The position numbers were made by a program, and so were the translations under genes. Under the pieces are notes generated by a model. That model did no database searches and was not told the origin of the DNA. It was given only the letters and a program-made list of their open reading frames with translations. This document shows positions 1-64,000 of a stretch of DNA of 64,000 nt, piece after piece (positions within the stretch are counted from its first letter, which is position 1; every line of letters starts with the position of its first letter). Source of the stretch: Methanosarcina sp. DH2 (GTDB lineage Archaea; Halobacteriota; Methanosarcinia; Methanosarcinales; Methanosarcinaceae). Location of the stretch: positions 64,769 through 128,768 of the forward strand of contig NZ_WJBI01000012.1 in NCBI RefSeq assembly GCF_020804225.1, in the 5' to 3' direction.

Positions 1-72
1 TGCATAGTTATCATTATGTTGATGTAACTATAAGTATAAATGATTATGCTACTGTTGTTTTGTGGAAGTTGA

Positions 73-135
73 CGGCTTTCATCCCCCACCTGTCGGGCTA
101 CGCCCTCCGAGGAAGGGGACTTCCCGCCTTAAAGC
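73..135. mobile_element. possible IS200/IS605-type element end
   Basis: A GC-rich stretch in AT-rich surroundings folds into nested hairpins: CCCC at 83-86 pairs with GGGG at 115-118, GGGC at 95-98 pairs with GCCC at 102-105, and GGAAG at 111-115 pairs with CTTCC further on. It resembles the structured sequence at the right end of IS200/IS605 (tnpB) elements in Methanosarcina. I see no transposase reading frame in positions 1-72, so this is either the tail of an element lying left of the window or a remnant. The match is from memory of the sequence type, not from a search. Confidence 0.35.
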
Positions 136-385
136 TAAATTGAAACTGCTTATAAATCGTAAACCATTTATGATTTAGATCTTTTTTGAATTGAGTTCAT
201 TTATAAATTTGAATAGTTTAATCTTACACACAGTCCGCAAATATGATTCAAAAATTATCTCTGACTTGCAATTTAGAAAATATAAATTTGATTATATAAT
301 TCTAAATACCTTTCTAACCATATATCTTAAAAGAATGAATTTGAAGAATAGTAGTTTTTGGTAATACCGGTTTTTGCGAGGACAG

Positions 386-433
386 TAGCTTTTTGGAAAT
401 AATAGCTTTTTGGAAATAATAGCTTTTTGGGGT
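386..433. repeat. 17-bp tandem repeat, three units
   Basis: The unit tagctttttggaaataa occurs twice exactly and a third time in part, ending just before the antiporter start codon at 443. The rest of 136-442 is AT-rich and I see no gene in it. Confidence 0.8.
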
Positions 434-442
434 TAGTGGGGA

Positions 443-1757
443 ATGGAAGAGACGATTAACATAGTCCTTGTTATCATAGGCGGGCTGGTCTTCTTTCTGG
501 GGCTTATTTCCGAAGTCATTAAAAGGTTAAATTTCTCGGAGCCTATTGCAGCTCTGGTCCTGGGGGTTTTATTGAGTTCGGCGGCCTATGGGATTTTTGA
601 TCTGGATATCTGGAACCACAGGTTGCTCGAAGAGGTTGCCAGGCTAGCGGTTGCTGTTGGTGTAATGGGAGTGGCGCTTCGAGTCCCTTCCTCGTATACT
701 AAAGAACACTGGCGGTCCGTAGTAATGATGCTTGTAATTACAATGCCTTTCCAGATGGATTGCCAGCAGTTTGCTCACGTACTGGATTACAGGCTTTGGG
801 TTTACCGTATCCCTGCTTATAGGAGCTATTGTAACTCCAACCGACCCCATACTTACTTTATCCGTAGTAAGCGGGAAGCTGGCAGAAAAAAACCTCCCTG
901 GAAGATTAAGGCACTTTCTTTTGACAGAAGCAGGTTCCAACGAAGGTCTGGCTTACCTTTTTGTAGTTCTTCCTATTCTATTGATGACTCTCAGGCCTGC
1001 TGAGGCTTTAAACCGCTGGACAGTACACACCCTCCTCTGGGAAATGGGCTTTTCCATAGTCCTTGGATCTGTAGCAGGCTATATATCCGGCCGCATGCTG
1101 AGAATCGCCGAAAGTAAGGGCACCATTGACGCATCCTCTTATTACTCATATTGCCTGGCTCTTACGCTCCTGGTACTCGGGGGAGTAAAACTCCTTAAGG
1201 GTGAGGGAATACTTGCTGTTTTTGTTGCAGGGACTATTTTCAGTATGGTCTCAACCGAAAAAGAAAGGCACGAAGAGGAGCATGTTGTTGAAGGTGTAGA
1301 CCGCTTTTTTATGGTCCCTATATTTACCCTTCTGGGCCTTGTTTTACCCTGGCAGGAGTGGGCAAAACTCGGGTGGGAGGGTTTATTGCTGGCTTTTCTG
1401 ATACTGCTGCTGCATCGCCTGCCAATTCTTTTGTTTACTAAATCATTTATCCCGGATATCAGGAATAATAGGGATATGCTTTTTGCTGGCTGGTTCGGCC
1501 CTGTCGGGATAGGAGCTTTCTACTATTCCCAGGTCTCAATGAGACAAACCGGAATAATGGAAATATGGCCTGTTGTCAGCCTCATAGTTTGCATGTCAAT
1601 TGTACTTCACGGAATAACTGAAACTCCCTTCGCAAAACTCTATAGGAAGCTTTCCCCTGAAAAATCAGAACAAAATCACGAAAAATCAGAAAATCACAAA
1701 CCTGAGCCTCAGAAAAAGGAATATTTGCATATAACAAATTTCGGCAAGAAATTTTAA
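443..1757 (+). pseudogene. CPA1-type Na+/H+ antiporter, frameshifted
   Basis: Two overlapping reading frames together make one polytopic cation:proton antiporter of about 437 residues (NhaP/CPA1 type). The first frame (from ATG 443) gives the first membrane helices up to about residue 104, then turns into non-hydrophobic sequence. The second frame, open from about 750 to 1757, continues the helices, with the conserved stretch GAIVTPTDPILT and a helix-rich core ending in a charged tail. The net change is one surplus base (or two missing) between about 745 and 756. There is no long homopolymer at the site. If the lesion is real, the product would be a truncated, inactive antiporter, unless the second frame is restarted internally (TTG at 771). 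Sequence error is a live alternative. Confidence 0.8.
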
Positions 1758-1768
1758 AAAGGGAACTT

Positions 1769-2311
1769 TCAGGAAAGGTACTCCTCTGCAGTCATAACAG
1801 TTGCAAACATGCCGTCCAGTGCAGCCATGAAGACAGCATGAACAGTACAGGCAGGCAGAAGCTTATTTTCTAATTTAAGATCACGGGTGACACAGGCATC
1901 GGCAATCAGGGTAGAAGTAAAACCAAGTTCTTTTGCAGCTCTGACGGTTGTGTCTATACACATGTGGCTCATCGCCCCGCAAACTACCAGATTTGTCACA
2001 TCTGCTTCTTTCAGCCGCGAGAGAAGTTCGGTCTGGAAAAAGCTATTCGGGAAATGTTTTTCAATGACCGTTTCCTCAGGAAGGGGCTGGATGCTGGCAT
2101 GGATGTCTGCCCCGAGAGTCCCGGGTATGAAAAAAGTGGCTCCGGGTCTGACAGACAGGTGCTTAATAAAGAAAATAGGCTTGCCCGTAATACGGAATGC
2201 TTTAATGAGGGAAACTGCCTTTTTTGCCGCATCTTCCATGCCTGCAAGTTCCATCCTGCCGCCTGGAAAATAATCTCTCTGGATATCAATAAGAAGAAGG
2301 GCTTCTTTCAT
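1769..2311 (-). CDS. isochorismatase-like cysteine hydrolase
   Basis: A soluble hydrolase of about 180 residues of the isochorismatase/nicotinamidase superfamily. The catalytic triad is visible: Asp in LLLIDIQRDYF near the N terminus, Lys in VIEKHFPNSFF, and the nucleophilic Cys in SHMCIDTTVRAA. The VCGAMSHMC context is typical of the family. I chose ATG 2311 because the family begins MKxALLLIDIQ; a TTG at 2335 would only add eight residues. The substrate cannot be read from the sequence; nicotinamide, isochorismate or another amide or ester is possible. It is transcribed against the antiporter and is probably a single gene. Confidence 0.85.
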   Translation of the reverse strand: MKEALLLIDIQRDYFPGGRMELAGMEDAAKKAVSLIKAFRITGKPIFFIKHLSVRPGATFFIPGTLGADIHASIQPLPEETVIEKHFPNSFFQTELLSRLKEADVTNLVVCGAMSHMCIDTTVRAAKELGFTSTLIADACVTRDLKLENKLLPACTVHAVFMAALDGMFATVMTAEEYLS

Positions 2312-2469
2312 ACCGCTGAATGAAGCTGTCAACAATGATATTTTTGACGGTTTTTTTCACGACCCGGAAATGTGTCTAACCTTTTAAAGCTTGACTTACC
2401 TTTTGTGTTTCATATGAGTTTATTGAGGCCGGAAAAGTAGAAAAACAATTACTTTAATTAAAATAGTAA

Positions 2470-3129
2470 ATGGTTAAATTCGAAAATAGAACCGAAGATT
2501 GGATCAGCTGGAGTATAGGTATCTTCATGCTTTTGCTGGCAGCTGCAGCCTGGATGATTATGGGTGAGACATGGAGCTCTTTAAACCATCTGCCAGTTTA
2601 TGTTTATACAGGAGTCCTCGTATTCTACCTGCGGGCAGAAAAATTCGCATGCAAAGGCTCGGACATTACAGGAATACAATCAAATAAATGGACTCGCCAT
2701 CTGCTTTTATTCTTCTGGTGGCTGCTTTTAATTGTTCCGGCACTTGAATACAGTCTTTTTTCAAGGTATTCTTTTGCCGTTACAGCCATAGGAGCAGTGC
2801 TGGTAGTGTTTGGAACAGTCCTCAGGGCCTGGGGCATATGGACACTGGGAGAATATTTCTCTGTCCATATAGAGATCAAGGATAACCATGAGCTGGTCGA
2901 AAATGGTCCTTACAGGTTCATAAGGCATCCGGCCTATGCAGGAAATCTATTGCAAACTATCGGCATTCCGCTTATACTCAATACGTTTTATTCCCTCAGC
3001 ATTTCGGCAGTGCTGGTTTTTCTATTCTTATACAGGTTGAAACTGGAAGAAGAGACCTTAATCAGGGAAGTGAAAGGGTACAGGGAGTATACAAAGAGAA
3101 CAGACAGACTGATCCCAAAGGTATGGTAA
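2470..3129 (+). CDS. isoprenylcysteine carboxyl methyltransferase-like membrane protein
   Basis: A 219-residue membrane protein with about five hydrophobic segments. The C-terminal half carries the ICMT/phospholipid-methyltransferase signature: ENGPYRFIRHPAYAGN, a hydrophobic hairpin, then the acidic LEEETLIREV motif. Members transfer a methyl group from S-adenosylmethionine to a membrane-embedded substrate (isoprenylcysteine, phospholipid or small isoprenoid). The real substrate here is unknown; archaea have no classical prenylated CAAX proteins, so a lipid or quinone-like substrate is more likely. An AT-rich leader precedes the ATG and no strong ribosome binding site is evident. Confidence 0.85.
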   Translation: MVKFENRTEDWISWSIGIFMLLLAAAAWMIMGETWSSLNHLPVYVYTGVLVFYLRAEKFACKGSDITGIQSNKWTRHLLLFFWWLLLIVPALEYSLFSRYSFAVTAIGAVLVVFGTVLRAWGIWTLGEYFSVHIEIKDNHELVENGPYRFIRHPAYAGNLLQTIGIPLILNTFYSLSISAVLVFLFLYRLKLEEETLIREVKGYREYTKRTDRLIPKVW

Positions 3130-3422
3130 TCAGTATCCGGGCACCAGAGTTCTTTCACAATCTCAGTCAAAGGCGTAAATCACGGAGAACACGGAAATAA
3201 ACCTGATAACTGTACATACCCCCGCTTTACTCCATGTTTTTTCCTCTCCACATTTTTTCCTACCGAAAATACTATATCTCTTAATAAATATTTGTTCACT
3301 TACAGTAGATAATTTTTGATGGGCGGGAGAGCATAAATGTTCGATATACACTCCGTCCTATTATGTTTCCTGTACTCAGATTTACTATATCTCCTAGAAA
3401 TTCAAGAAACTTCACTTAATGG
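3130..3422. other. gap without recognisable gene
   Basis: An AT-rich gap between the ICMT-like gene and the KefB-type antiporter. The short open frames in it have no recognisable protein character. Its right end leads into the promoter of the antiporter. Confidence 0.6.
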
Positions 3423-3457
3423 AAATTTTAAATACTTTGTTCTGATTCCCAGAGGCG
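3423..3457 (+). promoter_or_regulatory. TATA box and ribosome binding site of the KefB-type gene
   Basis: A TATA-like sequence attttaaatac lies at 3425-3435, about 32 bases before the ATG at 3467. This suggests a very short 5' leader. The ribosome binding site AGAGGCG at 3451-3457 is the same sequence found before cysS (near 6414). Confidence 0.5.
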
Positions 3458-3466
3458 TAAAACGAA

Positions 3467-5485
3467 ATGGAATTCTCTGTACTGGCACATGTTGATGTAA
3501 TTCTCGGCTTTGCTATTCTTATCCTAACAATATTCTACAAATTTGAAGTCCCTCCGGTACTTGGCTTTCTTGTTACCGGAATGCTGATAGGGCCTCACGG
3601 GCTTGGGATCCTGGATAGCGGGCAGAATATGGAGCTGAATGCCGAACTCGGCATCGTTTTCCTTCTCTTTACGATCGGAGTAGACCTTTCTTTAAAAGAA
3701 CTCTGGAAGATGAAAAAGGCTGTAATGGCAGGAGGAATTCTCCAGATCCTCTTTACAACAACTCTTACCCTTATTGTCTGCTCATGGATTGGTTTTAGCC
3801 CTGCAACATCTGTTTTTATAGGGTTCCTGATATCACTTAGCAGTACTGCAATAGTTCTCAAAGTCCTTCAGGACAGAAATGAAGTCTATACTCCACATGG
3901 AAAAACCTCGCTTGCAATTCTGATATTTCAAGACCTCGCAATCGTACCCCTTATTTTGATTACTCCTATGCTTGCAGGAAGTTCTGTGAGTTTTGAGGGG
4001 GCACTTCCTAATATTTTCTTCAAAGGCTCGCTGATCATTCTGGTTTTTATCCTGAGTGCCAAATTTCTTTTTCCCTGGATATTTTATCACGTAGGTAAGA
4101 CAGGCAGCAAACAACTGTTCTTCGTCAGTGTTGTTTTCATCTGCCTATCAGCAGCTATTTTTACCTCCAGCATAGGGCTATCTCTAGCTCTCGGAGCCTT
4201 TTTAGCGGGAATTGTTATATCGGGATCTCAATACAGCCATCAGGCAATGAGTAATATCCTGCCTTTGAAAGACATGTTTATGAGCTTTTTTTTCGTGTCC
4301 GTAGGCATGCTTCTGGATATCAGTTATCTGCTTGATAACCTTCCTCTTCTTATTCTTGCAACGGTGATTCTCATTGTTATAAAATTAATAGCCGGAGTGG
4401 GTGTAACTTTCCTTCTCGGGTCTCCTCTCCGTACAACTATACTGACAGGGCTTGCTCTATCTCAGGTAGGGGAATTTTCTTTTGTCCTTTCCAGGCTGGG
4501 GCTGGAATATTCTCTCCTCACAGAGGAAACCTATCAGGCTTTTCTGGCTGTCTCTATCATAACTATGGGAGTTACGCCTTTTGTGATCAATGCTTCTTAC
4601 AGGCCTGCTGATTTCATTGTTAGGAAGGTTTCAAGCACGGCTTTTGGTATGAAACTGGTACAGGGCATTTATTCGGAGCCTCTTGATTATGAAGAAAAAA
4701 CCGAGCCTCAGATGAAAGACCACCTTATATTGGTAGGATTTGGCTTTTCCGGAAAGACAGTCTCGAAGGCTGCAAAAGCCGCAGGTATTCCCTATACTAT
4801 CATTGAAATGAACCCTGAAATTGTGCAACAGGAGAAATCAAATGGGGAAAAAATACAGTATGGAGACGCAACCTTTGGCGCTGTTCTGGAACATGCAGGA
4901 GTTAAGAGTGCAAGAGTCCTTATAACCGGGATGTCCGACGCTGCCGCCACAAGGAAAATAGTCAAGGCCGCAAAGGAGCTGAACCCTAATATCTGCATTA
5001 TTGCAAAGGTACATGACCTGCAGGAAATGAAACGGCTCAATGCCCTGGGCGCGGATGAAATAATCCCTGAAGAATACGAAACCTCAGTAGAGATTTTTGT
5101 CCGGCTGCTTGAAAAGTATCTTGTCCCGAGGGAAGACATTGAAAAAATGGTAAATGATGTGCGAGCTCACGGTTACAGGAGACTGCGGAAACTGACCGTT
5201 GATACAGGTATTGACAGTGGTTTCAGCATAAAAGACGGGCTTCCGGGAATCGATATTCAGATTCTCAAAGTGGGCAGAGGCTCTGATTTTGACGGAAAAA
5301 CTCTTGCAGACCTGGAGTTCAGGAAAGAGCATGGGGTAACCGTGCTGTCGGTCCGCAGGCGCTCGAATTTTTTCTCCACTCCAGCCGGGGATTTCCTTCT
5401 TCAGGCTAATGATGCCTGTATCCTGCTGGGAAAACCTGAGGACCTGTACAACGTCAGAAAGTTCTTCGAAAGCGTCCGCGCATAA
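3467..5485 (+). CDS. KefB-type cation:proton antiporter with TrkA domains
   Basis: A 672-residue monovalent cation:proton antiporter of the CPA2 family. Residues 1 to about 380 form 12-13 membrane helices with family motifs such as LGFLVTGMLIGPHGLG and SLSSTAIVLKVL. At about residue 415 a cytoplasmic TrkA-N (RCK) domain starts with the nucleotide-binding glycine motif LVGFGFSGK, and the last ~90 residues form a TrkA-C domain. The domain order is that of KefB/KefC and GerN-like exchangers, where nucleotide or ligand binding to the RCK part gates K+ or Na+ efflux. The specific ion is not readable. The gene stands alone with its own promoter. The length is normal and the frame intact, in contrast to the damaged antiporter at 443. 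Confidence 0.92.
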   Translation: MEFSVLAHVDVILGFAILILTIFYKFEVPPVLGFLVTGMLIGPHGLGILDSGQNMELNAELGIVFLLFTIGVDLSLKELWKMKKAVMAGGILQILFTTTLTLIVCSWIGFSPATSVFIGFLISLSSTAIVLKVLQDRNEVYTPHGKTSLAILIFQDLAIVPLILITPMLAGSSVSFEGALPNIFFKGSLIILVFILSAKFLFPWIFYHVGKTGSKQLFFVSVVFICLSAAIFTSSIGLSLALGAFLAGIVISGSQYSHQAMSNILPLKDMFMSFFFVSVGMLLDISYLLDNLPLLILATVILIVIKLIAGVGVTFLLGSPLRTTILTGLALSQVGEFSFVLSRLGLEYSLLTEETYQAFLAVSIITMGVTPFVINASYRPADFIVRKVSSTAFGMKLVQGIYSEPLDYEEKTEPQMKDHLILVGFGFSGKTVSKAAKAAGIPYTIIEMNPEIVQQEKSNGEKIQYGDATFGAVLEHAGVKSARVLITGMSDAAATRKIVKAAKELNPNICIIAKVHDLQEMKRLNALGADEIIPEEYETSVEIFVRLLEKYLVPREDIEKMVNDVRAHGYRRLRKLTVDTGIDSGFSIKDGLPGIDIQILKVGRGSDFDGKTLADLEFRKEHGVTVLSVRRRSNFFSTPAGDFLLQANDACILLGKPEDLYNVRKFFESVRA

Positions 5486-5552
5486 GCAAAAATTTACCAC
5501 TTATTTACTTTTTATGCATACAAATATATCCTATCCATCCAGACTTTTCCCC

Positions 5553-6145
5553 ATGCGCAGGATAATTCTCGCGTCTGCCTCCCCAAGGAGAAAAGAACTG
5601 CTTAGACGCTGATCGGAGATCATTTTCTTGTTTATCCGAGTTCTTATGAAGAACCGCCTCAGCCAGGACTGGACCCTGAGGAGCTCCTTATTAGGCATTC
5701 CGTAGAGAAAGCCAGGGATGTGGCAAAACACTTTAACTCAGGAATTCTCATTTCTGCTGATACGTCGGTCATCTTCGAGGAGGAAATTCTGGGAAAGCCG
5801 CACCTGCCTGATAAAGCTGAGAAGATGCTCGAAAAATTAAGCGGAAGAAAGATTCAGGTTATAACCGGACTCACGGTTCTGGACCTTGACAGTGAGCAGG
5901 AAATTAGCGAATCCGAATCAACAAATGTCTGGATAGCTAAAATGAGCAAAGAACAGATCTCAGCGTATGTCAGGACAGGGGAACCTCTTGACAAAGCCGG
6001 GGCTTTTGCAGCTCAGGGAAAAGGCGCAGTCCTGGTAGAACGGATAGAAGGGGATTTCTTTAATGCTGTTGGGCTCCCTCTTTTTCGGCTTGGAAAGATC
6101 CTGAAAAGGCTTGGAGTATCAGTATTTGAAGAAGATTTCTCCTGA
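5553..6145 (+). pseudogene. maf: Maf-family nucleotide pyrophosphatase, frameshifted
   Basis: Maf enzymes are house-cleaning pyrophosphatases that hydrolyse non-canonical or modified nucleoside triphosphates. ATG 5553 opens with the diagnostic MRRIILASASPRRKELL, then meets TGA at 5610. Shifting by one base at about 5607-5609 restores a continuous Maf protein of about 197 residues: [15 protein letters not shown], then [16 protein letters not shown] with the catalytic Asp region, then [19 protein letters not shown] and the usual FFNAVGLPL tail. The two frames meet exactly where the family continues, so one base is missing. The 3' part alone (from ATG 5720) would lack the substrate-binding N terminus. 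True loss and sequence error are both possible. Confidence 0.88.
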
Positions 6146-6427
6146 CCTTTACCCCCGATTCCCGGTTTCAGGCTCTTTTATTAAGGAGTTTACAGGAGCT
6201 ACAAAAGTAATAAAGCAATTGGGAGTAATAAAGCAGTTGTGACTAAATTAAAAGTAACAGGGCAGCTATGCTTAATTAGCTGAAATATAGAGCAGTTTAG
6301 CTGATTAACAGGCCAGAAATTGAAACAATTAATCTGGCTAATTAACAGAGAACAAATGCGTTGAACTGTATTTTTTGCTTTCTTCTATATGCTTTCAGGC
6401 ATTTTCCAATAATCAGAGGCGTTCCGA

Positions 6428-7849
6428 ATGCTGCAAGTCTACAATACCCTGACAAGAACAAAGGAAATATTCAAACCTGTAAAGGAAGGCGAGGTTTCGA
6501 TTTATGCGTGTGGGCCTACGGTCTACAATATGCCCCATATAGGAAACTACCGAACTTTTCTAATGACTGACAATATTGTCAGAACCCTTGAGTATCTGGG
6601 GTATAAGGTAAAACTCGTGATGAATATTACGGATATCGATGACAAAACTATCAGGGACTCAAAAGAAGCCGGAATGTCTCTTAAGGACTTTACGGATAAA
6701 TACACTGCAGAATTCTTTAAAGGCCTTGATATGCTGAACATAAAGCGGGCTTCAGCATATCCCAGAGCTACGGAAAATGTTGACGGGATGATCGAACTTG
6801 CACGGAAGCTGATCGAAAAGGGGCTGGCTTACGAAAAAGGCGGGTCTGTCTATTACAGAATTTCAGGGTTTCCGGATTACGGCAAGCTTTCAAAGCTCGA
6901 TTTCGATAATATCATAATTGGCGCATCCGTAGATGTGGATGAATACGATAAAGACAATCCGAGGGACTTTGCTCTTCTGAAAGCCTCAACTCCTGAAGAG
7001 ATTGAAAGGGGGATCTATTATGAAAGTCCCTGGGGGAAAATCCGCCCTGGATGGCACATCGAATGTTCGGTAATGGCAATGAACAGTTTTGGTCCGACTC
7101 TGGATATGCACATCGGAGGCGTAGACCTTATTTTTCCTCACCATGAAAATGAGATTGCCCAGTCAGAAGGCGCAACAGGAAAACCCTTCGTATGTAACTG
7201 GGTTCATGGAGAGCACCTTATAGTTGAAGGGGAGAAGATGAGCAAGTCCAGAGGAAACGTTTTCACCCTGCCCGAAATTGTTGAGAAATACGGTGGAGAA
7301 GTTGTACGCTTCATGTTCCTTTCAGTACACTACCGGAAAAAGCTGGATTATTCCGGAGCCTTTGCAGAAAATGCAAAAAATAATTATCTGAAGCTCAAAG
7401 AGACCCTTGATAACCTTGAATTTGCTCTGAAGAATGTAGAAGATGAATCAAATCCCGGAGACCTGGAAACCCTTAAATCCCTTCCTGAACTTGAAATTCA
7501 ATTCAGAGAAGCATTAGAAGACGATTTTAATACTCCTAAAGCCATAACAATTTTCAGGGAGCTTTCGCGCACATCTAACGTATACCTTGAAACCGGAAGA
7601 AACAGGCAGGTTCTGGAGCAAATCCACTCCCTTTATAAGCAATTTTCAGATGCTTTTGGCATCTTCGCACAGGTAGGCAAAGAGGAAATCCCGGAGGAAG
7701 TTGCCAGCCTTGTGGAAGAACGTGAGGCAGCCCGGAAAAAGAAAGACTGGGCAAATTCCGATGTGATCCGGGAGAATATAAAATCTCTTGGTTATATCGT
7801 TCAGGACACAAAAGAGGGGCCAAAAGTCAAAAAAGCCGAAGAAAGTTAA
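6428..7849 (+). CDS. cysS: cysteinyl-tRNA synthetase
   Basis: A 473-residue class I aminoacyl-tRNA synthetase that charges tRNA-Cys. The HIGH-like signature is PHIGNYRTF just after ACGPTVYN (zinc-ligand Cys). The other zinc ligands are in HIECSVMA and [12 protein letters not shown]. The KMSKS loop is [10 protein letters not shown], followed by the helical anticodon-binding region. The length is normal. ATG 6428 fits the family start [10 protein letters not shown] and is preceded by AGAGGCG, the same ribosome binding site as the gene at 3467. It stands behind the broken maf gene in the same orientation, but the 280-base gap argues for its own promoter. Confidence 0.97.
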
Positions 7850-8298
7850 AAGATAAAGTATTCTTCGAGTAAGCTCGGGTTAAAGAGTTAGATCTACTTT
7901 TCTTTCTCTTTCTCTATCCCAGCTCTTTCTAATGCAGCATGGATAGAAAAGGTAAGATGAAGAGTATATTCATTCAGTCTCTTCATTCAGTCTCACCAGG
8001 ACTTTTAACCTTTTTTTCCATGGAAATCACAACATCTTCTCGTAATTCCTGTAATATTGCAGGATTTTATTCAAGAAATCCTGTAGAATCCTATCGAATC
8101 CTTTCTTTACATTTTTTAGCTTTACTCAAAAATACCTCTGTTCCAGTTTTTAAAGCCACTGATCAGGCCATTCTGGTATATCAGTCCTTTTAAAGCACAG
8201 CAGGCATTTCGCATATTTTGTTTCCGATCATGTATATATCAATAGTAGATTGATTACTAATGGGCAACAGATGCCCACACCGGGTAAGAGGAGGTGAA
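7850..8298. other. gap without recognisable gene
   Basis: This 449-base gap follows cysS. The open frame within it has no protein-like composition. TATA-like sequence (catgtatatatcaatag) near 8228-8244 could be the promoter of the small gene at 8299. Confidence 0.5.
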
Positions 8299-8430
8299 AT
8301 GGGTATGGTAAAGTGCGGAATATGTCAAGGTGAGGCTCCGAGGCAGCCTTGCATTACTGAACAGGGGACCTGTAATATCTGCAATAAGAAAGTAAAACTT
8401 GCAGAAGGAGAATCCGAGGAAATGGAATAA
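8299..8430 (+). CDS. 43-aa protein with two CxxC knuckles
   Basis: A very short gene with an excellent ribosome binding site (GAGGAGGTG at 8288-8296) right before ATG 8299. The product begins MGMVKCGICQGEAPRQPC and then has TCNICNKK, ending in an acidic tail. The CxxC...C...CxxC spacing suggests one small zinc-binding knuckle. Small zinc-finger proteins of this size are common in methanogens and few have a known role; nucleic-acid or protein binding is only a guess. It is not in an obvious operon: about 450 bases lie on either side. Confidence 0.75.
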   Translation: MGMVKCGICQGEAPRQPCITEQGTCNICNKKVKLAEGESEEME

Positions 8431-8894
8431 AAGCATGAGGAAGATCGTGCCAACTATTCCTTATTCTGGTAGGCGAAGCTTGCACCAGTAAAAACTCTGC
8501 AAAGGCAGGGTAATCACTGCTCTTTCCAGAAAATATAGATTCAGGAATATAAGGTCCAGAAAATGTAAAAAGTTCCAAGTCTGGGGAGTATAAAAAATTC
8601 CCATGCTTTCAATCTTTTTTCCTCAAATTTATTTTCCCTCTAGTTTATTCTTCTTTCTTTGTATTTTGGCTATTTTTACCTTATTTTTTCCTTGAACTTT
8701 AATTAATTTCCTTAAGAATTCCAACTTTAGTGCTACCTTCTTAGCCATAGTAGCTGAAATCTAAAATCCGAAATCTGATATGTCAACAATTATTTATCCA
8801 ATTATATACTATTTTATATATCTTATTCGCTCTTTCTGGACGTATCCTTTCTTTCTATCATACGTCCTTTTATTGCCTATGGGGGTAACAATGC
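8431..8894. other. T-rich gap with a promoter at its right end
   Basis: A 464-base gap with pyrimidine-rich runs and no gene I can support. A TATA-like sequence ttttatatat at 8812-8821 and GGGGGT at 8881-8886 fit promoter and ribosome binding site of the gene at 8895. Confidence 0.5.
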
Positions 8895-9368
8895 ATGAAC
8901 TTTAAAGGTATTATCAATAAAGGCTCGACCAATAATGAAGATAAAGATGAAGATAAAAATGAAAATAAGAAGCCTAATAAGGAACCTGTAAAAATAGGGC
9001 CGCTTTTAGCCGAACTGGGGCATGCTCCAGGCACAATAAAAATGACGCTCGTATCTCCTAAAGCTGTGGAAGAGAAGTCCGTAGATTCGATTAATAATGC
9101 AATGCGTCTTATCAAGGAGTTTTCAAGAAAGGTTGGAGATACTGTGGAGGAAATACCTCTTGAACGCAGGCCTTCTCAGGTACAGCTAGGCTTCAACCTT
9201 CGCCTGACTACAGATGGAAGGGCAGTCATTACCAAATCGGATAAGGAAACAAACCTGAAAGTAACACTGATGTGGAGGCACGATGGAAAAGATAGCGAAG
9301 AACTTATAGAGCAAGGCAGAGAGCAACATAGAGCTGAAAGTGGTGTAAAAAGAGGAATATACTCCTGA
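8895..9368 (+). CDS. trypsin-co-occurring domain (Trypco1-like) protein
   Basis: A 157-residue soluble protein. After a lysine/asparagine/acidic-rich N terminus (residues 1-35), the body ends in QLGFNLRLTTDGRAVITK followed by NLKVTLMWRHD. This is the pattern of the Trypco1 family (also named CU044_2847 family), whose members often lie next to trypsin-like or caspase-like proteases in bacterial conflict or signalling loci. The molecular role is not established. The stop is TGA at 9366-9368, but the same frame stays open for 51 more codons to TAG at 9522-9524, and the extension looks protein-like. The neighbour downstream is a membrane-anchored Lon-like protease. Confidence 0.7.
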   Translation: MNFKGIINKGSTNNEDKDEDKNENKKPNKEPVKIGPLLAELGHAPGTIKMTLVSPKAVEEKSVDSINNAMRLIKEFSRKVGDTVEEIPLERRPSQVQLGFNLRLTTDGRAVITKSDKETNLKVTLMWRHDGKDSEELIEQGREQHRAESGVKRGIYS

Positions 9369-9619
9369 AAGACCAGCCATATAACCAAAACAGGTTATGG
9401 ACGACAACCAGTACAACCGGTTATAGATAACCTTGCTGATAAGTCTTTGTTCAGCGAATATACTGCTCAAAAATACGGGTTTCTTGAAGGGAGATACATT
9501 TCAATTTACTCGCTGAAAAGATAGTCAGTCCCATACATTATGCTGTCTGCTCCGACTCTGCTCTTTTCTGTAGTGTCTCCCTTTATCCGAAGGAAGAAAT
9601 AAGTACCAGCCGGGACAAA

Positions 9620-10546
9620 TTGATTCATTATATGAAATCCAAGCTTCTTGCCTTTATTCTTGTCCTTTCGCTTGTTGCGAATGCTTACCTTCTTCTGTTC
9701 GAGCAGGCTCCGGTTGAGGGAGAGCAGATCCAGGAAATGCAGGCACAGATAAATTCCCTTGAAAGGGAAAATAAAAGACTCGAAACGCAAGTAACTCAGA
9801 ATAACCAGTCCCTTCAGTCTTATGCTTCTCAGCTGGATTTCTACAGGGAAAGAGTTTTCGAACTTGAAAATAACCTTCAAGCCTGTCCTGCAGGTATGCA
9901 GGGTTTTGCCACTTTACAGGCTCCTGCTGTCTTTCAGAATGTTGAACTGGAAAGATCAGGTCCTTTTGTCCGGGAGGTAGTCTCTGAAGAGGGAGCTCTA
10001 CTGAATATCTCGGTTGAAACCAGAGCCGGAAAGGGTCGGGTGCTTGTCCAGACTACTCCTCTTATGGGCGTGATCTTTCAGGATGCTGCAAATACTGCAG
10101 TTTTCGTTGCACAGCAGGAAACCGGAGTTTCTCTTTCAGGCAGTGATGTTATCTTCAGCATTACTGCAGACCAGGAAATCCCTGGTGTCGATGGTTCCAG
10201 TGCAGGTGCTCTCATGACTCTTCTTACGATTTCCGCAATCAATGGAACCGAACTTAATGACAGTGTAACCCTTACCGGTACCATTGACGATGAAGGCAAT
10301 ATCGGCGCTATAGGCGGGGTTTTCGAAAAAGCCACTGCAGCAGAAGCAGGTGGGAAAACTCTCTTCCTTCTGCCCAGAGAAAACAGTGAGCTTGTTATTT
10401 ACAACATCGTGGAAAGAAAAGTTGGCGGTTTTACTGTTGTTGAGAGGGTTCCGGAAGTTGTAGACGCTGAAGAATACATTGAGGAAGAAGTAGACATTGA
10501 TATCCAGTATGTGGACACGATTGAGGATGTGCTGAGGTGGATGTAA
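9620..10546 (+). CDS. membrane-anchored Lon-like (S16) serine protease
   Basis: A protein of 308 residues or slightly fewer. An N-terminal hydrophobic segment (LLAFILVLSLVANAYLLL) acts as signal anchor. It is followed by a coiled coil rich in Gln/Glu at about residues 33-85, then a domain ending in a Lon-type S16 protease fold. The catalytic Ser is in GVDGSSAGALMTL and the catalytic Lys in GGVFEKATAA, with the conserved TGTIDDEGNIGAIGG between them. There is no AAA+ ATPase, so this is an ATP-independent, single-domain Lon relative facing outside or anchored to the membrane, as known in archaea. Start options are TTG 9620 or ATG 9632; the ATG gives a cleaner signal anchor. An acidic tail ends the protein. 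Confidence 0.85.
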   Translation: MIHYMKSKLLAFILVLSLVANAYLLLFEQAPVEGEQIQEMQAQINSLERENKRLETQVTQNNQSLQSYASQLDFYRERVFELENNLQACPAGMQGFATLQAPAVFQNVELERSGPFVREVVSEEGALLNISVETRAGKGRVLVQTTPLMGVIFQDAANTAVFVAQQETGVSLSGSDVIFSITADQEIPGVDGSSAGALMTLLTISAINGTELNDSVTLTGTIDDEGNIGAIGGVFEKATAAEAGGKTLFLLPRENSELVIYNIVERKVGGFTVVERVPEVVDAEEYIEEEVDIDIQYVDTIEDVLRWM

Positions 10547-10661
10547 GGCAAAGTGTTATCTCTGAGTGATGAAACTGAGATCGGGACTTGAGTTTACTTG
10601 AGTTTTGCTTCGGTCCTGAGATCTACTTTTTAATTTTTACTAACTGTGCCCAAAATTTATT

Positions 10662-11114
10662 ATGTTTGCGAAACATCATCCTAATAAAAAACAGGTTATC
10701 GATATGTTTGATCAACTCATCCCTCGCCAGCGCAAGATGACCACAAGGCTGGGTGGTTTCCTCGTCCTTATGAGTGAAACCATGTTCCTTTTTTCAATTT
10801 TGAACTTTCTCATGATCAGCCGCTTGCAGTATTACAGTTCCGGAGATTCATATATCCGGGCTGTTTTCCCGCATTATCTGCTTTTTCTCGGAGCTATGGG
10901 ACTCGTTGGAATAACCGCCATGTGGATCATTTACGTATATATCCTGCCGAGCAAGCAGCGTTTCGCTGAGGAACAGGCAGTTAAGGACAACCGGAGTCCG
11001 ACATATGATAAAATTCTTCAGGTACAGGCTGAGATTGCAGAGATGCGGAAAATGATGGAGGAGCTATCGGTGAAGATAGAAAAGCTTGCAGAGCAAAAAA
11101 CAAAAGGTTCTTAA
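10662..11114 (+). CDS. two-TM protein with C-terminal coiled coil
   Basis: I do not recognise a named family. The 150-residue product has a basic N terminus, two long hydrophobic segments (about residues 30-55 and 68-93), and a C-terminal part that reads as a coiled coil (EIAEMRKMMEELSVKIEKL). Both termini would be cytoplasmic under the positive-inside rule. It lies 115 bases behind the Lon-like protease gene in the same direction, so the two could be co-expressed, though a TATA-like stretch (tttttaatttttac) near 10628 allows its own promoter. Confidence 0.65.
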   Translation: MFAKHHPNKKQVIDMFDQLIPRQRKMTTRLGGFLVLMSETMFLFSILNFLMISRLQYYSSGDSYIRAVFPHYLLFLGAMGLVGITAMWIIYVYILPSKQRFAEEQAVKDNRSPTYDKILQVQAEIAEMRKMMEELSVKIEKLAEQKTKGS

Positions 11115-11156
11115 CGATGGCTCTTAAAATTTGGGAGTAAGACTAATTCTAAAGCA

Positions 11157-11330
11157 GGACAAACAGGAAAAAAGGGAAAAAAGGAATGAAGGGGAAAAGA
11201 AGAAAAAACCGGAAAACCTGAAAAAAGGGAAAAGCAAGCAAAGAGAGGTAAAAATAGGTATAATAAGATAAAAACAGGTAAAAGAAGATAATATTAGGTA
11301 AAAAAAGATAAAAGAAGGGAATTCCAGACC
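11157..11330. repeat. purine-rich low-complexity tract
   Basis: About 170 bases are almost purely A and G on this strand, with loose repeats of ggaaaaaa, aggtaaaa and agataaaa. The tract separates the end of the two-TM gene from the convergent broken acetyltransferase. It contains no open frame with protein character. Confidence 0.7.
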
Positions 11331-11349
11331 ATTATTTCCGGATCGGTTT

Positions 11350-11810
11350 TTAACTAATCTCTAGATTTTTTACCATTTTGTAGTATCTTAAGTTTTGCCC
11401 GTTTCTTATCGGAATTATCTCTTCAGACTGTGTTTGATACCCAAGAGCCCTGTAAAATGGATAAGCTACAAGCGAAGCATCCAGACCCAGCATCCTGACT
11501 CTCTCTTCTACAGATTTGTCTTCAAGTCCGTGCATAATTCTCTTTCCGAGCCCCACTTTCTGATATAAGGGCTTTATGAAGACCCTTCTGGCATTAGAGT
11601 CCAGGAGAGTGCCTGTCCCTATTATTTCTTTCCCGCAGGTAAGAATCAGGCAGTATCCTTTGAGTATGCCATTAAGGATATCTCTGTATTATGGTACTCT
11701 TTAAAATAGTCAACAGCTTCGCAGGGATAAATGTCGGAATAGCACGCATCAATTGTCTCATATATTAGCCGTTTCAACGTCTTAATATCTTCAGGTTTTG
11801 CTGTTTCCAT
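11350..11810 (-). pseudogene. GNAT N-acetyltransferase, frameshifted
   Basis: Reading from ATG 11810 gives METAKPEDIKTLKRLIYETI and a normal GNAT N-terminal part, which ends in TGA near 11651. Dropping into the next frame at about 11680-11686 restores the domain: DILNGILKGYCLILTCGKEI, then the beta-strand and acetyl-CoA loop (FIKPLYQKVGLGKRIM), and the usual YPFYRALGY motif near the C terminus at 11350. One base is missing at the junction. The assembled product would be about 153 residues, normal for a stand-alone GNAT enzyme that transfers acetyl from acetyl-CoA to an amine. The 68-residue 3' frame alone lacks most of the fold. Confidence 0.8.
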
Positions 11811-11825
11811 TTTTATTTCTTTGGA

Positions 11826-11923
11826 TATTATTTCTACTTCTTTAGCTATTGTTTCTACTTATTTGGCTATTGTTCCTACTTCTTTAGCTATTGTTTCTAC
11901 TTATTTGGTTATTATTTCTCTAG
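11826..11923. repeat. 21-bp tandem repeat, 4.7 units
   Basis: Units of tattgtttctacttatttggc and close variants run from 11826 to 11923, directly upstream of the broken acetyltransferase (minus strand). On that strand the 21-base period is in frame with the gene and reads as heptads such as VETIAKE, interrupted by TAA codons. The remaining gap to 12190 is AT-rich, with a TATA-like tttatttatatatcat near 12060-12075. Confidence 0.8.
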
Positions 11924-12190
11924 ATGCCCTATTTCCTTCCCGAGTATTTTATTTAACAAAAATACCTTTTGATTGTTTCACATCGATTTAAATTTTTTAG
12001 ATGTTTCTTTCTTGCCTTGATCGAGTGTTTTTAATCTCATCCGATTTTATCACATCTATTTTATTTATATATCATGAAGTACATATTCTGTACCTGAACG
12101 CTGACCGCCTGAGAACCACCAAAAACTTCTCTACTGAAATTTTTATCCTAGCATACTATCACATTTAAAAACCCTCTCTACTGATTCTTT

Positions 12191-13048
12191 ATGCCGCCTG
12201 AAATCATACCTATTCTTGAAGAACCCGCACTTACAGCCACGAACACGGAAACTGCCCTGGTTATCGCCGATATCCACCTTGGGATCGAATGGGACCTCTA
12301 CAGGAGCGGAATTAATCTGCCCAGCCGCATGAAGGATCGGCTGGACCGGATTCTGGGGTATATACAGACAGTTTCTCCTGACCGGGTGGTGCTCCTTGGA
12401 GATATAAAGCACAACGTTCCTCAGGTATCCTGGCAGGAAAAAGACGAGATTCCGCACTTTCTTGAAACGCTTGCAGAATACGCGCATGTGGATATTCTAC
12501 CGGGAAACCATGATGGAGGAATCGAATTTCTCTTCAGCGGGCAAAAGGATATAAAAGTCCATTCGGCAAGGGGTGCTGTCCTTGACGGAATAGGGTACTT
12601 CCATGGGCATACCTGGCCTGCTCCTGAACTGTTGACTGCGTCCCACGTGATCGTTGCCCATAACCACCCTACAATCCGTTTTACCGATACATTCGGGTAT
12701 TCTATAGTTGAACCTGCCTGGATCAGGACAAAGTTCAAAGCCGAAGCTTTTAAAGAACGCTTTGGAAACCTTGATTTTGAAAACGGGTATGACTGGGTTG
12801 ACCCTGAAGTTTTTATCATGCCTGCCTTTAACGAACTTTGCGGAGGTGTTCCCTTTAACGAGTCAACGCAGGAAGATCTTCTGGGTCCCGTTTTCTCGTC
12901 CGGCGGGATAGAACTTGAAAATGCCGAGGTGTACCTGCTGGACGGGACAAGGCTCGGGCAGATCCGAAACATCCGCAAGCTGCAGCATACAAAGGTTAGA
13001 AGCAATATCGGGAGTATGAGGCGCAAAAACCCGGAAAAATCAGTATGA
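12191..13048 (+). CDS. SbcD-related archaeal metallophosphoesterase
   Basis: A 285-residue calcineurin-like metallophosphoesterase of the archaeal SbcD-related group. All metal-binding motifs of the fold are visible in order: VIADIHLGIEWDLYRSG, LLGDIKHN, LPGNHDGG, HGHTWP and VAHNHPT. The two-metal site hydrolyses phosphodiesters or phosphomonoesters. Members often lie beside Lhr/Hel308-type helicases or DNA-repair genes, and an Lhr-like helicase is found 5 kb downstream here, but not in one operon. The start ATG 12191 is the first in-frame Met and gives the family's N terminus. The C-terminal ~60 residues are variable and basic. The true substrate is unknown. Confidence 0.88.
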   Translation: MPPEIIPILEEPALTATNTETALVIADIHLGIEWDLYRSGINLPSRMKDRLDRILGYIQTVSPDRVVLLGDIKHNVPQVSWQEKDEIPHFLETLAEYAHVDILPGNHDGGIEFLFSGQKDIKVHSARGAVLDGIGYFHGHTWPAPELLTASHVIVAHNHPTIRFTDTFGYSIVEPAWIRTKFKAEAFKERFGNLDFENGYDWVDPEVFIMPAFNELCGGVPFNESTQEDLLGPVFSSGGIELENAEVYLLDGTRLGQIRNIRKLQHTKVRSNIGSMRRKNPEKSV

Positions 13049-13463
13049 GCCAATGGTCAGACAGCCAGAGGATTTAACTTTAAGCGTCGGAGCAGGTTTG
13101 TTACATAAAAATAGCTTTCGGCTGTATCTTTTGAAAAAGATTTCAAGTTTCTGGCGAAAATAGCCTTGTTCTTTTTCTGACTTTTAAGTTCCTTATCTCA
13201 AATACCTCCTCTAATTTTTTTAGTCTACTTTTTCTTTTAAAACCCGTTCAACAAAACATTTATCAACATATCCAAATTTCTTTATGAAATTAAAGATATA
13301 TTACTGACTCAAATAATTACTGACATGAATTTTCAGATTATTTCGAGAGAAAATCCAAAGACAGAAAACAATTCAAAGGTATCAGAAATAATAGCATGTA
13401 ACTTATATTCCCTTATTACTTTCATATAATACTAAATTTGTCAGGCTTACTTACAGACAATAG
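13049..13463. other. AT-rich gap without recognisable gene
   Basis: A 415-base gap between the phosphoesterase and the remnant of a sensor domain. It is AT-rich, with TATA-like stretches (for example cttatattccc near 13401 and atataatacta near 13425). I see no coding frame in it. Confidence 0.5.
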
Positions 13464-13607
13464 AAGGTTGAAGAAGTGCGGCAGGATAACCGGGAAGACC
13501 CCGAATCCCGCATCACCGCAGATAGTGATACGAGGTGGGTGCGCGAAGAGGCGGATCTGGAACTTGATAACAATGGCACACTACCTGGTGGTTTCTATAT
13601 TACTTAG
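13464..13607 (+). pseudogene. remnant PAS/PAC tail ending in TAG, in frame with the kinase
   Basis: In the same frame as the kinase that starts at 13623, codons 13464-13604 read as the end of a PAS domain (PAC motif): DTRWVREEADLELDNNGT, then PGGFYIT, a TAG at 13605-13607, then DITRG and the kinase start. In related kinases the residue at the TAG position in this motif is commonly Gln, so a CAG-to-TAG change is the simplest reading. A second TAG at 13461-13463 bounds the open stretch on the left. Either the kinase has lost an N-terminal PAS domain, or UAG is read through (pyrrolysine is possible in this genus). Confidence 0.7.
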
Positions 13608-13622
13608 GATATCACCAGGGGC

Positions 13623-16175
13623 ATGAGGGCAGAAGAAGCTAAACTGACAGGCAGACTGTGTCAGATTGAGGAACGCATCAGACCTAAATTGGAAAGCATT
13701 CTTTCGCCTGTTCTGGGGATGGAGAACATGGAGCTTGCTGATATTATTGATGCCCAGGCAATTCAATCCCTCATGGATGATTTTTATAAGTTTGCTCACA
13801 TAACCATGGCCCTGGTCGACCTCAAAGGCAACGTTCTGGTAAGTATCGGATGGCAGGATATCTGCACCAGATTCCACAGGGCTCACCCTGAAACCTGCAA
13901 GCACTGTATAGAAAGTGATACAAAGCTATCTGCGGGCGTTCTCCCTGGAGAGTTTAAGCTGTACAGGTGCAGGAACAATATGTGGGATATAGTGACCCCG
14001 ATTATTGTGGGCGGTCAACACGTCGGCAATATTTTCTCAGGTCAGTTCTTTTTTGAGGATGAGTTTCTGGACTACGAGATTTTCCGATCCCATGCTAGAA
14101 AATACGGCTTCAATGAAGAAGAATACATGGCAGCGCTTGAAAAAGTTCCGCGGTTGAGCAGGGAGACTGTAGATACAGGCATGACCTTCTTAACGAAACT
14201 TGCCCACATGCTCTCACAGTTAAGCTACAGCAATATCACGATGTTCCAGGCGCTGGCGGAACGTGATGCTGTTGTTAATGCATTGCGGGAGAGTGAGAAG
14301 CGTGAGAGAGCTCGCTCGGATGAACTCGCAGTATTACTGGATGCAGTGCCCACTGCAGTATGGGTAGCCCACGATCCCCAGGCACTTCATATAACTGGCA
14401 ACCGGCTCTCTTATGAATGGCTCCGGATTCCTGAAGGCTCAAATGCTTCCAAATCCGCTACTGAAGGAGAGATACCGGAAACCTTCAGGGTGTTCAAGGA
14501 TGGAGTAGAGCTGTTGCCTGCAGAGATGCCGCTTCATATTTCGGCTGCAGGCACAGAGCTACTCGACTACGAGTTTAACTTTGTCTATCCTGACGGCACG
14601 ATGCGACACTTACTGGGTAACGCTAAACCCTTGCGCGATGAACAGGGCAACCCACATGGATCAATTTCTGCATTCATAGACATCACCGAGCGCAAACGGG
14701 TCGAGGAGACATTGGCTTTCGAGCGATCCCAGCTCCTGTCAATTTTCGATGGTATCGACGATGTGGTGTATGTGACTGATCCGCATACCTATGAGGTGCT
14801 GTACGCGAATAAGGCGATGAAGGAGAAGTTCGGCGGTGAACTAGTAGGAGGGATTTGCTATCGGGAGTTCCAGCAGAGAGACTCTCCCTGTGATTTCTGC
14901 ACCAGTCCGATTATTTTAAAGGAGAGGGACAAGCTCTACCATTGGGAGTATTACAACCCCACAGTGGACCGGCATTTCATGATCATGGACCGGATCATCA
15001 AGTGGCCGGACGGCCGGGATGTACGGTTCGAGATCGCCAAGGATATTACCGAACGCAGAAAAGCAGAAGTAGCTCTAAAAAAGGCATACGACGATTTAGA
15101 AGGAATAGTTGAAGAACGAACAGCCCAGCTTGAAGGCGCTTATAAATCATTGAAAGAGAACGAGAACGGCCTTGCTGAAGCTCAAAAAATGGCTCATATC
15201 GGGAACTGGGAGTGGGATATTGCGACTGATAAAGCGTACTGGTCTGAGGAAATGTATCGTATTTTCGGACGAGATCCCACAAAAGCAGCACCATCTTACA
15301 ATGAATATTTATGTTACATACATCCCGATGATCGAGACCACTATTGTAATGCCATTAAAAAAGCTGTAAAAGGAAAATCATCTGGTATTGATTACAGGAT
15401 TGTCCTGGCTAACGGGGAAGAGCGTATAGTCCACCTGAAATCGGAATTTGTTTCGTATAATGTAAATGTCCCTGTTCGAATAAAAGGAATAGTTCAGGAT
15501 ATCACTGAACGTAAAAAGGCTGAAAAAGCTCTGGCAAATCTTGAGACTGCCCGCAAAAAAGAAATTCATCACAGGATCAAAAATAATCTGCAGGTTATCT
15601 CTTCCCTTCTCGATCTGCAGGCTGAAAAGTTCCGGGATAAAGAGGTACTTAAAGCTTTCAGGGAAAGCCAGAATAGGGTACTTTCAATGTCCCTTATTCA
15701 TGAAGAATTGTATCAAGGGGAAGGAACCGATACTCTGAACTTCTCAGAGTATCTTCGAAAACTAGCTAAAAATCTCTTCCAGACTTATAGCCTTAGAAGT
15801 AAAAATCTGCATCTATTAATGGATCTGGAAGAAAACGCGTTCTTTAATATGGATACTGCTATTCCGTTAGGAATAATCGTCAATGAGCTAGTTTCCAATT
15901 CTCTCAAACATGCATTTATTGAAGGTGAAAAAGGGGAAATTCGCATCCAGCTTTGCAGGGAAGAAAACAATGATAAAATACACGAATCTGTTTTCAGCCT
16001 GACAATTTCAGATAACGGAAAAGGAATCCCTGACAATATAGAACTGGGGAGTATTGAATCACTTGGACTGCAGTTAGTAAGTATACTTATTGACCAGCTG
16101 GACGGTAATATTGAGCTTAAACAGGGACCAGGGGCAGAGTTCAGAATTTCATTTAAGGTCGAGGAAAGATTATAA
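13623..16175 (+). CDS. PocR/PAS sensor histidine kinase
   Basis: An 850-residue soluble sensor kinase. Residues ~35-205 form a PocR ligand-binding domain (IIDAQAIQSLMDDFYK, cysteines in HPETCKHCIES, then GNIFSGQFFF). Then follow three PAS/PAC modules (about 235-365, 365-480 and 515-640), each ending in a DITER-type motif, with a short coiled coil before the third. The kinase core is of the HisKA_2/HWE-like class: the phospho-accepting His is in KEIHHRIKNNLQVISSLLDL, and the ATPase domain has IVNELVSNSLKHAF and SDNGKGIPD. There are no membrane helices, so it senses an internal signal. No response regulator lies nearby. The upstream sequence suggests the original protein was longer. Confidence 0.88.
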   Translation: MRAEEAKLTGRLCQIEERIRPKLESILSPVLGMENMELADIIDAQAIQSLMDDFYKFAHITMALVDLKGNVLVSIGWQDICTRFHRAHPETCKHCIESDTKLSAGVLPGEFKLYRCRNNMWDIVTPIIVGGQHVGNIFSGQFFFEDEFLDYEIFRSHARKYGFNEEEYMAALEKVPRLSRETVDTGMTFLTKLAHMLSQLSYSNITMFQALAERDAVVNALRESEKRERARSDELAVLLDAVPTAVWVAHDPQALHITGNRLSYEWLRIPEGSNASKSATEGEIPETFRVFKDGVELLPAEMPLHISAAGTELLDYEFNFVYPDGTMRHLLGNAKPLRDEQGNPHGSISAFIDITERKRVEETLAFERSQLLSIFDGIDDVVYVTDPHTYEVLYANKAMKEKFGGELVGGICYREFQQRDSPCDFCTSPIILKERDKLYHWEYYNPTVDRHFMIMDRIIKWPDGRDVRFEIAKDITERRKAEVALKKAYDDLEGIVEERTAQLEGAYKSLKENENGLAEAQKMAHIGNWEWDIATDKAYWSEEMYRIFGRDPTKAAPSYNEYLCYIHPDDRDHYCNAIKKAVKGKSSGIDYRIVLANGEERIVHLKSEFVSYNVNVPVRIKGIVQDITERKKAEKALANLETARKKEIHHRIKNNLQVISSLLDLQAEKFRDKEVLKAFRESQNRVLSMSLIHEELYQGEGTDTLNFSEYLRKLAKNLFQTYSLRSKNLHLLMDLEENAFFNMDTAIPLGIIVNELVSNSLKHAFIEGEKGEIRIQLCREENNDKIHESVFSLTISDNGKGIPDNIELGSIESLGLQLVSILIDQLDGNIELKQGPGAEFRISFKVEERL

Positions 16176-16621
16176 ATCCTGTGAATTAATTCACAGAATG
16201 ATATGCAGTGTGTATTTCTGCAGCAAAACCTGTGTAAAGAAGTTTCTCAGAGAAAAATAGTATTTTCATTAATATGTAGACTCTTTTCTCAATATTTATA
16301 TAAAATGCATGGATTTATGGAAAAAAATAAATTCCAGGAACCAGGCTAATAGACAGTTATTATAATAGACAGTTATTATTCTTGATAATTAAACTTCAGT
16401 ATTCAGCCGCAAAGTGAATGTATAATTCACAGTAATTCACGGACTCCTGGCAGACACTTTAAAACCCTCTTCTGCTGTGGGGTTGAGCTGATTTATTGAT
16501 TATTGATTCATTTATGGTTAATTTATAGCAAGTTGCTGATTGATTGTTGATCGGTCAGCTAATTGATTAGTAACCAATTTACTAATTTATTTATATTACC
16601 CGAAGAGGATGTATTGATTAA
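16176..16621. other. gap with a 16-bp duplication and lysS promoter region
   Basis: An AT-rich gap without a gene. It holds a perfect 16-base tandem duplication (taatagacagttatta at 16347-16362 and 16363-16378). A TATA-like tttatttatatta near 16583-16596 followed by CGAAGAGG near 16601 probably serves lysS. Confidence 0.55.
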
Positions 16622-18157
16622 ATGACTATGGAAATTAACAACACGGACTTATCTGAAAAAATGCCCCTGCCTGATGATACCAGTTTATCAGGTTCCGGAG
16701 CTTTTGACGACTCAAAACTTGTAAAATTAAATGGTATCATAAGTCAGGGACTCAACCCATATCCCTATAAGTTCGAAAAGAACGGAGATATCTGCGATAT
16801 CCTGAAAAAGTTCGAAGAATTTGAAAAAAATGATGGCTCATCTGTCAGGACTGCAGGAAGGCTCTATAATATTAGAAAACACGGAAAAATGATATTTGCC
16901 GACCTTGGCGACCAGACCGGCAGGATTCAGGTGCTTGTAAGGAAAGGAAACCTCCCGGACGAAGAGTTTGAGACTGTTAAGAACCTTGTGGATTCCGGAG
17001 ATATCATCGGAGTTCAGGGCGAGATTTTCAGAACAAAGAGAGGAGAAGATTCCATCAGTGTGTCTGAATTTGTCCTGCTTTCCAAGTCCCTGTGTGCCCT
17101 CCCCGAAAAATTCCACGGCTTAAAAGACGTCGAGACCAGGTACAGAAAAAGGTACCTTGACCTTATAGTCAATGCCGAAAAGAGAGAAATTTTCGTTATG
17201 AGGAGCAAAATGATCTCCGAAATCAGAAGATTCCTTACTGAAAGGGAATTTCTCGAGTTTGAGACCCCTGTGCTCCAGACCGTATACGGAGGCGCAAATG
17301 CAAGACCCTTTACAACTTTCCACAACTGCCTCGGCCAGAACCTGTTCCTCAGGATTGCCCCCGAACTTTACCTAAAAAGGCTTGTTGTTGGCGGATACGA
17401 GAAGGTCTTTGAAATTGCTAAAAACTTCAGGAATGAAGACATTGACACAACCCACAACCCTGAATTCACAATGATTGAGGTCTACGAGGCTTACAGAGAC
17501 TATAATGATATGATGGACTTAACCGAAAGTCTGATCTCTGAACTCGTATTCAAGTTGACAGGTGGCTATGAGGTGCAGATGGGAGAAAAAACTATCAACC
17601 TCCGCTCTCCGTGGAAGAGGATTTCCATGGAAGATGCCTTAAAAGAATATGCTGAGCTTGATGTCTTTGCTCATTCTATTGAAGAGCTGAAGAAAATCGC
17701 CATCGAGAACAGGATTGAAGACTACGAAAAGGCAAAAAGCCACGGTGAGTTTCTTGCCTTGCTTTTTGAGGGTCTGGTAGAGGACAAACTCATAAACCCG
17801 ACTTTCATATACGATTTCCCTGTAGAAAATTCCCCCCTCGCTAAAAACCACAGGGAAAAAGCAGGTTTTGTCGAGCGCTTCGAGCTTTTCCTTAACGGCT
17901 GGGAACTGGCAAACGGGTATTCCGAATTAAACGACCCACTTGAACAGGAAAAGAGGTTCGAAGACCAGGATAAGAAAAGAAAGCTTGGAGACCTTGAAGC
18001 CCAAACAGTCGATTACGATTTCATAAACGCTCTCGGGTACGGACTGCCCCCAACCGGAGGCATGGGACTCGGAATTGACCGCCTTACCATGATCCTTGCG
18101 GGCCTCGAATCCATCAAAGAAGTAATCCTTTTCCCGCAGATGAAAAGGGAAGACTGA
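16622..18157 (+). CDS. lysS: class II lysyl-tRNA synthetase
   Basis: A 511-residue class II LysRS that attaches lysine to tRNA-Lys. An N-terminal OB-fold anticodon-binding domain (about residues 75-170, with IRKHGKMIFADLGDQTGRIQ) precedes the catalytic core. Motif 1 (RRFLTEREFLEFETPVLQ), motif 2 (FRNEDIDTTHNPEFT) and motif 3 (GMGLGIDRLTMILAG) are intact, and the lysine-pocket region WELANGYSELNDP is typical. The first ~40 residues are a variable extension; the start could be either of the two nearby ATGs at 16622 and 16628. Methanosarcina may carry both class I and class II LysRS; only the class II enzyme is in this window. The gene is followed by a repeat tract and a terminator-like hairpin. 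Confidence 0.96.
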   Translation: MTMEINNTDLSEKMPLPDDTSLSGSGAFDDSKLVKLNGIISQGLNPYPYKFEKNGDICDILKKFEEFEKNDGSSVRTAGRLYNIRKHGKMIFADLGDQTGRIQVLVRKGNLPDEEFETVKNLVDSGDIIGVQGEIFRTKRGEDSISVSEFVLLSKSLCALPEKFHGLKDVETRYRKRYLDLIVNAEKREIFVMRSKMISEIRRFLTEREFLEFETPVLQTVYGGANARPFTTFHNCLGQNLFLRIAPELYLKRLVVGGYEKVFEIAKNFRNEDIDTTHNPEFTMIEVYEAYRDYNDMMDLTESLISELVFKLTGGYEVQMGEKTINLRSPWKRISMEDALKEYAELDVFAHSIEELKKIAIENRIEDYEKAKSHGEFLALLFEGLVEDKLINPTFIYDFPVENSPLAKNHREKAGFVERFELFLNGWELANGYSELNDPLEQEKRFEDQDKKRKLGDLEAQTVDYDFINALGYGLPPTGGMGLGIDRLTMILAGLESIKEVILFPQMKRED

Positions 18158-18234
18158 TTGATTGATTGATTAGTTGATTGATTAGTTGATTGATTAGTTG
18201 ATTGATTAGTTGATTGATTAGTTGATTGATTGAT
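18158..18234. repeat. 12-bp tandem repeat behind lysS
   Basis: Five to six units of attgattagttg with small variations start immediately after the lysS stop codon. On the other strand the tract gives a repetitive NQST frame that I regard as spurious. Confidence 0.85.
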
Positions 18235-18249
18235 CAATTCAGACTAATT

Positions 18250-18320
18250 CTGTTCCGCAGGTCCGAGTTTATACTGCTAAGCGGACAGGCCAGCCGGGGA
18301 GAAAATCCCCTTCTTTTTTA
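18250..18320 (+). terminator. structured 3' region with terminator-like hairpin
   Basis: CTGTTCCGC at 18250-18258 pairs with GCGGACAG at 18281-18288 with one bulge. Next GGGGA at 18296-18300 pairs with TCCCC at 18306-18310 and is followed by the T-rich ttctttttta. The second hairpin with its T-run looks like an intrinsic terminator for lysS or for a small structured RNA that includes the first hairpin. The gap 18321-18524 contains GC-rich sequence without a gene I can support. Confidence 0.5.
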
Positions 18321-18524
18321 TTCCGGACAAGCCTGAAAGGAACCTTCCGCTTATTCTTTATTTGCAGCACCGCACGCCGCCCGTGTCCGCCTTCATCAAT
18401 ACCGGAAAACAAAAATATTAACATTAACTGCGCGGGGTGGCTCGGATTTTACATACTGATATTTATACTCGTGCGTATTAACAAAATATTAGGTTATCCA
18501 TTATTGAAATTAATTACAGGGAAA

Positions 18525-21500
18525 ATGACATTCAATAATATCTTTAACTCTTTCCACCCGAAAATTCAGGGAGTCCTGGACACTCTGGGGTTTAAAAAAC
18601 CTACAGAACCACAGGAAAGGGCATTTCCTCATATAATGGACGGAAAGCACACCCTTCTGATAGCTCCGACAGGGTCGGGAAAGACCGAATCTGCAGTGCT
18701 TCCCGTTTTTCACAGCATCCTGAAAAAGAAACCTGAAGCGCGAAGAGGCATTTCCGCTCTTTATATTACTCCCCTGCGCGCGCTTAACCGGGACATGCTT
18801 TCCCGAATTGAAGTCCTCGGGCAAATGCTTGACGTTAAAGTTCAGGTCAGGCATGGGGACACTCCTCAGAGTGAAAGGCAGCGCCAATCGAGAAACCCGC
18901 CTGACGTGCTGATCACGACCCCTGAGACCCTGCAGGCAATGTTTACAGGCTCCCGTCTGCGGCAGAACCTTGAAACCGTAACCCATGTCGTGGTCGATGA
19001 AATCCATGAGCTTGCAGGCTCAAAACGCGGAGCTCAGTTAACTGTCGGGCTTGAGCGGCTTGTGGAAATCTCAGGGGAGTTCCAGAGAATAGGGCTTTCT
19101 GCAACAGTCGGGAACCCCTGGGAGATTGCAAAGTTTCTGGCAGGAACAAACCGGGATTTTACGGTTATTGAAGTTGCACTGCTGAAATTGCTGGAGTTCG
19201 ATGTGGTCAGCCCTCACCTCTCCGGAGAGAACCATGGTGGAGATACAGTCGGAGGTGCAGCCGAAGATGAAGCAGGAGATAGATTAGGGAATAAAGTAGG
19301 GAATAAAGTAGGGAATAAAGTAGGGGAGAACGTAGGGGATAACGTAGGGGATATAGTTGGAGATACAACCGGATATGCAGCCAGAGAAAAGGAAATTCTG
19401 GAAATTTCAAGAACAGTCGGTTGTGATCCTGAATTTGCCTCTCACCTTCTCTGCATCAGGAAAATAGTTGAAGAAAGCCAGTCCACCCTTATTTTTGTGA
19501 ACACGCGGCAGAGTGCAGAGGCTCTTGCAGCAGGTTTCCGTAAGCTTGGAGCCTCCATTGGAGTGCATCACGGTTCCCTATCCTTCGAAGCCCGTGTTGA
19601 AGCCGAAGAAGAGTTTAAGTCCGGAGCCCTCAGGGGCCTTATCTGCACCTCGTCAATGGAGCTAGGGATCGATATCGGAAATGTTGATCGGGTAGTCCAG
19701 TACGGCTCTCCTCGCCAGGTCTCAAGGCTGCTTCAGAGGGTAGGAAGAGCAGGGCACAGGCTGCACGAGGTCTCACGAGGTACAATCATCTCCATGGAAG
19801 CGGATGATACCGCAGAGAGCATGGCAATTACAAAAGCTGCACTCGAAGGCAGGGTCGAAGAGATTTCCCCGCACAGGAATTCCCTTGACGTTGTGGCAAA
19901 CCAGATTGCAGGCATGGTCATGGACTTCGGGGAGATCGGGATAGACAGGATTTTCAGGATTCTCAGAAGGACCTATACCTTCAAGGAACTGCGGATTGAA
20001 GAGTTGCAGAGAGTGGTTGACCAGATAGGAGACTACAAACTTGTCTGGCGCGATAAAGGCTCAGACCTGCTGAAGAGGCGCAAGAAAAGCCGGGAATATT
20101 ATTACGATAACCTCTCCATGATCCCGGACGAAAAGAAGTACGAGATCTATGACATCGTGAGCGGAAAATCTATCGGAGTTCTGGACGAAGCCTTTGTAGT
20201 AAACTTTGCCGAGCCTGGAGCCGTTTTTATAACAAAAGGGGACATGTGGCGCGTCATTGAGATGCCTGACCGCGAACGGGAACCTGGCCGGGACAGGATC
20301 AAGGTCGAGCCGGTCGAAGGCATGGGCGAAGTCCCGAGCTGGTCCGGAGAAGAAATCCCCGTACCCTTTGAGGTAGCCCAGGCTGTGGGAAAGCTCAGGG
20401 CTGAAACCGCAGCCCTAATCCGCGAAGGGCTTGATGATGAGGCAGTTGCGGAAAAGCTGCAGCGCAAATATCCTGTGGCAAGGGCAGCCGTACTTGAAGT
20501 TATCCGCCTCCTCCGGGACCATGTAGAAGGAAATTTCCCGCTTCCGGACGCAGAAACAATCGTAATCGAAGACGAGGGAGACGCTGTAACCCTGAACGCC
20601 TGTTTTGGCCACAACACCAACGGAACCCTTGCCAGAGTCCTTACCTCCCTCCTTTCAGCTCGTTTTGGAGGCAGCGTAGCCCAGGAAGTGGACCCGTACA
20701 GGATCAGATTGACCCTCCCGCGCAGGGTAGGACCTGTCCAGATCCGGGACATGCTCCTCTCTCTCCGTCCGGAACACGTTGAGCCCATCATCGAAATGAC
20801 CCTGAAAAATACCACCCTCATGAAATGGAAAATGGTCCACGTAGCCCGCAAGTTCGGAGCCCTCTCCCGGGACATCGACTACGACAGGATCAGCATGAAA
20901 AAGCTCCTTGAAATCTATGAAGGCTCCTCAATGTACGATGAGGTAGTCCGTGAGATATTCCACGACATGCTCGACGTCCCCAGGGCAAAAGAAGTCCTGA
21001 CAAAACTCGCAGCCGGCGAAATATCAATCGAAGTTTCAGGCCCGACCCCGATAGGATCAGCCGGCTTTGCCATGAAAAGAGACCTCATAGCGCCGGAAAA
21101 AGCTGACCGTTCAATTGTCCTCGCCCTTAAGGAACGAATTATGAACGACAAAATCATTCTATTCTGTACGAACTGCAAGAAATGGACCTCCCACCGCCAG
21201 GTGAAAAGCGTCCCGGAAGAAATTGTCTGCCCGGTCTGTGAGTCTCAGATGATTGCAGCCCTCAAGCCCTGGGAAGAAGAGGAAATCAACCTTGTCAAAA
21301 AGCAGGGTAGAAATGTCAAAGTTTCTCCTGAAGAAAAGAAGCGGATACAGAGGGTTTACAGGAATGCAAGCATAGTCCGCTCGCAGGGAAAAAAGGCGGT
21401 TATTGCGCTTGCCAGCAGGGGGATAGGGCCGGAGACGGCGTCAAGGGTTATTGAGAAGATGAGAGTGGATGAAGAGGCGTTTTACAGGGATATTTTGATT

Positions 21501-21542
21501 GCGGAGAGGAATTACGTGAAGACTAAGAAGTTCTGGGAATGA
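18525..21542 (+). CDS. Lhr-type superfamily 2 DNA helicase
   Basis: A 1005-residue ATP-dependent helicase of the large-helicase-related (Lhr) group, thought to act in DNA repair or RNA metabolism. Motif [14 protein letters not shown] lies near residue 46, motif [17 protein letters not shown] near 158, motif [10 protein letters not shown] near 190, and motifs V-VI include SMELGIDIG and [11 protein letters not shown] near 380-410. An Lhr winged-helix and core region follows. The C terminus has two cysteine pairs ([15 protein letters not shown]; about 880-905) and a HhH-like end ([17 protein letters not shown]). I chose ATG 18525 over GTG 18471 because the family begins near [14 protein letters not shown]. 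Residues ~235-285 between the RecA lobes are a Gly/Val/Asn/Asp-rich insert coded by a 12-bp tandem repeat. Confidence 0.92.
19287..19370 (+). repeat. 12-bp coding repeat inside the helicase
   Basis: Seven units of 12 bases, three of them identical (gggaataaagta), then diverging (ggggagaacgta, ggggataacgta and so on). They encode a run of four-residue units of the type [16 protein letters not shown]. The flanks (about 19216-19390) have the same style, so the insert probably grew by slippage. Confidence 0.85.
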
Positions 21543-21636
21543 AAATATGATAAATTTGCCTTCCTCTAACCCATATATTTAAAGGACATGAAGATATTGG
21601 TTGTAAATAAATAGATTATAAACTATTTTATTCAAT

Positions 21637-21766
21637 GAGCTGATTCCAAAACTCAAAATTGCGTTTCAAAATCTCGAGTTTTGGATAATCACCCGAGTTC
21701 TCAGTAACGAAAAATAATTTTAAAACTCTCACTGTTTGGGAACAAAACTGGTTTTGGGATAGGCTC
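21637..21766. mobile_element. MITE-like element, copy 1
   Basis: A 130-bp AT-rich element with imperfect terminal inverted repeats: the left end is GAGCTGATTCCAAAAC at 21637-21652 and the right end, read on the other strand, is GAGCCTATCCCAAAAC, 14 of 16 matching. A related 133-bp copy with the same ends lies at 42384-42516. The element has no coding capacity of its own, but its right half forms the last codons and stop of the membrane protein gene at 21701-23536. Confidence 0.7.
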
Positions 21767-23536
21767 AATTAAATTCTCGAGGTCTTTTTCACATCTTGAA
21801 GTATGCTTACATAATTTGATCCACAAATTTTCTGGTACTACATCTAGACATCTGGGAGACAACGCCGTGTGAATATATCCAAGATACACCTTTGCTTCCT
21901 TTACTAAACTTGGATTTTTGTCAGATGCTTTTACTCCAATATTTCTTATTGTTGAAGTTATCCCATATACTGGATTTTCAAGATCTTGGTCTATTGCAAC
22001 TTCAAATATTGAATAAAGGGAAATTAATACCCGTCTTTCTAAATTTTCGATATCTCCTGTAATTCGTTCGTTTTCAATAATCTTCAAACCAATAGTACCT
22101 AAATTTGTTATTACAACTCCAGTTTCTATTCCCCATTTTTTTTCAGTAACTTCCTCTCCAAATTCTTTAAGTATTTTTATTATATGCTCGATAAGTACAG
22201 GAGGTTCATTATACTGTGGCGTGATATAGCCAATTCCTATCTCTCCAATTGAATTAATTGTCTTCTTAACTATATTTTTTTCATTGTTTTCAATCATCAT
22301 TTTTCCAATTTTTTGTAGGTTATCTATGGTTTGAACTGAAGAATCCAACAAATTATCCTTAGTTGATGAATCTCTTCCAATTTTTTTAAGTGAATCGATT
22401 ATTAAAGGTATTGGATTATGCAGTCCTTCTTCAATCAAAACTTTTCCAATATTAAAAAGTGTATGAGATGCATCAATTGCTGTTCTTTCCATTTCTTGTC
22501 TCACTGCAATAATACCAACTATTTTAATATAATCAATAACTCTATTTGCTATAGCTTCTTTACAAGTTAAATCGTGATTTTTGTCTTTGAGAATTTGGAT
22601 TGCTTTGTTTTCAACTATTCGCAATCCATATTTTGTTGTTTCATAATCATAAGCCATCATTGAACCCTGAAGCACATCAATAATTGGCTGAATTGTATCG
22701 TTAACAGGTTGGATTTCGCCCCTCTCATCAACGTTATTTGAGTTTTCAAGTTTAATTGCCGATTCAATAGCCTCTCTGCTGATATTTTCTGAAAGTAGCT
22801 TTATCAAAATAGATGGTTTGAACATCTCAAGTGTATCTAAAATATATGATCCTAAAGCTAAAAGTGAAAAAATGAAAGATGCGTATAAAATCCAAATATA
22901 AGTTTCAAATGAAGGGTCTACTATTGTATAAATTTGATTGCCTAAGTTTGGAGTTTTTATTATTTTTGCCAAGTATGCCCCATAAATGATGCAGATCGCA
23001 TATGTTATCATCAGGATGAAAAAGTCTGGATTTCTTCTACGATCTTTGAATATATTAATAACGCGTGCAGAATAAGATGAGGATGCCTGTTGAACGGCAA
23101 CTAGACTTAAAGTGACTACTATAGCAATTATCGCAGCTTCACTCTGTACTATTAAACTAATAAAATAGCCTGCGCTATCCACATCTGTATGATAATAAGT
23201 CAATTCTTTAAAAAAATAAGTTATTACTCCTGCTATAACTAAAAGCAGGATGTAATGAACAACCTTTTGAGTTAGTTTTGTTTTAAATATGTGATCCAAT
23301 CTTATTTTAAAAATTATAAAAATACTCAAAAGAAGTATTCCAATTAAGACAAAATATATGAATCTGTTATAAGCGACAGAAAAAAACATAATAATCATCA
23401 TCAGTAAATAAGCTTTGATAACTAATAGAGGATATTTCTTATCGAAGTTACCGTTCAAATAAAATTGAGATTTCGTAGTTTTAATGCCATGAATATTGTT
23501 TCTCAACAAATTTTCTAAATTACTTCCTCTTAACAT
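21701..23536 (-). CDS. DUF2254-like multi-pass membrane protein
   Basis: A 611-residue protein. The first ~230 residues hold about six hydrophobic segments. The segment LIVQSEAAIIAIVVTLSLVA followed by VQQASSSYSARVINIFKDRR resembles the DUF2254 family of predicted membrane proteins. Residues ~240-590 are soluble and helix-rich, with recurring patterns such as ADVIDYIKIVGIIAV-like and NIGKVLIEEG units, suggesting helical repeats on the cytoplasmic side. No function is established. The final ~22 residues (from about 21766 to 21701) are coded by a MITE, so the native C terminus was probably replaced. It is transcribed away from the DUF4365 pair, with a shared upstream region of 277 bases. AT-rich codon use sets it apart from the helicase gene. 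Confidence 0.7.
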   Translation of the reverse strand: MLRGSNLENLLRNNIHGIKTTKSQFYLNGNFDKKYPLLVIKAYLLMMIIMFFSVAYNRFIYFVLIGILLLSIFIIFKIRLDHIFKTKLTQKVVHYILLLVIAGVITYFFKELTYYHTDVDSAGYFISLIVQSEAAIIAIVVTLSLVAVQQASSSYSARVINIFKDRRRNPDFFILMITYAICIIYGAYLAKIIKTPNLGNQIYTIVDPSFETYIWILYASFIFSLLALGSYILDTLEMFKPSILIKLLSENISREAIESAIKLENSNNVDERGEIQPVNDTIQPIIDVLQGSMMAYDYETTKYGLRIVENKAIQILKDKNHDLTCKEAIANRVIDYIKIVGIIAVRQEMERTAIDASHTLFNIGKVLIEEGLHNPIPLIIDSLKKIGRDSSTKDNLLDSSVQTIDNLQKIGKMMIENNEKNIVKKTINSIGEIGIGYITPQYNEPPVLIEHIIKILKEFGEEVTEKKWGIETGVVITNLGTIGLKIIENERITGDIENLERRVLISLYSIFEVAIDQDLENPVYGITSTIRNIGVKASDKNPSLVKEAKVYLGYIHTALSPRCLDVVPENLWIKLCKHTSRCEKDLENLIEPIPKPVLFPNSESFKIIFRY

Positions 23537-23557
23537 ATATCCACAAAGGTTAGCAAT

Positions 23558-23569
23558 AATATAAATTTA
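23558..23569 (-). promoter_or_regulatory. TATA box giving a near-leaderless transcript
   Basis: On the minus strand a TATA-like taaatttatatt lies 22-33 bases before ATG 23536, and no ribosome binding site is seen between. This spacing predicts a leaderless or nearly leaderless mRNA for the DUF2254-like gene. Confidence 0.45.
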
Positions 23570-23813
23570 TTGTAATTGTATTATTTCAGGGATAGATATC
23601 AAGAAATGTCCATTTGTTTTGCTTTACATAAGCTGAGTAATTACATTCAATTTACTAAATTTCTTCATAATCATGATAAAATAGAAAAAGTTATTATTGC
23701 CTTCTTTTATAAATTTTCCCAATACTTGGAAAATATCAGTTTCAATTACAGATGATAAGTCCGTTATACATTTGTGATCTTGTTTAAAGTTATTCAGGTG
23801 CGGAGAACATAGT

Positions 23814-24338
23814 ATGATTACAATGCAGCATTCTGAGGAGTTTTTGAGTATAGCTGCTATGAATGCTATCGCTGCGATGGCAGGGGTTGAGTTGGAATGC
23901 AGAGCTACCCATGATTATGGAATTGATGGAACTATACGTGAGATCCGTGATTTTCCAGCAATAGGTAAAGTTCCCGGTTTAACCATGGATTATCAACTTA
24001 AATCTACTGTAAATTGGAACTGTAGGAAAGATTTCATTATTTACAATCTAGAGGTTAAAAATTATAATAAGATGGTAATCAGGTTCAAAGATAACATTGC
24101 AAAAACCCCATATGTATTAATACTTTTATGCCTTCCAAAAAAGAGAGATGAATGGTTAAGTATATCACCTGAGGAGATTATATTAAGGAAATGCTGTTAC
24201 TGGTATGAAGTGTCAGCAGATGATGATATTTCAGAAAATGAATACACTATTACGATAAAAATTCCTAAAAATAACATATTTCTGCCTGAAACAATTTCCA
24301 AAATGTTTGAATATATGAGGTGTGGAGATGAAATGTGA
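23814..24338 (+). CDS. DUF4365-family, PD-(D/E)xK nuclease-like protein
   Basis: A 174-residue protein matching the DUF4365 pattern. A short helix with an amphipathic start (EEFLSIAAMNAIAAMAGVEL) is followed by THDYGIDGTI (Asp ligand), then DYQLKSTVNW (the Q-x-K of the PD-(D/E)xK core), then the strand PYVLILLCLPKKRDEWLSIS and the closing CCYWYEV. In DUF4365 proteins this core is predicted to be nuclease-like and is often found in defence or mobile regions; no enzymatic activity has been assigned that I can cite. It overlaps the next gene by 11 bases, implying translational coupling. A TATA-like tcttttataaatttt lies near 23703-23717. Confidence 0.8.
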   Translation: MITMQHSEEFLSIAAMNAIAAMAGVELECRATHDYGIDGTIREIRDFPAIGKVPGLTMDYQLKSTVNWNCRKDFIIYNLEVKNYNKMVIRFKDNIAKTPYVLILLCLPKKRDEWLSISPEEIILRKCCYWYEVSADDDISENEYTITIKIPKNNIFLPETISKMFEYMRCGDEM

Positions 24339-25542
24339 AATTGAGTATTATCCCGAGAAATATAGTCTTCACTACAACTTGATACCTCTTTATCTTCAGC
24401 AAACCGGTTGGAGCAAGGCAGATGAAAAAGATGGGGCTGTAAAGTATTACTTCTCGATAGACGGCGTTAATAAGGTGCCTTTAACTGTTCCAAATCCTAA
24501 TGCAAGTGATTTCCAGTTTCGTCTTAGGGATTTGATTAGAGTATTAGAGGCTGTTGAAAAAAAAGGAAGAAAAGAAATAATAGAATCCATCAACAACGTC
24601 GACAAAGATGTCTGGAAAATCAGTATTGCAAAAGATTCAGCTATAAATTCGTTAAGTGTTAGTTCATTTGAAAAAATAATAAAAAATCTAAAGAATTTGA
24701 TTGAATATTCCGCTTCTGCTGAACAAGTAGCAAAACCCTATTTTGAACAAAGCCTTTCTACTGGAAAAAGTTACTCCAAAAAATGTAGGATTGGTCACAC
24801 ATTTAGGGGTAGTTATGGGATTACTATAGAAACGCCTGTAGAAGAACCTATAAATGATACTGAAAATTATGCCCAAAAGGATCAATACACTCCTATAGGA
24901 AGAAAAGTCACTGAGCGTATTTTTAGGAGCTTGAAGTTAATTGAGCAGGAAAAATATATTGAAGATTTGACATCGCTGTACGAAGAAAGTATTAATGGAA
25001 ATATTTGTGTAGCTTTAAGAAACTTATTGGAACTCTCAGAAGGAGACATTGAATATGCTGTGAACTTTTCCCCTATTTGGGATGCCCCTAAAGAAATGGT
25101 GGAAAATCCAAAAGTTTGCATTAAACATTCAAACATCAGTTATTTGAATGAAATCTATGAAAAATTGCATCAAGAATATGAAACTATAACTAACTGCACA
25201 GTAATTGGTACGATCATAGAATTAAAACATATTTTTAATGAAGAAGATGAATCCGACTATAATATAAGAATCTTAGGTCATCGTGCAGAAAGTCAGGAAA
25301 ATGATTATCATATAACTCTTAAAAAAGGAGATTATCTTAAAGCATGTCTAATACATACTGATAGTGTTAAAATTAAGAAGAATAAGTTAATAGAGGTCTC
25401 TGGAAATCTTAGGCGAACTAAAAATAAATGGTTTATAGACTCATATTCTAATTTTAATGAAATTCATGATGAAAGGACAAGTAAGGCTCTAAAAAGTAAA
25501 AACCAAGCGCAGCTAATTTCTTTTAAAGATGTTGACTTTTAA
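24328..25542 (+). CDS. unknown partner of the DUF4365 gene
   Basis: I do not recognise this protein of about 404 residues. The ATG at 24328 is favoured over GTG 24322 because GAGGTG lies a few bases before it. Features seen: an N-terminal region with tyrosine-rich strands (LHYNLIPLYLQQTGWSKAD), a helical middle (residues ~65-130), a conserved-looking strand block RIGHTFRGSYGITIETPV near residue 150, a second helical part (~190-250), and a C-terminal beta-rich part (~285-400) ending in SGNLRRTKNKWFIDSYSNF that could be a small barrel. There are no membrane segments. The overlap with the nuclease-like gene, low GC and lack of other partners suggest a two-gene functional unit, possibly defensive. 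Confidence 0.7.
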   Translation: MKCEIEYYPEKYSLHYNLIPLYLQQTGWSKADEKDGAVKYYFSIDGVNKVPLTVPNPNASDFQFRLRDLIRVLEAVEKKGRKEIIESINNVDKDVWKISIAKDSAINSLSVSSFEKIIKNLKNLIEYSASAEQVAKPYFEQSLSTGKSYSKKCRIGHTFRGSYGITIETPVEEPINDTENYAQKDQYTPIGRKVTERIFRSLKLIEQEKYIEDLTSLYEESINGNICVALRNLLELSEGDIEYAVNFSPIWDAPKEMVENPKVCIKHSNISYLNEIYEKLHQEYETITNCTVIGTIIELKHIFNEEDESDYNIRILGHRAESQENDYHITLKKGDYLKACLIHTDSVKIKKNKLIEVSGNLRRTKNKWFIDSYSNFNEIHDERTSKALKSKNQAQLISFKDVDF

Positions 25543-25905
25543 TTAGTTTTTCAGAACCAAAAACATTTGTTCATTTGTATTCTTTTAGAATCTTTCTCCT
25601 ATCATTACTTTCCTATCCTTTTTTATTTAGCAGATACATAGTAAATCTGATCAGACGTCATTACCTCAGTTTTAGGTATAAGCTGTATGGACTTTTGTTT
25701 TAAATATAGAAATTTCAGGTTCCTTTTTCATATAACAGAGATGCCGGCAGTTAGACGGAAAATATAATAAAAACTGTTTTCTTGGATAGATCGGAAAAGA
25801 AGCAACTCTCGATGGTTCTGTTAAAAAATGAATCTTCTCTGTCTTATGCCTTCAAAAACTAACTAAACTTCAAAACAGCGGCTCAATCGAGGTATTTCCA
25901 ATCGA
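25543..25905. other. AT-rich gap without gene
   Basis: A gap of about 360 bases between the end of the DUF4365 pair and the first copy of the 45-bp repeat. I see no coding frame or RNA structure worth naming. Confidence 0.5.
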
Positions 25906-25950
25906 AAGATTTGAGGGGGATTGGATGGAAATATAATAAAATAGTTATAT
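25906..25950. repeat. 45-bp dispersed repeat, copy 1
   Basis: Consensus on this strand: gaaggatttgaggggg, then ctggggcggaaatataat and aaaaaagttatat. This copy lies 23 bases behind the stop of the zinc-ribbon gene at 25973 (minus strand). Confidence 0.75.
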
Positions 25951-25972
25951 CGCTTCGGTTTATAGTTCAAAC

Positions 25973-26734
25973 TTAAAGTCTCGGGTCACTTCCTCTACTT
26001 TCATAAGAAATAGTACTGTCCATACTAGAGAGACCTTTCTGTATTGCAATATTTATGTGTCCGCAGCCTTCGCACCGATAATACCTGATGTCGGTTGTAG
26101 CCATGTAGTCGACGACTTTTGCATCAGGTCTTCTGCACTCGGGCAGGATTCCTGTTCTACTGCATTTCTCGCATTTTATCTCTACCTTACGTTCTTTTCT
26201 TACTTTATAGCATCTTACTGTCTCTGGAATTTCGCTGATATCTATGTTTCCACAGTACTTGCATTTCCAGTATCGAGTTATTGTGACTTTATATGATTTT
26301 TCAGTGCTCACTTCTTTGACATCTGGTTCTTTTCTTTCTTCGTATGTATATTTTTTATGACATTTTTTGCATGTAGTATTTTTTATATAGGGAATATTTA
26401 GAAAAGACCCAAGACCGATCACAATAAGTCCTGTAGGTATTAGAAATAATACGCTTAGTATGAACCCTAATAAAAAATTGATGTTCAGAGCATGATACGT
26501 TATCCACAGAACCACTGACATCGAGCATATTCCCAGAACAATATATATTATCCCTGCAAACAGTATTGCAATCCAACCCAGGTAACCAATAAAAGGAATT
26601 CCTTTGAATAACGCTCGATTGTAAATTTCTCCTTTGTATCTGATTATGCATGTGTTTCCAAACCACTCTATCGAGTAATCTTTATCCGATTTTTCTCCAT
26701 TTTTTCTCTGGGTTTCTCCGGCAATTTCGGTCAA
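25973..26734 (-). CDS. zinc-ribbon membrane protein, copy 1
   Basis: A protein of about 253 residues, not a named family that I recognise. Order: a charged N terminus, a strand-rich segment (YSIEWFGNTCIIRYKGEI), two to three membrane helices at about residues 45-115, then two zinc ribbons. The first uses CKKCHKKYTY with WKCKYCGNIDI, the second IKCEKCSRTGI with YRCEGCGHINI, each a CxxC pair separated by about 35 residues. The start is TTG 26734, preceded by a conserved leader shared with copy 3 and by a TATA-like site near 26801. It is one of three tandem paralogs on the same strand, each followed by a copy of the 45-bp repeat. The role is unknown; redox or metal sensing at the membrane is only a guess. 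Confidence 0.75.
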   Translation of the reverse strand: MTEIAGETQRKNGEKSDKDYSIEWFGNTCIIRYKGEIYNRALFKGIPFIGYLGWIAILFAGIIYIVLGICSMSVVLWITYHALNINFLLGFILSVLFLIPTGLIVIGLGSFLNIPYIKNTTCKKCHKKYTYEERKEPDVKEVSTEKSYKVTITRYWKCKYCGNIDISEIPETVRCYKVRKERKVEIKCEKCSRTGILPECRRPDAKVVDYMATTDIRYYRCEGCGHINIAIQKGLSSMDSTISYESRGSDPRL

Positions 26735-26800
26735 TTGAGCTTCATCTATCCTCTAATGTTCAATAAAAAAAATTATAGATGCTTATTTAGATTATAGATT

Positions 26801-26820
26801 ACTTATAATTTTTTATTTTG
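26801..26820 (-). promoter_or_regulatory. promoter of zinc-ribbon copy 1
   Basis: On the minus strand, aaaataaaaaattataagt is nearly the same as the sequence in front of copy 3 (28776-28796), at the same distance of about 65 bases from the start codon. Conservation between paralogs supports a functional TATA promoter. Confidence 0.5.
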
Positions 26821-26940
26821 GATTTATGGGTGTAAATGCAGGCATTTTTATTAAATAATCTTTTTTAATGTTTTTTTTTTCTAAAAATAGAATCTATTAG
26901 ATGCCTGAGAATCCATGCGCCTATTAATAAGGTAAAATCG

Positions 26941-26987
26941 AAGGATTTGAGAGGAACTGGGGCGAAACTATAATAAAAAAGTAATTT
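26941..26987. repeat. 45-bp dispersed repeat, copy 2
   Basis: This copy has the same consensus (aaggatttgagaggaactgg followed by ggcgaaactataataaaaaa). It lies 36 bases behind the stop of the second zinc-ribbon gene (27024). Confidence 0.75.
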
Positions 26988-27023
26988 ACAAATTACGTTT
27001 GTCAAGGTTTTTACTCTCTTTTA

Positions 27024-27761
27024 TCAAATAGACGGCGAATCGAAAGTACAATATTTTTCCTTTTCCACTTTAATATTGACATGTCTACAGTATTTGCACC
27101 TGTAATATCTGGTTGTTATGAAAGTAGCTGTCGTTTTAATCTCCTCCATTTTTATATCGGGATTTCTACACTCGGTACTGATTCCCATTTTTCCGCACTT
27201 TTCACACTCTATTTCTTTAGATATTCCCTTTTCTCCTTTGTAGGCTATGATATCCTCTGAACTCTCACTGCTATCTTTGTATCCACAGTATTTACATTTC
27301 CAGTATCGAGTTATTGTGAATGTGTAAGAATCTTTAGTGCTTACTTCTTTTATATCCGGTTCTTCGCTTTGTTTATAGGCATACTCCCGATGTCATTTTT
27401 TGCACTTTGGAGCTTCTACATACTCTTCATCTGATAATGTTCCCATTCCACTCAAAAGAAGGAATATGAATACAATTGATGTAAAAAATAGTAAATCTAA
27501 TATCCTTTCTTCAAAAAATGATCCTGGCAGGAATAGAAACGCTAAAGGCACCAAGCAAAAGGCTATAATTTGTATCAACCCTCCAGTAGTATGAACATCA
27601 GCTTTTCCATGGGTTTCAATCGAGGGCATCCATTTTAGAATATTTCTGCTTCCTATTTCTCCTTTATAAGTAGTTATGTAAGTTTTTTGTGTGCACTCTG
27701 TTGAATAATCCTCTGTTTCTCCTTCGTTTTTTGTCTGGAGCTTTTCTTCAATCGCTATCAA
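27024..27761 (-). pseudogene. zinc-ribbon membrane protein, copy 2, with in-frame TGA at a Cys codon
   Basis: The second paralog is open from its TTG start (27761) to 27026 except for one TGA at 27393-27395. The paralogs have CxxC at this place (CKKCHKKY in copy 1); here the codon of the second Cys of the first ribbon is TGA (CKK-stop-HREYAY). Everything after the stop is intact: EEPDIKEVSTKDSYTFTIT, WKCKYCGYKDS, the second ribbon ECEKCGKMGI and YRCKYCRHVNI. A single TGT/TGC-to-TGA change explains it. Methanosarcina is not known to use selenocysteine, so decay is the default reading. The membrane part alone (122 residues) could still be made. Confidence 0.8.
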
Positions 27762-27912
27762 TTGACTACCTTCTAATTTCTCAAAACATCCTTTAAATAT
27801 TAATTATGTCTTTACCTCACCTATATTTTTTCTTTTTCTATTTGAGAATAGTAAGCTGGAAGGTTTCCAAAATTGAAATCTTGACAACGACGCAATTGGA
27901 GAACTTTCGGTT

Positions 27913-27960
27913 GAAGGATTTGAGGGGGGCTGGGGCGGAAATATAATAAAAACGTTATAT
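27913..27960. repeat. 45-bp dispersed repeat, copy 3
   Basis: The best-preserved copy: gaaggatttgaggggggctg then gggcggaaatataataaaaa and cgttatat. On the minus strand its right edge supplies the TAA stop codon of zinc-ribbon copy 3, so gene end and repeat are fused. Confidence 0.8.
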
Positions 27961-28710
27961 ATTTGCTCTTATCTCCATTTCCTCTTCCGTGGTATTTAAA
28001 TTTCCGCAGTAAATGCATTTGTAATACCTAGTTGTGTTTATAACGCCTTCTGGTCTTGGTCCTATCATCGGAAAAGATTCCTTTTTTACATCGGGATTTC
28101 TATACTCGGAATTAATCCCTATCTTTCCACATTTTTTACATTTTATTTCTTTAGGCTTTCCCTTTGTTCCTTTGTGAGCTTTTATTTTCTCAGGGCTCTC
28201 ACTGCTATCCATAAATCCGCAATGCTTGCACTTCCAGTACCTTGTTATTGTGACGTTATATGAGTCTTCAGTACTTGCCTCTTTGATATCTGGTTCTTCC
28301 CTTTCTTCATAAGCATAGTTCATATGACATCTTTCGCATCTGGTAGCCTTCACATAATTTACGTTGTAAATTAGAAAATCGCCGATTAAGTGAATACCCA
28401 ACCCTACTACAGATCCTAAAATGCATATTAGGAAACCAGTAAATTCCTCAGACTTTTCTATATATCCAAAAAAGACTTTAAAAGAACCAAGATAAATTAT
28501 AGCTCCCAAAAGAGCATTTAACCATCCGGTTACCTTGGTGGCAATTACTCCGAATCTTCCAATGAAAGGCACCCAGTTGAGAATTTTCCTGTCTCTTATT
28601 TCTCCTTTGTATGTGCGTATAGTTGTCCGGTCTTGATCGCATTCTATCGAATATTCTTTATCTGTCTTTTCGCCGTTTTTCGTCTGGGTTTCTCCGGCAA
28701 TTTCAGTCAA
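27955..28710 (-). CDS. zinc-ribbon membrane protein, copy 3
   Basis: A 251-residue paralog of the gene at 25973 with the same order: strand-rich N terminus (YSIECDQDRTTIRTYKGEI), two to three membrane helices (about residues 50-115), and two zinc ribbons (CERCHMNYAYEE with WKCKHCGFMDS; IKCKKCGKIGI with YKCIYCGNLNT). The N termini of copies 1 and 3 are almost identical (MTEIAGETQ-KNGEK-DK), showing recent duplication, while the membrane parts have diverged. The start is TTG 28710; the ATG a few bases upstream is out of frame. The unit spacing of about 1 kb between repeats matches a tandem duplication of gene plus flank. Confidence 0.75.
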   Translation of the reverse strand: MTEIAGETQTKNGEKTDKEYSIECDQDRTTIRTYKGEIRDRKILNWVPFIGRFGVIATKVTGWLNALLGAIIYLGSFKVFFGYIEKSEEFTGFLICILGSVVGLGIHLIGDFLIYNVNYVKATRCERCHMNYAYEEREEPDIKEASTEDSYNVTITRYWKCKHCGFMDSSESPEKIKAHKGTKGKPKEIKCKKCGKIGINSEYRNPDVKKESFPMIGPRPEGVINTTRYYKCIYCGNLNTTEEEMEIRANI

Positions 28711-28775
28711 TTGAGCTTCATCTACCCTTTAATTTTAATCAAAACAAGCTTAAAAGGTTAATTATATTATAGGCT

Positions 28776-28796
28776 ACTTATAAGTTTTTATTTTAG
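28776..28796 (-). promoter_or_regulatory. promoter of zinc-ribbon copy 3
   Basis: On the minus strand, ctaaaataaaaacttataag contains a TATA box conserved with the one near 26801 upstream of copy 1. Confidence 0.5.
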
Positions 28797-28910
28797 ATTC
28801 ATAGGCATAAGGATGGATATTTTTGCTAAATTTTCTACTTTTTATGGCATTTTTGAAGATCTAAGGTATACAGTGCCTGAAAAAAGCAGCCATCCAAATA
28901 AGATAGAACA

Positions 28911-28960
28911 GAAGGATTTGAGGGAAGCTATGGTAAAAATATAATAAAAAAGTTATATTG
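28911..28960. repeat. 45-bp dispersed repeat, copy 4
   Basis: gaaggatttgagggaagcta followed by aaaatataataaaaaagtta. Right after it, tattgcttcggctttttgag matches the flank of copy 1 (tatcgcttcggtttatag). This suggests that a fourth zinc-ribbon gene once stood to the right and was replaced by the HicB-like locus. Confidence 0.7.
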
Positions 28961-29053
28961 CTTCGGCTTTTTGAGGTTCGAAGTTAACTTTTGATTTCAG
29001 TTCTGCCGGTAGCAACTTCAAATACTCACAGATTAAATATTATTCCGGTAAAG

Positions 29054-29221
29054 ATGGAAGGCAAGAGCTTGAATTATACATTCCTGATCGAGCAGGATGA
29101 AGACGGGACATATATTGCAAAAGTTCCTGACATACCGGGTTGTTATACTCAGGGAAAAACAGTTGAGCAGGCTATGGGGCGCATAAGAGAAGCGATACAG
29201 GTATGTCTTGAGGCTGAATAA
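29054..29221 (+). CDS. HicB/UPF0150-like antitoxin, orphan
   Basis: A 55-residue protein: MEGKSLNYTFLIEQDEDGTY, then AKVPDIPGCYTQGKTVEQA and a short helix. This is the HicB N-terminal partial RNase H-like fold without a C-terminal DNA-binding domain. In type II systems HicB binds and neutralises the HicA mRNA interferase. No HicA-like frame is visible on either side, so it is an orphan antitoxin or part of a decayed pair. ATG 29054 is chosen because the fold starts there; the frame upstream has no protein character. Confidence 0.75.
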   Translation: MEGKSLNYTFLIEQDEDGTYIAKVPDIPGCYTQGKTVEQAMGRIREAIQVCLEAE

Positions 29222-29242
29222 CGTGAAAAGTACTTTTTAATA

Positions 29243-29392
29243 TTAGAGTCCCATTTCTTTCTTTACCTCTGAAAGGGATATCAAAGTTCCTTTTTTCTGG
29301 CTCTCATGACTTTCATCTACGAGCTTTCTCTCTTCATCAGTAAGTATGCAGTCTATGTCTATCATATGCTCTCTTATGTCATCCTCTGCCAT
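29243..29392 (-). CDS. small antitoxin-like protein (49 aa)
   Basis: This short reading frame (MAEDDIREHMIDIDCILTDE at its start, ending GTLISLSEVKKEMGL) has balanced, protein-like composition. Its C-terminal pattern (a short linker, then an L-S-x-E-E/V-V-K-K-E-like end) is seen in RelB/ParD-type antitoxins of archaea. No toxin gene is next to it on the same strand; the HicB-like gene ends 21 bases away in convergent orientation. I hold the antitoxin reading as tentative. Confidence 0.45.
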   Translation of the reverse strand: MAEDDIREHMIDIDCILTDEERKLVDESHESQKKGTLISLSEVKKEMGL

Positions 29393-29833
29393 AATAGATG
29401 GTTAATACGAATCTTATTTGCAGATATCTTTTTCTCTGAGATCTATTTTTTCTTTCATTGTCCTTGCATGGGTTATGAGGTCACAGAACCTTTTTTTCCG
29501 TGTAACCTGTAAAAGCCTCACTTCTGCGTAGAAAATACACACTGAGAATTCTTCTCTCTATCAAATGTATCCTCTACTTCCAGCGCTAATTTATCTAGAC
29601 ACTGCAAGTCCTGTCAAACTCTCTCTTTTTCCTGATCATGCATTAATTTTTAAAGATATCATTTTTGCGATCTTCCTAATTTTTTTATAATACACTGGCT
29701 GAAATTGCTTGATTTTAGTATGTATTTTCTAAAGGTACTATTATATATTTATTCTATAACTGAAAAGACTTTTATCTCCTAAAACCAAAGCTTGGTATCG
29801 AATACTAATGGAATACCAAATTGGGGGGAAAAT
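29393..29833. other. gap between antitoxin remnants and the DUF2769 gene
   Basis: About 440 bases without a gene I can support. A TATA-like tatatatttattctataa at about 29742-29759 and GGGGGG at 29823-29828 fit promoter and ribosome binding site of the gene at 29834. Confidence 0.5.
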
Positions 29834-30229
29834 ATGAGCAATGGTAAAAATACATCAACTGAAAGGGAAAACCAAACAACACCTAGAGACAGAAATGTAT
29901 CTTTTCAAAGAGAAACAAATTTTGTAGTTCCTTATTCACGAGAAAACATCAATAGGTGCAGATGCCCACAATGTCCGGTTCAGGCTGATAGTAAATGTGT
30001 AAAAGACAAACTTGAGAATTCGAAAAAGGCAATGGAGGAAATGCCTGAAGGAGAAGTTCCCAGTTCTGAGGACGTTCCGGGAATATATTGCTCGACAGGC
30101 AAAGCGGCCTGCCAGGATCTTAATCCTGATCAGCAGTGTATCTGTAACACCTGTGATGTCTGGAATGAGTACGTTCTTGAAGAAGCAACACCATCTCAGT
30201 ACTTCTGTCAGAATGGCAGAGCAAAATGA
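29834..30229 (+). CDS. DUF2769 cysteine-rich protein
   Basis: A 131-residue soluble protein. The N-terminal ~45 residues are polar and probably disordered. The rest shows the cysteine pattern of the archaeal DUF2769 family: NRCRCPQCPVQADSKCV, then GIYCSTGKAACQDLN and QQCICNTCDVWNEY, ending YFCQNGRAK. Around ten cysteines suggest one or two metal sites. Function is unknown. ATG 29834 is preferred over 29792 because a strong GGGGGG Shine-Dalgarno-like run sits seven bases upstream. A hairpin terminator follows at 30239. Confidence 0.8.
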   Translation: MSNGKNTSTERENQTTPRDRNVSFQRETNFVVPYSRENINRCRCPQCPVQADSKCVKDKLENSKKAMEEMPEGEVPSSEDVPGIYCSTGKAACQDLNPDQQCICNTCDVWNEYVLEEATPSQYFCQNGRAK

Positions 30230-30238
30230 TTTATTTAT

Positions 30239-30260
30239 AGGGCTCTAGCCCTTTGTTTAT
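30239..30260 (+). terminator. hairpin terminator of the DUF2769 gene
   Basis: AGGGCTCTAGCCCT at 30239-30252 is a perfect short palindrome directly followed by ttgtttata, nine bases behind the stop codon. Confidence 0.6.
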
Positions 30261-30346
30261 ACATTATTACAATTTTTTTATTTGTTATTGACTATACCGA
30301 AAGTATAGAGAAAGATGAGTATGGAGAATGATGATTTTCTATCCAG

Positions 30347-30402
30347 TAACTTTATTCCGGATAGGACAATCAAATAACTTTATTCCGGATAGGACAATCA
30401 AA
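30347..30402. repeat. 28-bp perfect tandem duplication
   Basis: The unit taactttattccggatagga plus caatcaaa occurs twice head to tail without mismatch, which indicates a recent duplication. It lies between two convergent genes. Confidence 0.85.
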
Positions 30403-30447
30403 TATGGATAATTGGGCAAATTAAGACCACAGGCGAACAAATCGCTA

Positions 30448-30840
30448 TCAATTACTCATTTTCCAGGCTCTATAGTTTTCCAGGTCATCTTTAATAAGGC
30501 TAGATGCAAAAGCAAGCACAGCAACATCATCTGCAAATCCGAGTAAAGGAATAATGTCTGGGAGGAAGTCAACCGGACTTATGAGATACAGGAGAGCAAC
30601 TGTTATCACTAATACCGTTTTCTTCGGAACCGGGTATCTCTTATTGAAGGAATCTGCCAGCATAGAAAACAATAACCCTAAATAATCCCAAATTTTTCTA
30701 AGATCTGTTCGGCGTTGGTGAGCGCCTGTTGCTTCTTCAGGAGAAAACGTGCTGGTATCAGAAGTTTGATTTGAATTGACATCAAATTGGTCAATATTTG
30801 ATCCAACTTTTTTCCTTCTGAAATTATTGATTTTATCCAT
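30448..30840 (-). CDS. YkvA-like (DUF1232) membrane protein
   Basis: A 130-residue protein with a polar N-terminal half and the DUF1232 core in the second half. The core reads KKTVLVITVALLYLISPVDF followed by LPDIIPLLGFADDVAVL. The motif P-x-D-x-x-P-D-x-x-P is diagnostic. The two hydrophobic stretches would form a membrane hairpin. The family is widespread and of unknown function. The start ATG 30840 gives MDKINNFRRKKVGSN; the N-terminal ~50 residues are probably disordered. Confidence 0.85.
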   Translation of the reverse strand: MDKINNFRRKKVGSNIDQFDVNSNQTSDTSTFSPEEATGAHQRRTDLRKIWDYLGLLFSMLADSFNKRYPVPKKTVLVITVALLYLISPVDFLPDIIPLLGFADDVAVLAFASSLIKDDLENYRAWKMSN

Positions 30841-31406
30841 AATAATCCTCCAATCTTAAATTGGATTGTACGCAGGGTCTCTTAAACTAACTATAAATTG
30901 AATATTTCTTCCTCTTCTTCGGATCAATTGAGGCAGTTAATGGCTTTCTCAAATATTCAATATTATTTTGGCTCTTACAAATACTACTTCACTAATTATT
31001 GTAAAATAAATTTTAAATTAAGCGTTTCTTCCTGTTTTCGTGAATATTAAAGGACCACTAAAATAATCTAGTGCAAATAAAAATTGTGGTAATAGGTATA
31101 TTAAGTTTATTGAAGTTAGTTTGAAGGTTACTCAGTTTAACCTGACTGAACCTTTACGGGACCTCCACTTTAGTAATCATCAAAAAGGAATTATACTTAA
31201 AATTAATATTTTTTCAGGTCTTGTTTGAGGAATTCCTGGAACAGACTACTGCGGGATTACTGAATATTGTCGAATAATTAAGAGGATAAGTAAAAAGTGA
31301 TTGCAGGCCTTGGCGAGATATCCGACTCTACTATTCTAAAAGGGTTGTATCAAGAATTTCTGTCTCAATAATCTCTTTTCCATTGACTGTCAGGAGGTTA
31401 CTATAA
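30841..31406. other. AT-rich gap without gene
   Basis: About 560 bases. I see no coding frame. The right end contains AGGAGGTT (about 31391), an excellent ribosome binding site for the gene at 31407. Confidence 0.5.
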
Positions 31407-31880
31407 ATGGAGAAAACAGTAAGACTATACAAATCCGAAGACTGCAAAGTGATAGTTAAGTTGTTTTATGATACTATCCATGCGGTTAATTTAAAGGATT
31501 ATAATTCAGCACAACTTGACGTTTGGGCACCAGAAGAAATCGACATGGATATGTGGGATAAATCAATTTCTAATAACTATACGGTTGTAGTTGAAACTAA
31601 TGGTCTGATTATTGGCTTTGGTGATCTGGAGGATACCGGATATTTTAACCGGCTTTTTGTGCATAAAGATTTTCAAGGACAGGGAGTAGCAACCATAATC
31701 GCAAATGAATTAGAAAAATACGCGAAACAAAACGGTATTACGGTTGTTACTGCTGAAGCGTCAATCACAGCAAGACCGTTTTTTGAAAAGCGAGGTTATC
31801 GAGTAATTGAGATGCAAAGCATTAAGCGTAAAGGTCAAACTTTAACTAATTTTTTGATGAAAAAACACCTTGACAAATAA
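31407..31880 (+). CDS. GNAT-family N-acetyltransferase
   Basis: A 157-residue acetyltransferase resembling the YafP type. The acetyl-CoA binding loop is FVHKDFQGQGVATIIANELE, preceded by VVVETNGLIIGFGDLED and followed by TVVTAEASITARPFFEKRGY, the usual GNAT end. It transfers acetyl from acetyl-CoA to a small amine or protein; the substrate is unknown. An ideal ribosome binding site, AGGAGGTT, lies seven bases before ATG 31407. It stands alone. Confidence 0.88.
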   Translation: MEKTVRLYKSEDCKVIVKLFYDTIHAVNLKDYNSAQLDVWAPEEIDMDMWDKSISNNYTVVVETNGLIIGFGDLEDTGYFNRLFVHKDFQGQGVATIIANELEKYAKQNGITVVTAEASITARPFFEKRGYRVIEMQSIKRKGQTLTNFLMKKHLDK

Positions 31881-32114
31881 GCATTAGTCCTGTGACACGC
31901 TCTACTTGCCCACTTTCGAGGTAAACAGGATAATCTCTATATCTGGCAACTTTTACGTGCTCTTAATAAGATTTAAAAGTAAAATGGACTTTCATTACTG
32001 TAAAAAGGGGAAGGTATTATCCGTCTTAGATGTAAATTTCCTCAAGTAAATTCTGAAAGGCACTCAGAACTGATCATAAGAAACTGGATACAGCTACGTG
32101 AGCCTAACAATTTC

Positions 32115-32654
32115 GTGTCCGCTATACTTGCAGCAATCCCATTAATGATCCTGAACACTCTGCTTTCTATAACGGTTCTTGGTATATTTTCGCCTTTCTC
32201 TTTAGCAGATGTCGGCATTAATCCTTCACAAACAATAACGCTAACTATACACTTACAAGACCTTGCATACCTGATCGGGCTGGTTTTTATCCATGAACTT
32301 ATTCACCTTGTCTTTATTCCAGGTTTTTTAATGTCGGATAAAACATTTTTAGGAATTACTTATTTTGGCGGATTTGTTTATTCGGAAGAAGTAATCTCTA
32401 AATCAAGGTATACTCTTATTACACTGGCACCTTTTATCTTGCTCTCAATAATACTGCCTGGAATTCTGGGGGCTCTGGATCTATTAAATCCGTTAGCAAA
32501 GATCCTGATATTATTAAACGCTATGAGTTCTGGCGTTGACATGCTAGGCTTGATCCTTATAATGATCCAGGTGCCTGCAGGTGCTTACTTAACTTTCAAC
32601 GGGATAGGGACTTACTGGAAAATGATAGATAAGAGCATTCCCGGAAGCAACTGA
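32115..32654 (+). CDS. DUF3267-type membrane metalloprotease-like protein
   Basis: A protein of at least 179 residues with four membrane segments. The motif FIHELIHLVFIPGFL gives the zinc-binding HExxH, and TYFGGFVYSEEVISKSRYTL is the typical following block of DUF3267 putative zincins. The first available start is GTG 32115, but homologous-looking sequence continues upstream in the same frame (NWIQLREPNNF), and the frame is open back to about 31996 with no ATG, GTG or TTG. A Shine-Dalgarno-like GGGGAAGG near 32006-32013 is followed in frame by ATT ATC. So either a rare start codon is used or the 5' end is damaged. Confidence 0.72.
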   Translation: MSAILAAIPLMILNTLLSITVLGIFSPFSLADVGINPSQTITLTIHLQDLAYLIGLVFIHELIHLVFIPGFLMSDKTFLGITYFGGFVYSEEVISKSRYTLITLAPFILLSIILPGILGALDLLNPLAKILILLNAMSSGVDMLGLILIMIQVPAGAYLTFNGIGTYWKMIDKSIPGSN

Positions 32655-33246
32655 ATATATATATCTCAAGGTAGACAAGCGAATCCTTTTTTCAATAAGA
32701 TGTTTCTCACGCCTTTCATGAATACGGATGTGAGCCTATCAGTGCAAACAACTTATGTAAGGACTGTGACCTGTGCTGATAATGAGAATTTCAATGCCAT
32801 ACCTTTCAACATTTAATGAATCTTTAAAGCGATTGGCGCAGTCAGAAGATTTGAGGGGGGTCGGGGCGGAAATATAATACTAAAGTTATGTTTTCATGTC
32901 GAGGGCTAAATAATAATATCTTCTTTTTTCTTCAAACCCATTATGGAAAAGTCGCGCCACTGCGCGAGAAAAAACCCGTAAAGACAGCTAATACGGTTGC
33001 TTCGGGATTAGAGGCAAATGTGCAGTCTTGATTTTCAGGAGAGCAGGGGAAGTTGTCAAAGCAGAGAAAAAACGTACCATTCAGGGAATCAATACCTTAA
33101 GAGGAAAATTACAGAGCATTTTAATTATAAACATGCTTTTATAATCTTCAATCCATACTATTTAACCGGGGAACAGGAGATTTTCAATTCTCATGCAGTA
33201 TATTGAAATAAAAACTAATTTTGTTCCTAATTAAGGGGGTTAATGA
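32655..33246. other. gap with repeat copy 5
   Basis: About 590 bases. Besides the dispersed repeat at 32843 I see only short frames without protein character, one of which (near 32718-32780) ends in a four-cysteine fragment and may be a gene remnant. GGGGGT at 33235-33240 is the ribosome binding site of the next gene. Confidence 0.5.
32843..32890. repeat. 45-bp dispersed repeat, copy 5
   Basis: gaagatttgaggggggtcgg followed by ggcggaaatataatactaaa and gttatg. It lies 4 kb away from the zinc-ribbon array and has no gene of that family beside it, so the repeat can exist alone. Confidence 0.75.
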
Positions 33247-34476
33247 ATGCAAATTAAACTGGTAATTAAACCGATACTTGCAGTAATCTTCGTGCTTTTA
33301 GCAACATCGAATGCAGCTCTTGCAAATGAGAGCAGCAATCATATTGACGAACTACTGGTAAGTGATGCTTTCCATCCGCCTGGGGAGGGGGATCCCGGAA
33401 ATCTGTACAACGAATGGCACTACTTTAATATGATCGACGAAGAACAGAACCTGTCAGTAATATGCACTTTCAAATTGAACGGGGGTACTAATTCCTCGGA
33501 GGTTCTTCTGGGCTATTACGTGAATGATACTTCGGCTTCTTTTTATGAGGCATATCCTCTCACTCCGGAGGTTGTAAATTATTCTTCTCAATCTCCTGAT
33601 GTCAGGATAGCCAACAATACGGTAACCTTAACTGGCGAAGGGTATCGTGTGCATATCGAATCCGGGGATGGTTCAGGAGTTTTTGATGCCCTGTTCAAAC
33701 CGCAAACCAAACCTGCTCCTGTCTTTAATGCATCTAATTTATCTATTCCTGGGACGACTATCAACTGGCTGGTAGCTTCACCAAGAATGGAGGTTTCCGG
33801 AAACCTCTCTGTTGCTGGAGAAACTTATTCCCTGAATAACTCAAGAGCTTACCACGACCACAATTGGGGTTACTGGTCATGGGGAGATGATCTTGGGTGG
33901 GACTGGGGCCAGGTCTCCCAGGCAGAAAATTACTCAAGCGAGACAACTGGGGAGTATTCACTCAGTTTTGGAAACATCACCAATGCCAACCATTCACAAT
34001 CAGTAAATTCAGTCCTTAATGTTTGGGAGGATGGAGAAATCATTGCCAATTTTAGCAGGGAAGAAATACAAATTGAACATTCTAATCTGAGTACAACAGA
34101 TATTGGAATCCCCCCGGCAGAAATGTTTCCGGAATATATTCTACCCCAGGGTTCTTTCCCCTTCCCTCAAAGTACCCTTCTGAACGCCTCCTCAGGTTCT
34201 GATTCTCTTAATATAGAGTTCACCACTCAGCGCCCTGTCCCACTTCCAATAATAATTCCGGATAGAAATGAATCTGGAAATGAATCTGGAAATGAATCTG
34301 GAAATGAATCTGGAAGTGGAACTAAATACAGGATAATCTGGGAAATGATCGGGACCTATCAGGTTAACGGGGTAATAGACGGAAAACCCATTTCATATGC
34401 CGCAGACGGATTTCTGGAATACGTAGCAGGGATGCCTGTTGAGCCTGAGCCTTTTGTTCCCGCTCAACCGCAGTAA
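33247..34476 (+). CDS. secreted CrtC/AttH-like lipocalin-fold protein
   Basis: A 409-residue exported protein with a cleavable signal peptide (MQIKLVIKPILAVIFVLLAT, cleavage near ALANES). The two halves carry the motifs of the AttH/CrtC superfamily: YNEWHYFNMIDEE near residue 53 and the block RAYHDHNWGYWSWGDDLGWD near 198. The second resembles the active-site region of carotenoid 1,2-hydratase. Whether this one is an enzyme is unknown. Many N-glycosylation sequons fit an archaeal surface protein. Residues ~340-357 are four NESG repeats from a 12-bp slippage tract (34268-34315). GGGGGT stands seven bases before the ATG region. It has its own long leader. Confidence 0.75.
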   Translation: MQIKLVIKPILAVIFVLLATSNAALANESSNHIDELLVSDAFHPPGEGDPGNLYNEWHYFNMIDEEQNLSVICTFKLNGGTNSSEVLLGYYVNDTSASFYEAYPLTPEVVNYSSQSPDVRIANNTVTLTGEGYRVHIESGDGSGVFDALFKPQTKPAPVFNASNLSIPGTTINWLVASPRMEVSGNLSVAGETYSLNNSRAYHDHNWGYWSWGDDLGWDWGQVSQAENYSSETTGEYSLSFGNITNANHSQSVNSVLNVWEDGEIIANFSREEIQIEHSNLSTTDIGIPPAEMFPEYILPQGSFPFPQSTLLNASSGSDSLNIEFTTQRPVPLPIIIPDRNESGNESGNESGNESGSGTKYRIIWEMIGTYQVNGVIDGKPISYAADGFLEYVAGMPVEPEPFVPAQPQ

Positions 34477-34980
34477 AAGTATCCGTAGGACGATGGCATA
34501 AATCCAGCGGTGTTCAGAATTCGTTGAAAAACGGTCTTTTTAATTTTTTAACCATTCAGGTTTCCTTTTTATCCTTAATTTTTCCGGATTTGATGGAGAA
34601 TATACGAAAATGGTTATTTTTTATCTGCCATTTTTTATCCAGAAGTTCTAAATCCTTTTTAATTTTCAATGGTCGTTAGCTTCTCTCTTTTTTATTTTTA
34701 TATCTTCTTTCTATCAATTTCTTTCCCGATAAGTATGCGATCTATCCGGGTTTCTCATGCTTATCGTTATTTACTAATCCGAGATATTTATTTTCTGGAC
34801 AGTTTTACGGCAGGTCGGCAAATAGCAGGTCTTCCTATCTCTCCTTCCAGCTTTTCATCGGGAAAGCTATGCTGAAGCACAGGAAAATAACCGGTCAAAG
34901 CACGGCTAATGAGGTTGCTCCGCTTTAGAATTTTATCTATCTGAATTTGCCGTTTTTCCTTCTATCAGACGAACCCTGAT
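34477..34980. other. gap without gene between convergent genes
   Basis: About 500 bases of AT-rich sequence between two convergent genes. The longest frame in it (from about 34669) is rich in Phe/Ser/Ile without domain character and has no ribosome binding site; I leave it out. Confidence 0.5.
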
Positions 34981-35910
34981 TTACATAGGGTCTTCTCCTA
35001 CGAGCAAAACAATCTTCCCGCGCGTATGGCGGCTTTCGCTCATCTCATGTGCTTTTTGTGCATCTGAAAGAGGAAGTATGGTCGTTACAATTGGTTTGAC
35101 TCGCATCTCATCAATGACCTCTGCTATCTGGGCAAGCTCCTTCCCATCAGATTTTGTCATGAGGGTTTGTGCACGCACACCGTGTTCTTCTGCAGCTCCT
35201 TCGGGAATGCTGGCTACGGTGCTTACCAGAAACCCGCCGGGCTTTAGAACGCCCCAGGATTTATCGAAAGTATCTCCTCCGACTGTATCCAGTACGACGT
35301 CCATATTACAGGCAATATCCTCAAAGTTCTGGTTTGTATAGTTTATTACTACATCTGCACCTATGCTTTTTAAAAACTCTATATTGGTACCTGAAGCTGT
35401 GGCTACAACAAACGCTCCTTTCCATTTGGCGAACTGGACTGCAAAAGTCCCGACTCCGCCTGCAGCGCCGTGAATGAGCACTGACTGTCCCTTTTCGAGG
35501 CCTGCAATATCAAAAAGACACTGCCAGGCAGCCAGTCCGGCTGTTGGGATGGCTGCACTTTCAACGAACCCTATACTTCTGGGTTTTCTTGCCGCCTGTG
35601 TAGAGTTGACAACTGTGTACTCGGCATAGCCGCCTTCACCTATCGAGACTTTAGCAAAGACTTCTTCTTCGGGCTGGAAGAAGACTCCTCCCTGTCCCAG
35701 AGCGTCCACAACGCCTGCAACATCCAGTCCCATAATCATTGGCAAAGGCAGTTCCCCAACCAGGCCTTTACGTATCTTCCAATCCATTGGATTGACTCCA
35801 GCTGCAATGATCCTAATCCGAATTTCACCTGGACCTGGCTGGGGCTCAGGGACATCTTCGTACTTCAGAACCTCCGGTCCGCCAAACTCATGAATCCTTA
35901 CTGCTTTCAT
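34981..35910 (-). CDS. zinc-independent quinone oxidoreductase (MDR family)
   Basis: A 309-residue medium-chain dehydrogenase/reductase of the NADPH:quinone oxidoreductase type. The N-terminal GroES-like part has MKAVRIHEFGGPEVLKYEDV and AAGVNPMDWKIRKG. The Rossmann part has VLIHGAAGGVGTFAVQFAKW and the following VVINYTNQNFEDI. The structural zinc-binding cysteines are missing, as usual for quinone reductases. It reduces quinones or alpha,beta-unsaturated carbonyls with NADPH. The ORF is intact, and a TATA-free AT-rich leader lies upstream. It is a stand-alone gene. Confidence 0.9.
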   Translation of the reverse strand: MKAVRIHEFGGPEVLKYEDVPEPQPGPGEIRIRIIAAGVNPMDWKIRKGLVGELPLPMIMGLDVAGVVDALGQGGVFFQPEEEVFAKVSIGEGGYAEYTVVNSTQAARKPRSIGFVESAAIPTAGLAAWQCLFDIAGLEKGQSVLIHGAAGGVGTFAVQFAKWKGAFVVATASGTNIEFLKSIGADVVINYTNQNFEDIACNMDVVLDTVGGDTFDKSWGVLKPGGFLVSTVASIPEGAAEEHGVRAQTLMTKSDGKELAQIAEVIDEMRVKPIVTTILPLSDAQKAHEMSESRHTRGKIVLLVGEDPM

Positions 35911-35964
35911 ATTTTCACCTGAATATCAAATTTTTCTCCTGTGTACTGTATTCGTTGTATCTTT

Positions 35965-36398
35965 TCATTCTATCCAGTTGTCGGCATCTCTCTTCATCTG
36001 CTTTACTGCGAGTACCTGCGTCGGAGCACGGGGTTTCGGTATCTCAATTTTTCCGTAACCTGGGAACTCGTCCTCGCAGCACAACTGCTTTATTTTACTT
36101 TTGATGCATCTTCTCAGGGTCATTTCGCAGAGCGTATTTATCCACTCCCTGTATTTACAGCAGCGCGGGTACAATCTGCTGGATATCCCGGGTTTGTGAA
36201 ATAATCAAAATTATCAACTACCCCATCCCTGTATTTCTCGTCATAATTTCTGTTTATCTCTCCTTCTATCGGGTTAGTTAATAAATCTCCAGCTGTAGAA
36301 CCGGAATTTCCTGCATACTTTATCCAATCTGTGTTTGCAGATGGAAGCGCAATAAATACAATGAATACCAATGGCAGCAAAGCTCTCTTACCCTTCAA
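35965..36398 (-). pseudogene. small secreted protein, probably frameshifted
   Basis: From ATG 36398 the frame gives a signal peptide (KRALLPLVFIVFIALPSANT) and a polar stretch ending at 36138. A second frame on the same strand, from about 36190 down to 35965, continues with a cysteine-rich segment (YPRCCKYREWINTLCEMTLR, then KQLCCEDEFPGYGKIEIP). The two overlap where a one-base shift would join them into about 140 residues. I recognise neither part. The joining is an inference from composition only; the first frame may also be a complete 86-residue protein. Confidence 0.4.
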
Positions 36399-36992
36399 AT
36401 CAACTCCCCACCATTCATTTATATTTGGATTATTCTATTTTAATTTTCCCTATTTTTCTAAAAGAGCGTAAAAAAACTTTATAATTATCACATTTTTTAG
36501 TTAAATTAGACCATTTAAAAGAAGGAACTAATGTGAAATTAACACAAAACCATTTCTCATTGATGAGAAAAAGGTGTATTCAAAGAGCAACTTTCCCACA
36601 TATGAGTTAATTTTATATAACTGTAACATTTTTTTACATATTAATTAAATTTCAAACCTTAGGTGCCCAGGCTTAAAACGTTGTTCTTATATTCTTGAGA
36701 GCAGCGAGGCAGCTGTATTAATTAATCGGATAACAGTATAACCGGGAAATTTTCAGTGAGTATTTGGTTTTCTTTCAGATCCTTATCACAAGACTCTTTC
36801 AAAGTCTGAAGTTCACAGGTGGATCAACTTCACAATCCTGACTGGATTGTTTTTCCAGCAGTTTCGATATCTTCTGTACGCTTCAGATAAATTTTCTCAC
36901 CAGAATTTCTGTGTATCCGGTCGTTAATCAAAATAATTATCATAAAAACAGGTCTCGTTACAGAATTTATAAATTTTGTTACGGAGTTTACC
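36399..36992. other. long leader of the NosD-like gene
   Basis: About 590 bases with no gene. A TATA-like ttttatataactg near 36611-36623 and another, gaatttataaattttg, near 36963-36978 could both be promoters of the gene at 36993. GTTACGGAG at 36979-36987 includes a ribosome binding site. Confidence 0.5.
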
Positions 36993-39581
36993 ATGCATCA
37001 AACAAAAAGAAAAGGCATAATCGCTTTCATAGCGGTTCTCGCGTTCATTTTCGCGATTGCAGGAAATGCAGCAGCTATTGCAATTACAGTAAATAACAGT
37101 ACAGGCCAGGCTGCGGATTTTACATCCGTTCAGGCTGCGGTAAATGCTGCAAATCCGGGCGACGAAATACTTGTCAAACCAGGTATTTATGAGGAAAATA
37201 TTGAGATTACCAAACCTCTGACCATTCTTTCCGAATCCGGCAACTCTTCAGATACCATAATTCAGGCAGCTGACAGTTCTAAAGACGTTTTCGGCATATG
37301 GGCAAATGAAGTAAACATTAGGGGTTTTAGCATAAGAGGCTCGGATTCAGCTGCCGGAATTCACTTTTTTGGAGTTACCGGCTGCCGCATTGAGCACAAT
37401 ATGCTCTCGAATAATAGCTGTGGTGTCGATCTTTATATGTTCAGCTTAGGTAACACACTGGCTGATAATGATGTGTCAGACAGCTTGACCGGAATCAGCC
37501 TTGGTGACAGCCTGAACAATACCCTGAGAAACAATTCGATTTCGTACTGTAACAGTGGAGTTTCATTTTTTGATTCTCCTAACAATACACTGGAAAATAA
37601 TACCATTTTGGAAAATAATGGGGGTATTTCTCTCACAGGTGAGTCAAATGGCAACCTGCTGGTCAGTAATATCATAAAATCCAATAAAAAAGTGGGCCTG
37701 CACATTTACGAAACTTCCGGCAACCTGATTTATAATAACTATTTCAATAACACTGCAAACGTGGAATCCGAGCTGGTTGCAGGGAATAATGTCTGGAACA
37801 CAACAAGATCCGAAAGCACTAATATTATAGGGGGCTCTTACCTTGGCGGCAATTTCTGGGGAAAACCTGATGGGACTGTCTATCCGAGAGGTGTCAGGGA
37901 TACTGACCTTGATGGCATCTTTGATTCCATGTATAATATTGAAGGCAGCGGCTTCATTGATTATCTGCCACTCAAAGAATCGAAGTCTATGACGATTACC
38001 GTAAGCAATGATGCGGACAAAGCTGCAGATTTCACCTCCATCCAGGCTGCGGTAAATAATGCATACCCGGGAGATACAATTCTTGTTTATCCGGGTGTTT
38101 ATGTGGAAAACATAGTAATAGATGTGGAAGACCTGGTTATTGTTTCGGCATCCGACAGCCCTTCAGATACCACGGTTCAGGCAGCCAGCGGCTCGGAGGA
38201 TATTTTCTCGGTCACAGCAGATGGAGTGGGTATTAACGGCTTCTGTATTACAGGAAGTATAAGCTCCTCAAATTCCGGAATTCACCTTTATGGGGTTGAA
38301 GACTGCCGCATTGAAAACAATGAACTATTTGACTCTCATGGTACTGTCCAAAATTCTTCGGATAATTATACTCCGACTGCCGAAAACGTGCCTAACTTAA
38401 ATCCTGGATTCGGCATCCGTCTTGATTTATCAGGTAACAATACTCTTAGCAACAACATAGTATCATTCAGCAATGTCTGCATCCTTCTGCGTAACTCAAA
38501 CGAAAATATGCTTTTTAATAACAGTGTTTCTAACAGCAATTATGGCATCTGGGTGGATTCTTCCATTGACAATATACTGGACAACAATGCTGCAGCAGAT
38601 GATAAGATCGGAGTATATCTGAAAACTTCAAGCGGAAACACAGTTACTGGCAGTAAGGCGTTCAATAACTCCTGGTCCTGCATCAATCTCTGGAATTCCA
38701 ACGAAAACATGTTAGACAGTAATATGGCCTCAAACAGCAGTAATGTCTGTATTATTCTGCATAGTTCCAGCGGAAACAATCTCAGCAATAATACGGTATC
38801 CTACAGCAACTACGGAATCTGGCTGGACTCTTCAAGCAATAGCAATAATCTGAGTGAGAACAGTGCATTATATAACAAAGTGGGCATTTACCTGAAAGCT
38901 TCAAACGAAAACGCACTGGACAACAATACAGCACTAAACAACAGTAAGTATGGTATCAGTCTGTGGAACTCTACTGCAAACGAACTGGACAGTAACGCAG
39001 CTTCTTACAGTGATGTCTCTATCCTTTTGCATAATGCCAGCATGAATACGCTTGCCAGCAATACGGCATCTAACAGCAGTTATGGTTTATTGCTCGATTC
39101 TTTCAGCAATGACAATATACTGAGTGACAGCAGGGCACCAAATAACAGAATTGGCATATACCTGAAAGCCTCCAGCAAAAATGTTCTGGAAGGTAACAGC
39201 GCAAATCTGAATACAGTGCACGGTGTCTATCTCAACTCTTCAAGCAATAACATGTTTAACGGCAATATAGTGGATTCAAACTCCGGATACGGCATTTATA
39301 TTCTGAACTCAAATAATAATACAATCTATAATAACTATCTGAATAACGCGAAAAATATGTATTCCGAAGGCAAAAGTTCAGGTAATGTCTGGAGTGTGGA
39401 CAAAAGCCCGGGCACCAACATTATCGGGGGTTTCTTCCTGGGTGGGAATTTCTGGGCTTCACCTAAAGGGAACGGTTTCAGCCAGACACATTCAGACATC
39501 GATGATGATGGCATATGCGAGACAGCTTATGATATGGGTAAAGGAAACATTGACTACCTGCCTCTTGCAGGTCCTTTCTAA
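36993..39581 (+). CDS. secreted NosD-like parallel beta-helix protein
   Basis: An 862-residue surface protein. A signal peptide (residues ~1-30, ending GNAAAIAI) is followed by two similar modules. Each starts with ADFTSVQAAVNAANPGDEIL or its variant near residue 345, the pectate-lyase-like cap, and continues with strings of beta-helix coils (N-N-T-L-x-N-N repeats, about 23 residues each) of the NosD/CASH type. The module ends share NIIGGSYLGGNFWGKPDGT and NIIGGFFLGGNFWASPKGN. Such proteins in Methanosarcina are thought to be surface or carbohydrate-binding proteins. No transmembrane anchor or sorting motif is visible at the C terminus. The asparagine-rich repeats have likely expanded within the gene. 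Confidence 0.85.
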   Translation: MHQTKRKGIIAFIAVLAFIFAIAGNAAAIAITVNNSTGQAADFTSVQAAVNAANPGDEILVKPGIYEENIEITKPLTILSESGNSSDTIIQAADSSKDVFGIWANEVNIRGFSIRGSDSAAGIHFFGVTGCRIEHNMLSNNSCGVDLYMFSLGNTLADNDVSDSLTGISLGDSLNNTLRNNSISYCNSGVSFFDSPNNTLENNTILENNGGISLTGESNGNLLVSNIIKSNKKVGLHIYETSGNLIYNNYFNNTANVESELVAGNNVWNTTRSESTNIIGGSYLGGNFWGKPDGTVYPRGVRDTDLDGIFDSMYNIEGSGFIDYLPLKESKSMTITVSNDADKAADFTSIQAAVNNAYPGDTILVYPGVYVENIVIDVEDLVIVSASDSPSDTTVQAASGSEDIFSVTADGVGINGFCITGSISSSNSGIHLYGVEDCRIENNELFDSHGTVQNSSDNYTPTAENVPNLNPGFGIRLDLSGNNTLSNNIVSFSNVCILLRNSNENMLFNNSVSNSNYGIWVDSSIDNILDNNAAADDKIGVYLKTSSGNTVTGSKAFNNSWSCINLWNSNENMLDSNMASNSSNVCIILHSSSGNNLSNNTVSYSNYGIWLDSSSNSNNLSENSALYNKVGIYLKASNENALDNNTALNNSKYGISLWNSTANELDSNAASYSDVSILLHNASMNTLASNTASNSSYGLLLDSFSNDNILSDSRAPNNRIGIYLKASSKNVLEGNSANLNTVHGVYLNSSSNNMFNGNIVDSNSGYGIYILNSNNNTIYNNYLNNAKNMYSEGKSSGNVWSVDKSPGTNIIGGFFLGGNFWASPKGNGFSQTHSDIDDDGICETAYDMGKGNIDYLPLAGPF

Positions 39582-39637
39582 TGCACTTTATCCAATTCTC
39601 TTTTTTTATTTCTGATCCTGCCCAAGAAATCTCTTTT

Positions 39638-40177
39638 TTACTTCTGGTCCTGCTCAAGGAACTTTTGCAGCCATATAATATCAAAATAGTTCTCAAACTT
39701 TGTTCCTACTTCTCTGAACCTCCCGCATTCAATAAAACCGTGTTTAATATGAAAGTTCAGGCTGGCTTCATTTTTTGAGGATAAATTTGCAAGGAGACTT
39801 TTCATCTTTTTTTCCCTGGCTTCCGTACAGAGTTTTTCCAGCATCCTGGAGCCAAGACCCTTTCTTGTGTGTCCTGGCAGGATAAAGTAGGAAACCACAC
39901 CCGTACGCCGGAAATTCGGGAAAGGGAAATATGGCCTGAGGGCTCCGATTCCTATTATTTTACCTTTTTCTTCGATCACGTAAAAAGGAAAATGTTCATT
40001 TTCACTCTGCTCTTTTCCGCTCGGAATAGCTTGAAAAAACTCGGGTCCTACCGGAGTTTCGATATAGGCCGCAAAACTGCTCTCAATGTAATAGTTAAAG
40101 ACCCCAAGCATTCCGGAGATGTCTTGATTTTTGGCTTCTCTTATTATATAATTTTCAGAACTTTTGCTTCCTTGCAT
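39638..40177 (-). CDS. phosphinothricin-acetyltransferase-like GNAT enzyme
   Basis: A 179-residue acetyltransferase of the Pat/YncA group. It opens with IREAKNQDISGMLGVFNYYI and the block SSFAAYIETPV typical of the family. The acetyl-CoA loop is YFILPGHTRKGLGSRMLEKL, and the C-terminal block is NEASLNFHIKHGFIECGRFREVG. Members N-acetylate amino acids such as methionine derivatives or phosphinothricin. The start at 40177 (ATG) lies close to an AT-rich promoter-like region. The C terminus ends in a charged tail. Confidence 0.88.
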   Translation of the reverse strand: MQGSKSSENYIIREAKNQDISGMLGVFNYYIESSFAAYIETPVGPEFFQAIPSGKEQSENEHFPFYVIEEKGKIIGIGALRPYFPFPNFRRTGVVSYFILPGHTRKGLGSRMLEKLCTEAREKKMKSLLANLSSKNEASLNFHIKHGFIECGRFREVGTKFENYFDIIWLQKFLEQDQK

Positions 40178-40939
40178 ATATAATTAGTCTGGAAATTGAT
40201 ATTTAAATTTTTTTAATCAGTCCTTCTTTTTCTTAAGTATCAGAATCAGAGCTGAGATTTGAAAATTGAGTATTTGAAAATTGAGCATTTGAGAATTAAG
40301 TCTTTGAGAATTAAATCTAAGAATTGAATCTAAGAATTGAATCTAAGAACTGAATCTAAGAACTGAATTTAAGAACTGGATCTGGGGACTGGATCTGGGG
40401 ACTGGATCTAAGAACTGGATCTAAGAACTGGATCTGAGAACCGAGTCTTTGAATATAGAGTATTTAAATCTTAGAAGCAAGACCTGGAAGATAGGCTGCT
40501 TAGTGAAAATGTGGTGCTGAACTTTTAAAATTTATATGCTTGAAACTTTACAACAAACAGAGATCTATTTCTTCACTTCTTTACTTTTTATTATAGTCAT
40601 AGCTACTCTTGTAGTATTCCTTTAAATCATACGGATCGATGCTTCACGTTTTTTGTATCAGTCTCTATTTACTCCGCCTATTTATCATGATTTATATTTA
40701 TAATTAATTTTCAGTGAGAATATATTTATATACTCATGTTATTCTACTATTTCCTACAGGTAATTATTCAAACCCTATCCTGTATTTCAGGCCGAATTCT
40801 GATGATTTTAATGGGGCACCAGAATCCAGAATGCCGAAGTAAAATTATTTTTTAACAACCCAGGTAAGATCCATCCCCTGAGAGTGAAAACAGAAGAAAA
40901 GAAATTTTCTCAATATACTTCTACAGAAGTGAAAAATAG
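40178..40939. other. gap with tandem repeats
   Basis: A 762-base gap. It contains degenerate tgagaattaag-type repeats from 40261, the 13-bp array described separately, and AT-rich sequence with several TATA-like sites (for example atatatttatatactc near 40720). No coding frame is supported. Confidence 0.5.
40311..40440. repeat. 13-bp tandem repeat, about ten units
   Basis: Units of tctaagaactgaa with variants tctaagaattgaa and tctggggactgga run through this stretch. The middle variant appears twice in a row, so larger blocks were also duplicated. Confidence 0.8.
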
Positions 40940-42001
40940 ATGTTCCTGAATGAAAACAGAATTATAGAAAAGATGTGTGAACTTCCGACTACACTTGGAG
41001 ATATCTCTGAAAGCATTTTCGGAGGCATTAGTACAAAAAATGGTTTACTGTACAGGCTTGCTGTTCCCGAAGGAAGTGATTCTGATTCGATTTATCTTTG
41101 TGAGGGCCTCTGTAAACCCGTAATTTTAGAGCCTGAACTTATTTATCCCTATGTCTCAGGCGCATTTTCCGAAAAATTCGCATTCAACTCTTCACCTTAC
41201 CGTTTTATGCTGGCGTATGATCTGTCAGACAAAGGTAACAGAAAGGAGTTCAGAATAATCCCTCCCGAAGAACTTAAAGTCAGGTTCCCTATGGCATACG
41301 GGAGAATCCTGGAATTCAAAAATCAGTTCAGCCACGATAATTCTCCTCTTGACTCTGCGGACTATTATAGTGTAAGGGGCAAGAAATTGATGGAGTACCT
41401 TAACACTCCAAAAATCATTGCTACCGAAGGTTACCGCTTGCAGGCAGCCTATGACGCTATCGGAAATCATGTCTTTGAAAACGGCTGCGGCATTGTCCTC
41501 AAGGAACCGGATAAATATCCTTATGTAACTGCAGTCCTTAACAGTCAGATTGCCAGGCTTTTTCCATCAGTTTGCGAGTCTGAGATGATGTACTCAAGCT
41601 CTATAACCCCTTCAGTAATGAAGCGCTTCCCAATTGTGTTTCCTGAAGAACGGCTGACTGAAGACCTGGTCACCAATATTTCCGGCTACCTGATGTTCCT
41701 CAATAAGCAAAAATATGCATCTGGGAATAGTGTTTCGGGCTGGCTTGATGAGCTTGCAGGCTTTTATGAGCAGATTTCAGACCTTCTGATTATGGATGCT
41801 TACTTTGCTACTGGCATTGATCCCAAGCTTCTGGATGCCCTTGAGGAAAACATTCACCCGTATGCAGGAGATATGGAATCTGAAAGTGATGAGAGCCTTT
41901 TGAGTGTGCTCTACTATATCAAGCAGAGGATTCTGGAAAGCTCTAACTTTAAAAAGTATGCTTTTGAAACAGAATTCTCTGGAATTCTCAGTTTCCTTTA
42001 A
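40940..42001 (+). CDS. stand-alone TaqI-like specificity-domain protein, copy 1
   Basis: A 353-residue protein resembling the C-terminal target-recognition domain of type IIG restriction-modification enzymes (TaqI-like specificity domain). Recognisable blocks are TTLGDISESIFGGISTKNG, then LEPELIYPYVSGAF, YRFMLAYDL, the TPKIIATEGYRLQAAYD strand and YPYVTAVLNSQIARLF, ending SITPSVMKRFPIVFPEERL. No methyltransferase motifs (such as NPPY) and no nuclease core are present, and none lies next door. A paralog of similar length is at 45489. Possible roles are DNA binding or a remnant of a restriction system that became a separate gene. The ATG at 40940 matches the start of the paralog (MF-x-x-N-x-I-I-E-K). 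Confidence 0.7.
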   Translation: MFLNENRIIEKMCELPTTLGDISESIFGGISTKNGLLYRLAVPEGSDSDSIYLCEGLCKPVILEPELIYPYVSGAFSEKFAFNSSPYRFMLAYDLSDKGNRKEFRIIPPEELKVRFPMAYGRILEFKNQFSHDNSPLDSADYYSVRGKKLMEYLNTPKIIATEGYRLQAAYDAIGNHVFENGCGIVLKEPDKYPYVTAVLNSQIARLFPSVCESEMMYSSSITPSVMKRFPIVFPEERLTEDLVTNISGYLMFLNKQKYASGNSVSGWLDELAGFYEQISDLLIMDAYFATGIDPKLLDALEENIHPYAGDMESESDESLLSVLYYIKQRILESSNFKKYAFETEFSGILSFL

Positions 42002-42160
42002 AAAGCAAGAAGATCTGAATAACTCTTTATTTGGGTTTATTCAGAATTTTTAATTTTTCTTCTATAAGTGTTTATAATATTTTACCTGCTCATTTTTAAG
42101 ATTTGACTGTTATTTTTTAAGTTTTCATCTTTTAGTTTAATATTTTGAGTTTAATTGTAG

Positions 42161-42227
42161 TTCTTCACATGTTTGATTCTTCATATGTTTGATTCTTCAT
42201 ATGTTTGATTCTTCATATGTTTGATTT
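42161..42227. repeat. 16-bp tandem repeat, four units
   Basis: Four near-perfect units of ttcttcatatgtttga follow each other. Confidence 0.85.
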
Positions 42228-42383
42228 AGACTTTTGTTATTCAACCCCAAAAGTATTTCGTATTAATCATGTTAGCTGGAATCATTCTCCTTTATTAAAC
42301 TTAATTATAAACTTAATGCTGAAGATCAAATGGATTATCACTAGAAAGTAGAAAAGAGTAAAGAATAGCATAAAGCTTTCTAA

Positions 42384-42516
42384 GAGCCTATTCCATAACT
42401 CAAAACTGCGTTCCTAAATCTCGAATTAGGAATATTCAATCGATTTTCTGATCAGGGAAAAAATAGTTCTGAAATTCTTATCAATTTTATCCTCAAATTA
42501 ATTTTGGGATGAGCTC
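42384..42516. mobile_element. MITE-like element, copy 2
   Basis: A 133-bp element whose left end GAGCCTATTCCATAACTC and right end (GAGCTCATCCCAAAAT on the other strand) form imperfect inverted repeats. It is similar along its length to the element at 21637-21766 (shared block actcaaaa-tgcgtt-c-aaatctcga). There is no coding frame. It sits in an intergenic gap. Confidence 0.7.
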
Positions 42517-42583
42517 AACGGATTTGCTTCCAACTGAAGATATTTTTTTAATTATTTAATCCAGAAGAAATTTCGAAGACGAC

Positions 42584-42631
42584 TGTTTTCATATTCTGTT
42601 TTCATATTCTGTTTTCATATTCTGTTTTCAG
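42584..42631. repeat. 13-bp tandem repeat
   Basis: Three to four units of tgttttcatattc. Confidence 0.85.
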
Positions 42632-42905
42632 ATCCTGGTTTAAACTGATCCATGACAGCAGCTGTGTAGTAACTGCAAAAGGAAACGGGGGAACTATTGT
42701 TATATTTGCAACTCTTTTTCAGTTATTTCTTTTTCCATAAAACAAAAGTTCTTATAGATGCCATTTGCTATATTAAAGCGATGTTTGGCAAATATAGAAA
42801 TCATTAAAGATAAATAATAATGGTAATATATATTATGAAATCATAGTCTGTGTATATTTACATCCTATAACCAAATCTCAAACATCATCCAGAAGAGGGG
42901 GGCAA

Positions 42906-44699
42906 ATGAAGAGGTCATACCATATAAAAGTATTTCTTTTCATATTGTTGACGTTAAACTACTCATGTGCCGGAGAACTCGGAGTTCCCCTGGACACAAG
43001 CAGTTCAAAAACGATCGACAATATTAATCAGGGTAATATTGTGCTTTTCGCGGGTAATTTTTCAGAAGATAACGGTGTTCCGGGAAATGCCTTTGTCGCA
43101 AAGCTCCAGAATAATGGGACTTCCGATATACTATACTCCACAATTTACGGGATCCATGAATCAAAAGTTATTTTTGATAATTCTTCGGCAGGGTTAAAAT
43201 ATACAACTACAAGAGACTGCTCTCCAGTTTCTTACTTCATACTTCCGGTTGTGGATCCTATCACTAATTTTGGAATAGATAAATATGTAGGATATTTCAG
43301 GGGGTCTTCAAAGACATACAGTTTCTGTAAATGCGCTTCCATTCCACTGCTACATTATCTTGAACAATCGAAACAGGTAGGGCCACTTTATATATGTGGT
43401 TTTACGCCGATGGCCAAATGTACCTATAAAATTTCAATGGATATAAACGCGGACGACCCTGAAAGTTTCGTTGAACTCAATAGTCCGGGTTCAAGGTTGA
43501 TAATTTCAGAAATAGATAACAAATCCGTCCTGAACAGCTATTACAAAAGTCCTTCCGGTGAACTTAAATGTGAAACTATATACCTGGGAAATGCCGGTGA
43601 AAAATATGATTTCGAAATAATGTTTGATGGATATAACAAAACAAATACTGTTGTCGTAAATGATGGCACATACATAGTAACTCCGTTTTATGACCTTGAG
43701 AGGCAGCAACTGCCTTATGTGGATTTTTCAAACGGGTACATCAAGTTCACGAGTTTTGTCATCAGAAGAGGAACGTACATTGATGTGAACATATATAGTA
43801 TAGACCAGTATGCGGACAGAAAGTTCATAACAGCAATTGGAAACAACAGAATGCTTGCCTTTGGACTTGACGGGCCACATCCCATGAATACAACGGAACA
43901 GGGTATTAATTATCTCATAAATAAAGGGGATAAAGGCACGATATGGTTCGATGTAGGACTTCTCAAGAAATGCAATGAAACGGAACTTGAGTACCTACGT
44001 AGCCTGGTGGAAAATGATTCCTGGGATACAGGCATACATTATTCGAAAGAATTGACCCTCCTTCCCCTTGAAGAAGCATACGGATTGATGAATGAGGAGT
44101 ATTCGTACGTTTATGAGACAATAGGGGAAAAGCCGACAAACTGGTGCTCTTTGAGAAATAGCGATAATATCACACATGCAATTTATGCATACGAAAACCT
44201 GGGAATGGTCTGGAGAAATGGAAACTCGGGGGTTCATGCGGAACAAAGTGTCGGAAACCTGGATGATGATACCTGGGGATGGTGGGAAACAGCATCATCG
44301 GCCGGGATGACATATCCGGTCTTTACCCACCAGACCGATAAAGATCCCTCTATAAAGTACTCTATAAGTTACTCCAAATTTCAGACATGGGCTGACAACT
44401 ACGATTCAAATGATGTATCCATAGTGTCGTTTTACGAATATTATATGGTGAATAGCAACACATATGATGCATTTTTCGATTCCCTGGAGTATGGGGAAGA
44501 TTATTTCACGTTCAAGGCAAACACAAATGGTGCCAGTGCACTCATAAATGTAAATGTAATTGCCGGGAACAATACGCAGGTTTACAACAATACCTCGGGT
44601 GAATCTCTAGGTTACAGGGTCGAAGAGGACGGATCAATCACATTCCAGGTTGAAAATAACCACACTTACAACATATATCCGGAGGGCACGGAACAGTGA
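42906..44699 (+). CDS. secreted polysaccharide-deacetylase-like protein
   Basis: A 597-residue exported protein with a signal peptide (HIKVFLFILLTLNYSCAG). Residues ~30-300 are strand-rich and may form a carbohydrate-binding or jelly-roll part. From about residue 315 the sequence resembles a polysaccharide deacetylase/glycoside-hydrolase barrel (NodB-like): MLAFGLDGPHPMNTTEQGIN, then KGTIWFDVGLL, SWDTGIHYSKELTLL with a His-x-x-x-Glu-like site, and TYPVFTHQTDKD. The classical catalytic pair is only partly visible (FGLDGP in place of the usual TFDDG), so activity is uncertain. A short beta module closes the protein. AGAGGGGGG stands right before the ATG, a very strong ribosome binding site. Confidence 0.6.
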   Translation: MKRSYHIKVFLFILLTLNYSCAGELGVPLDTSSSKTIDNINQGNIVLFAGNFSEDNGVPGNAFVAKLQNNGTSDILYSTIYGIHESKVIFDNSSAGLKYTTTRDCSPVSYFILPVVDPITNFGIDKYVGYFRGSSKTYSFCKCASIPLLHYLEQSKQVGPLYICGFTPMAKCTYKISMDINADDPESFVELNSPGSRLIISEIDNKSVLNSYYKSPSGELKCETIYLGNAGEKYDFEIMFDGYNKTNTVVVNDGTYIVTPFYDLERQQLPYVDFSNGYIKFTSFVIRRGTYIDVNIYSIDQYADRKFITAIGNNRMLAFGLDGPHPMNTTEQGINYLINKGDKGTIWFDVGLLKKCNETELEYLRSLVENDSWDTGIHYSKELTLLPLEEAYGLMNEEYSYVYETIGEKPTNWCSLRNSDNITHAIYAYENLGMVWRNGNSGVHAEQSVGNLDDDTWGWWETASSAGMTYPVFTHQTDKDPSIKYSISYSKFQTWADNYDSNDVSIVSFYEYYMVNSNTYDAFFDSLEYGEDYFTFKANTNGASALINVNVIAGNNTQVYNNTSGESLGYRVEEDGSITFQVENNHTYNIYPEGTEQ

Positions 44700-45071
44700 T
44701 CACTTTCACTAAAAAGAAATACCAATGGGTGTTTGTTTTTTAAAACGTATTATTATGTTTTATTCCAAACTCATTTACTTTTTTTAATTTTTTGTTACAT
44801 TTGTTTATCTTACACGGTCGTATGTCGCATATGGTTGTATCTCGCAGACAGATAACCCTTTATTTTACTTCAACTTCGAATTTGCTTCGTTTAATAGATC
44901 ATTTCGTAGTATCATGAAAGAATCGCAATTACCTTAACGCTTAACCTTTTACATCGCATGCTACTGTACTGGATTTAGCTCTCTGATTTTTAATCTACGA
45001 AATCATCTCTGGACCCATCACATTTAGATTTTTATGAAACATTTATATATATTGACCTTTTCTAACGCACG
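44700..45071. other. AT-rich gap before the candidate small RNA
   Basis: No gene seen. The right part contains a TATA-like tttatatata at 45042-45051, about 25-30 bases before the candidate small RNA. Confidence 0.5.
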
Positions 45072-45150
45072 GGGTAAAAGTGCTCTCAGGGCAGAGTGCC
45101 AAGTTTTCCAGTCTAAATTACTGAGACCTTTAAAGGTTCAGATTTTTGCT
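45072..45150 (+). ncRNA. candidate small RNA
   Basis: A good TATA box at 45042-45051 predicts transcription from about 45070-45077. The following ~70 bases are GC-richer than their surroundings and can fold (GCAC at 45067-45070 with GTGC at 45080-45083). They end in a palindrome (ACCTTTAAAGGT at 45126-45137, extended by TGA/TCA) followed by GATTTTT. No open frame fits. The promoter-body-terminator layout suggests a small RNA rather than a leader, since the next gene starts 340 bases on. Confidence 0.3.
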
Positions 45151-45488
45151 GTGCAGAAAGATTAATCCCCTGGCTCCTATGCTGCTGGAGCATGGATCAA
45201 TCCTGCAGATTATTCACCTCCTTAATCTCTAAAGTTTTAACTAAAAACGACAGCCCTGAGAGAATTTTTAGCCTTCACAGGGTCGGATTAAAGGATTTGC
45301 TTACTAGAAGTTAGCACGTAAGGTCCAAATCTTTCCAGATTTTTTCTACGGAAACTGAATTTCCTTTTTCCTTTTGGTTTCTGGAATCAGCTCTGAGTGA
45401 GTTAAACTGGCTGTAATGAATAGATCAGCTTATAGAATTAAAGTCAAGTCTACAATAATTTCAAGCTTATAAAGAAGTGAAACCAATC

Positions 45489-46592
45489 ATGTTCTGGAGC
45501 AAAAACAGTATTATCGAAAAAATAAGTAAGATTTCGAACACGCTGGATGATATTTCAGCAGATATTTTTTGCGGGATTAATACTGACAGCGAATACCTGC
45601 ACAAGTTGATCCTCCCGAAAGACGGATCTCCTGAAACTTCTTATAAATGCATGGGCATGAATAAAGAGATAAACCTTGAAAAAGAACTTGTATATCCGTT
45701 TATAGACAGTACCTTTTCTAACGAATATTCAGTCCATCCCTCTCCTTACTGTTTCATGCTGCCTTACGAGATTAAAGCAGATGGCCTGAGAAAAGGATGT
45801 CGCCTCCTTGAACCTGAAGAATTGAAGGCAAGGTACCCCCTGGCATATTCCAGGATTACGCAATTCAAAAATAATTTTAAGCATGACTCAACGCCTCTTT
45901 CTTCTGCGGATTACAGTATTGGGGGATGCAAACTGCTGCAATATATCAATACCCCGAAAATTGTCGTTTCCGATCATTACAGCTTTCAGGCTTCTTTTGA
46001 TACAGCAGGAAACCATGTTTTTGAAAAAGGCTGTGGAGTTGTACTTCAAGATTCCTCCAGATCTTTTTATGTACTTGCCGCACTTAACAGTTCAATTTCA
46101 AGAGTCTTTTCCGAGATCTGCCAGAGTAGCGGGCTTTACAATGGAAGCCTGACTCCAGGAATTTTAAAGCGTTTTCCTATTGTCTTTCCCGAAGAAAAAA
46201 ACCTTGAATCTCTGATAAATACCCTTTCCAGCTATTTGACTTATATTCATGGCCAGATTTACTGTAATGTTTCTTCTGATATTTCCGGAAGCGAAAACTA
46301 TGAGCTTCTAAAGTTTTATGAGAGAATTGTAAATCTCCTTGTGCTGGACACTTATTTCACGAAAGATCTTGACCCCAGGTTCCTGGAGATTCTGGAGGAA
46401 AATGTCGTGCCTTTCGGAGAATATGGGCATGAAAGCTCTTCATTTTCCGGTTTTGAAGGTTCAGGATGTTTTATGAATGAGCTGCAGGTTGTAAAGCAGA
46501 AAATTCTGGATACTCCAGACTTTGGAAAGTGCAGGTTCAACAGTGAATTTACCAATATCCTTGCAACCCTTAAAAATAATGGTGTCTGGTAA
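45489..46592 (+). CDS. stand-alone TaqI-like specificity-domain protein, copy 2
   Basis: A 367-residue paralog of the protein at 40940. The same blocks are present: NTLDDISADIFCGINTDSEY, LEKELVYPFIDSTF, SPYCFMLPYEI, TPKIVVSDHYSFQASFDTAG, YVLAALNSSISRVFSEICQ and GSLTPGILKRFPIVFPEEK. Again there is no methylase or nuclease. I start at ATG 45489 because this aligns with copy 1 (MFWSKNSIIEKI against MFLNENRIIEKM); GTG 45477 would add four residues. The middle parts of the two proteins, which would contact DNA in a target-recognition domain, differ more than the framework. Confidence 0.7.
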   Translation: MFWSKNSIIEKISKISNTLDDISADIFCGINTDSEYLHKLILPKDGSPETSYKCMGMNKEINLEKELVYPFIDSTFSNEYSVHPSPYCFMLPYEIKADGLRKGCRLLEPEELKARYPLAYSRITQFKNNFKHDSTPLSSADYSIGGCKLLQYINTPKIVVSDHYSFQASFDTAGNHVFEKGCGVVLQDSSRSFYVLAALNSSISRVFSEICQSSGLYNGSLTPGILKRFPIVFPEEKNLESLINTLSSYLTYIHGQIYCNVSSDISGSENYELLKFYERIVNLLVLDTYFTKDLDPRFLEILEENVVPFGEYGHESSSFSGFEGSGCFMNELQVVKQKILDTPDFGKCRFNSEFTNILATLKNNGVW

Positions 46593-46690
46593 GCACATCA
46601 ATTGTCGTTAAATCTTTAGATTCGGCGAGCTTTCTGCTTTGCAGATGGCTTTTGGAATTCAACATAATATAAATTGGGCAATTTCCTGCC

Positions 46691-46840
46691 CTATTTTTTA
46701 AATTCACTTTCAGCAGAAACATCCCTGTCACTGTTTGTCCCATTTTTCTCTGCTTTTACATCAATAATTATCAGGTCAATTCCCTTGCAGGCGCATAATA
46801 TAATAAGAATAAAGGTTATAAAGTATAGAGAATGAATCAT
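46691..46840 (-). CDS. possible 49-aa membrane peptide
   Basis: A short frame from ATG 46840 encodes one hydrophobic helix (YFITFILIILCACKGIDLII) and a polar, charged tail (DVKAEKNGTNSDRDVSAESE). The change from hydrophobic to acidic composition is typical of genuine small membrane proteins, but no ribosome binding site is evident, so the call is weak. Confidence 0.35.
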   Translation of the reverse strand: MIHSLYFITFILIILCACKGIDLIIIDVKAEKNGTNSDRDVSAESEFKK

Positions 46841-47269
46841 ATAATATTTAAGAAATGAAGAATTAATTATAATCAATGCCCGAGGGTAATAGAAAGTAAG
46901 GCAATTCTGGTAAACTCAAAGGGTCTTCAATATTCAATTGACCTTCCCGCTAATAAATAGTTTGAATACATCCGGATGAGCTGTAAACTAATCTGAACAA
47001 ATGGTCTGAAAACTCACCATATTATGTGAGTACCAGCTGAGCAAAAATATTATTTGCTTTTTACAGAGAGTATCTTACAGGTCTTTATCAATCATTCTCT
47101 GGGCATATTCCTTGAATACTATATCGGAAAGTAATCTGCTTCTCGTGCTTAATACATAAATTTATATAGATAGTCTTTGTGTAACTATTAAAACGTCTGG
47201 TGTCTTTTTATTTCTATTTCCTGACTCTCCCAATTCGTCTAAAGTAATTGAAAAAAGGAAGGTCATCTT
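46841..47269. other. gap upstream of the 7TM kinase
   Basis: About 430 bases without a gene. A TATA-like aatttatatagatag near 47158-47172 and GGAAGGT at 47257-47263 probably belong to the kinase gene. Confidence 0.5.
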
Positions 47270-47305
47270 ATCAGCCTGCAAATCCACACCGCTGCGTTTC
47301 CCTAT

Positions 47306-49000
47306 ATGGGGGCATTAATTTTTTCAGGGCTTATATCCACTTTGCTTGCAATTAGAGCATACAAAGCCTTTAATTACCGCAGTTTGCCTTTTGCAAAGAA
47401 TTTTATATTAATTATGCTCTGCATGGCTCTCTGGTCAGTGAATTACGCTTTTGAAATCGGGTTCACAGATATTGAGTATAAGTATGTATTTGCCCATCTC
47501 CAGTACCTGGGGATTGCCTTTGCTCCTGTAGCGTGGTTTTTATTTGCAGCCGAGTACTCCGGAGTATGCAGGCAGTTTGCACGAAAGTATGAAAAACTAC
47601 TTTTTCTTTTTCCCTGCCTTACAATTCTGTTAATGCTTACAAACCGAATCCATGGACTGTATTTTGAAGGTTTTTATCTTGATGTCTCTGGAGGCTTTCC
47701 TCTCCTTGTACTTAAGCATGGTCCATTTTTCTGGAGTTTTTATACATACTCTTTTGTTTTGATCTTCTTAGGAATCTTTTTCTTTTTCAAGCAGTTTGTC
47801 CGCCTTACAGCACCTTACGGAACACAGGCAGCCATCGCACTCACTGCTGCCTGTGTTCCAGTACTTGGAAATTTACTTCATATCGCAAATGTAGGGCCCT
47901 TTGAATTTTTTGATCCGACCCCCTTTTCCTTTGCAATAACCGGCCTGATTCTCTTCTGGGGCACAATCGAGCATGAGTTCCTTAACATTATTCCAGTTGC
48001 CAGAGAGAGTGTGATAGAATCCATGAATGACGGATATATTGTTGTGGATATTACAAACTCTGTAGTGGACATTAATAAAGCAGCACTTGAACTCGCCGGA
48101 AAAGGAAGAAAAGAGGTCATAGGGAAAAACATAAATGATCTTTTCGGAGAAGATGTGGAAGTTTTGGGGGATCCTTCAGAGGGTGATTTCGCCAGGGAAA
48201 TTTCACTCAAGAGCGGCCTGGAAACAAAATTCTTCACTGTCAGTGTTAGTCCCCTGATGACAAGGGATGATACAGAGGGCAGGCTGGTAATGCTCCACGA
48301 TATCACTGAGATATACCGGTATCAGGAAGCTTTAAAACAGGCAAACAAAAAAATAAACCTCATGAGCAATATTACCCGGCACGATATTCTCAATCAGGTG
48401 AATGTACTTTCAGGGTATACCGAGCTGATCTCAGAAATGCTTCCTCCTGACGTAAAAGGAGATCTCAGGATCTCAAAATATCTCCGAAATCTTAACAAAG
48501 GAATTGAAACAATCCATAGCCAGATTATTTTCACAAAGGATTACCAGGAACTCGGGGTTGTTTCTCCTACCTGGCAGTCTATAAGCAGCATTGTAAAAGA
48601 GGCCGCTTTTGCCTTTTCCGGGCAGGGATTGAAGTTCTCCATAGAGGATAACGGACTTGAAGTATATGCAGATCCTCTGCTCAAAAAAGCTTTCTACAAC
48701 CTGTTTGACAATGCAAGAGCTCACGGAGATCACGTTAGCGAGATTGATGTGAGCTCTCATATAGCCGGGGAAAGCGTTGTAATCAAAGTAAAGGACAACG
48801 GTATAGGAGTCTCTCCTTTTATGAAAGCACTTATTTTTGAAAAATCCGTAGGTCGAAATACCGGGCTTGGTCTTTTCCTGGTCAGAGGCATACTTTCCAT
48901 TACAGGCATGGAAATTACTGAAACGGGAATCGAAGGGGAAGGTGCAAGGTTTGAAATTAGCGTACCGCCGGGAAACTGGCGCAAAGCCTCTTCTCAATAA
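47306..49000 (+). CDS. 7TM-domain sensor histidine kinase
   Basis: A 564-residue membrane kinase. Seven hydrophobic segments (about residues 1-235) match the 7TM sensor module of archaeal histidine kinases (LAIRAYKAFNYRSLPFAKNF, then a WSVNYAFEIGF block). A PAS domain (about 240-350, with DGYIVVDITNSVVDINKAAL and a HDITE end) follows. The His box is ITRHDILNQVNVLSGYTELI, with a phospho-accepting His. The ATPase part has FDNARAHG, VKDNGIGV and GRNTGLGLFLVRGIL. The only ATG is at 47306, but the frame continues upstream as LQIHTAAFPY, which fits the family N terminus, right behind GGAAGGT at 47257-47263. The true start may be a non-ATG codon near 47270. Confidence 0.87.
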   Translation: MGALIFSGLISTLLAIRAYKAFNYRSLPFAKNFILIMLCMALWSVNYAFEIGFTDIEYKYVFAHLQYLGIAFAPVAWFLFAAEYSGVCRQFARKYEKLLFLFPCLTILLMLTNRIHGLYFEGFYLDVSGGFPLLVLKHGPFFWSFYTYSFVLIFLGIFFFFKQFVRLTAPYGTQAAIALTAACVPVLGNLLHIANVGPFEFFDPTPFSFAITGLILFWGTIEHEFLNIIPVARESVIESMNDGYIVVDITNSVVDINKAALELAGKGRKEVIGKNINDLFGEDVEVLGDPSEGDFAREISLKSGLETKFFTVSVSPLMTRDDTEGRLVMLHDITEIYRYQEALKQANKKINLMSNITRHDILNQVNVLSGYTELISEMLPPDVKGDLRISKYLRNLNKGIETIHSQIIFTKDYQELGVVSPTWQSISSIVKEAAFAFSGQGLKFSIEDNGLEVYADPLLKKAFYNLFDNARAHGDHVSEIDVSSHIAGESVVIKVKDNGIGVSPFMKALIFEKSVGRNTGLGLFLVRGILSITGMEITETGIEGEGARFEISVPPGNWRKASSQ

Positions 49001-49096
49001 CGTTATGAACCTTATATGGGAGCTTTTCAGCCTGAGCCTAAATTAAAAGAAGTTTTGCTTCAAATGTAAATATTTAGAAGGATAAATGTCTCAAAA

Positions 49097-49405
49097 TTAA
49101 GCAGTACCCGAATAGGCCATAAATACAGTTGACAGGACCAGAATCAAAGTTGTAGCTACAACAGCGATTAGCAGCTTACTTTCCTTTCTGTTCATTTTTT
49201 CGGGTCTTGCCCTAACTTCAAGGAAAGCTCCTAAACTTACTCCAGCTCCAATTCCTATTGCAAGGCCTATAGCTGTCCCTTCCATAATACTATCCAGTGC
49301 AGGCCCGAGAATGAAAGCTCCATAAAGGCTTCCAAGGGCGGCACCTATTGCAAAGGCAAGTGCCATCCACTGTTTCTCTTGTTTGTGTTCATTCGGTTTT
49401 CCCAT
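49097..49405 (-). CDS. small three-helix membrane protein
   Basis: A 102-residue protein I do not recognise. It has a polar N terminus (MGKPNEHKQEKQW), two glycine-rich hydrophobic segments (ALAFAIGAALGSLYGAFILG and AIGLAIGIGAGVSLGAFLEV), a basic loop and a final helix (LLIAVVATTLILVLSTVFMA). The glycine pattern is reminiscent of small membrane proteins of bacterial and archaeal genomes annotated only as hypothetical. A TATA-like site lies in the AT-rich leader near 49455-49475. Confidence 0.65.
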   Translation of the reverse strand: MGKPNEHKQEKQWMALAFAIGAALGSLYGAFILGPALDSIMEGTAIGLAIGIGAGVSLGAFLEVRARPEKMNRKESKLLIAVVATTLILVLSTVFMAYSGTA

Positions 49406-49581
49406 TTTTTCTCACCCGTCAATTTCTACCTAACTTCTGTGAGGTTTTTTAATTTATATTTTTTTATATGCGCTTCTTAGTATATGATAAATAACAAATT
49501 CCTTAGAGGCTTTGAGTTGACGGTTGATTCTCAACAACCATAATATCTCTACTTATCATCTCTATTATATCTGGTGAAAAA

Positions 49582-50607
49582 ATGAGTGGATTTACCCTGA
49601 ATAAGAGATTTGAAAAAGCGCTGAAAGGCGAATCCCTTGATATGGTTCCTGTTTGTTCCGTAACCCAGACAGGCATTGTAGAACTTATGGAAATGACAGG
49701 AGCTTACTGGCCTCAGGCTAATTACGATGCCAGCAAAATGGCGGCACTTGCCCTGGGAGGATACGAGATCGCAGGATTTGAGAACGTGCGCTGCCCTTTC
49801 TGTACTACAGTACTTGCCGAAACTCTGGGCTGTACGGTAGCAGAAGGCAGTGTTGATATACAGCCTTATGTTATCGATTTCCCCTGCAAAAAAAAGAAAG
49901 ATGTTAAGGATATCACAGTCCCGGATTCTCTGCTTGAAAGCAGGCGGACATCAGTAGTTCTGGACGCAGTTGAAATTCTCAAAGGACACGTAGGGGAAGA
50001 TGTGCCTGTTGTTGCAGGGCTTGTGGGTCCTGCTGGACTTGCCTCCATGCTTGCGGGTATGAAAAATTATCTTATGTGGTTTGTAACAAATCCTGAAGTT
50101 GTTGAGGAACTGATGGGAGTTCTTACAGAAGCCTGTATAGAATACGCGAACGGTTTACTGGAAAGAGGGGCAGATGTCGTAACCCTTATAGACTCCGAAG
50201 CCGGGCCTGATATTATTGCCCCCCAGATGTTCGAAACATCTGTTCTTCCATTCCACAGGAAATTCTGCAGGGAGGTTAAAGGACTAAAAATCCTCCATAT
50301 GTGTGGAGACGCCACATCTGTGCTTGACTCCCTGGCAGACGTCGGATTTGAAGGGATCAGCATTGAAGAAAAGGTAGGTGTCAGTTTTGCAAAAGGAATT
50401 GTTGGCAATCGGGTACGCCTGATAGGAAATGTATCTCCCTCCGATACCCTGCTGACAAAAGGACCTGAAGAGGTTATGATTGAAGCCAGGGCATGCCTTG
50501 AAGATGGGATTGATATCCTTGCTCCGGGCTGCGGGCTAGCTCCCCATACCCCGCTCGAGAACATAAAAGCACTTTTCAGGGCAAGGGATGAGTACTGCTC
50601 ACCGTGA
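49582..50607 (+). CDS. MtaA/MtbA-family methylcobamide:CoM methyltransferase
   Basis: A 341-residue TIM-barrel protein of the uroporphyrinogen decarboxylase superfamily, methyltransferase-2 branch. It opens KRFEKALKGESLDMVPVCSV followed by TQTGIVELMEMTGAYWP, typical for MtaA/MtbA. The zinc ligands that activate coenzyme M are the His and Cys of LHMCGDATSVLD near residue 238 and the Cys of LAPGCGLAPHTPLEN near 314. Such enzymes move the methyl group from a methyl-corrinoid protein to CoM during methanogenesis from methanol, methylamines or methyl sulfides. No corrinoid protein or MT1 gene is adjacent, so the substrate (MtaA, MtbA or another paralog) cannot be assigned. GGTGA precedes the ATG. 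Confidence 0.93.
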   Translation: MSGFTLNKRFEKALKGESLDMVPVCSVTQTGIVELMEMTGAYWPQANYDASKMAALALGGYEIAGFENVRCPFCTTVLAETLGCTVAEGSVDIQPYVIDFPCKKKKDVKDITVPDSLLESRRTSVVLDAVEILKGHVGEDVPVVAGLVGPAGLASMLAGMKNYLMWFVTNPEVVEELMGVLTEACIEYANGLLERGADVVTLIDSEAGPDIIAPQMFETSVLPFHRKFCREVKGLKILHMCGDATSVLDSLADVGFEGISIEEKVGVSFAKGIVGNRVRLIGNVSPSDTLLTKGPEEVMIEARACLEDGIDILAPGCGLAPHTPLENIKALFRARDEYCSP

Positions 50608-51573
50608 ATCTCTCGGAGGGGTTGGAGGAGGAACCTGAGGGGGGAATTTTTTTAGAAAATGCCCGGAACCTCCTTCGCCTATTTTTTCTGGAAGCTTTTC
50701 GGAATCTTTAAGACTTATAATCAATGCAGAGCCCATAATTAAGGCGCAACCTGCAAGAGTCTCTAAAGACAGCGCAATCCCGAGCACAGCTATATCAAAA
50801 AAAACTCCGCTGACAGGTTCTATCAGGGCAAGGAGGCTTCCTGTCTGGGCTTTAAGGTTGGCAAACCCGATAATTGTAAAAATTTCCCCAAAGCCTATGG
50901 ATACTATCCCGAAAGCAGCGAGCACTTTCAGGTTACTGTACAGGACAGTTCGAGATACTTCAAATGCAAAGGGACTCAGCAGCGAAAGAGCTATCCCCAT
51001 GGGCCAGAAGACAATTGCGAGTTCCGGATACTCTCCTTTTAAAACTTTTACGTTCAGGATCAAAGCCGCAAAGACAACTCCAGAAAGCAGTCCTGCTACC
51101 ATGCCCAGCATATAAGTGCCGGTAAACTCAATTTCAGAAAGTCCACCCTCTGGTCTGACTATGAGAAATACTCCTGTAATCGCAATGAAAAGGGCAGCTA
51201 TACTTTCCTTTCCTATCCTCTCTTTCAGAAGAAAAGGGGAAGCCAGCATTACATAAATCGGGGCTGTATACTGAAGTAAAATTGCTATGGATACGCAGGT
51301 AATCTTCAGGCAGGTAAAATAGAGCAGCATGCACGCCACCACGAGCATTCCCTGCAGGAGCAGGCTTCCTTTCTTTTTCTTTAACCTGAGGTCTGAGATT
51401 TTTCCTCTTGCAGCTATATATATAAAAAGAAACAGAATTCCGAAAAACAACCTGTAAAAGACTACTGGAGAAACAGCCATATCATGGATACGGGAAATAA
51501 AAAGCCCGTTCATGCTGTAAAATACGCAGCCGATAATAACTGCCAGATGTGCCTTTTTGCTCTCCAGAAACAT
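50599..51573 (-). CDS. DMT-family (EamA) transporter
   Basis: A protein of about 324 residues with ten membrane helices in two EamA repeats. The first begins HLAVIIGCVFYSMNGLFISR and the second around YMLGMVAGLLSGVVFAALIL. Members export metabolites or amino acids by proton antiport; the substrate is unknown. I start at ATG 51573 rather than the earlier codon at 51597. The final ~30 residues are polar and proline-rich (PPQVPPPTPPRDSR) because the gene runs on into the end of the convergent methyltransferase gene, overlapping it by nine bases. Confidence 0.88.
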   Translation of the reverse strand: MFLESKKAHLAVIIGCVFYSMNGLFISRIHDMAVSPVVFYRLFFGILFLFIYIAARGKISDLRLKKKKGSLLLQGMLVVACMLLYFTCLKITCVSIAILLQYTAPIYVMLASPFLLKERIGKESIAALFIAITGVFLIVRPEGGLSEIEFTGTYMLGMVAGLLSGVVFAALILNVKVLKGEYPELAIVFWPMGIALSLLSPFAFEVSRTVLYSNLKVLAAFGIVSIGFGEIFTIIGFANLKAQTGSLLALIEPVSGVFFDIAVLGIALSLETLAGCALIMGSALIISLKDSEKLPEKIGEGGSGHFLKKFPPQVPPPTPPRDSR

Positions 51574-51669
51574 TCTGCATGGATATACTAATAGCACTCA
51601 TATATTTATTGGATATACCTGTTTAAAGAAATTCGGCAGCAGCTAATACCGGGCAAGGGTGGCTAATTC

Positions 51670-52389
51670 ATGAAATCTTCCACAGAAAACGGTCGCAAAG
51701 CGGTCAGGGATAAAATTCCGGAAATTATCCGGAATTCAGGCAGAGGATGTGCAACTAAAGAACTTTCAGATCCCGGATTTCTCGTTGAGCTAGAAAACAA
51801 ACTTGGAGAAGAACTGGCTGAGTACCTTCAGAGTAAAGAGCTTGAGGAACTTGCCGACCTCCTGGAAGTAATTTACAGGATCGCCGAACTTCGGGGGGCT
51901 TCAAAAGAGAGTCTTGAGGTGTTGAGGCTGCAGAAAAAACTGGAAAAGGGAGGGTTTGAAAAGAACATGCTCCTGCTTAACGCACATGATGAAAAATGCC
52001 TTTCTCCTGAGTTTCCTGCTGATTCTGAAGAGCTTCCTCGTATAGTTTTCAGGCGCGAAAATGCAGAATTAATTGAGAAACACAGAGTCTGGATGAGGAT
52101 CTATACCACGAAAGACGAATGCAAGAGTGCCGCTGTCCTGTACCAGGAAACAGAAGCAGGTCATGCAGAAGAGTTTGTCCACGAAAAAAGTGACTTTTTT
52201 TATTATATTCTTGAAGGATCCGGCATATGGGTAGTTGAGGACAGAGAATTTGAAGTCAGGGCAGGGGATGTGGTAGTGGTGCCTGCGGGAAAGAGATTCT
52301 GGTTCCGCGGAAACCTCAAACAGATCTGCATAACAGCTCCTGCCTGGGAAGAAAAATATGAGCGGCACATACGGGACATTGAACTGTGA
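51670..52389 (+). CDS. MazG-like pyrophosphohydrolase fused to a cupin
   Basis: A 239-residue two-domain protein. Residues ~8-95 are a PRA-PH/MazG-like nucleotide pyrophosphohydrolase domain (KAVRDKIPEIIRNSG, then ELENKLGEELAEYL and EELADLLEVIYRI with the metal-binding acidic pattern). Residues ~125-235 are a cupin (VWMRIYTTKDECKSAAVLY, HEKSDFFYYILEGSGIW and GDVVVVPAGKRFWFRG), although the usual metal-binding histidines are reduced. The stand-alone domain is a house-cleaning NTP pyrophosphatase. The cupin could sense a ligand or only stabilise the protein. The fusion is intact, with no stop between the domains. It is a single gene. Confidence 0.82.
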   Translation: MKSSTENGRKAVRDKIPEIIRNSGRGCATKELSDPGFLVELENKLGEELAEYLQSKELEELADLLEVIYRIAELRGASKESLEVLRLQKKLEKGGFEKNMLLLNAHDEKCLSPEFPADSEELPRIVFRRENAELIEKHRVWMRIYTTKDECKSAAVLYQETEAGHAEEFVHEKSDFFYYILEGSGIWVVEDREFEVRAGDVVVVPAGKRFWFRGNLKQICITAPAWEEKYERHIRDIEL

Positions 52390-52431
52390 CCCTTGTCCTG
52401 CGTTTTTTTCCCGCCTGTTTTTCTTCTTTGC

Positions 52432-53292
52432 TTATCCAAGTTCGAAACTCGTAACCCCATAAACCTTATCAAGCTCTATATCAGGTTCTTTTCGGTTGTA
52501 CATGCGTATAGTCCTGAACATCACATTCATGTGATATTTTTTTACTATTTCCATTGCTTTTTTATTGGGTTCGGGGACATCAAAATAAATAGTTTCCTCA
52601 GGAACTGAAGCCCTAAGAGCCCTGAAAATTTTCTCTGCAGTATCCTGGTTATCCGCAAAAAGAGGGCCTATCTTATAACCTATCCTGCACTTCCTTATCA
52701 CTCCATATCCTTTGAGATTCCCGTCTTCAAGGGTTGCAAAAGCATATGAGTCAGGCTGATCAACCCATTTCTTCAAAAAACCAGGTCTTGGGGCAGGAAA
52801 CATCCTCCTGTCATACTCAAGCAGTTTTTCAAAAGGAACTTTCGAGATTTTTACTAGTCCATCCGGATTTTCTCCTCCACCTTTACCTTCAAAACGCAGG
52901 TTACTATAAGAGGATCTGAATTTCATAACTTTCTGGTATTTCTTTTCGTTTTCCACAACGCCATCAAGCCCGATATTTCTATCCCTCAGGTGTTCCAGGC
53001 ATTTTTCGGTCAGTTTCATTCCTATGCCTTTTTTCTGGAGTTCGGGTTTGACCACAAAGAGCCCGAGAAAACCGAAATCACTGTCATATGCAACAGCAGA
53101 CGCACAGCCTACAGGCTTTCCTTCAAGTTCTGCAATAAAAAAGCCTTCCTTGTCAGCTTCGTAAAAAAGTTCTCCGTCATGGATGCCGGGATTCCAGCCT
53201 TCGGCAGCTGCCATCTCAATTGCAAATTCGACTTCTTCCCGTTTCATTCTTCGGACTTTCAGGTTTTTAATTTGTTCCGAGTCCTTATCCAT
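52432..53292 (-). CDS. GNAT acetyltransferase with C-terminal accessory domain
   Basis: A 286-residue protein. The first ~145 residues are a GNAT domain (EFAIEMAAAEGWNPGIHDGE; acetyl-CoA loop FVVKPELQKKGIGMKLTEKC). The second half starting near residue 150 fits the C-terminal domain found with such enzymes (FEKLLEYDRRMFPAPRPGFL, KGYGVIRKCRIGYKIGPLFA, then FDVPEPNKKAMEI). The pair forms a two-domain acetyltransferase of unknown substrate. The Met start at 53292 gives a charged N terminus. The order of the halves is normal for this family. Confidence 0.88.
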   Translation of the reverse strand: MDKDSEQIKNLKVRRMKREEVEFAIEMAAAEGWNPGIHDGELFYEADKEGFFIAELEGKPVGCASAVAYDSDFGFLGLFVVKPELQKKGIGMKLTEKCLEHLRDRNIGLDGVVENEKKYQKVMKFRSSYSNLRFEGKGGGENPDGLVKISKVPFEKLLEYDRRMFPAPRPGFLKKWVDQPDSYAFATLEDGNLKGYGVIRKCRIGYKIGPLFADNQDTAEKIFRALRASVPEETIYFDVPEPNKKAMEIVKKYHMNVMFRTIRMYNRKEPDIELDKVYGVTSFELG

Positions 53293-53374
53293 GACAGTAA
53301 ATATTCTAACTTTCTATTTATTTCTTAAGTATATTTGCTTGACCTGTTTTTTGCCTGATGTCAGAGGCACAGAA

Positions 53375-54508
53375 TTAAATTTTCCTTCTTCCGTTTTTCC
53401 CTGAAGTTATTATAAGATAAGCCGCTATAACCGCTGCTAATACAGGGTACACTCCAAAGGGTGATTCTTTTGCCCCGTCTCCGGCTTCAGCTCCCATCTC
53501 TTCCCCGGCAGCTACACCGGTCTCGGAAATGTCTTCCGTGAACACAAAAACGTCCATGGTGCCTTTGCGTTTGTCCTGCCATACTATCCGATTACCTTCG
53601 ATTGCAGGGTTGCTTTCATATTCAGATGATGTAGAAACGGTCTTTTCCTGCCCTGTGGCGATGTCGTATATAAATATATTTGTTCCTTTAATTCTCCCGT
53701 CAGCCCAGACTATTCTTCCGTCCGAGATTGCAGGGGTTTTTTGTGGGGACGGGTCAATGCAAACAGGTATTTCTTTCCCGCTGGAAATTTCGTACATATA
53801 AATGTCAAGGTTTCCGGCGCGCCTGTCTTCCCAGACAATATAGTCGCCTTCCACAACAGGGTTTGTCTGCCCTGCAGAGTCCGTAACTACGGGACTTTCT
53901 TTCCCTGTGTCGATGTTATACATGTAAACATCTTCATTCCCGTTGCGCATATCTTTCCAGACTATGATATTCCCCCAGATCGCAGGTTGGCTCTGATCGG
54001 CTTTATCGGTTGTTATTCGTATTTCCTGTTTCGAGGTAATATCATACATGTAAATGTCTGTGTTCTGATTTCTGCGGTCCGTCCAGACAATTATGTCCCC
54101 TGAGATTGCGGGCTCTTTCTGGTCTGCCCTGTCCGAAGTGATCTGAGTTTTTGCCCCAGAGGCAATATCGTGCATATAAATATCATAGTTGCCTCTTCTG
54201 TTGTCTGCGACAACCACACGGCTGCCTGAGATTGCGGGCTCCACTTCATCTTTTGAGTCCTTGAACAGGGCAGATTCGGTCCTTCCGACAGACATATCGT
54301 ACAGATAAATATCCCAATTTCCGTCCCGTTCGTCCTGCCAGACAATGTAGTCCCCTGAAATTACAGGGCTGATCTGGTTACTAAAAGCAGAATTAATCTC
54401 CTGCTCAGTTCCTTTCAAAGCTTCGCTGGCAGCCGAACCTGCACATGCGCCCAGTACAATGAGTAAAACAACTGAAATAAGTATAATTGAAAATTTGTTG
54501 TGCCTCAA
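53375..54508 (-). CDS. exported TolB-like beta-propeller protein
   Basis: A 377-residue surface protein. A signal peptide (ILISVVLLIVLGACAGSAAS; the Cys could also be a lipobox) is followed by seven repeats of about 43 residues with the core GDYIVWQDERDGNWDIYLYD, i.e. a TolB/PD40-like beta-propeller. Near the C terminus a hydrophobic segment (YPVLAAVIAAYLII) and a basic end suggest a membrane anchor. Many related proteins occur in Methanosarcina envelopes. The start is TTG 54508, four bases behind the ribosome binding site GGAAGTGT. The linker before the anchor is rich in Gly/Ala/Glu. Confidence 0.85.
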   Translation of the reverse strand: MRHNKFSIILISVVLLIVLGACAGSAASEALKGTEQEINSAFSNQISPVISGDYIVWQDERDGNWDIYLYDMSVGRTESALFKDSKDEVEPAISGSRVVVADNRRGNYDIYMHDIASGAKTQITSDRADQKEPAISGDIIVWTDRRNQNTDIYMYDITSKQEIRITTDKADQSQPAIWGNIIVWKDMRNGNEDVYMYNIDTGKESPVVTDSAGQTNPVVEGDYIVWEDRRAGNLDIYMYEISSGKEIPVCIDPSPQKTPAISDGRIVWADGRIKGTNIFIYDIATGQEKTVSTSSEYESNPAIEGNRIVWQDKRKGTMDVFVFTEDISETGVAAGEEMGAEAGDGAKESPFGVYPVLAAVIAAYLIITSGKNGRRKI

Positions 54509-54773
54509 TATTACACTTCCAATATTCCCTCTGGAGCTTTAGTGTAGATTTTTTGAGTATAGATTCTTTCAACTTCAGATTAAATTTCGGTTTAACCTAC
54601 CGATTTTTTTCCGTTAAATTATTTCCAGCATAGAATATTTCCAATATCTAGGTAACCTCTAAATAATGTATATCTTCCATAGTTTTTAGCGGTTTCCTAC
54701 AATTTTAGTGTTTTCTTTTTTGAGGGAAAACTTTCGCGGAACTTAATGCAAGATCAGGCCAAACTGCTCTAAA

Positions 54774-55343
54774 TTAAGCATTTTCAAGCTCAACTTTATT
54801 CCCTGTCAGTTTTGCCAGTTTTTCACGAAACTCCTCTTCAAATTCCTTTTTTATGAAGAAACCAAATTCGACGACATCCGAGTACTTTTCCTGCTCGATT
54901 TTTCCGTATTCCTCTATGAGATTCTTTATCTTCTGAATCTCCGAGTATCCGAAGCGTACCGTGAACCTTACCTCTTCAAAGACTTCGATAATGCCTGCAT
55001 TTTCGACAGCTGAAATTGCTGTTTCCCTGTAAGCCCTGGACAACCCTCCAAAACCCAGCTTTATTCCTCCAAAGTATCGGGTTACAACCACAGCTGAGTT
55101 ATAGAGCCCCTTTGATTCGAGAACCTTAAAAACTGGTTTTCCGGAACTGCCCGCAGGTTCTCCGTCATCGTCGTATCTGAGGGCAAATGAACTCCTTTCT
55201 TTTACAAAATAGGCTGAGACATTATGATCTGCGTCTTTGTGCAGCTCTTTTATTTCTTTGATGAAAGCTTTTGCTTCGGCTTCATTTTTTACATGCCTGG
55301 CATATCCTATAAATATAGAATTTTTGAATTCTTTTTGAGCCAT
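54774..55343 (-). CDS. YigZ/IMPACT-family protein
   Basis: A 189-residue protein of the IMPACT/YigZ (UPF0029) family. The N-terminal IMPACT domain has FKNSIFIGYARHVKNEAEAK, then ALRYDDDGEPAGSSGKPVFK and the conserved NSAVVVTRYFGGIKLGFGGL. The C-terminal ferredoxin-like domain (VRFTVRFGYSEIQKIKNLIE) follows. In eukaryotes IMPACT regulates translation via Gcn1; in prokaryotes the role is uncertain. ATG 55343 starts MAQKEFKNS, as in relatives. It stands alone. Confidence 0.92.
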   Translation of the reverse strand: MAQKEFKNSIFIGYARHVKNEAEAKAFIKEIKELHKDADHNVSAYFVKERSSFALRYDDDGEPAGSSGKPVFKVLESKGLYNSAVVVTRYFGGIKLGFGGLSRAYRETAISAVENAGIIEVFEEVRFTVRFGYSEIQKIKNLIEEYGKIEQEKYSDVVEFGFFIKKEFEEEFREKLAKLTGNKVELENA

Positions 55344-55778
55344 GCCAGAGTTTTTCAGGGTTTTATAATTATTCAGTGTTTTACCCTCATCATTTCTTTG
55401 TTAATTACTTTTACACTTGAGGCTTTAAAGTTTTACAGTCGCGCGCCAGGAGAACATTATAATATCTTTGAGCAATTTTATGCTGCCCTCTGACTCGCCG
55501 CTTCTCAAGCCTTGCTTCTGTATTTCCTATTCAGGTCATTTAAAGACTAAGATTCCACAAAATATACTCACTAGAATTCAAATACAAGTCTATAATTACA
55601 TAATGATAAAAATGGCTATATGTTGGGGAAATTCGGAGCCCTTCGTCCTCTTATTTTTTTACCAAATCGAAAGGTTTTAATCTAATTGGCTGGTCATGCA
55701 TAAATATCTCATATAAAGTCTCATGATTCTATATGAGATGGGTGTAAAAAAGGAAGAGAACTTTTAGAGGTAAAATTA
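55344..55778. other. gap without gene
   Basis: About 430 bases between divergent genes. It is AT-rich with TATA-like sites (for example caagtctataattacataat near 55585). No coding frame is supported. Confidence 0.5.
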
Positions 55779-56159
55779 ATGAAAAAAATGTTAAAGATTA
55801 TTGCAATGCTCCTCGTAATTACTACTGTCGTCTTTGCAGCCGGCTGTGCAGAAGATGCAGAAGAAGGAGCTACTGAAGAAGCGATCGAAGAAACCCCAAT
55901 AGCTGACGAAGAAGCTGAGACCGTCGAAGAAGTCGCTGATGTAGAAGCTGGCGACGACGCAGCTCTTGAAGAAATAGCCTTGGAAGAAGTGGAAGTTGTT
56001 GAAGACGAAGAAGCTGTCGAAGACGAAGAAGCTGTCGAAGACGAAGAAGCTGTCGACAACGAAACTGTTGAAGAAGACGTAGTCGAAGAAGATGAAGAAG
56101 AAGCTGTCGACAACGAAACTGTTGAAGAAGACGTAGTCGAAGAAGAAGAAGAAGAATAA
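55779..56159 (+). CDS. very acidic lipoprotein with Glu/Asp/Val repeats
   Basis: A 126-residue protein. A signal peptide with lipobox (LLVITTVVFAAGC) is followed by a body that is almost only Glu, Asp, Ala and Val. The body contains the tandem unit EDEEAV three times and the longer unit VDNETVEEDVVEE twice. The mature protein has a strongly negative charge, with hardly a basic residue after the cysteine. No family is recognised. Its composition suggests a cell-surface cation-binding or spacer protein; that is a guess. A clear terminator hairpin follows at 56195. The DNA repeats (gaagacgaagaagctgtc) explain recent length changes. Confidence 0.75.
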   Translation: MKKMLKIIAMLLVITTVVFAAGCAEDAEEGATEEAIEETPIADEEAETVEEVADVEAGDDAALEEIALEEVEVVEDEEAVEDEEAVEDEEAVDNETVEEDVVEEDEEEAVDNETVEEDVVEEEEEE

Positions 56160-56194
56160 ACTGTATAAGCAGTGTATTCTAACTAACAATGCGC

Positions 56195-56229
56195 GTAGCC
56201 TTTTCAGGCTACACATTTCTATTTTTGAA
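56195..56229 (+). terminator. hairpin terminator of the acidic lipoprotein gene
   Basis: GTAGCC at 56195-56200 pairs with GGCTAC at 56207-56212 around a TTTTCA loop, followed by acatttctattttt. Confidence 0.7.
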
Positions 56230-56855
56230 ATATCGACTATAATCAGCTTATAGTCCTGTAAAACCTTGCAATGAGGTTTTCTCTAAAATTTCCGGCCATA
56301 GCGTTTCTCCTGATTTTCCGTCACAAATCCGGTGAGAAATAAAGTAATCGGATAAAAATTGAAAATACACGAAAATTATTGAGCCAGCTGAAATTTTCCG
56401 GAGGTATTAGTTCCAAAATAAATAATTTATTAATATAGAGCCTCGGGATAAAGCCGCAGATACTTCAATATTTTTTTTCGTTATGTTTCAGGAGATCACT
56501 GTAAATTTTCTCTGAAGCCATCGAAGTATGCTTTTGGATTTTTTAGCTCGTCCTGAATAAATACTGAATGTTTTTACTTTTCCAGGGATTGTTCCTGAAA
56601 TCTCCTAGTTTGATTGGGTTTCACGCAGGGCTATTCAGTAACTTCAAAAACAAATATAAATACATGTTCTCAAATTTATTGAATCTGCCTGCCCTGCGAG
56701 ATGTGCAAGAGAGATGTCAGTTTTTTACAGAGTATCGCATGCTGCCGCAATATTCAGCGGCTTAAGTATTGTACAGTGGTTTTGTATTGGCATGCCGATT
56801 AAGTAAGCGATGAAGATTGACCATGAATTTATTTTTCTTATTTACTAATGGTTGA
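56230..56855. other. gap without gene before transporter remnants
   Basis: About 620 bases, AT-rich. I see no coding frame with protein character; the N-terminal part of the transporter permease is not recognisable here. Confidence 0.5.
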
Positions 56856-57095
56856 TGTGGAGAAATCCGGTTCCTCGGAAACGAGTTTATATCCCTTTTG
56901 AAAGATTCGTCCCTTCTTGCAATCATCAGCGTGCATGAGCTTTCCAAAAACGGGATGCTTTATGTCTCAAAGACCTTTGCTGCTTTCCCAATATACATCT
57001 CTGTTGCCCTTCTGTACCTGGCCCTGACCATGGGAATTTCCCGCGTGCTTAATTACATTGAGAGGAGGCTTGGCGTAAGTGATCGAAATGAATAA
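56856..57095 (+). pseudogene. fragment of an amino-acid ABC transporter permease
   Basis: Right after a TGA at 56853-56855 the frame reads FLGNEFISLLKDSSLLAIIS, then MLYVSKTFAAFPIYISVALL and YLALTMGISRVLNYIERRLG. This is the C-terminal third of a HisM/GlnP-type permease (compare the family motif LGNEFI-LLKDTSL). The N-terminal membrane helices are absent. The end overlaps the start of the ATPase fragment, the arrangement of an intact transporter operon. Confidence 0.8.
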
Positions 57096-57300
57096 CCTCC
57101 ACAAAAGTTTCGGACGTCTGAAAGTTCTTAAAGGGATAACCGAAAAAGTTGAAGAAAGCGAAGTGGTCTGCGTGATAGGTCCCTCAGGCTCCGGAAAAAA
57201 TACCTTCCTTCGCTGCCTGAACCTTCTTGAAACCCCTACCTCGGGAGATATCTGGATCGATGGAGAAAAGGTCACCGACCTCTTTTTTGAGTTAGAGTAA
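57079..57300 (+). pseudogene. fragment of an amino-acid ABC transporter ATPase
   Basis: The frame from GTG 57079 gives the N terminus of a GlnQ-type ATPase: MIEMNNLHKSFGRLKVLKGI, a Walker A region GPSGSGKNTFLRCLNLLE, and SGDIWIDGEKVTD, then stops after 73 residues. The usual Ser/Thr after the Walker A Lys is Asn here (GKN instead of GKS). The signature motif, Walker B and the rest are missing. Together with the truncated permease this is the remnant of a lost polar amino-acid importer. Confidence 0.85.
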
Positions 57301-58520
57301 AACCAACCAGTGGAATTTCTGTTAGTGTATACAATTGGATGGTACGTGCACATAATTTTGGTAAAGTCGGGCACACTAGATAAAGTATCGTAGAGATAAT
57401 AATTTTAGTTCTAAATAAGAAATTTGGAGAAGACCTCTGAAAAGAAAGCTTCGGAATAATTTGAAACAAAATTAATCTGTTTTGAATAATATAACTGAAA
57501 AGTTTAGAATTCTCTGATCAAATTGAGGGCATCTACAGAGTTTATTTCCCGTAAATCAAGTCACTTCAAATTATAATCAAGTAGAGTAGCCCATAGTGAG
57601 TATTTTTTTCAGATTTTTCAAAACTATTTATAATATAGAGATTATATTCTATCAATTTTATATAACTTCCAATTATATTATTTATTACACTCCTAGTAAT
57701 TAAACTAAATCTGTTATTTTCGAATGGAAGTTACAGTTTTAGAGATTTCTAAAACTAATTGCCAGGGGTGAAAATTGAATCTAGTAATCTGGGGTTGCCA
57801 GGGAGGTCATAAGGAGCTTATGGACCTAAACTCAGAATACTTATCTTTATCTTATACTAGTGCTTCGATTCCAAAATAAGTCTCCCGCTTAGGGGGAAAT
57901 TCAGTGATCCATAGGTCTATTCAAAAGCCAGGATTATAAACATACTTTGGAATCAAAGTACCAGGAAAAGATCTATGAAAATAATCAATAATCGGGAGGG
58001 TATATTGATGATGCCATTTTTTGTCAGGCTAAAATTAATTTTTAAATTCCTATTTAGATGAAAAAGAATCACTGGTAACCAGTATAAATATTTACTGGGT
58101 ATTTTGCATAAAAGAAGTAACTCATAGCCATCCTTTCGAGTACAAGGAAAAATCCCTGGATTTACTTGCTTGAATTGATGGCTACTGATCTTTCTTTTTA
58201 CGAATGAGGAATTTTGTAGATGTTTTCGTATTTGGTATTTTGATGGTTAATTATTTTGTAATACATTTCAGATATTCGCACTTTATTGTATTTCTTTTTA
58301 GGCAGCTATGACCTTTCTTACTTAACCACTTAGTTGCTATAGTTACTATGTTCGTCGAATAGGTATGGATAAAGGATACAAATGCTCAAATTTTTTACGA
58401 ATTATCCTTTGAATCCAGACTCTTCTTTTCATCAGGTGTTTTATACACGAAAAATGTAGCAAATTTTTAACTTACTGAAGCCGTATGTATTCAGCAATCC
58501 CTCTTGAAATTATTGTAAGT
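57301..58520. other. long AT-rich gap
   Basis: About 1.2 kb without a supported gene. Apart from the inverted-repeat element at 57860, I see an inverted repeat tagccatc/gatggcta at about 58127-58185 around a 40-base loop. A 34-codon frame from TTG near 57775 (ending TAA near 57879) has a Shine-Dalgarno-like GGGGTG but no recognisable family. Confidence 0.5.
57860..57961. mobile_element. 102-bp element with terminal inverted repeats
   Basis: The left end GTGCTTCGATTCCAAA (57860-57875) and the right end TTTGGAATCAAAGTAC (57946-57961) are inverted copies with 14 of 16 matches. The inside has no coding frame. This fits a MITE or the fused ends of a deleted insertion sequence. Confidence 0.5.
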
Positions 58521-58551
58521 GAGCTGATCTAAAACTCTCGTTCAAATTGCT
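58521..58551. mobile_element. partial MITE end
   Basis: GAGCTGATCTAAAACTCTCG followed by ttcaaattgc resembles the left end of the MITE at 21637 (GAGCTGATTCCAAAACTC then aaaattgc). A second gagctgaccc occurs at 58581. No matching right end is visible, so this is at most a fragment. Confidence 0.35.
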
Positions 58552-58915
58552 TGCATATGGCAGAATATTAATAAATAAGTGAGCTGACCCTCTTCTAAAA
58601 GCGAATGGCAAATTATTCTTATAACTCATTTCGAGTCGCGCCGTATCTTTCTGATACAATAATTTATTCTGCTTTTAATGCTAAATACTGACTGCATGAC
58701 AGTCAAATCTTAAGCTTCTTTAAGGACTTATGCAAGACTTAAAAAGAATAGTGTACATACAAACGTTAACTGCACTCCTGCCCCTTCAGAATGTCTTATA
58801 ATTAGCTTGAGATCTTACTTACTTTCTTATCAACATTTAGACATTCAGTAGCATGCGGGCTGGTTGGTGTTGTGTTGCCAAAAGATTCAAATCTATTGTT
58901 ATTGAGGCCAAAAAC

Positions 58916-59809
58916 ATGAAAGAAACCCTGAAAGCCTACATCGACCTCACTCGTGCTCACTTTCTTCCTGCCTGGCCCCTTATTTTCTGCTCCGGGCTGG
59001 TGCTTGCTTTTGCAAACTACGGCGGTTTTTCCTGGCTGCTAATTCTCAAAGCTGCCCTGATAGGTCTGTTGGGGTTTGAAGCCGGCTTCGTGCTCAACGA
59101 TTATGTGGATCGGAAAAGAGACCGGCTTGATGTGGAGAATACCCTCACAAAATACTGGAGACCTTTTAAAGAGAGACCTCTTCCCTCAGGGAAGATTTCT
59201 TCAAAAAAGGCTTTCTGGCTGTTTATCCTGCTCGCAGGGATCACTTCTGCTCTGATTTTCACGCTTCCCTACCCAAACTCCATTTACGTTTTCGCAATAA
59301 TGCTGTACTCTTATGGCATTGAAGTTTTTTATCAGGTGAAAAAAAGAGACCAGAAACTCCCTATCGCCCAGCTTCTCGGAAGGACTGACTTTACGCTCTT
59401 TCCGGCAGCAGGCTACCTCTGCTACGGGCAGCCGGACATGACAGTGCTGCTTTATATGGTTTTCTTCTATCCCTGGACAATGGCGCACCTGGGATTGAAC
59501 GATTTTATCGACCTGGAAAACGACCGGGCAAAAGGCATGAAATCGATAACTGTCCTTTACGGCTCAAAAGGGACCATGTACTGGATTACGGGCTTTACGC
59601 TCCTGCATTTCTTTGCAGCGATTTTCTTCCTCAAGGAGCTTGGGATTATTGCTCACTATGGCTTTCTTGCAGGCTTTGTACTCCTGGCAGGGGCAAACCT
59701 TTACCTCTGGAAAGAAAAGAACCCGAATGCAGGTTTGAAGATACTGCCTGTTTACCACGGAACCCTGGTAATTTATGCAGTTTCGATTATTCTTGACTTT
59801 ATATATTGA
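58916..59809 (+). CDS. UbiA-family prenyltransferase, copy 1
   Basis: A 297-residue intramembrane prenyltransferase with about eight helices. The two aspartate-rich motifs that bind Mg2+ and the prenyl diphosphate are LLGFEAGFVLNDYVDRKRDR near residue 52-75 and LGLNDFIDLENDRAKGMKSI near 195. The family attaches polyprenyl chains to aromatic or other acceptors (quinones, phenazines, archaeal lipids, haem). The acceptor cannot be read. ATG 58916 is preferred over the upstream ATG at 58853 because GAGG lies ten bases before it and the family begins ETLKAYIDLTRAHF. A paralog follows directly. Confidence 0.9.
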   Translation: MKETLKAYIDLTRAHFLPAWPLIFCSGLVLAFANYGGFSWLLILKAALIGLLGFEAGFVLNDYVDRKRDRLDVENTLTKYWRPFKERPLPSGKISSKKAFWLFILLAGITSALIFTLPYPNSIYVFAIMLYSYGIEVFYQVKKRDQKLPIAQLLGRTDFTLFPAAGYLCYGQPDMTVLLYMVFFYPWTMAHLGLNDFIDLENDRAKGMKSITVLYGSKGTMYWITGFTLLHFFAAIFFLKELGIIAHYGFLAGFVLLAGANLYLWKEKNPNAGLKILPVYHGTLVIYAVSIILDFIY

Positions 59810-60038
59810 GCCTGTGTATTGAACCGGATCGGCGGAGTTGGAACAGCTGAAGGCAGGGCTGTTTGAAGACAGCTGCTTCTTTCTTCCTGCCTTTTCTCTC
59901 TCCCTTTACTTATGCTCTTTTTTGACTAACTCCCTTTTGAATCAGCAGTTTTTAGTCTCTCACTTTCTTGTTTGCAAAAACTATAAACATATAACTCTCT
60001 TTTATATTATCGGGGTTGAGGGAACGAATGTTGAAGGC

Positions 60039-60932
60039 ACGAAAGAGACTATTAAAGCCTTGATAGACCTGACAAGGGCTCATTTTTTTCTTGTCTGGAT
60101 TTTGCTTTTCTATTCAGGCCTTGCTCTTGCTTTTAGTAATTACGGAGAGTTTTCCTGGGAAATAACCCTCAAGGCGGTTTTGATCGGGCTCTTCGGGTTT
60201 GAAGGCGGGCTTGTACTCAACGACTATGTTGATCGGAAAAGGGACAGGCTCGACGTTGAGGAATCCCTCACGGGTTACTGGAGACCTTTCAAAAGCCGTC
60301 CGCTTCCTTCAGGCAGGCTCTCTCCTGATTTTGCCCTGGCAGTATTTCTATTACTCTCTGCACTAACAGGAATCCTGATGCTGACTTTACCTTACCCTAA
60401 CTCTCTGTATGTGTTTCTCACAATGCTTTCATCATGCATTATCGAGTATTTTTATCAGGTAAAAAGAAAAAACCAGAGTTTTCCCATTGCCCAGCTTATA
60501 GGAAGAATGGACTTTGCCCTTTTTCCGGTTGCAGGCTACCTGTGTTATGGACGGCCGGATACCTCTCTGTTTCTCTATCTGCTCTTTTTTTATCCCTGGA
60601 CCCTTGCACACCTTGCGGTCAATGATTTCATTGACACGGAAAATGACAGGGCAAGGGGAATAAAATCAGTCCCTGTGCTTTACGGCACGCAAGGGACATT
60701 GTTCTGGATCTCAGGCTTTACGCTTTTGCATTACCTTGCAGCGCTTCTTTTCCTGAAACAGCTTGGATCTATTGCATTTTATGGCTTTTTACTGGGGTTT
60801 TTAGTGATCGGATTTGCAAATTACAAACTTTTGAAAGAAAAAAGCCAGAAAGCAGGTCTTTCTGCACTTCTCTTTTATCACGTTTCACTTGTGCTCTATT
60901 CTGGCTCAATTATTCTTGACTCCTTCTTCTAG
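60039..60932 (+). CDS. UbiA-family prenyltransferase, copy 2, start codon unclear
   Basis: A tandem paralog of the preceding gene, about 297 residues and highly similar throughout (ETIKALIDLTRAHFFLVWIL; LLGF-like FGFEGGLVLNDYVDRKRDRL; second motif LAVNDFIDTENDRARGIKSV). Both Asp-rich motifs are intact. However, the codon that corresponds to ATG of copy 1 is ACG (60039-60041). The only well-placed ATG is at 60028, seven bases behind GAGG, and is out of frame by one base. So either one base is missing just behind the start, or ACG or a far-upstream TTG (59838) is used. The body of the gene shows no other damage. Confidence 0.8.
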   Translation, partial: TKETIKALIDLTRAHFFLVWILLFYSGLALAFSNYGEFSWEITLKAVLIGLFGFEGGLVLNDYVDRKRDRLDVEESLTGYWRPFKSRPLPSGRLSPDFALAVFLLLSALTGILMLTLPYPNSLYVFLTMLSSCIIEYFYQVKRKNQSFPIAQLIGRMDFALFPVAGYLCYGRPDTSLFLYLLFFYPWTLAHLAVNDFIDTENDRARGIKSVPVLYGTQGTLFWISGFTLLHYLAALLFLKQLGSIAFYGFLLGFLVIGFANYKLLKEKSQKAGLSALLFYHVSLVLYSGSIILDSFF

Positions 60933-60979
60933 CCGCAAATTTTTCAGTTTTTCAGATTCCAAGTCCTGATTCCGGGCCT

Positions 60980-61957
60980 TTAGACTTTAGTTTTTCTTCT
61001 GCAGAGCCTCAGGGTGTGACAGCGCAGGCTTCCTCCTCCTGCAAGCAGGGCTTCAGGGTGGAAAGGAATAACCTCAACGCCTTCCCCTGCAAGATTTTTC
61101 CTGGTTTTCTGATCAAGTGCATTATCATAATGGAAAATAGTCCCGCTTTCAAGAGGGACAAATGAACAGGCTAGGCGGCTCTGCTCGGAGTCCGAAACAG
61201 GGATGATCTCCATGCCTTTCTCCTGCATGAATTCTTTAAAATCGATTTTTTCTCCAGAGCCTTCCGTGTACAGGCAGGTCTCTTCAAAGGCTGGTAGATA
61301 AGCAAGGGCAAGGTCTTCTCTTATCCTGTTGAAAACGGTATCGGGATGCATATAACGCCTGGCTTTTGGAATGCGGGCGTAAATAACTTCATCAAATTCG
61401 CTCAGGATATTCGAAATAAACTCCCGGATAAAAGGATATGTGTGCCTTTCCGTATCAGCAACAAAAACAGTATCTTTTGAGAGCAGAAGACAACCTTCGA
61501 AAAACCCTTCGCTTCCATTGAATTCGTTGAGTATCGGAATTCCCAGGTTTTTCAGGGCTTCCTTTACGACGACTTCTTCATTTTCCCTTGCAGGCGGTCG
61601 CATTTTTGAAAGAATTGCGCCTTTTCTGGAAATGACCGCGGTATCATGCAGGAAGGTAATGTTTGGCATCCTGCTTATCAGGTCTATACTTTCGTCTACA
61701 TGGTCTGCAAGCTCATAAACCCTGACCCCGTTCGATTCCAGCAATTCCTGATAACTCGTATGCTCTTTTACGTATCCGGAAATCTCAGGGACCTTATCGT
61801 AAAGCCAGTGATTATAATTTGACTCATTGACCAGAAGGAGTTCATCTCCCGGAGTATGCACAAGTACGCTTTTCAGCCTCCCAAGTTCGTCACACCCATA
61901 AGCAATACATGATCCGGTTTTTTCTGCCTCATTCATATTTTCTATTTGGCAACCCAT
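60980..61957 (-). CDS. arginine-deiminase/amidinotransferase-family enzyme
   Basis: A 325-residue protein of the guanidino-modifying superfamily (arginine deiminase, DDAH, amidinotransferases). The N-terminal block ELGRLKSVLVHTPGDELLLV and ITFLHDTAVISRKGAILSKM then RPPARENE follow the deiminase pattern (FTRD...MRxPARR), although the Arg of FTRD is His here. Further on come the acidic motif SEGFFEGCLLL, the catalytic His in RYMHPDTVFNRI and the nucleophilic Cys in GGGSLRCHTLRL. It acts on the guanidine carbon of arginine or a derivative. It is the last gene of a minus-strand operon with the EgtD-like gene (69-base gap). GGGGGG stands eight bases before ATG 61957. Confidence 0.82.
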   Translation of the reverse strand: MGCQIENMNEAEKTGSCIAYGCDELGRLKSVLVHTPGDELLLVNESNYNHWLYDKVPEISGYVKEHTSYQELLESNGVRVYELADHVDESIDLISRMPNITFLHDTAVISRKGAILSKMRPPARENEEVVVKEALKNLGIPILNEFNGSEGFFEGCLLLSKDTVFVADTERHTYPFIREFISNILSEFDEVIYARIPKARRYMHPDTVFNRIREDLALAYLPAFEETCLYTEGSGEKIDFKEFMQEKGMEIIPVSDSEQSRLACSFVPLESGTIFHYDNALDQKTRKNLAGEGVEVIPFHPEALLAGGGSLRCHTLRLCRRKTKV

Positions 61958-62026
61958 GCCTGAATCCCCCCATTTAAAAATCCTGATTCTAACTTGAAAA
62001 ATCCCTGGTTTAATCTACTGCTGCTA

Positions 62027-63058
62027 TCAGGTACGTTTTTTTGCAAGGATCATTGCATTTTTCCTATCTTCATTCAGGAAACCCTTGAGAATATCAAATC
62101 CGCGGATATTCAGGAAAGCGATAACCTGGTCATATGTATATTTGTACGTAAAGCCCATGCGTATGACGTCTCCGTTCCTGAAGCTTACGGTTTCGGGTCC
62201 TATCCTGATCTCGGTATCCTTCAGGATATTCAGGCTCTTTCGCGTCCTGTAAAGGGCTCCTATCCTTGAGTCCACATGTGCGAGCAATAATTCAAAATCG
62301 AAATCTTCGGGAGCCATTCCGTACTGAAGCAAGGGATACATATTGAAGAGCGCATTCTCTCTTGAGGCATATGTGCCAAGGACAGACTTCCTTGCAGAAT
62401 GCCCATCTTCCCCTGAGTCCGGGTTAGGGAGAAGGCTGGCATCAAAGAAAAAAAGATCTCCCTGTTCAAGGTTTTCGTAGACAAGCTGAAGAATGAACTC
62501 AGGCTCATAATTACAAAAGGTATTTCCCAGAATGCAGAACAGTACAGGAAGCCGCCAGTGCTTTTTAAGGAGCGGCATATCCTCGATAAAGCCAACTATT
62601 CCTTTTTTCTCTACAGGCAGGTCTCTTACTTTTTCAAGGGCGATATCTACAAGCTGGCTGCTTATGTCAACAGGGTAATAACGTATTGGCACTTTTCCGG
62701 AAGCAGGTTTCTCAGCCAGGTTTTTCTTTATCAGCTCCTCGAGAAGAACTCGCTCCTTCTCTCCGCTCCCTACCCCTACGCTTACAAGGCTCATACCTGC
62801 AGGAATGAACCTGACGATTGAAGCAATATTTTCCTCGAGCATGTCTTTGAGCTGCCTGGCTACCGGAAATGTTTCAGACCCATCCAATTTCAGCCAGTTC
62901 TTTGCTCCTCCCATGCCTGTGTACAGGAGATAATCAGGCAGCTCATGACTTTTCAGGCTTTCGCAAAGCCTTTCTTCCATACTCTTCTCGCCAGAAACTA
63001 TTATTTTTTCTTCGTTCTCCGAAGCCCGCCTCCAGCTCGCCTTTTCTGCACTCTCCAA
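62027..63058 (-). CDS. EgtD-like histidine-specific-type methyltransferase
   Basis: A 343-residue SAM-dependent methyltransferase of the Methyltransf_33 (EgtD-like) family. SAM-binding motifs are LVSVGVGSGEKERVLLEELI and YYPVDISSQLVDIAL; the block FCILGNTFCNYEPEFILQLV matches the EgtD region between the domains, and the C-terminal part has NGDVIRMGFTYKYTYDQVIA. EgtD trimethylates histidine on the way to ergothioneine; EgtB or EgtC relatives are not seen here, so another amino acid or peptide may be the substrate. The start TTG 63058 follows GGTGG by five bases. It lies between the radical SAM gene and the deiminase-like gene on the same strand. Confidence 0.85.
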   Translation of the reverse strand: MESAEKASWRRASENEEKIIVSGEKSMEERLCESLKSHELPDYLLYTGMGGAKNWLKLDGSETFPVARQLKDMLEENIASIVRFIPAGMSLVSVGVGSGEKERVLLEELIKKNLAEKPASGKVPIRYYPVDISSQLVDIALEKVRDLPVEKKGIVGFIEDMPLLKKHWRLPVLFCILGNTFCNYEPEFILQLVYENLEQGDLFFFDASLLPNPDSGEDGHSARKSVLGTYASRENALFNMYPLLQYGMAPEDFDFELLLAHVDSRIGALYRTRKSLNILKDTEIRIGPETVSFRNGDVIRMGFTYKYTYDQVIAFLNIRGFDILKGFLNEDRKNAMILAKKRT

Positions 63059-63175
63059 CTTTCCACCTTACCCTGAACTATACACAAAATCATATTTACT
63101 GCAGTAAGATTGCCTGAATAATTTTTCCACTCATTATTTTTCCTTTTTCATTCCATTTTATTCAATCATCCTTTC

Positions 63176-64000
63176 TTACTTGAAGCACTGCTGGCACTCC
63201 ATCCTCAGTGCTTCGAGAGGATCAACCCCATTATTTATCCCTACGCTGTAGGCATATCCTCGGCAGCCGATGCATTCTTCCATGTGCTCACAGTTCCCAC
63301 ACCTGCCTTCAAGCACTTTGTCGATATTCCTGACATATGTAAAGAGCTCGGAGTTGTAGATCTCCTTCAGGCTCGTTTTGTTTATATTATAGGGGTATTC
63401 CCCATTAACCCTGAGTGCTGGATGTTCGTCCAGCTTTGTAGGCGCACAGGGCCTTACATCCCCTTCTATGTTGATATACAGGCTGTAAAGGTGCTGAAGG
63501 CAACCACTTGCAGTAATCGGGGTATAGGGCAGCCAGTCGTACCCGTAATACTTTCGGTCTATTTCCAGCAGTTTTAATTTGTACTCTTTTATTTCGTCAG
63601 CTGTGAGCAGCTTATCCTCCAGTTCGTCATTTGCCCTGCCTGTCGGAGTGAGAATTTCCATATTAGGAAAGATGTTGTTCTGCCTGCAGAAGTGCCAGAT
63701 ATCCTCAATCTCTTCCAGGTTCATTTTATTGCTCACGAAAGAGATTCCCAGGCGGAGGTTTCCGGGCTCTGAAGGTTTTGAAAAGCCCGCTTTTATCAGA
63801 TTTTCAAGCCCCGTTTTTATATCCTCGAAAGCTCCTTCTCTCCCTGCCAGGTAGTCCTGGACTTCAGGCTTGAGCGAATCGAGTTTTCCCATCACAGAGG
63901 CGTTGTGTTCGTACAGGAATTCTGCAAGCTCCTCTGTCATCAAAACGGTATTTGAAAAAATCATCGGGACAATCCCTAGGGAATCAATGTAGGTAATCAG
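63176..64000 (-). CDS. radical SAM/SPASM protein, 5' end outside the window
   Basis: The C-terminal ~275 residues of a radical SAM enzyme; the frame is open to the window edge, so the CxxxCxxC cluster motif lies outside. Visible parts are the barrel strands (LGIVPMIFSNTVLMTEELAE, then NASVMGKLDSL where the family has a radical-SAM strand), NLRLGISFVSNKMNLEEIED, and a C-terminal SPASM domain with cysteines in TASGCLQHLYSLYINIEGDV then RPCAPT, GRCGNCEHMEECIGCRGYAY and MECQQCFK. SPASM enzymes bind extra Fe-S clusters and usually modify peptides or small amino-acid compounds. It is the first visible gene of the operon with the EgtD-like and deiminase-like genes (117-base gap). Confidence 0.85.
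   Translation of the reverse strand: MITYIDSLGIVPMIFSNTVLMTEELAEFLYEHNASVMGKLDSLKPEVQDYLAGREGAFEDIKTGLENLIKAGFSKPSEPGNLRLGISFVSNKMNLEEIEDIWHFCRQNNIFPNMEILTPTGRANDELEDKLLTADEIKEYKLKLLEIDRKYYGYDWLPYTPITASGCLQHLYSLYINIEGDVRPCAPTKLDEHPALRVNGEYPYNINKTSLKEIYNSELFTYVRNIDKVLEGRCGNCEHMEECIGCRGYAYSVGINNGVDPLEALRMECQQCFK

Follow-up and report, generated by a model that had tools for sequence, protein, structure and literature searches.

A set of three genes kept in the same order across Methanosarcina and its sister genera, encoding a radical SAM/SPASM protein (rSAM), an EgtD-like methyltransferase (MT33) and a hydrolase of the arginine deiminase/DDAH superfamily (ADI-like), probably makes a small molecule that has not yet been described. 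It probably derives from an arginine-like compound and carries N-methylation, and the reading that we favour, tentatively, is of a dedicated three-enzyme anaerobic pathway that starts from an amino acid, or an amino acid derivative, with an arginine-type guanidino group and ends in a small metabolite. While each of the enzyme classes is known, their combination is undescribed as far as we have seen. A sequence-only reading of the same DNA had known of no pathway with this trio, and a literature search, conducted mostly without subscription journals, likewise found no paper describing one.

Results

A conserved but accessory three-gene unit

The window (the whole stretch of 64,000 nucleotides that was analysed) corresponds to G000:C36:64769-128768 of a 4.6-Mb Methanosarcina assembly. 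As the sequence-only reading had reported, it contains three open reading frames on one strand that are separated by gaps of 69 and 117 bases (Table 1). Pfam assigns their products to the classes previously named, namely ADI (PF02274, E-value 6e-25), Methyltransf_33 (PF10017, 1e-23) and SPASM/Radical_SAM (SPASM PF13186, 1e-8). None of the three proteins passes the curated cut-off of a function-specific family.

Table 1 Features of the trio locus and its surroundings (window coordinates unless given otherwise).
Feature	Coordinates	Strand	Basis
Radical SAM/SPASM protein (rSAM), C-terminal 274 codons including SPASM cysteines; runs off the window	63176..64000	-	ORF and Pfam
EgtD-like (Methyltransf_33) SAM-dependent methyltransferase (MT33), 343 aa	62027..63058	-	ORF and Pfam
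Arginine deiminase/DDAH-superfamily Cys hydrolase (ADI-like), 325 aa	60980..61957	-	ORF and Pfam
25-bp element ACTTAGTTTCTTRYAAYTTGATAAG, upstream of rSAM	G000:C36:129164-129190 (window-equivalent about 64396-64422)		Alignment of 17 loci
Two tandem UbiA-family prenyltransferases, convergent with the trio	58853-60932	+	NF009511, 585 and 550 bits
Short ORFs resembling amino-acid ABC transporter pieces	56898-57300	+	By eye
Lipoprotein-like ORF, 126 aa	55779-56159	+	By eye

The trio was intact, with the same order and strand and at essentially full length, in 18 of 21 loci from Methanosarcina and two sister genera (a count that includes G089, despite an in-frame TAG in its rSAM gene), while the remaining three loci (G076, G097 and G103) carried decayed copies. 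Because this order is kept across related species, whose rSAM proteins are 78–92% identical, a chance arrangement is excluded. Thus, the operon proposed in the sequence-only reading is conserved among relatives and belongs to no known pathway that we found, the two points on which that proposal was open to refutation. The three genes are presumably co-transcribed.

Of 393 Halobacteriota genomes sampled, 18 gave a strong match to rSAM, 17 to the ADI-like enzyme and 19 to MT33; these genomes all belong to Methanosarcina or its sister genus g5, and 17 of them hold all three proteins. The exceptions were G103, whose decayed copy comprises rSAM and a split MT33, and G082, where MT33 is intact (L158, 2351-3382) with rSAM and ADI absent on both sides. 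Since MT33 persists intact there without the other two genes, it may serve some separate function. In G083 (L159), the syntenic interval that runs from the upstream genes to the UbiA genes lacks the whole trio. The operon is thus accessory: several Methanosarcina lineages have lost it or carry a decayed copy.

When the rSAM profile was run across GTDB, two distant homes emerged, both in metagenome-assembled genomes (MAGs). In an Omnitrophota MAG (L069), 8 nt separate an rSAM gene (65% protein identity) from an MT33 gene downstream of it (47%), on a contig that stops roughly 200 bases further on; a search of the phylum with the ADI profile did not recover an ADI gene. In an Altiarchaeales MAG, rSAM (66% identity) is truncated where its contig stops; on a separate contig, the end of MT33 (30%) overlaps the start of the ADI gene (58%). 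The recurrence of gene pairs in both MAGs argues that the trio genes work together. At the same time, the separate contig of the Altiarchaeales rSAM and the failure to find an ADI in the Omnitrophota MAG count against one three-enzyme pathway. No close rSAM was present in the other sampled Omnitrophota and Altiarchaeales genomes; lateral transfer between the lineages is possible, as is a binning error affecting single contigs. Plasmid searches returned only relatives with 25–29% identity, and the viral contigs searched contained no match. Two further Omnitrophota loci, L108 (G702) and L109 (G684), carry an rSAM paralogue (~42% identical) in a dissimilar cluster that has neither MT33 nor ADI, and in which a PaaK-like ligase, an SDR, a glycosyltransferase-like protein, another SPASM-like rSAM and a B12-type rSAM were recognised by eye. 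No conclusion is drawn from an rSAM tree in which one outgroup row (L109) had been translated partly out of frame.

The radical SAM/SPASM protein and its upstream region

Beyond the window, the rSAM gene could be completed to an open reading frame of 361 aa from a GTG, extending to G000:C36:129029 (window-equivalent 64261) or slightly further. Its true start is uncertain, because the frame is still conserved upstream of this GTG, reading LFSPPP in nearly all relatives and RFSRPP in Omnitrophota. The completed portion carries ETNTSCNLRCRYCYA, in which CNLRCRYC supplies the CxxxCxxC motif (C32, C36, C39) that the sequence-only reading had proposed looking for past base 64000. In 15 sequences these cysteines are invariant, as are the SPASM cysteines required for two auxiliary clusters (C254, C272, C321, C324, C330, C333 and C359), which identifies the protein as a member of the radical SAM/SPASM class. 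It shares the CxxxCxxC motif and the two-cluster SPASM pattern with AhbD, NirJ2 and SkfB, but scores far under the cut-offs of those families. Searched against the NCBIfam equivalogs, it came near no cut-off, the best being AhbD and NirJ2 (63 bits for the in-window part and 78 bits for the Omnitrophota orthologue, each against a cut-off of 500), so that no reaction can be named for it.

Codon 61 of rSAM is an in-frame TAG in three Methanosarcina genomes (loci L040 in G089, L083 in G077 and L088 in G088), at a position that encodes Ser or Gln in most relatives (TCG and CAG among the codons); the remainder of the frame is conserved. Members of the genus Methanosarcina decode pyrrolysine. Judged from these sequences, the TAG is probably read through, and is perhaps decoded as pyrrolysine.

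Upstream of rSAM, 17 loci share the 25-bp element ACTTAGTTTCTTRYAAYTTGATAAG, whereas the sequence around it cannot be aligned. Within the trio-bearing Methanosarcinaceae genomes searched, it is the sole site per genome with 0–1 mismatches, and the remaining matches, which have 3 mismatches, are not commoner than those of a reversed-pattern control. A TATA-like stretch follows the element directly in several species, and the element looks like a dedicated activator site. A regulon search for co-regulated genes found none, as no genome has a second good site.

The sequence-only reading had also pointed to the region past the window as a place to look for a short precursor peptide. Alignment of the same 17 loci revealed no conserved small open reading frame or precursor upstream of rSAM, so that the adjacent precursor typical of a RiPP gene cluster is missing here, although an unlinked one might exist. 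This bears on the main rival to our preferred reading, in which the SPASM protein modifies a peptide encoded elsewhere, with the same peptide being citrullinated (by arginine deimination) and N-methylated. In keeping with such a role, SPASM enzymes often act on peptides, and the solved structure closest to rSAM by sequence is that of SkfB, a peptide maturase. Nevertheless, the 25-bp element is the only part of the upstream region that aligns, the 8-nt gap in Omnitrophota and the gene overlap in Altiarchaeales leave no room for a precursor inside the operon, and, to our knowledge, the characterised EgtD-type and ADI/DDAH enzymes act on free amino acids. We therefore consider modification of a peptide unlikely.

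The deiminase-like enzyme

When aligned to ADI structures, the catalytic residues of the ADI-like enzyme (D105, E154, H204, D206 and C313) proved invariant, placing it in the PF02274 superfamily together with ArcA and DDAH. Also invariant are N99, R124 and R171, which align with the residues of arginine deiminase that, we assume, hold the substrate carboxylate, and which are thus likely carboxylate contacts here as well. The enzyme differs from ArcA in its length (325 aa versus about 409–433), in having FLHD (YMHD in Altiarchaeales) in place of FTRD, with the His invariant among relatives, and in having EGCL or EGLL in place of EGGD. The His-for-Arg substitution, from which the sequence-only reading had suspected a changed substrate, is therefore real, but it is only weak evidence for such a change, because DDAH, a relative of the enzyme, also lacks that Arg, while the enzyme retains the ADI residues for catalysis and for contact with the carboxylate. 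The protein falls below every NCBIfam cut-off for these families, scoring 101.7 bits against 489.1 for TIGR01078 (arcA), and 22 and 31 bits against 300 and 340 for the DDAH families NF045659 and NF045660. Its AlphaFold2 model was poor (pLDDT 47.5).

In a profile search of solved structures at E <= 0.01, the relatives recovered were hydrolases only (ADI, DDAH1 and 2-nitroimidazole nitrohydrolase), and neither of the amidinotransferases AGAT and StrB1 was matched. Amidinotransferases have the same superfamily fold and the same Cys/His/Asp machinery as ADI. Together with the PF02274 family match, this could suit an enzyme that takes the amidino group of arginine and attaches it to an amine that rSAM and MT33 supply; with hydrolases alone among the structural matches, we regard such a transfer as rather improbable. 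The relationship to DDAH1 and 2-nitroimidazole nitrohydrolase could also suit a catabolic or detoxifying unit that degrades guanidino amino acids carrying methyl groups or other modifications, with a DDAH-like step as the key one. This we think less probable again: the pairing of an EgtD-like methyltransferase with an rSAM that consumes SAM suggests synthesis over breakdown, and the conserved unit is without a transporter.

The EgtD-like methyltransferase

The AlphaFold2 model of MT33 (pLDDT 88.5) has an EgtD-type fold, its first 15 structural matches all being EgtD (TM 0.67–0.78), although the identity in structural alignment is 16–20%. MT33 has the equivalents of EgtD N166 and Y206 (N183 and Y230, respectively), and shares both these and the fold with the solved EgtD structures (PDB 4PIM, 4UY6). 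Residues were mapped by profile alignment to M. smegmatis EgtD, whose sequence was checked against the PDB. By contrast, E282 and S284 of EgtD, which we take to be the residues that read the imidazole, are both replaced in MT33, by G302 and T304, which are invariant in 14 of 14 sequences from three phyla. The PDB title of 4PIP (EgtD M252V,E282A tryptophan complex) agrees with this role for E282 and S284. MT33 scores 61.9 bits against the curated cut-off of 290.9 for TIGR03438. Since the histidine-reading residues of EgtD are replaced, MT33 is probably an EgtD-like enzyme that is not a histidine methyltransferase.

The fold of MT33, the plausibility of anaerobic C–S chemistry by a radical SAM enzyme and the EgtD homologues reported in archaea (PMC7278568) could together point to an anaerobic ergothioneine- or ovothiol-like histidine thiol pathway, with rSAM in the place of EgtB for formation of the C–S bond. 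The replaced imidazole readers and the missing partners make this very unlikely, and it would leave an ADI-like enzyme with arginine-type residues unexplained. The absence of EgtB, remarked on in the sequence-only reading, extends across 20 genomes (the host and 19 relatives), which contain partial matches only and none over the TIGR03440 cut-off. In the anaerobic ergothioneine pathway of Chlorobium (EanA/EanB), as in the trio, an EgtD-type methyltransferase has an anaerobic partner, but there the partner is a rhodanese-like sulfur transferase (PMC7278568), whereas the partners of MT33 are rSAM and the ADI-like hydrolase. No EanB-type rhodanese adjoins the trio at this locus.

A candidate pathway

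In the three-enzyme anaerobic pathway that we favour, the SPASM protein would make a C–H-activated change on the scaffold, MT33 would add methyl groups to the alpha-amine of an amino acid other than histidine, as far as the betaine, and the ADI-like enzyme would hydrolyse the guanidino group to give a ureido compound. A single promoter region, governed by a dedicated control element upstream, would drive transcription of all three genes. That all three enzymes serve one pathway, that its substrate is arginine-like, the order of the steps and the betaine product are what we infer from the comparisons above; the assignments of substrate and product are drawn from sequence, from which the substrates of radical SAM/SPASM enzymes cannot be read. 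The sequence-only reading had envisaged a methylated, guanidine- or histidine-derived metabolite or a modified peptide. Its view of the trio as an operon outside any described pathway is upheld; the replaced EgtD residues speak against derivation from histidine, and the lack of a conserved precursor frame speaks against a modified peptide.

A bolder proposal, possible though doubtful, is that the trio makes, anaerobically, a new archaeal and bacterial class of metabolite: a ureido or guanidino amino acid that bears a radical modification and is N-trimethylated to the betaine. If so, the metabolite might be a compatible solute, an antioxidant or a signal, and the genes would have moved as a unit between Methanosarcina, Omnitrophota and Altiarchaeales. 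Such a pathway would add a substrate to the EgtD-like and ADI-like families, in which non-canonical members are readily mistaken in annotation for histidine methyltransferases and arginine deiminases. The trio is a good target for new-metabolite discovery and, as a conserved single-copy unit in genetically tractable Methanosarcina, lends itself to direct testing by deletion and metabolomics.

Neighbouring genes

UbiA genes adjoin the trio in most loci, and are often paired in relatives. Methanophenazine biosynthesis is largely unknown (PMC3017947, PMC5852551), and this adjacency might place the trio and the UbiA prenyltransferases in one lipid or methanophenazine pathway, but the idea is hardly credible, because Methanosarcina genomes have UbiA both with and without the trio (UbiA lacks the full trio in G082, which retains MT33 alone, and in G083, G098 and G092; G104 has the trio without UbiA) and the trio is missing from further genera of the Methanosarcinaceae in which use of methanophenazine is expected (PMC3017947). 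UbiA as a fourth member of the operon was rejected on the same presence and absence.

Elsewhere in the window, short open reading frames that resemble pieces of an amino-acid ABC transporter, a permease end followed by a shortened ATPase start, look like a decayed gene pair. A separate open reading frame encodes a secreted-looking, lipoprotein-like product with a highly acidic repeat tail.
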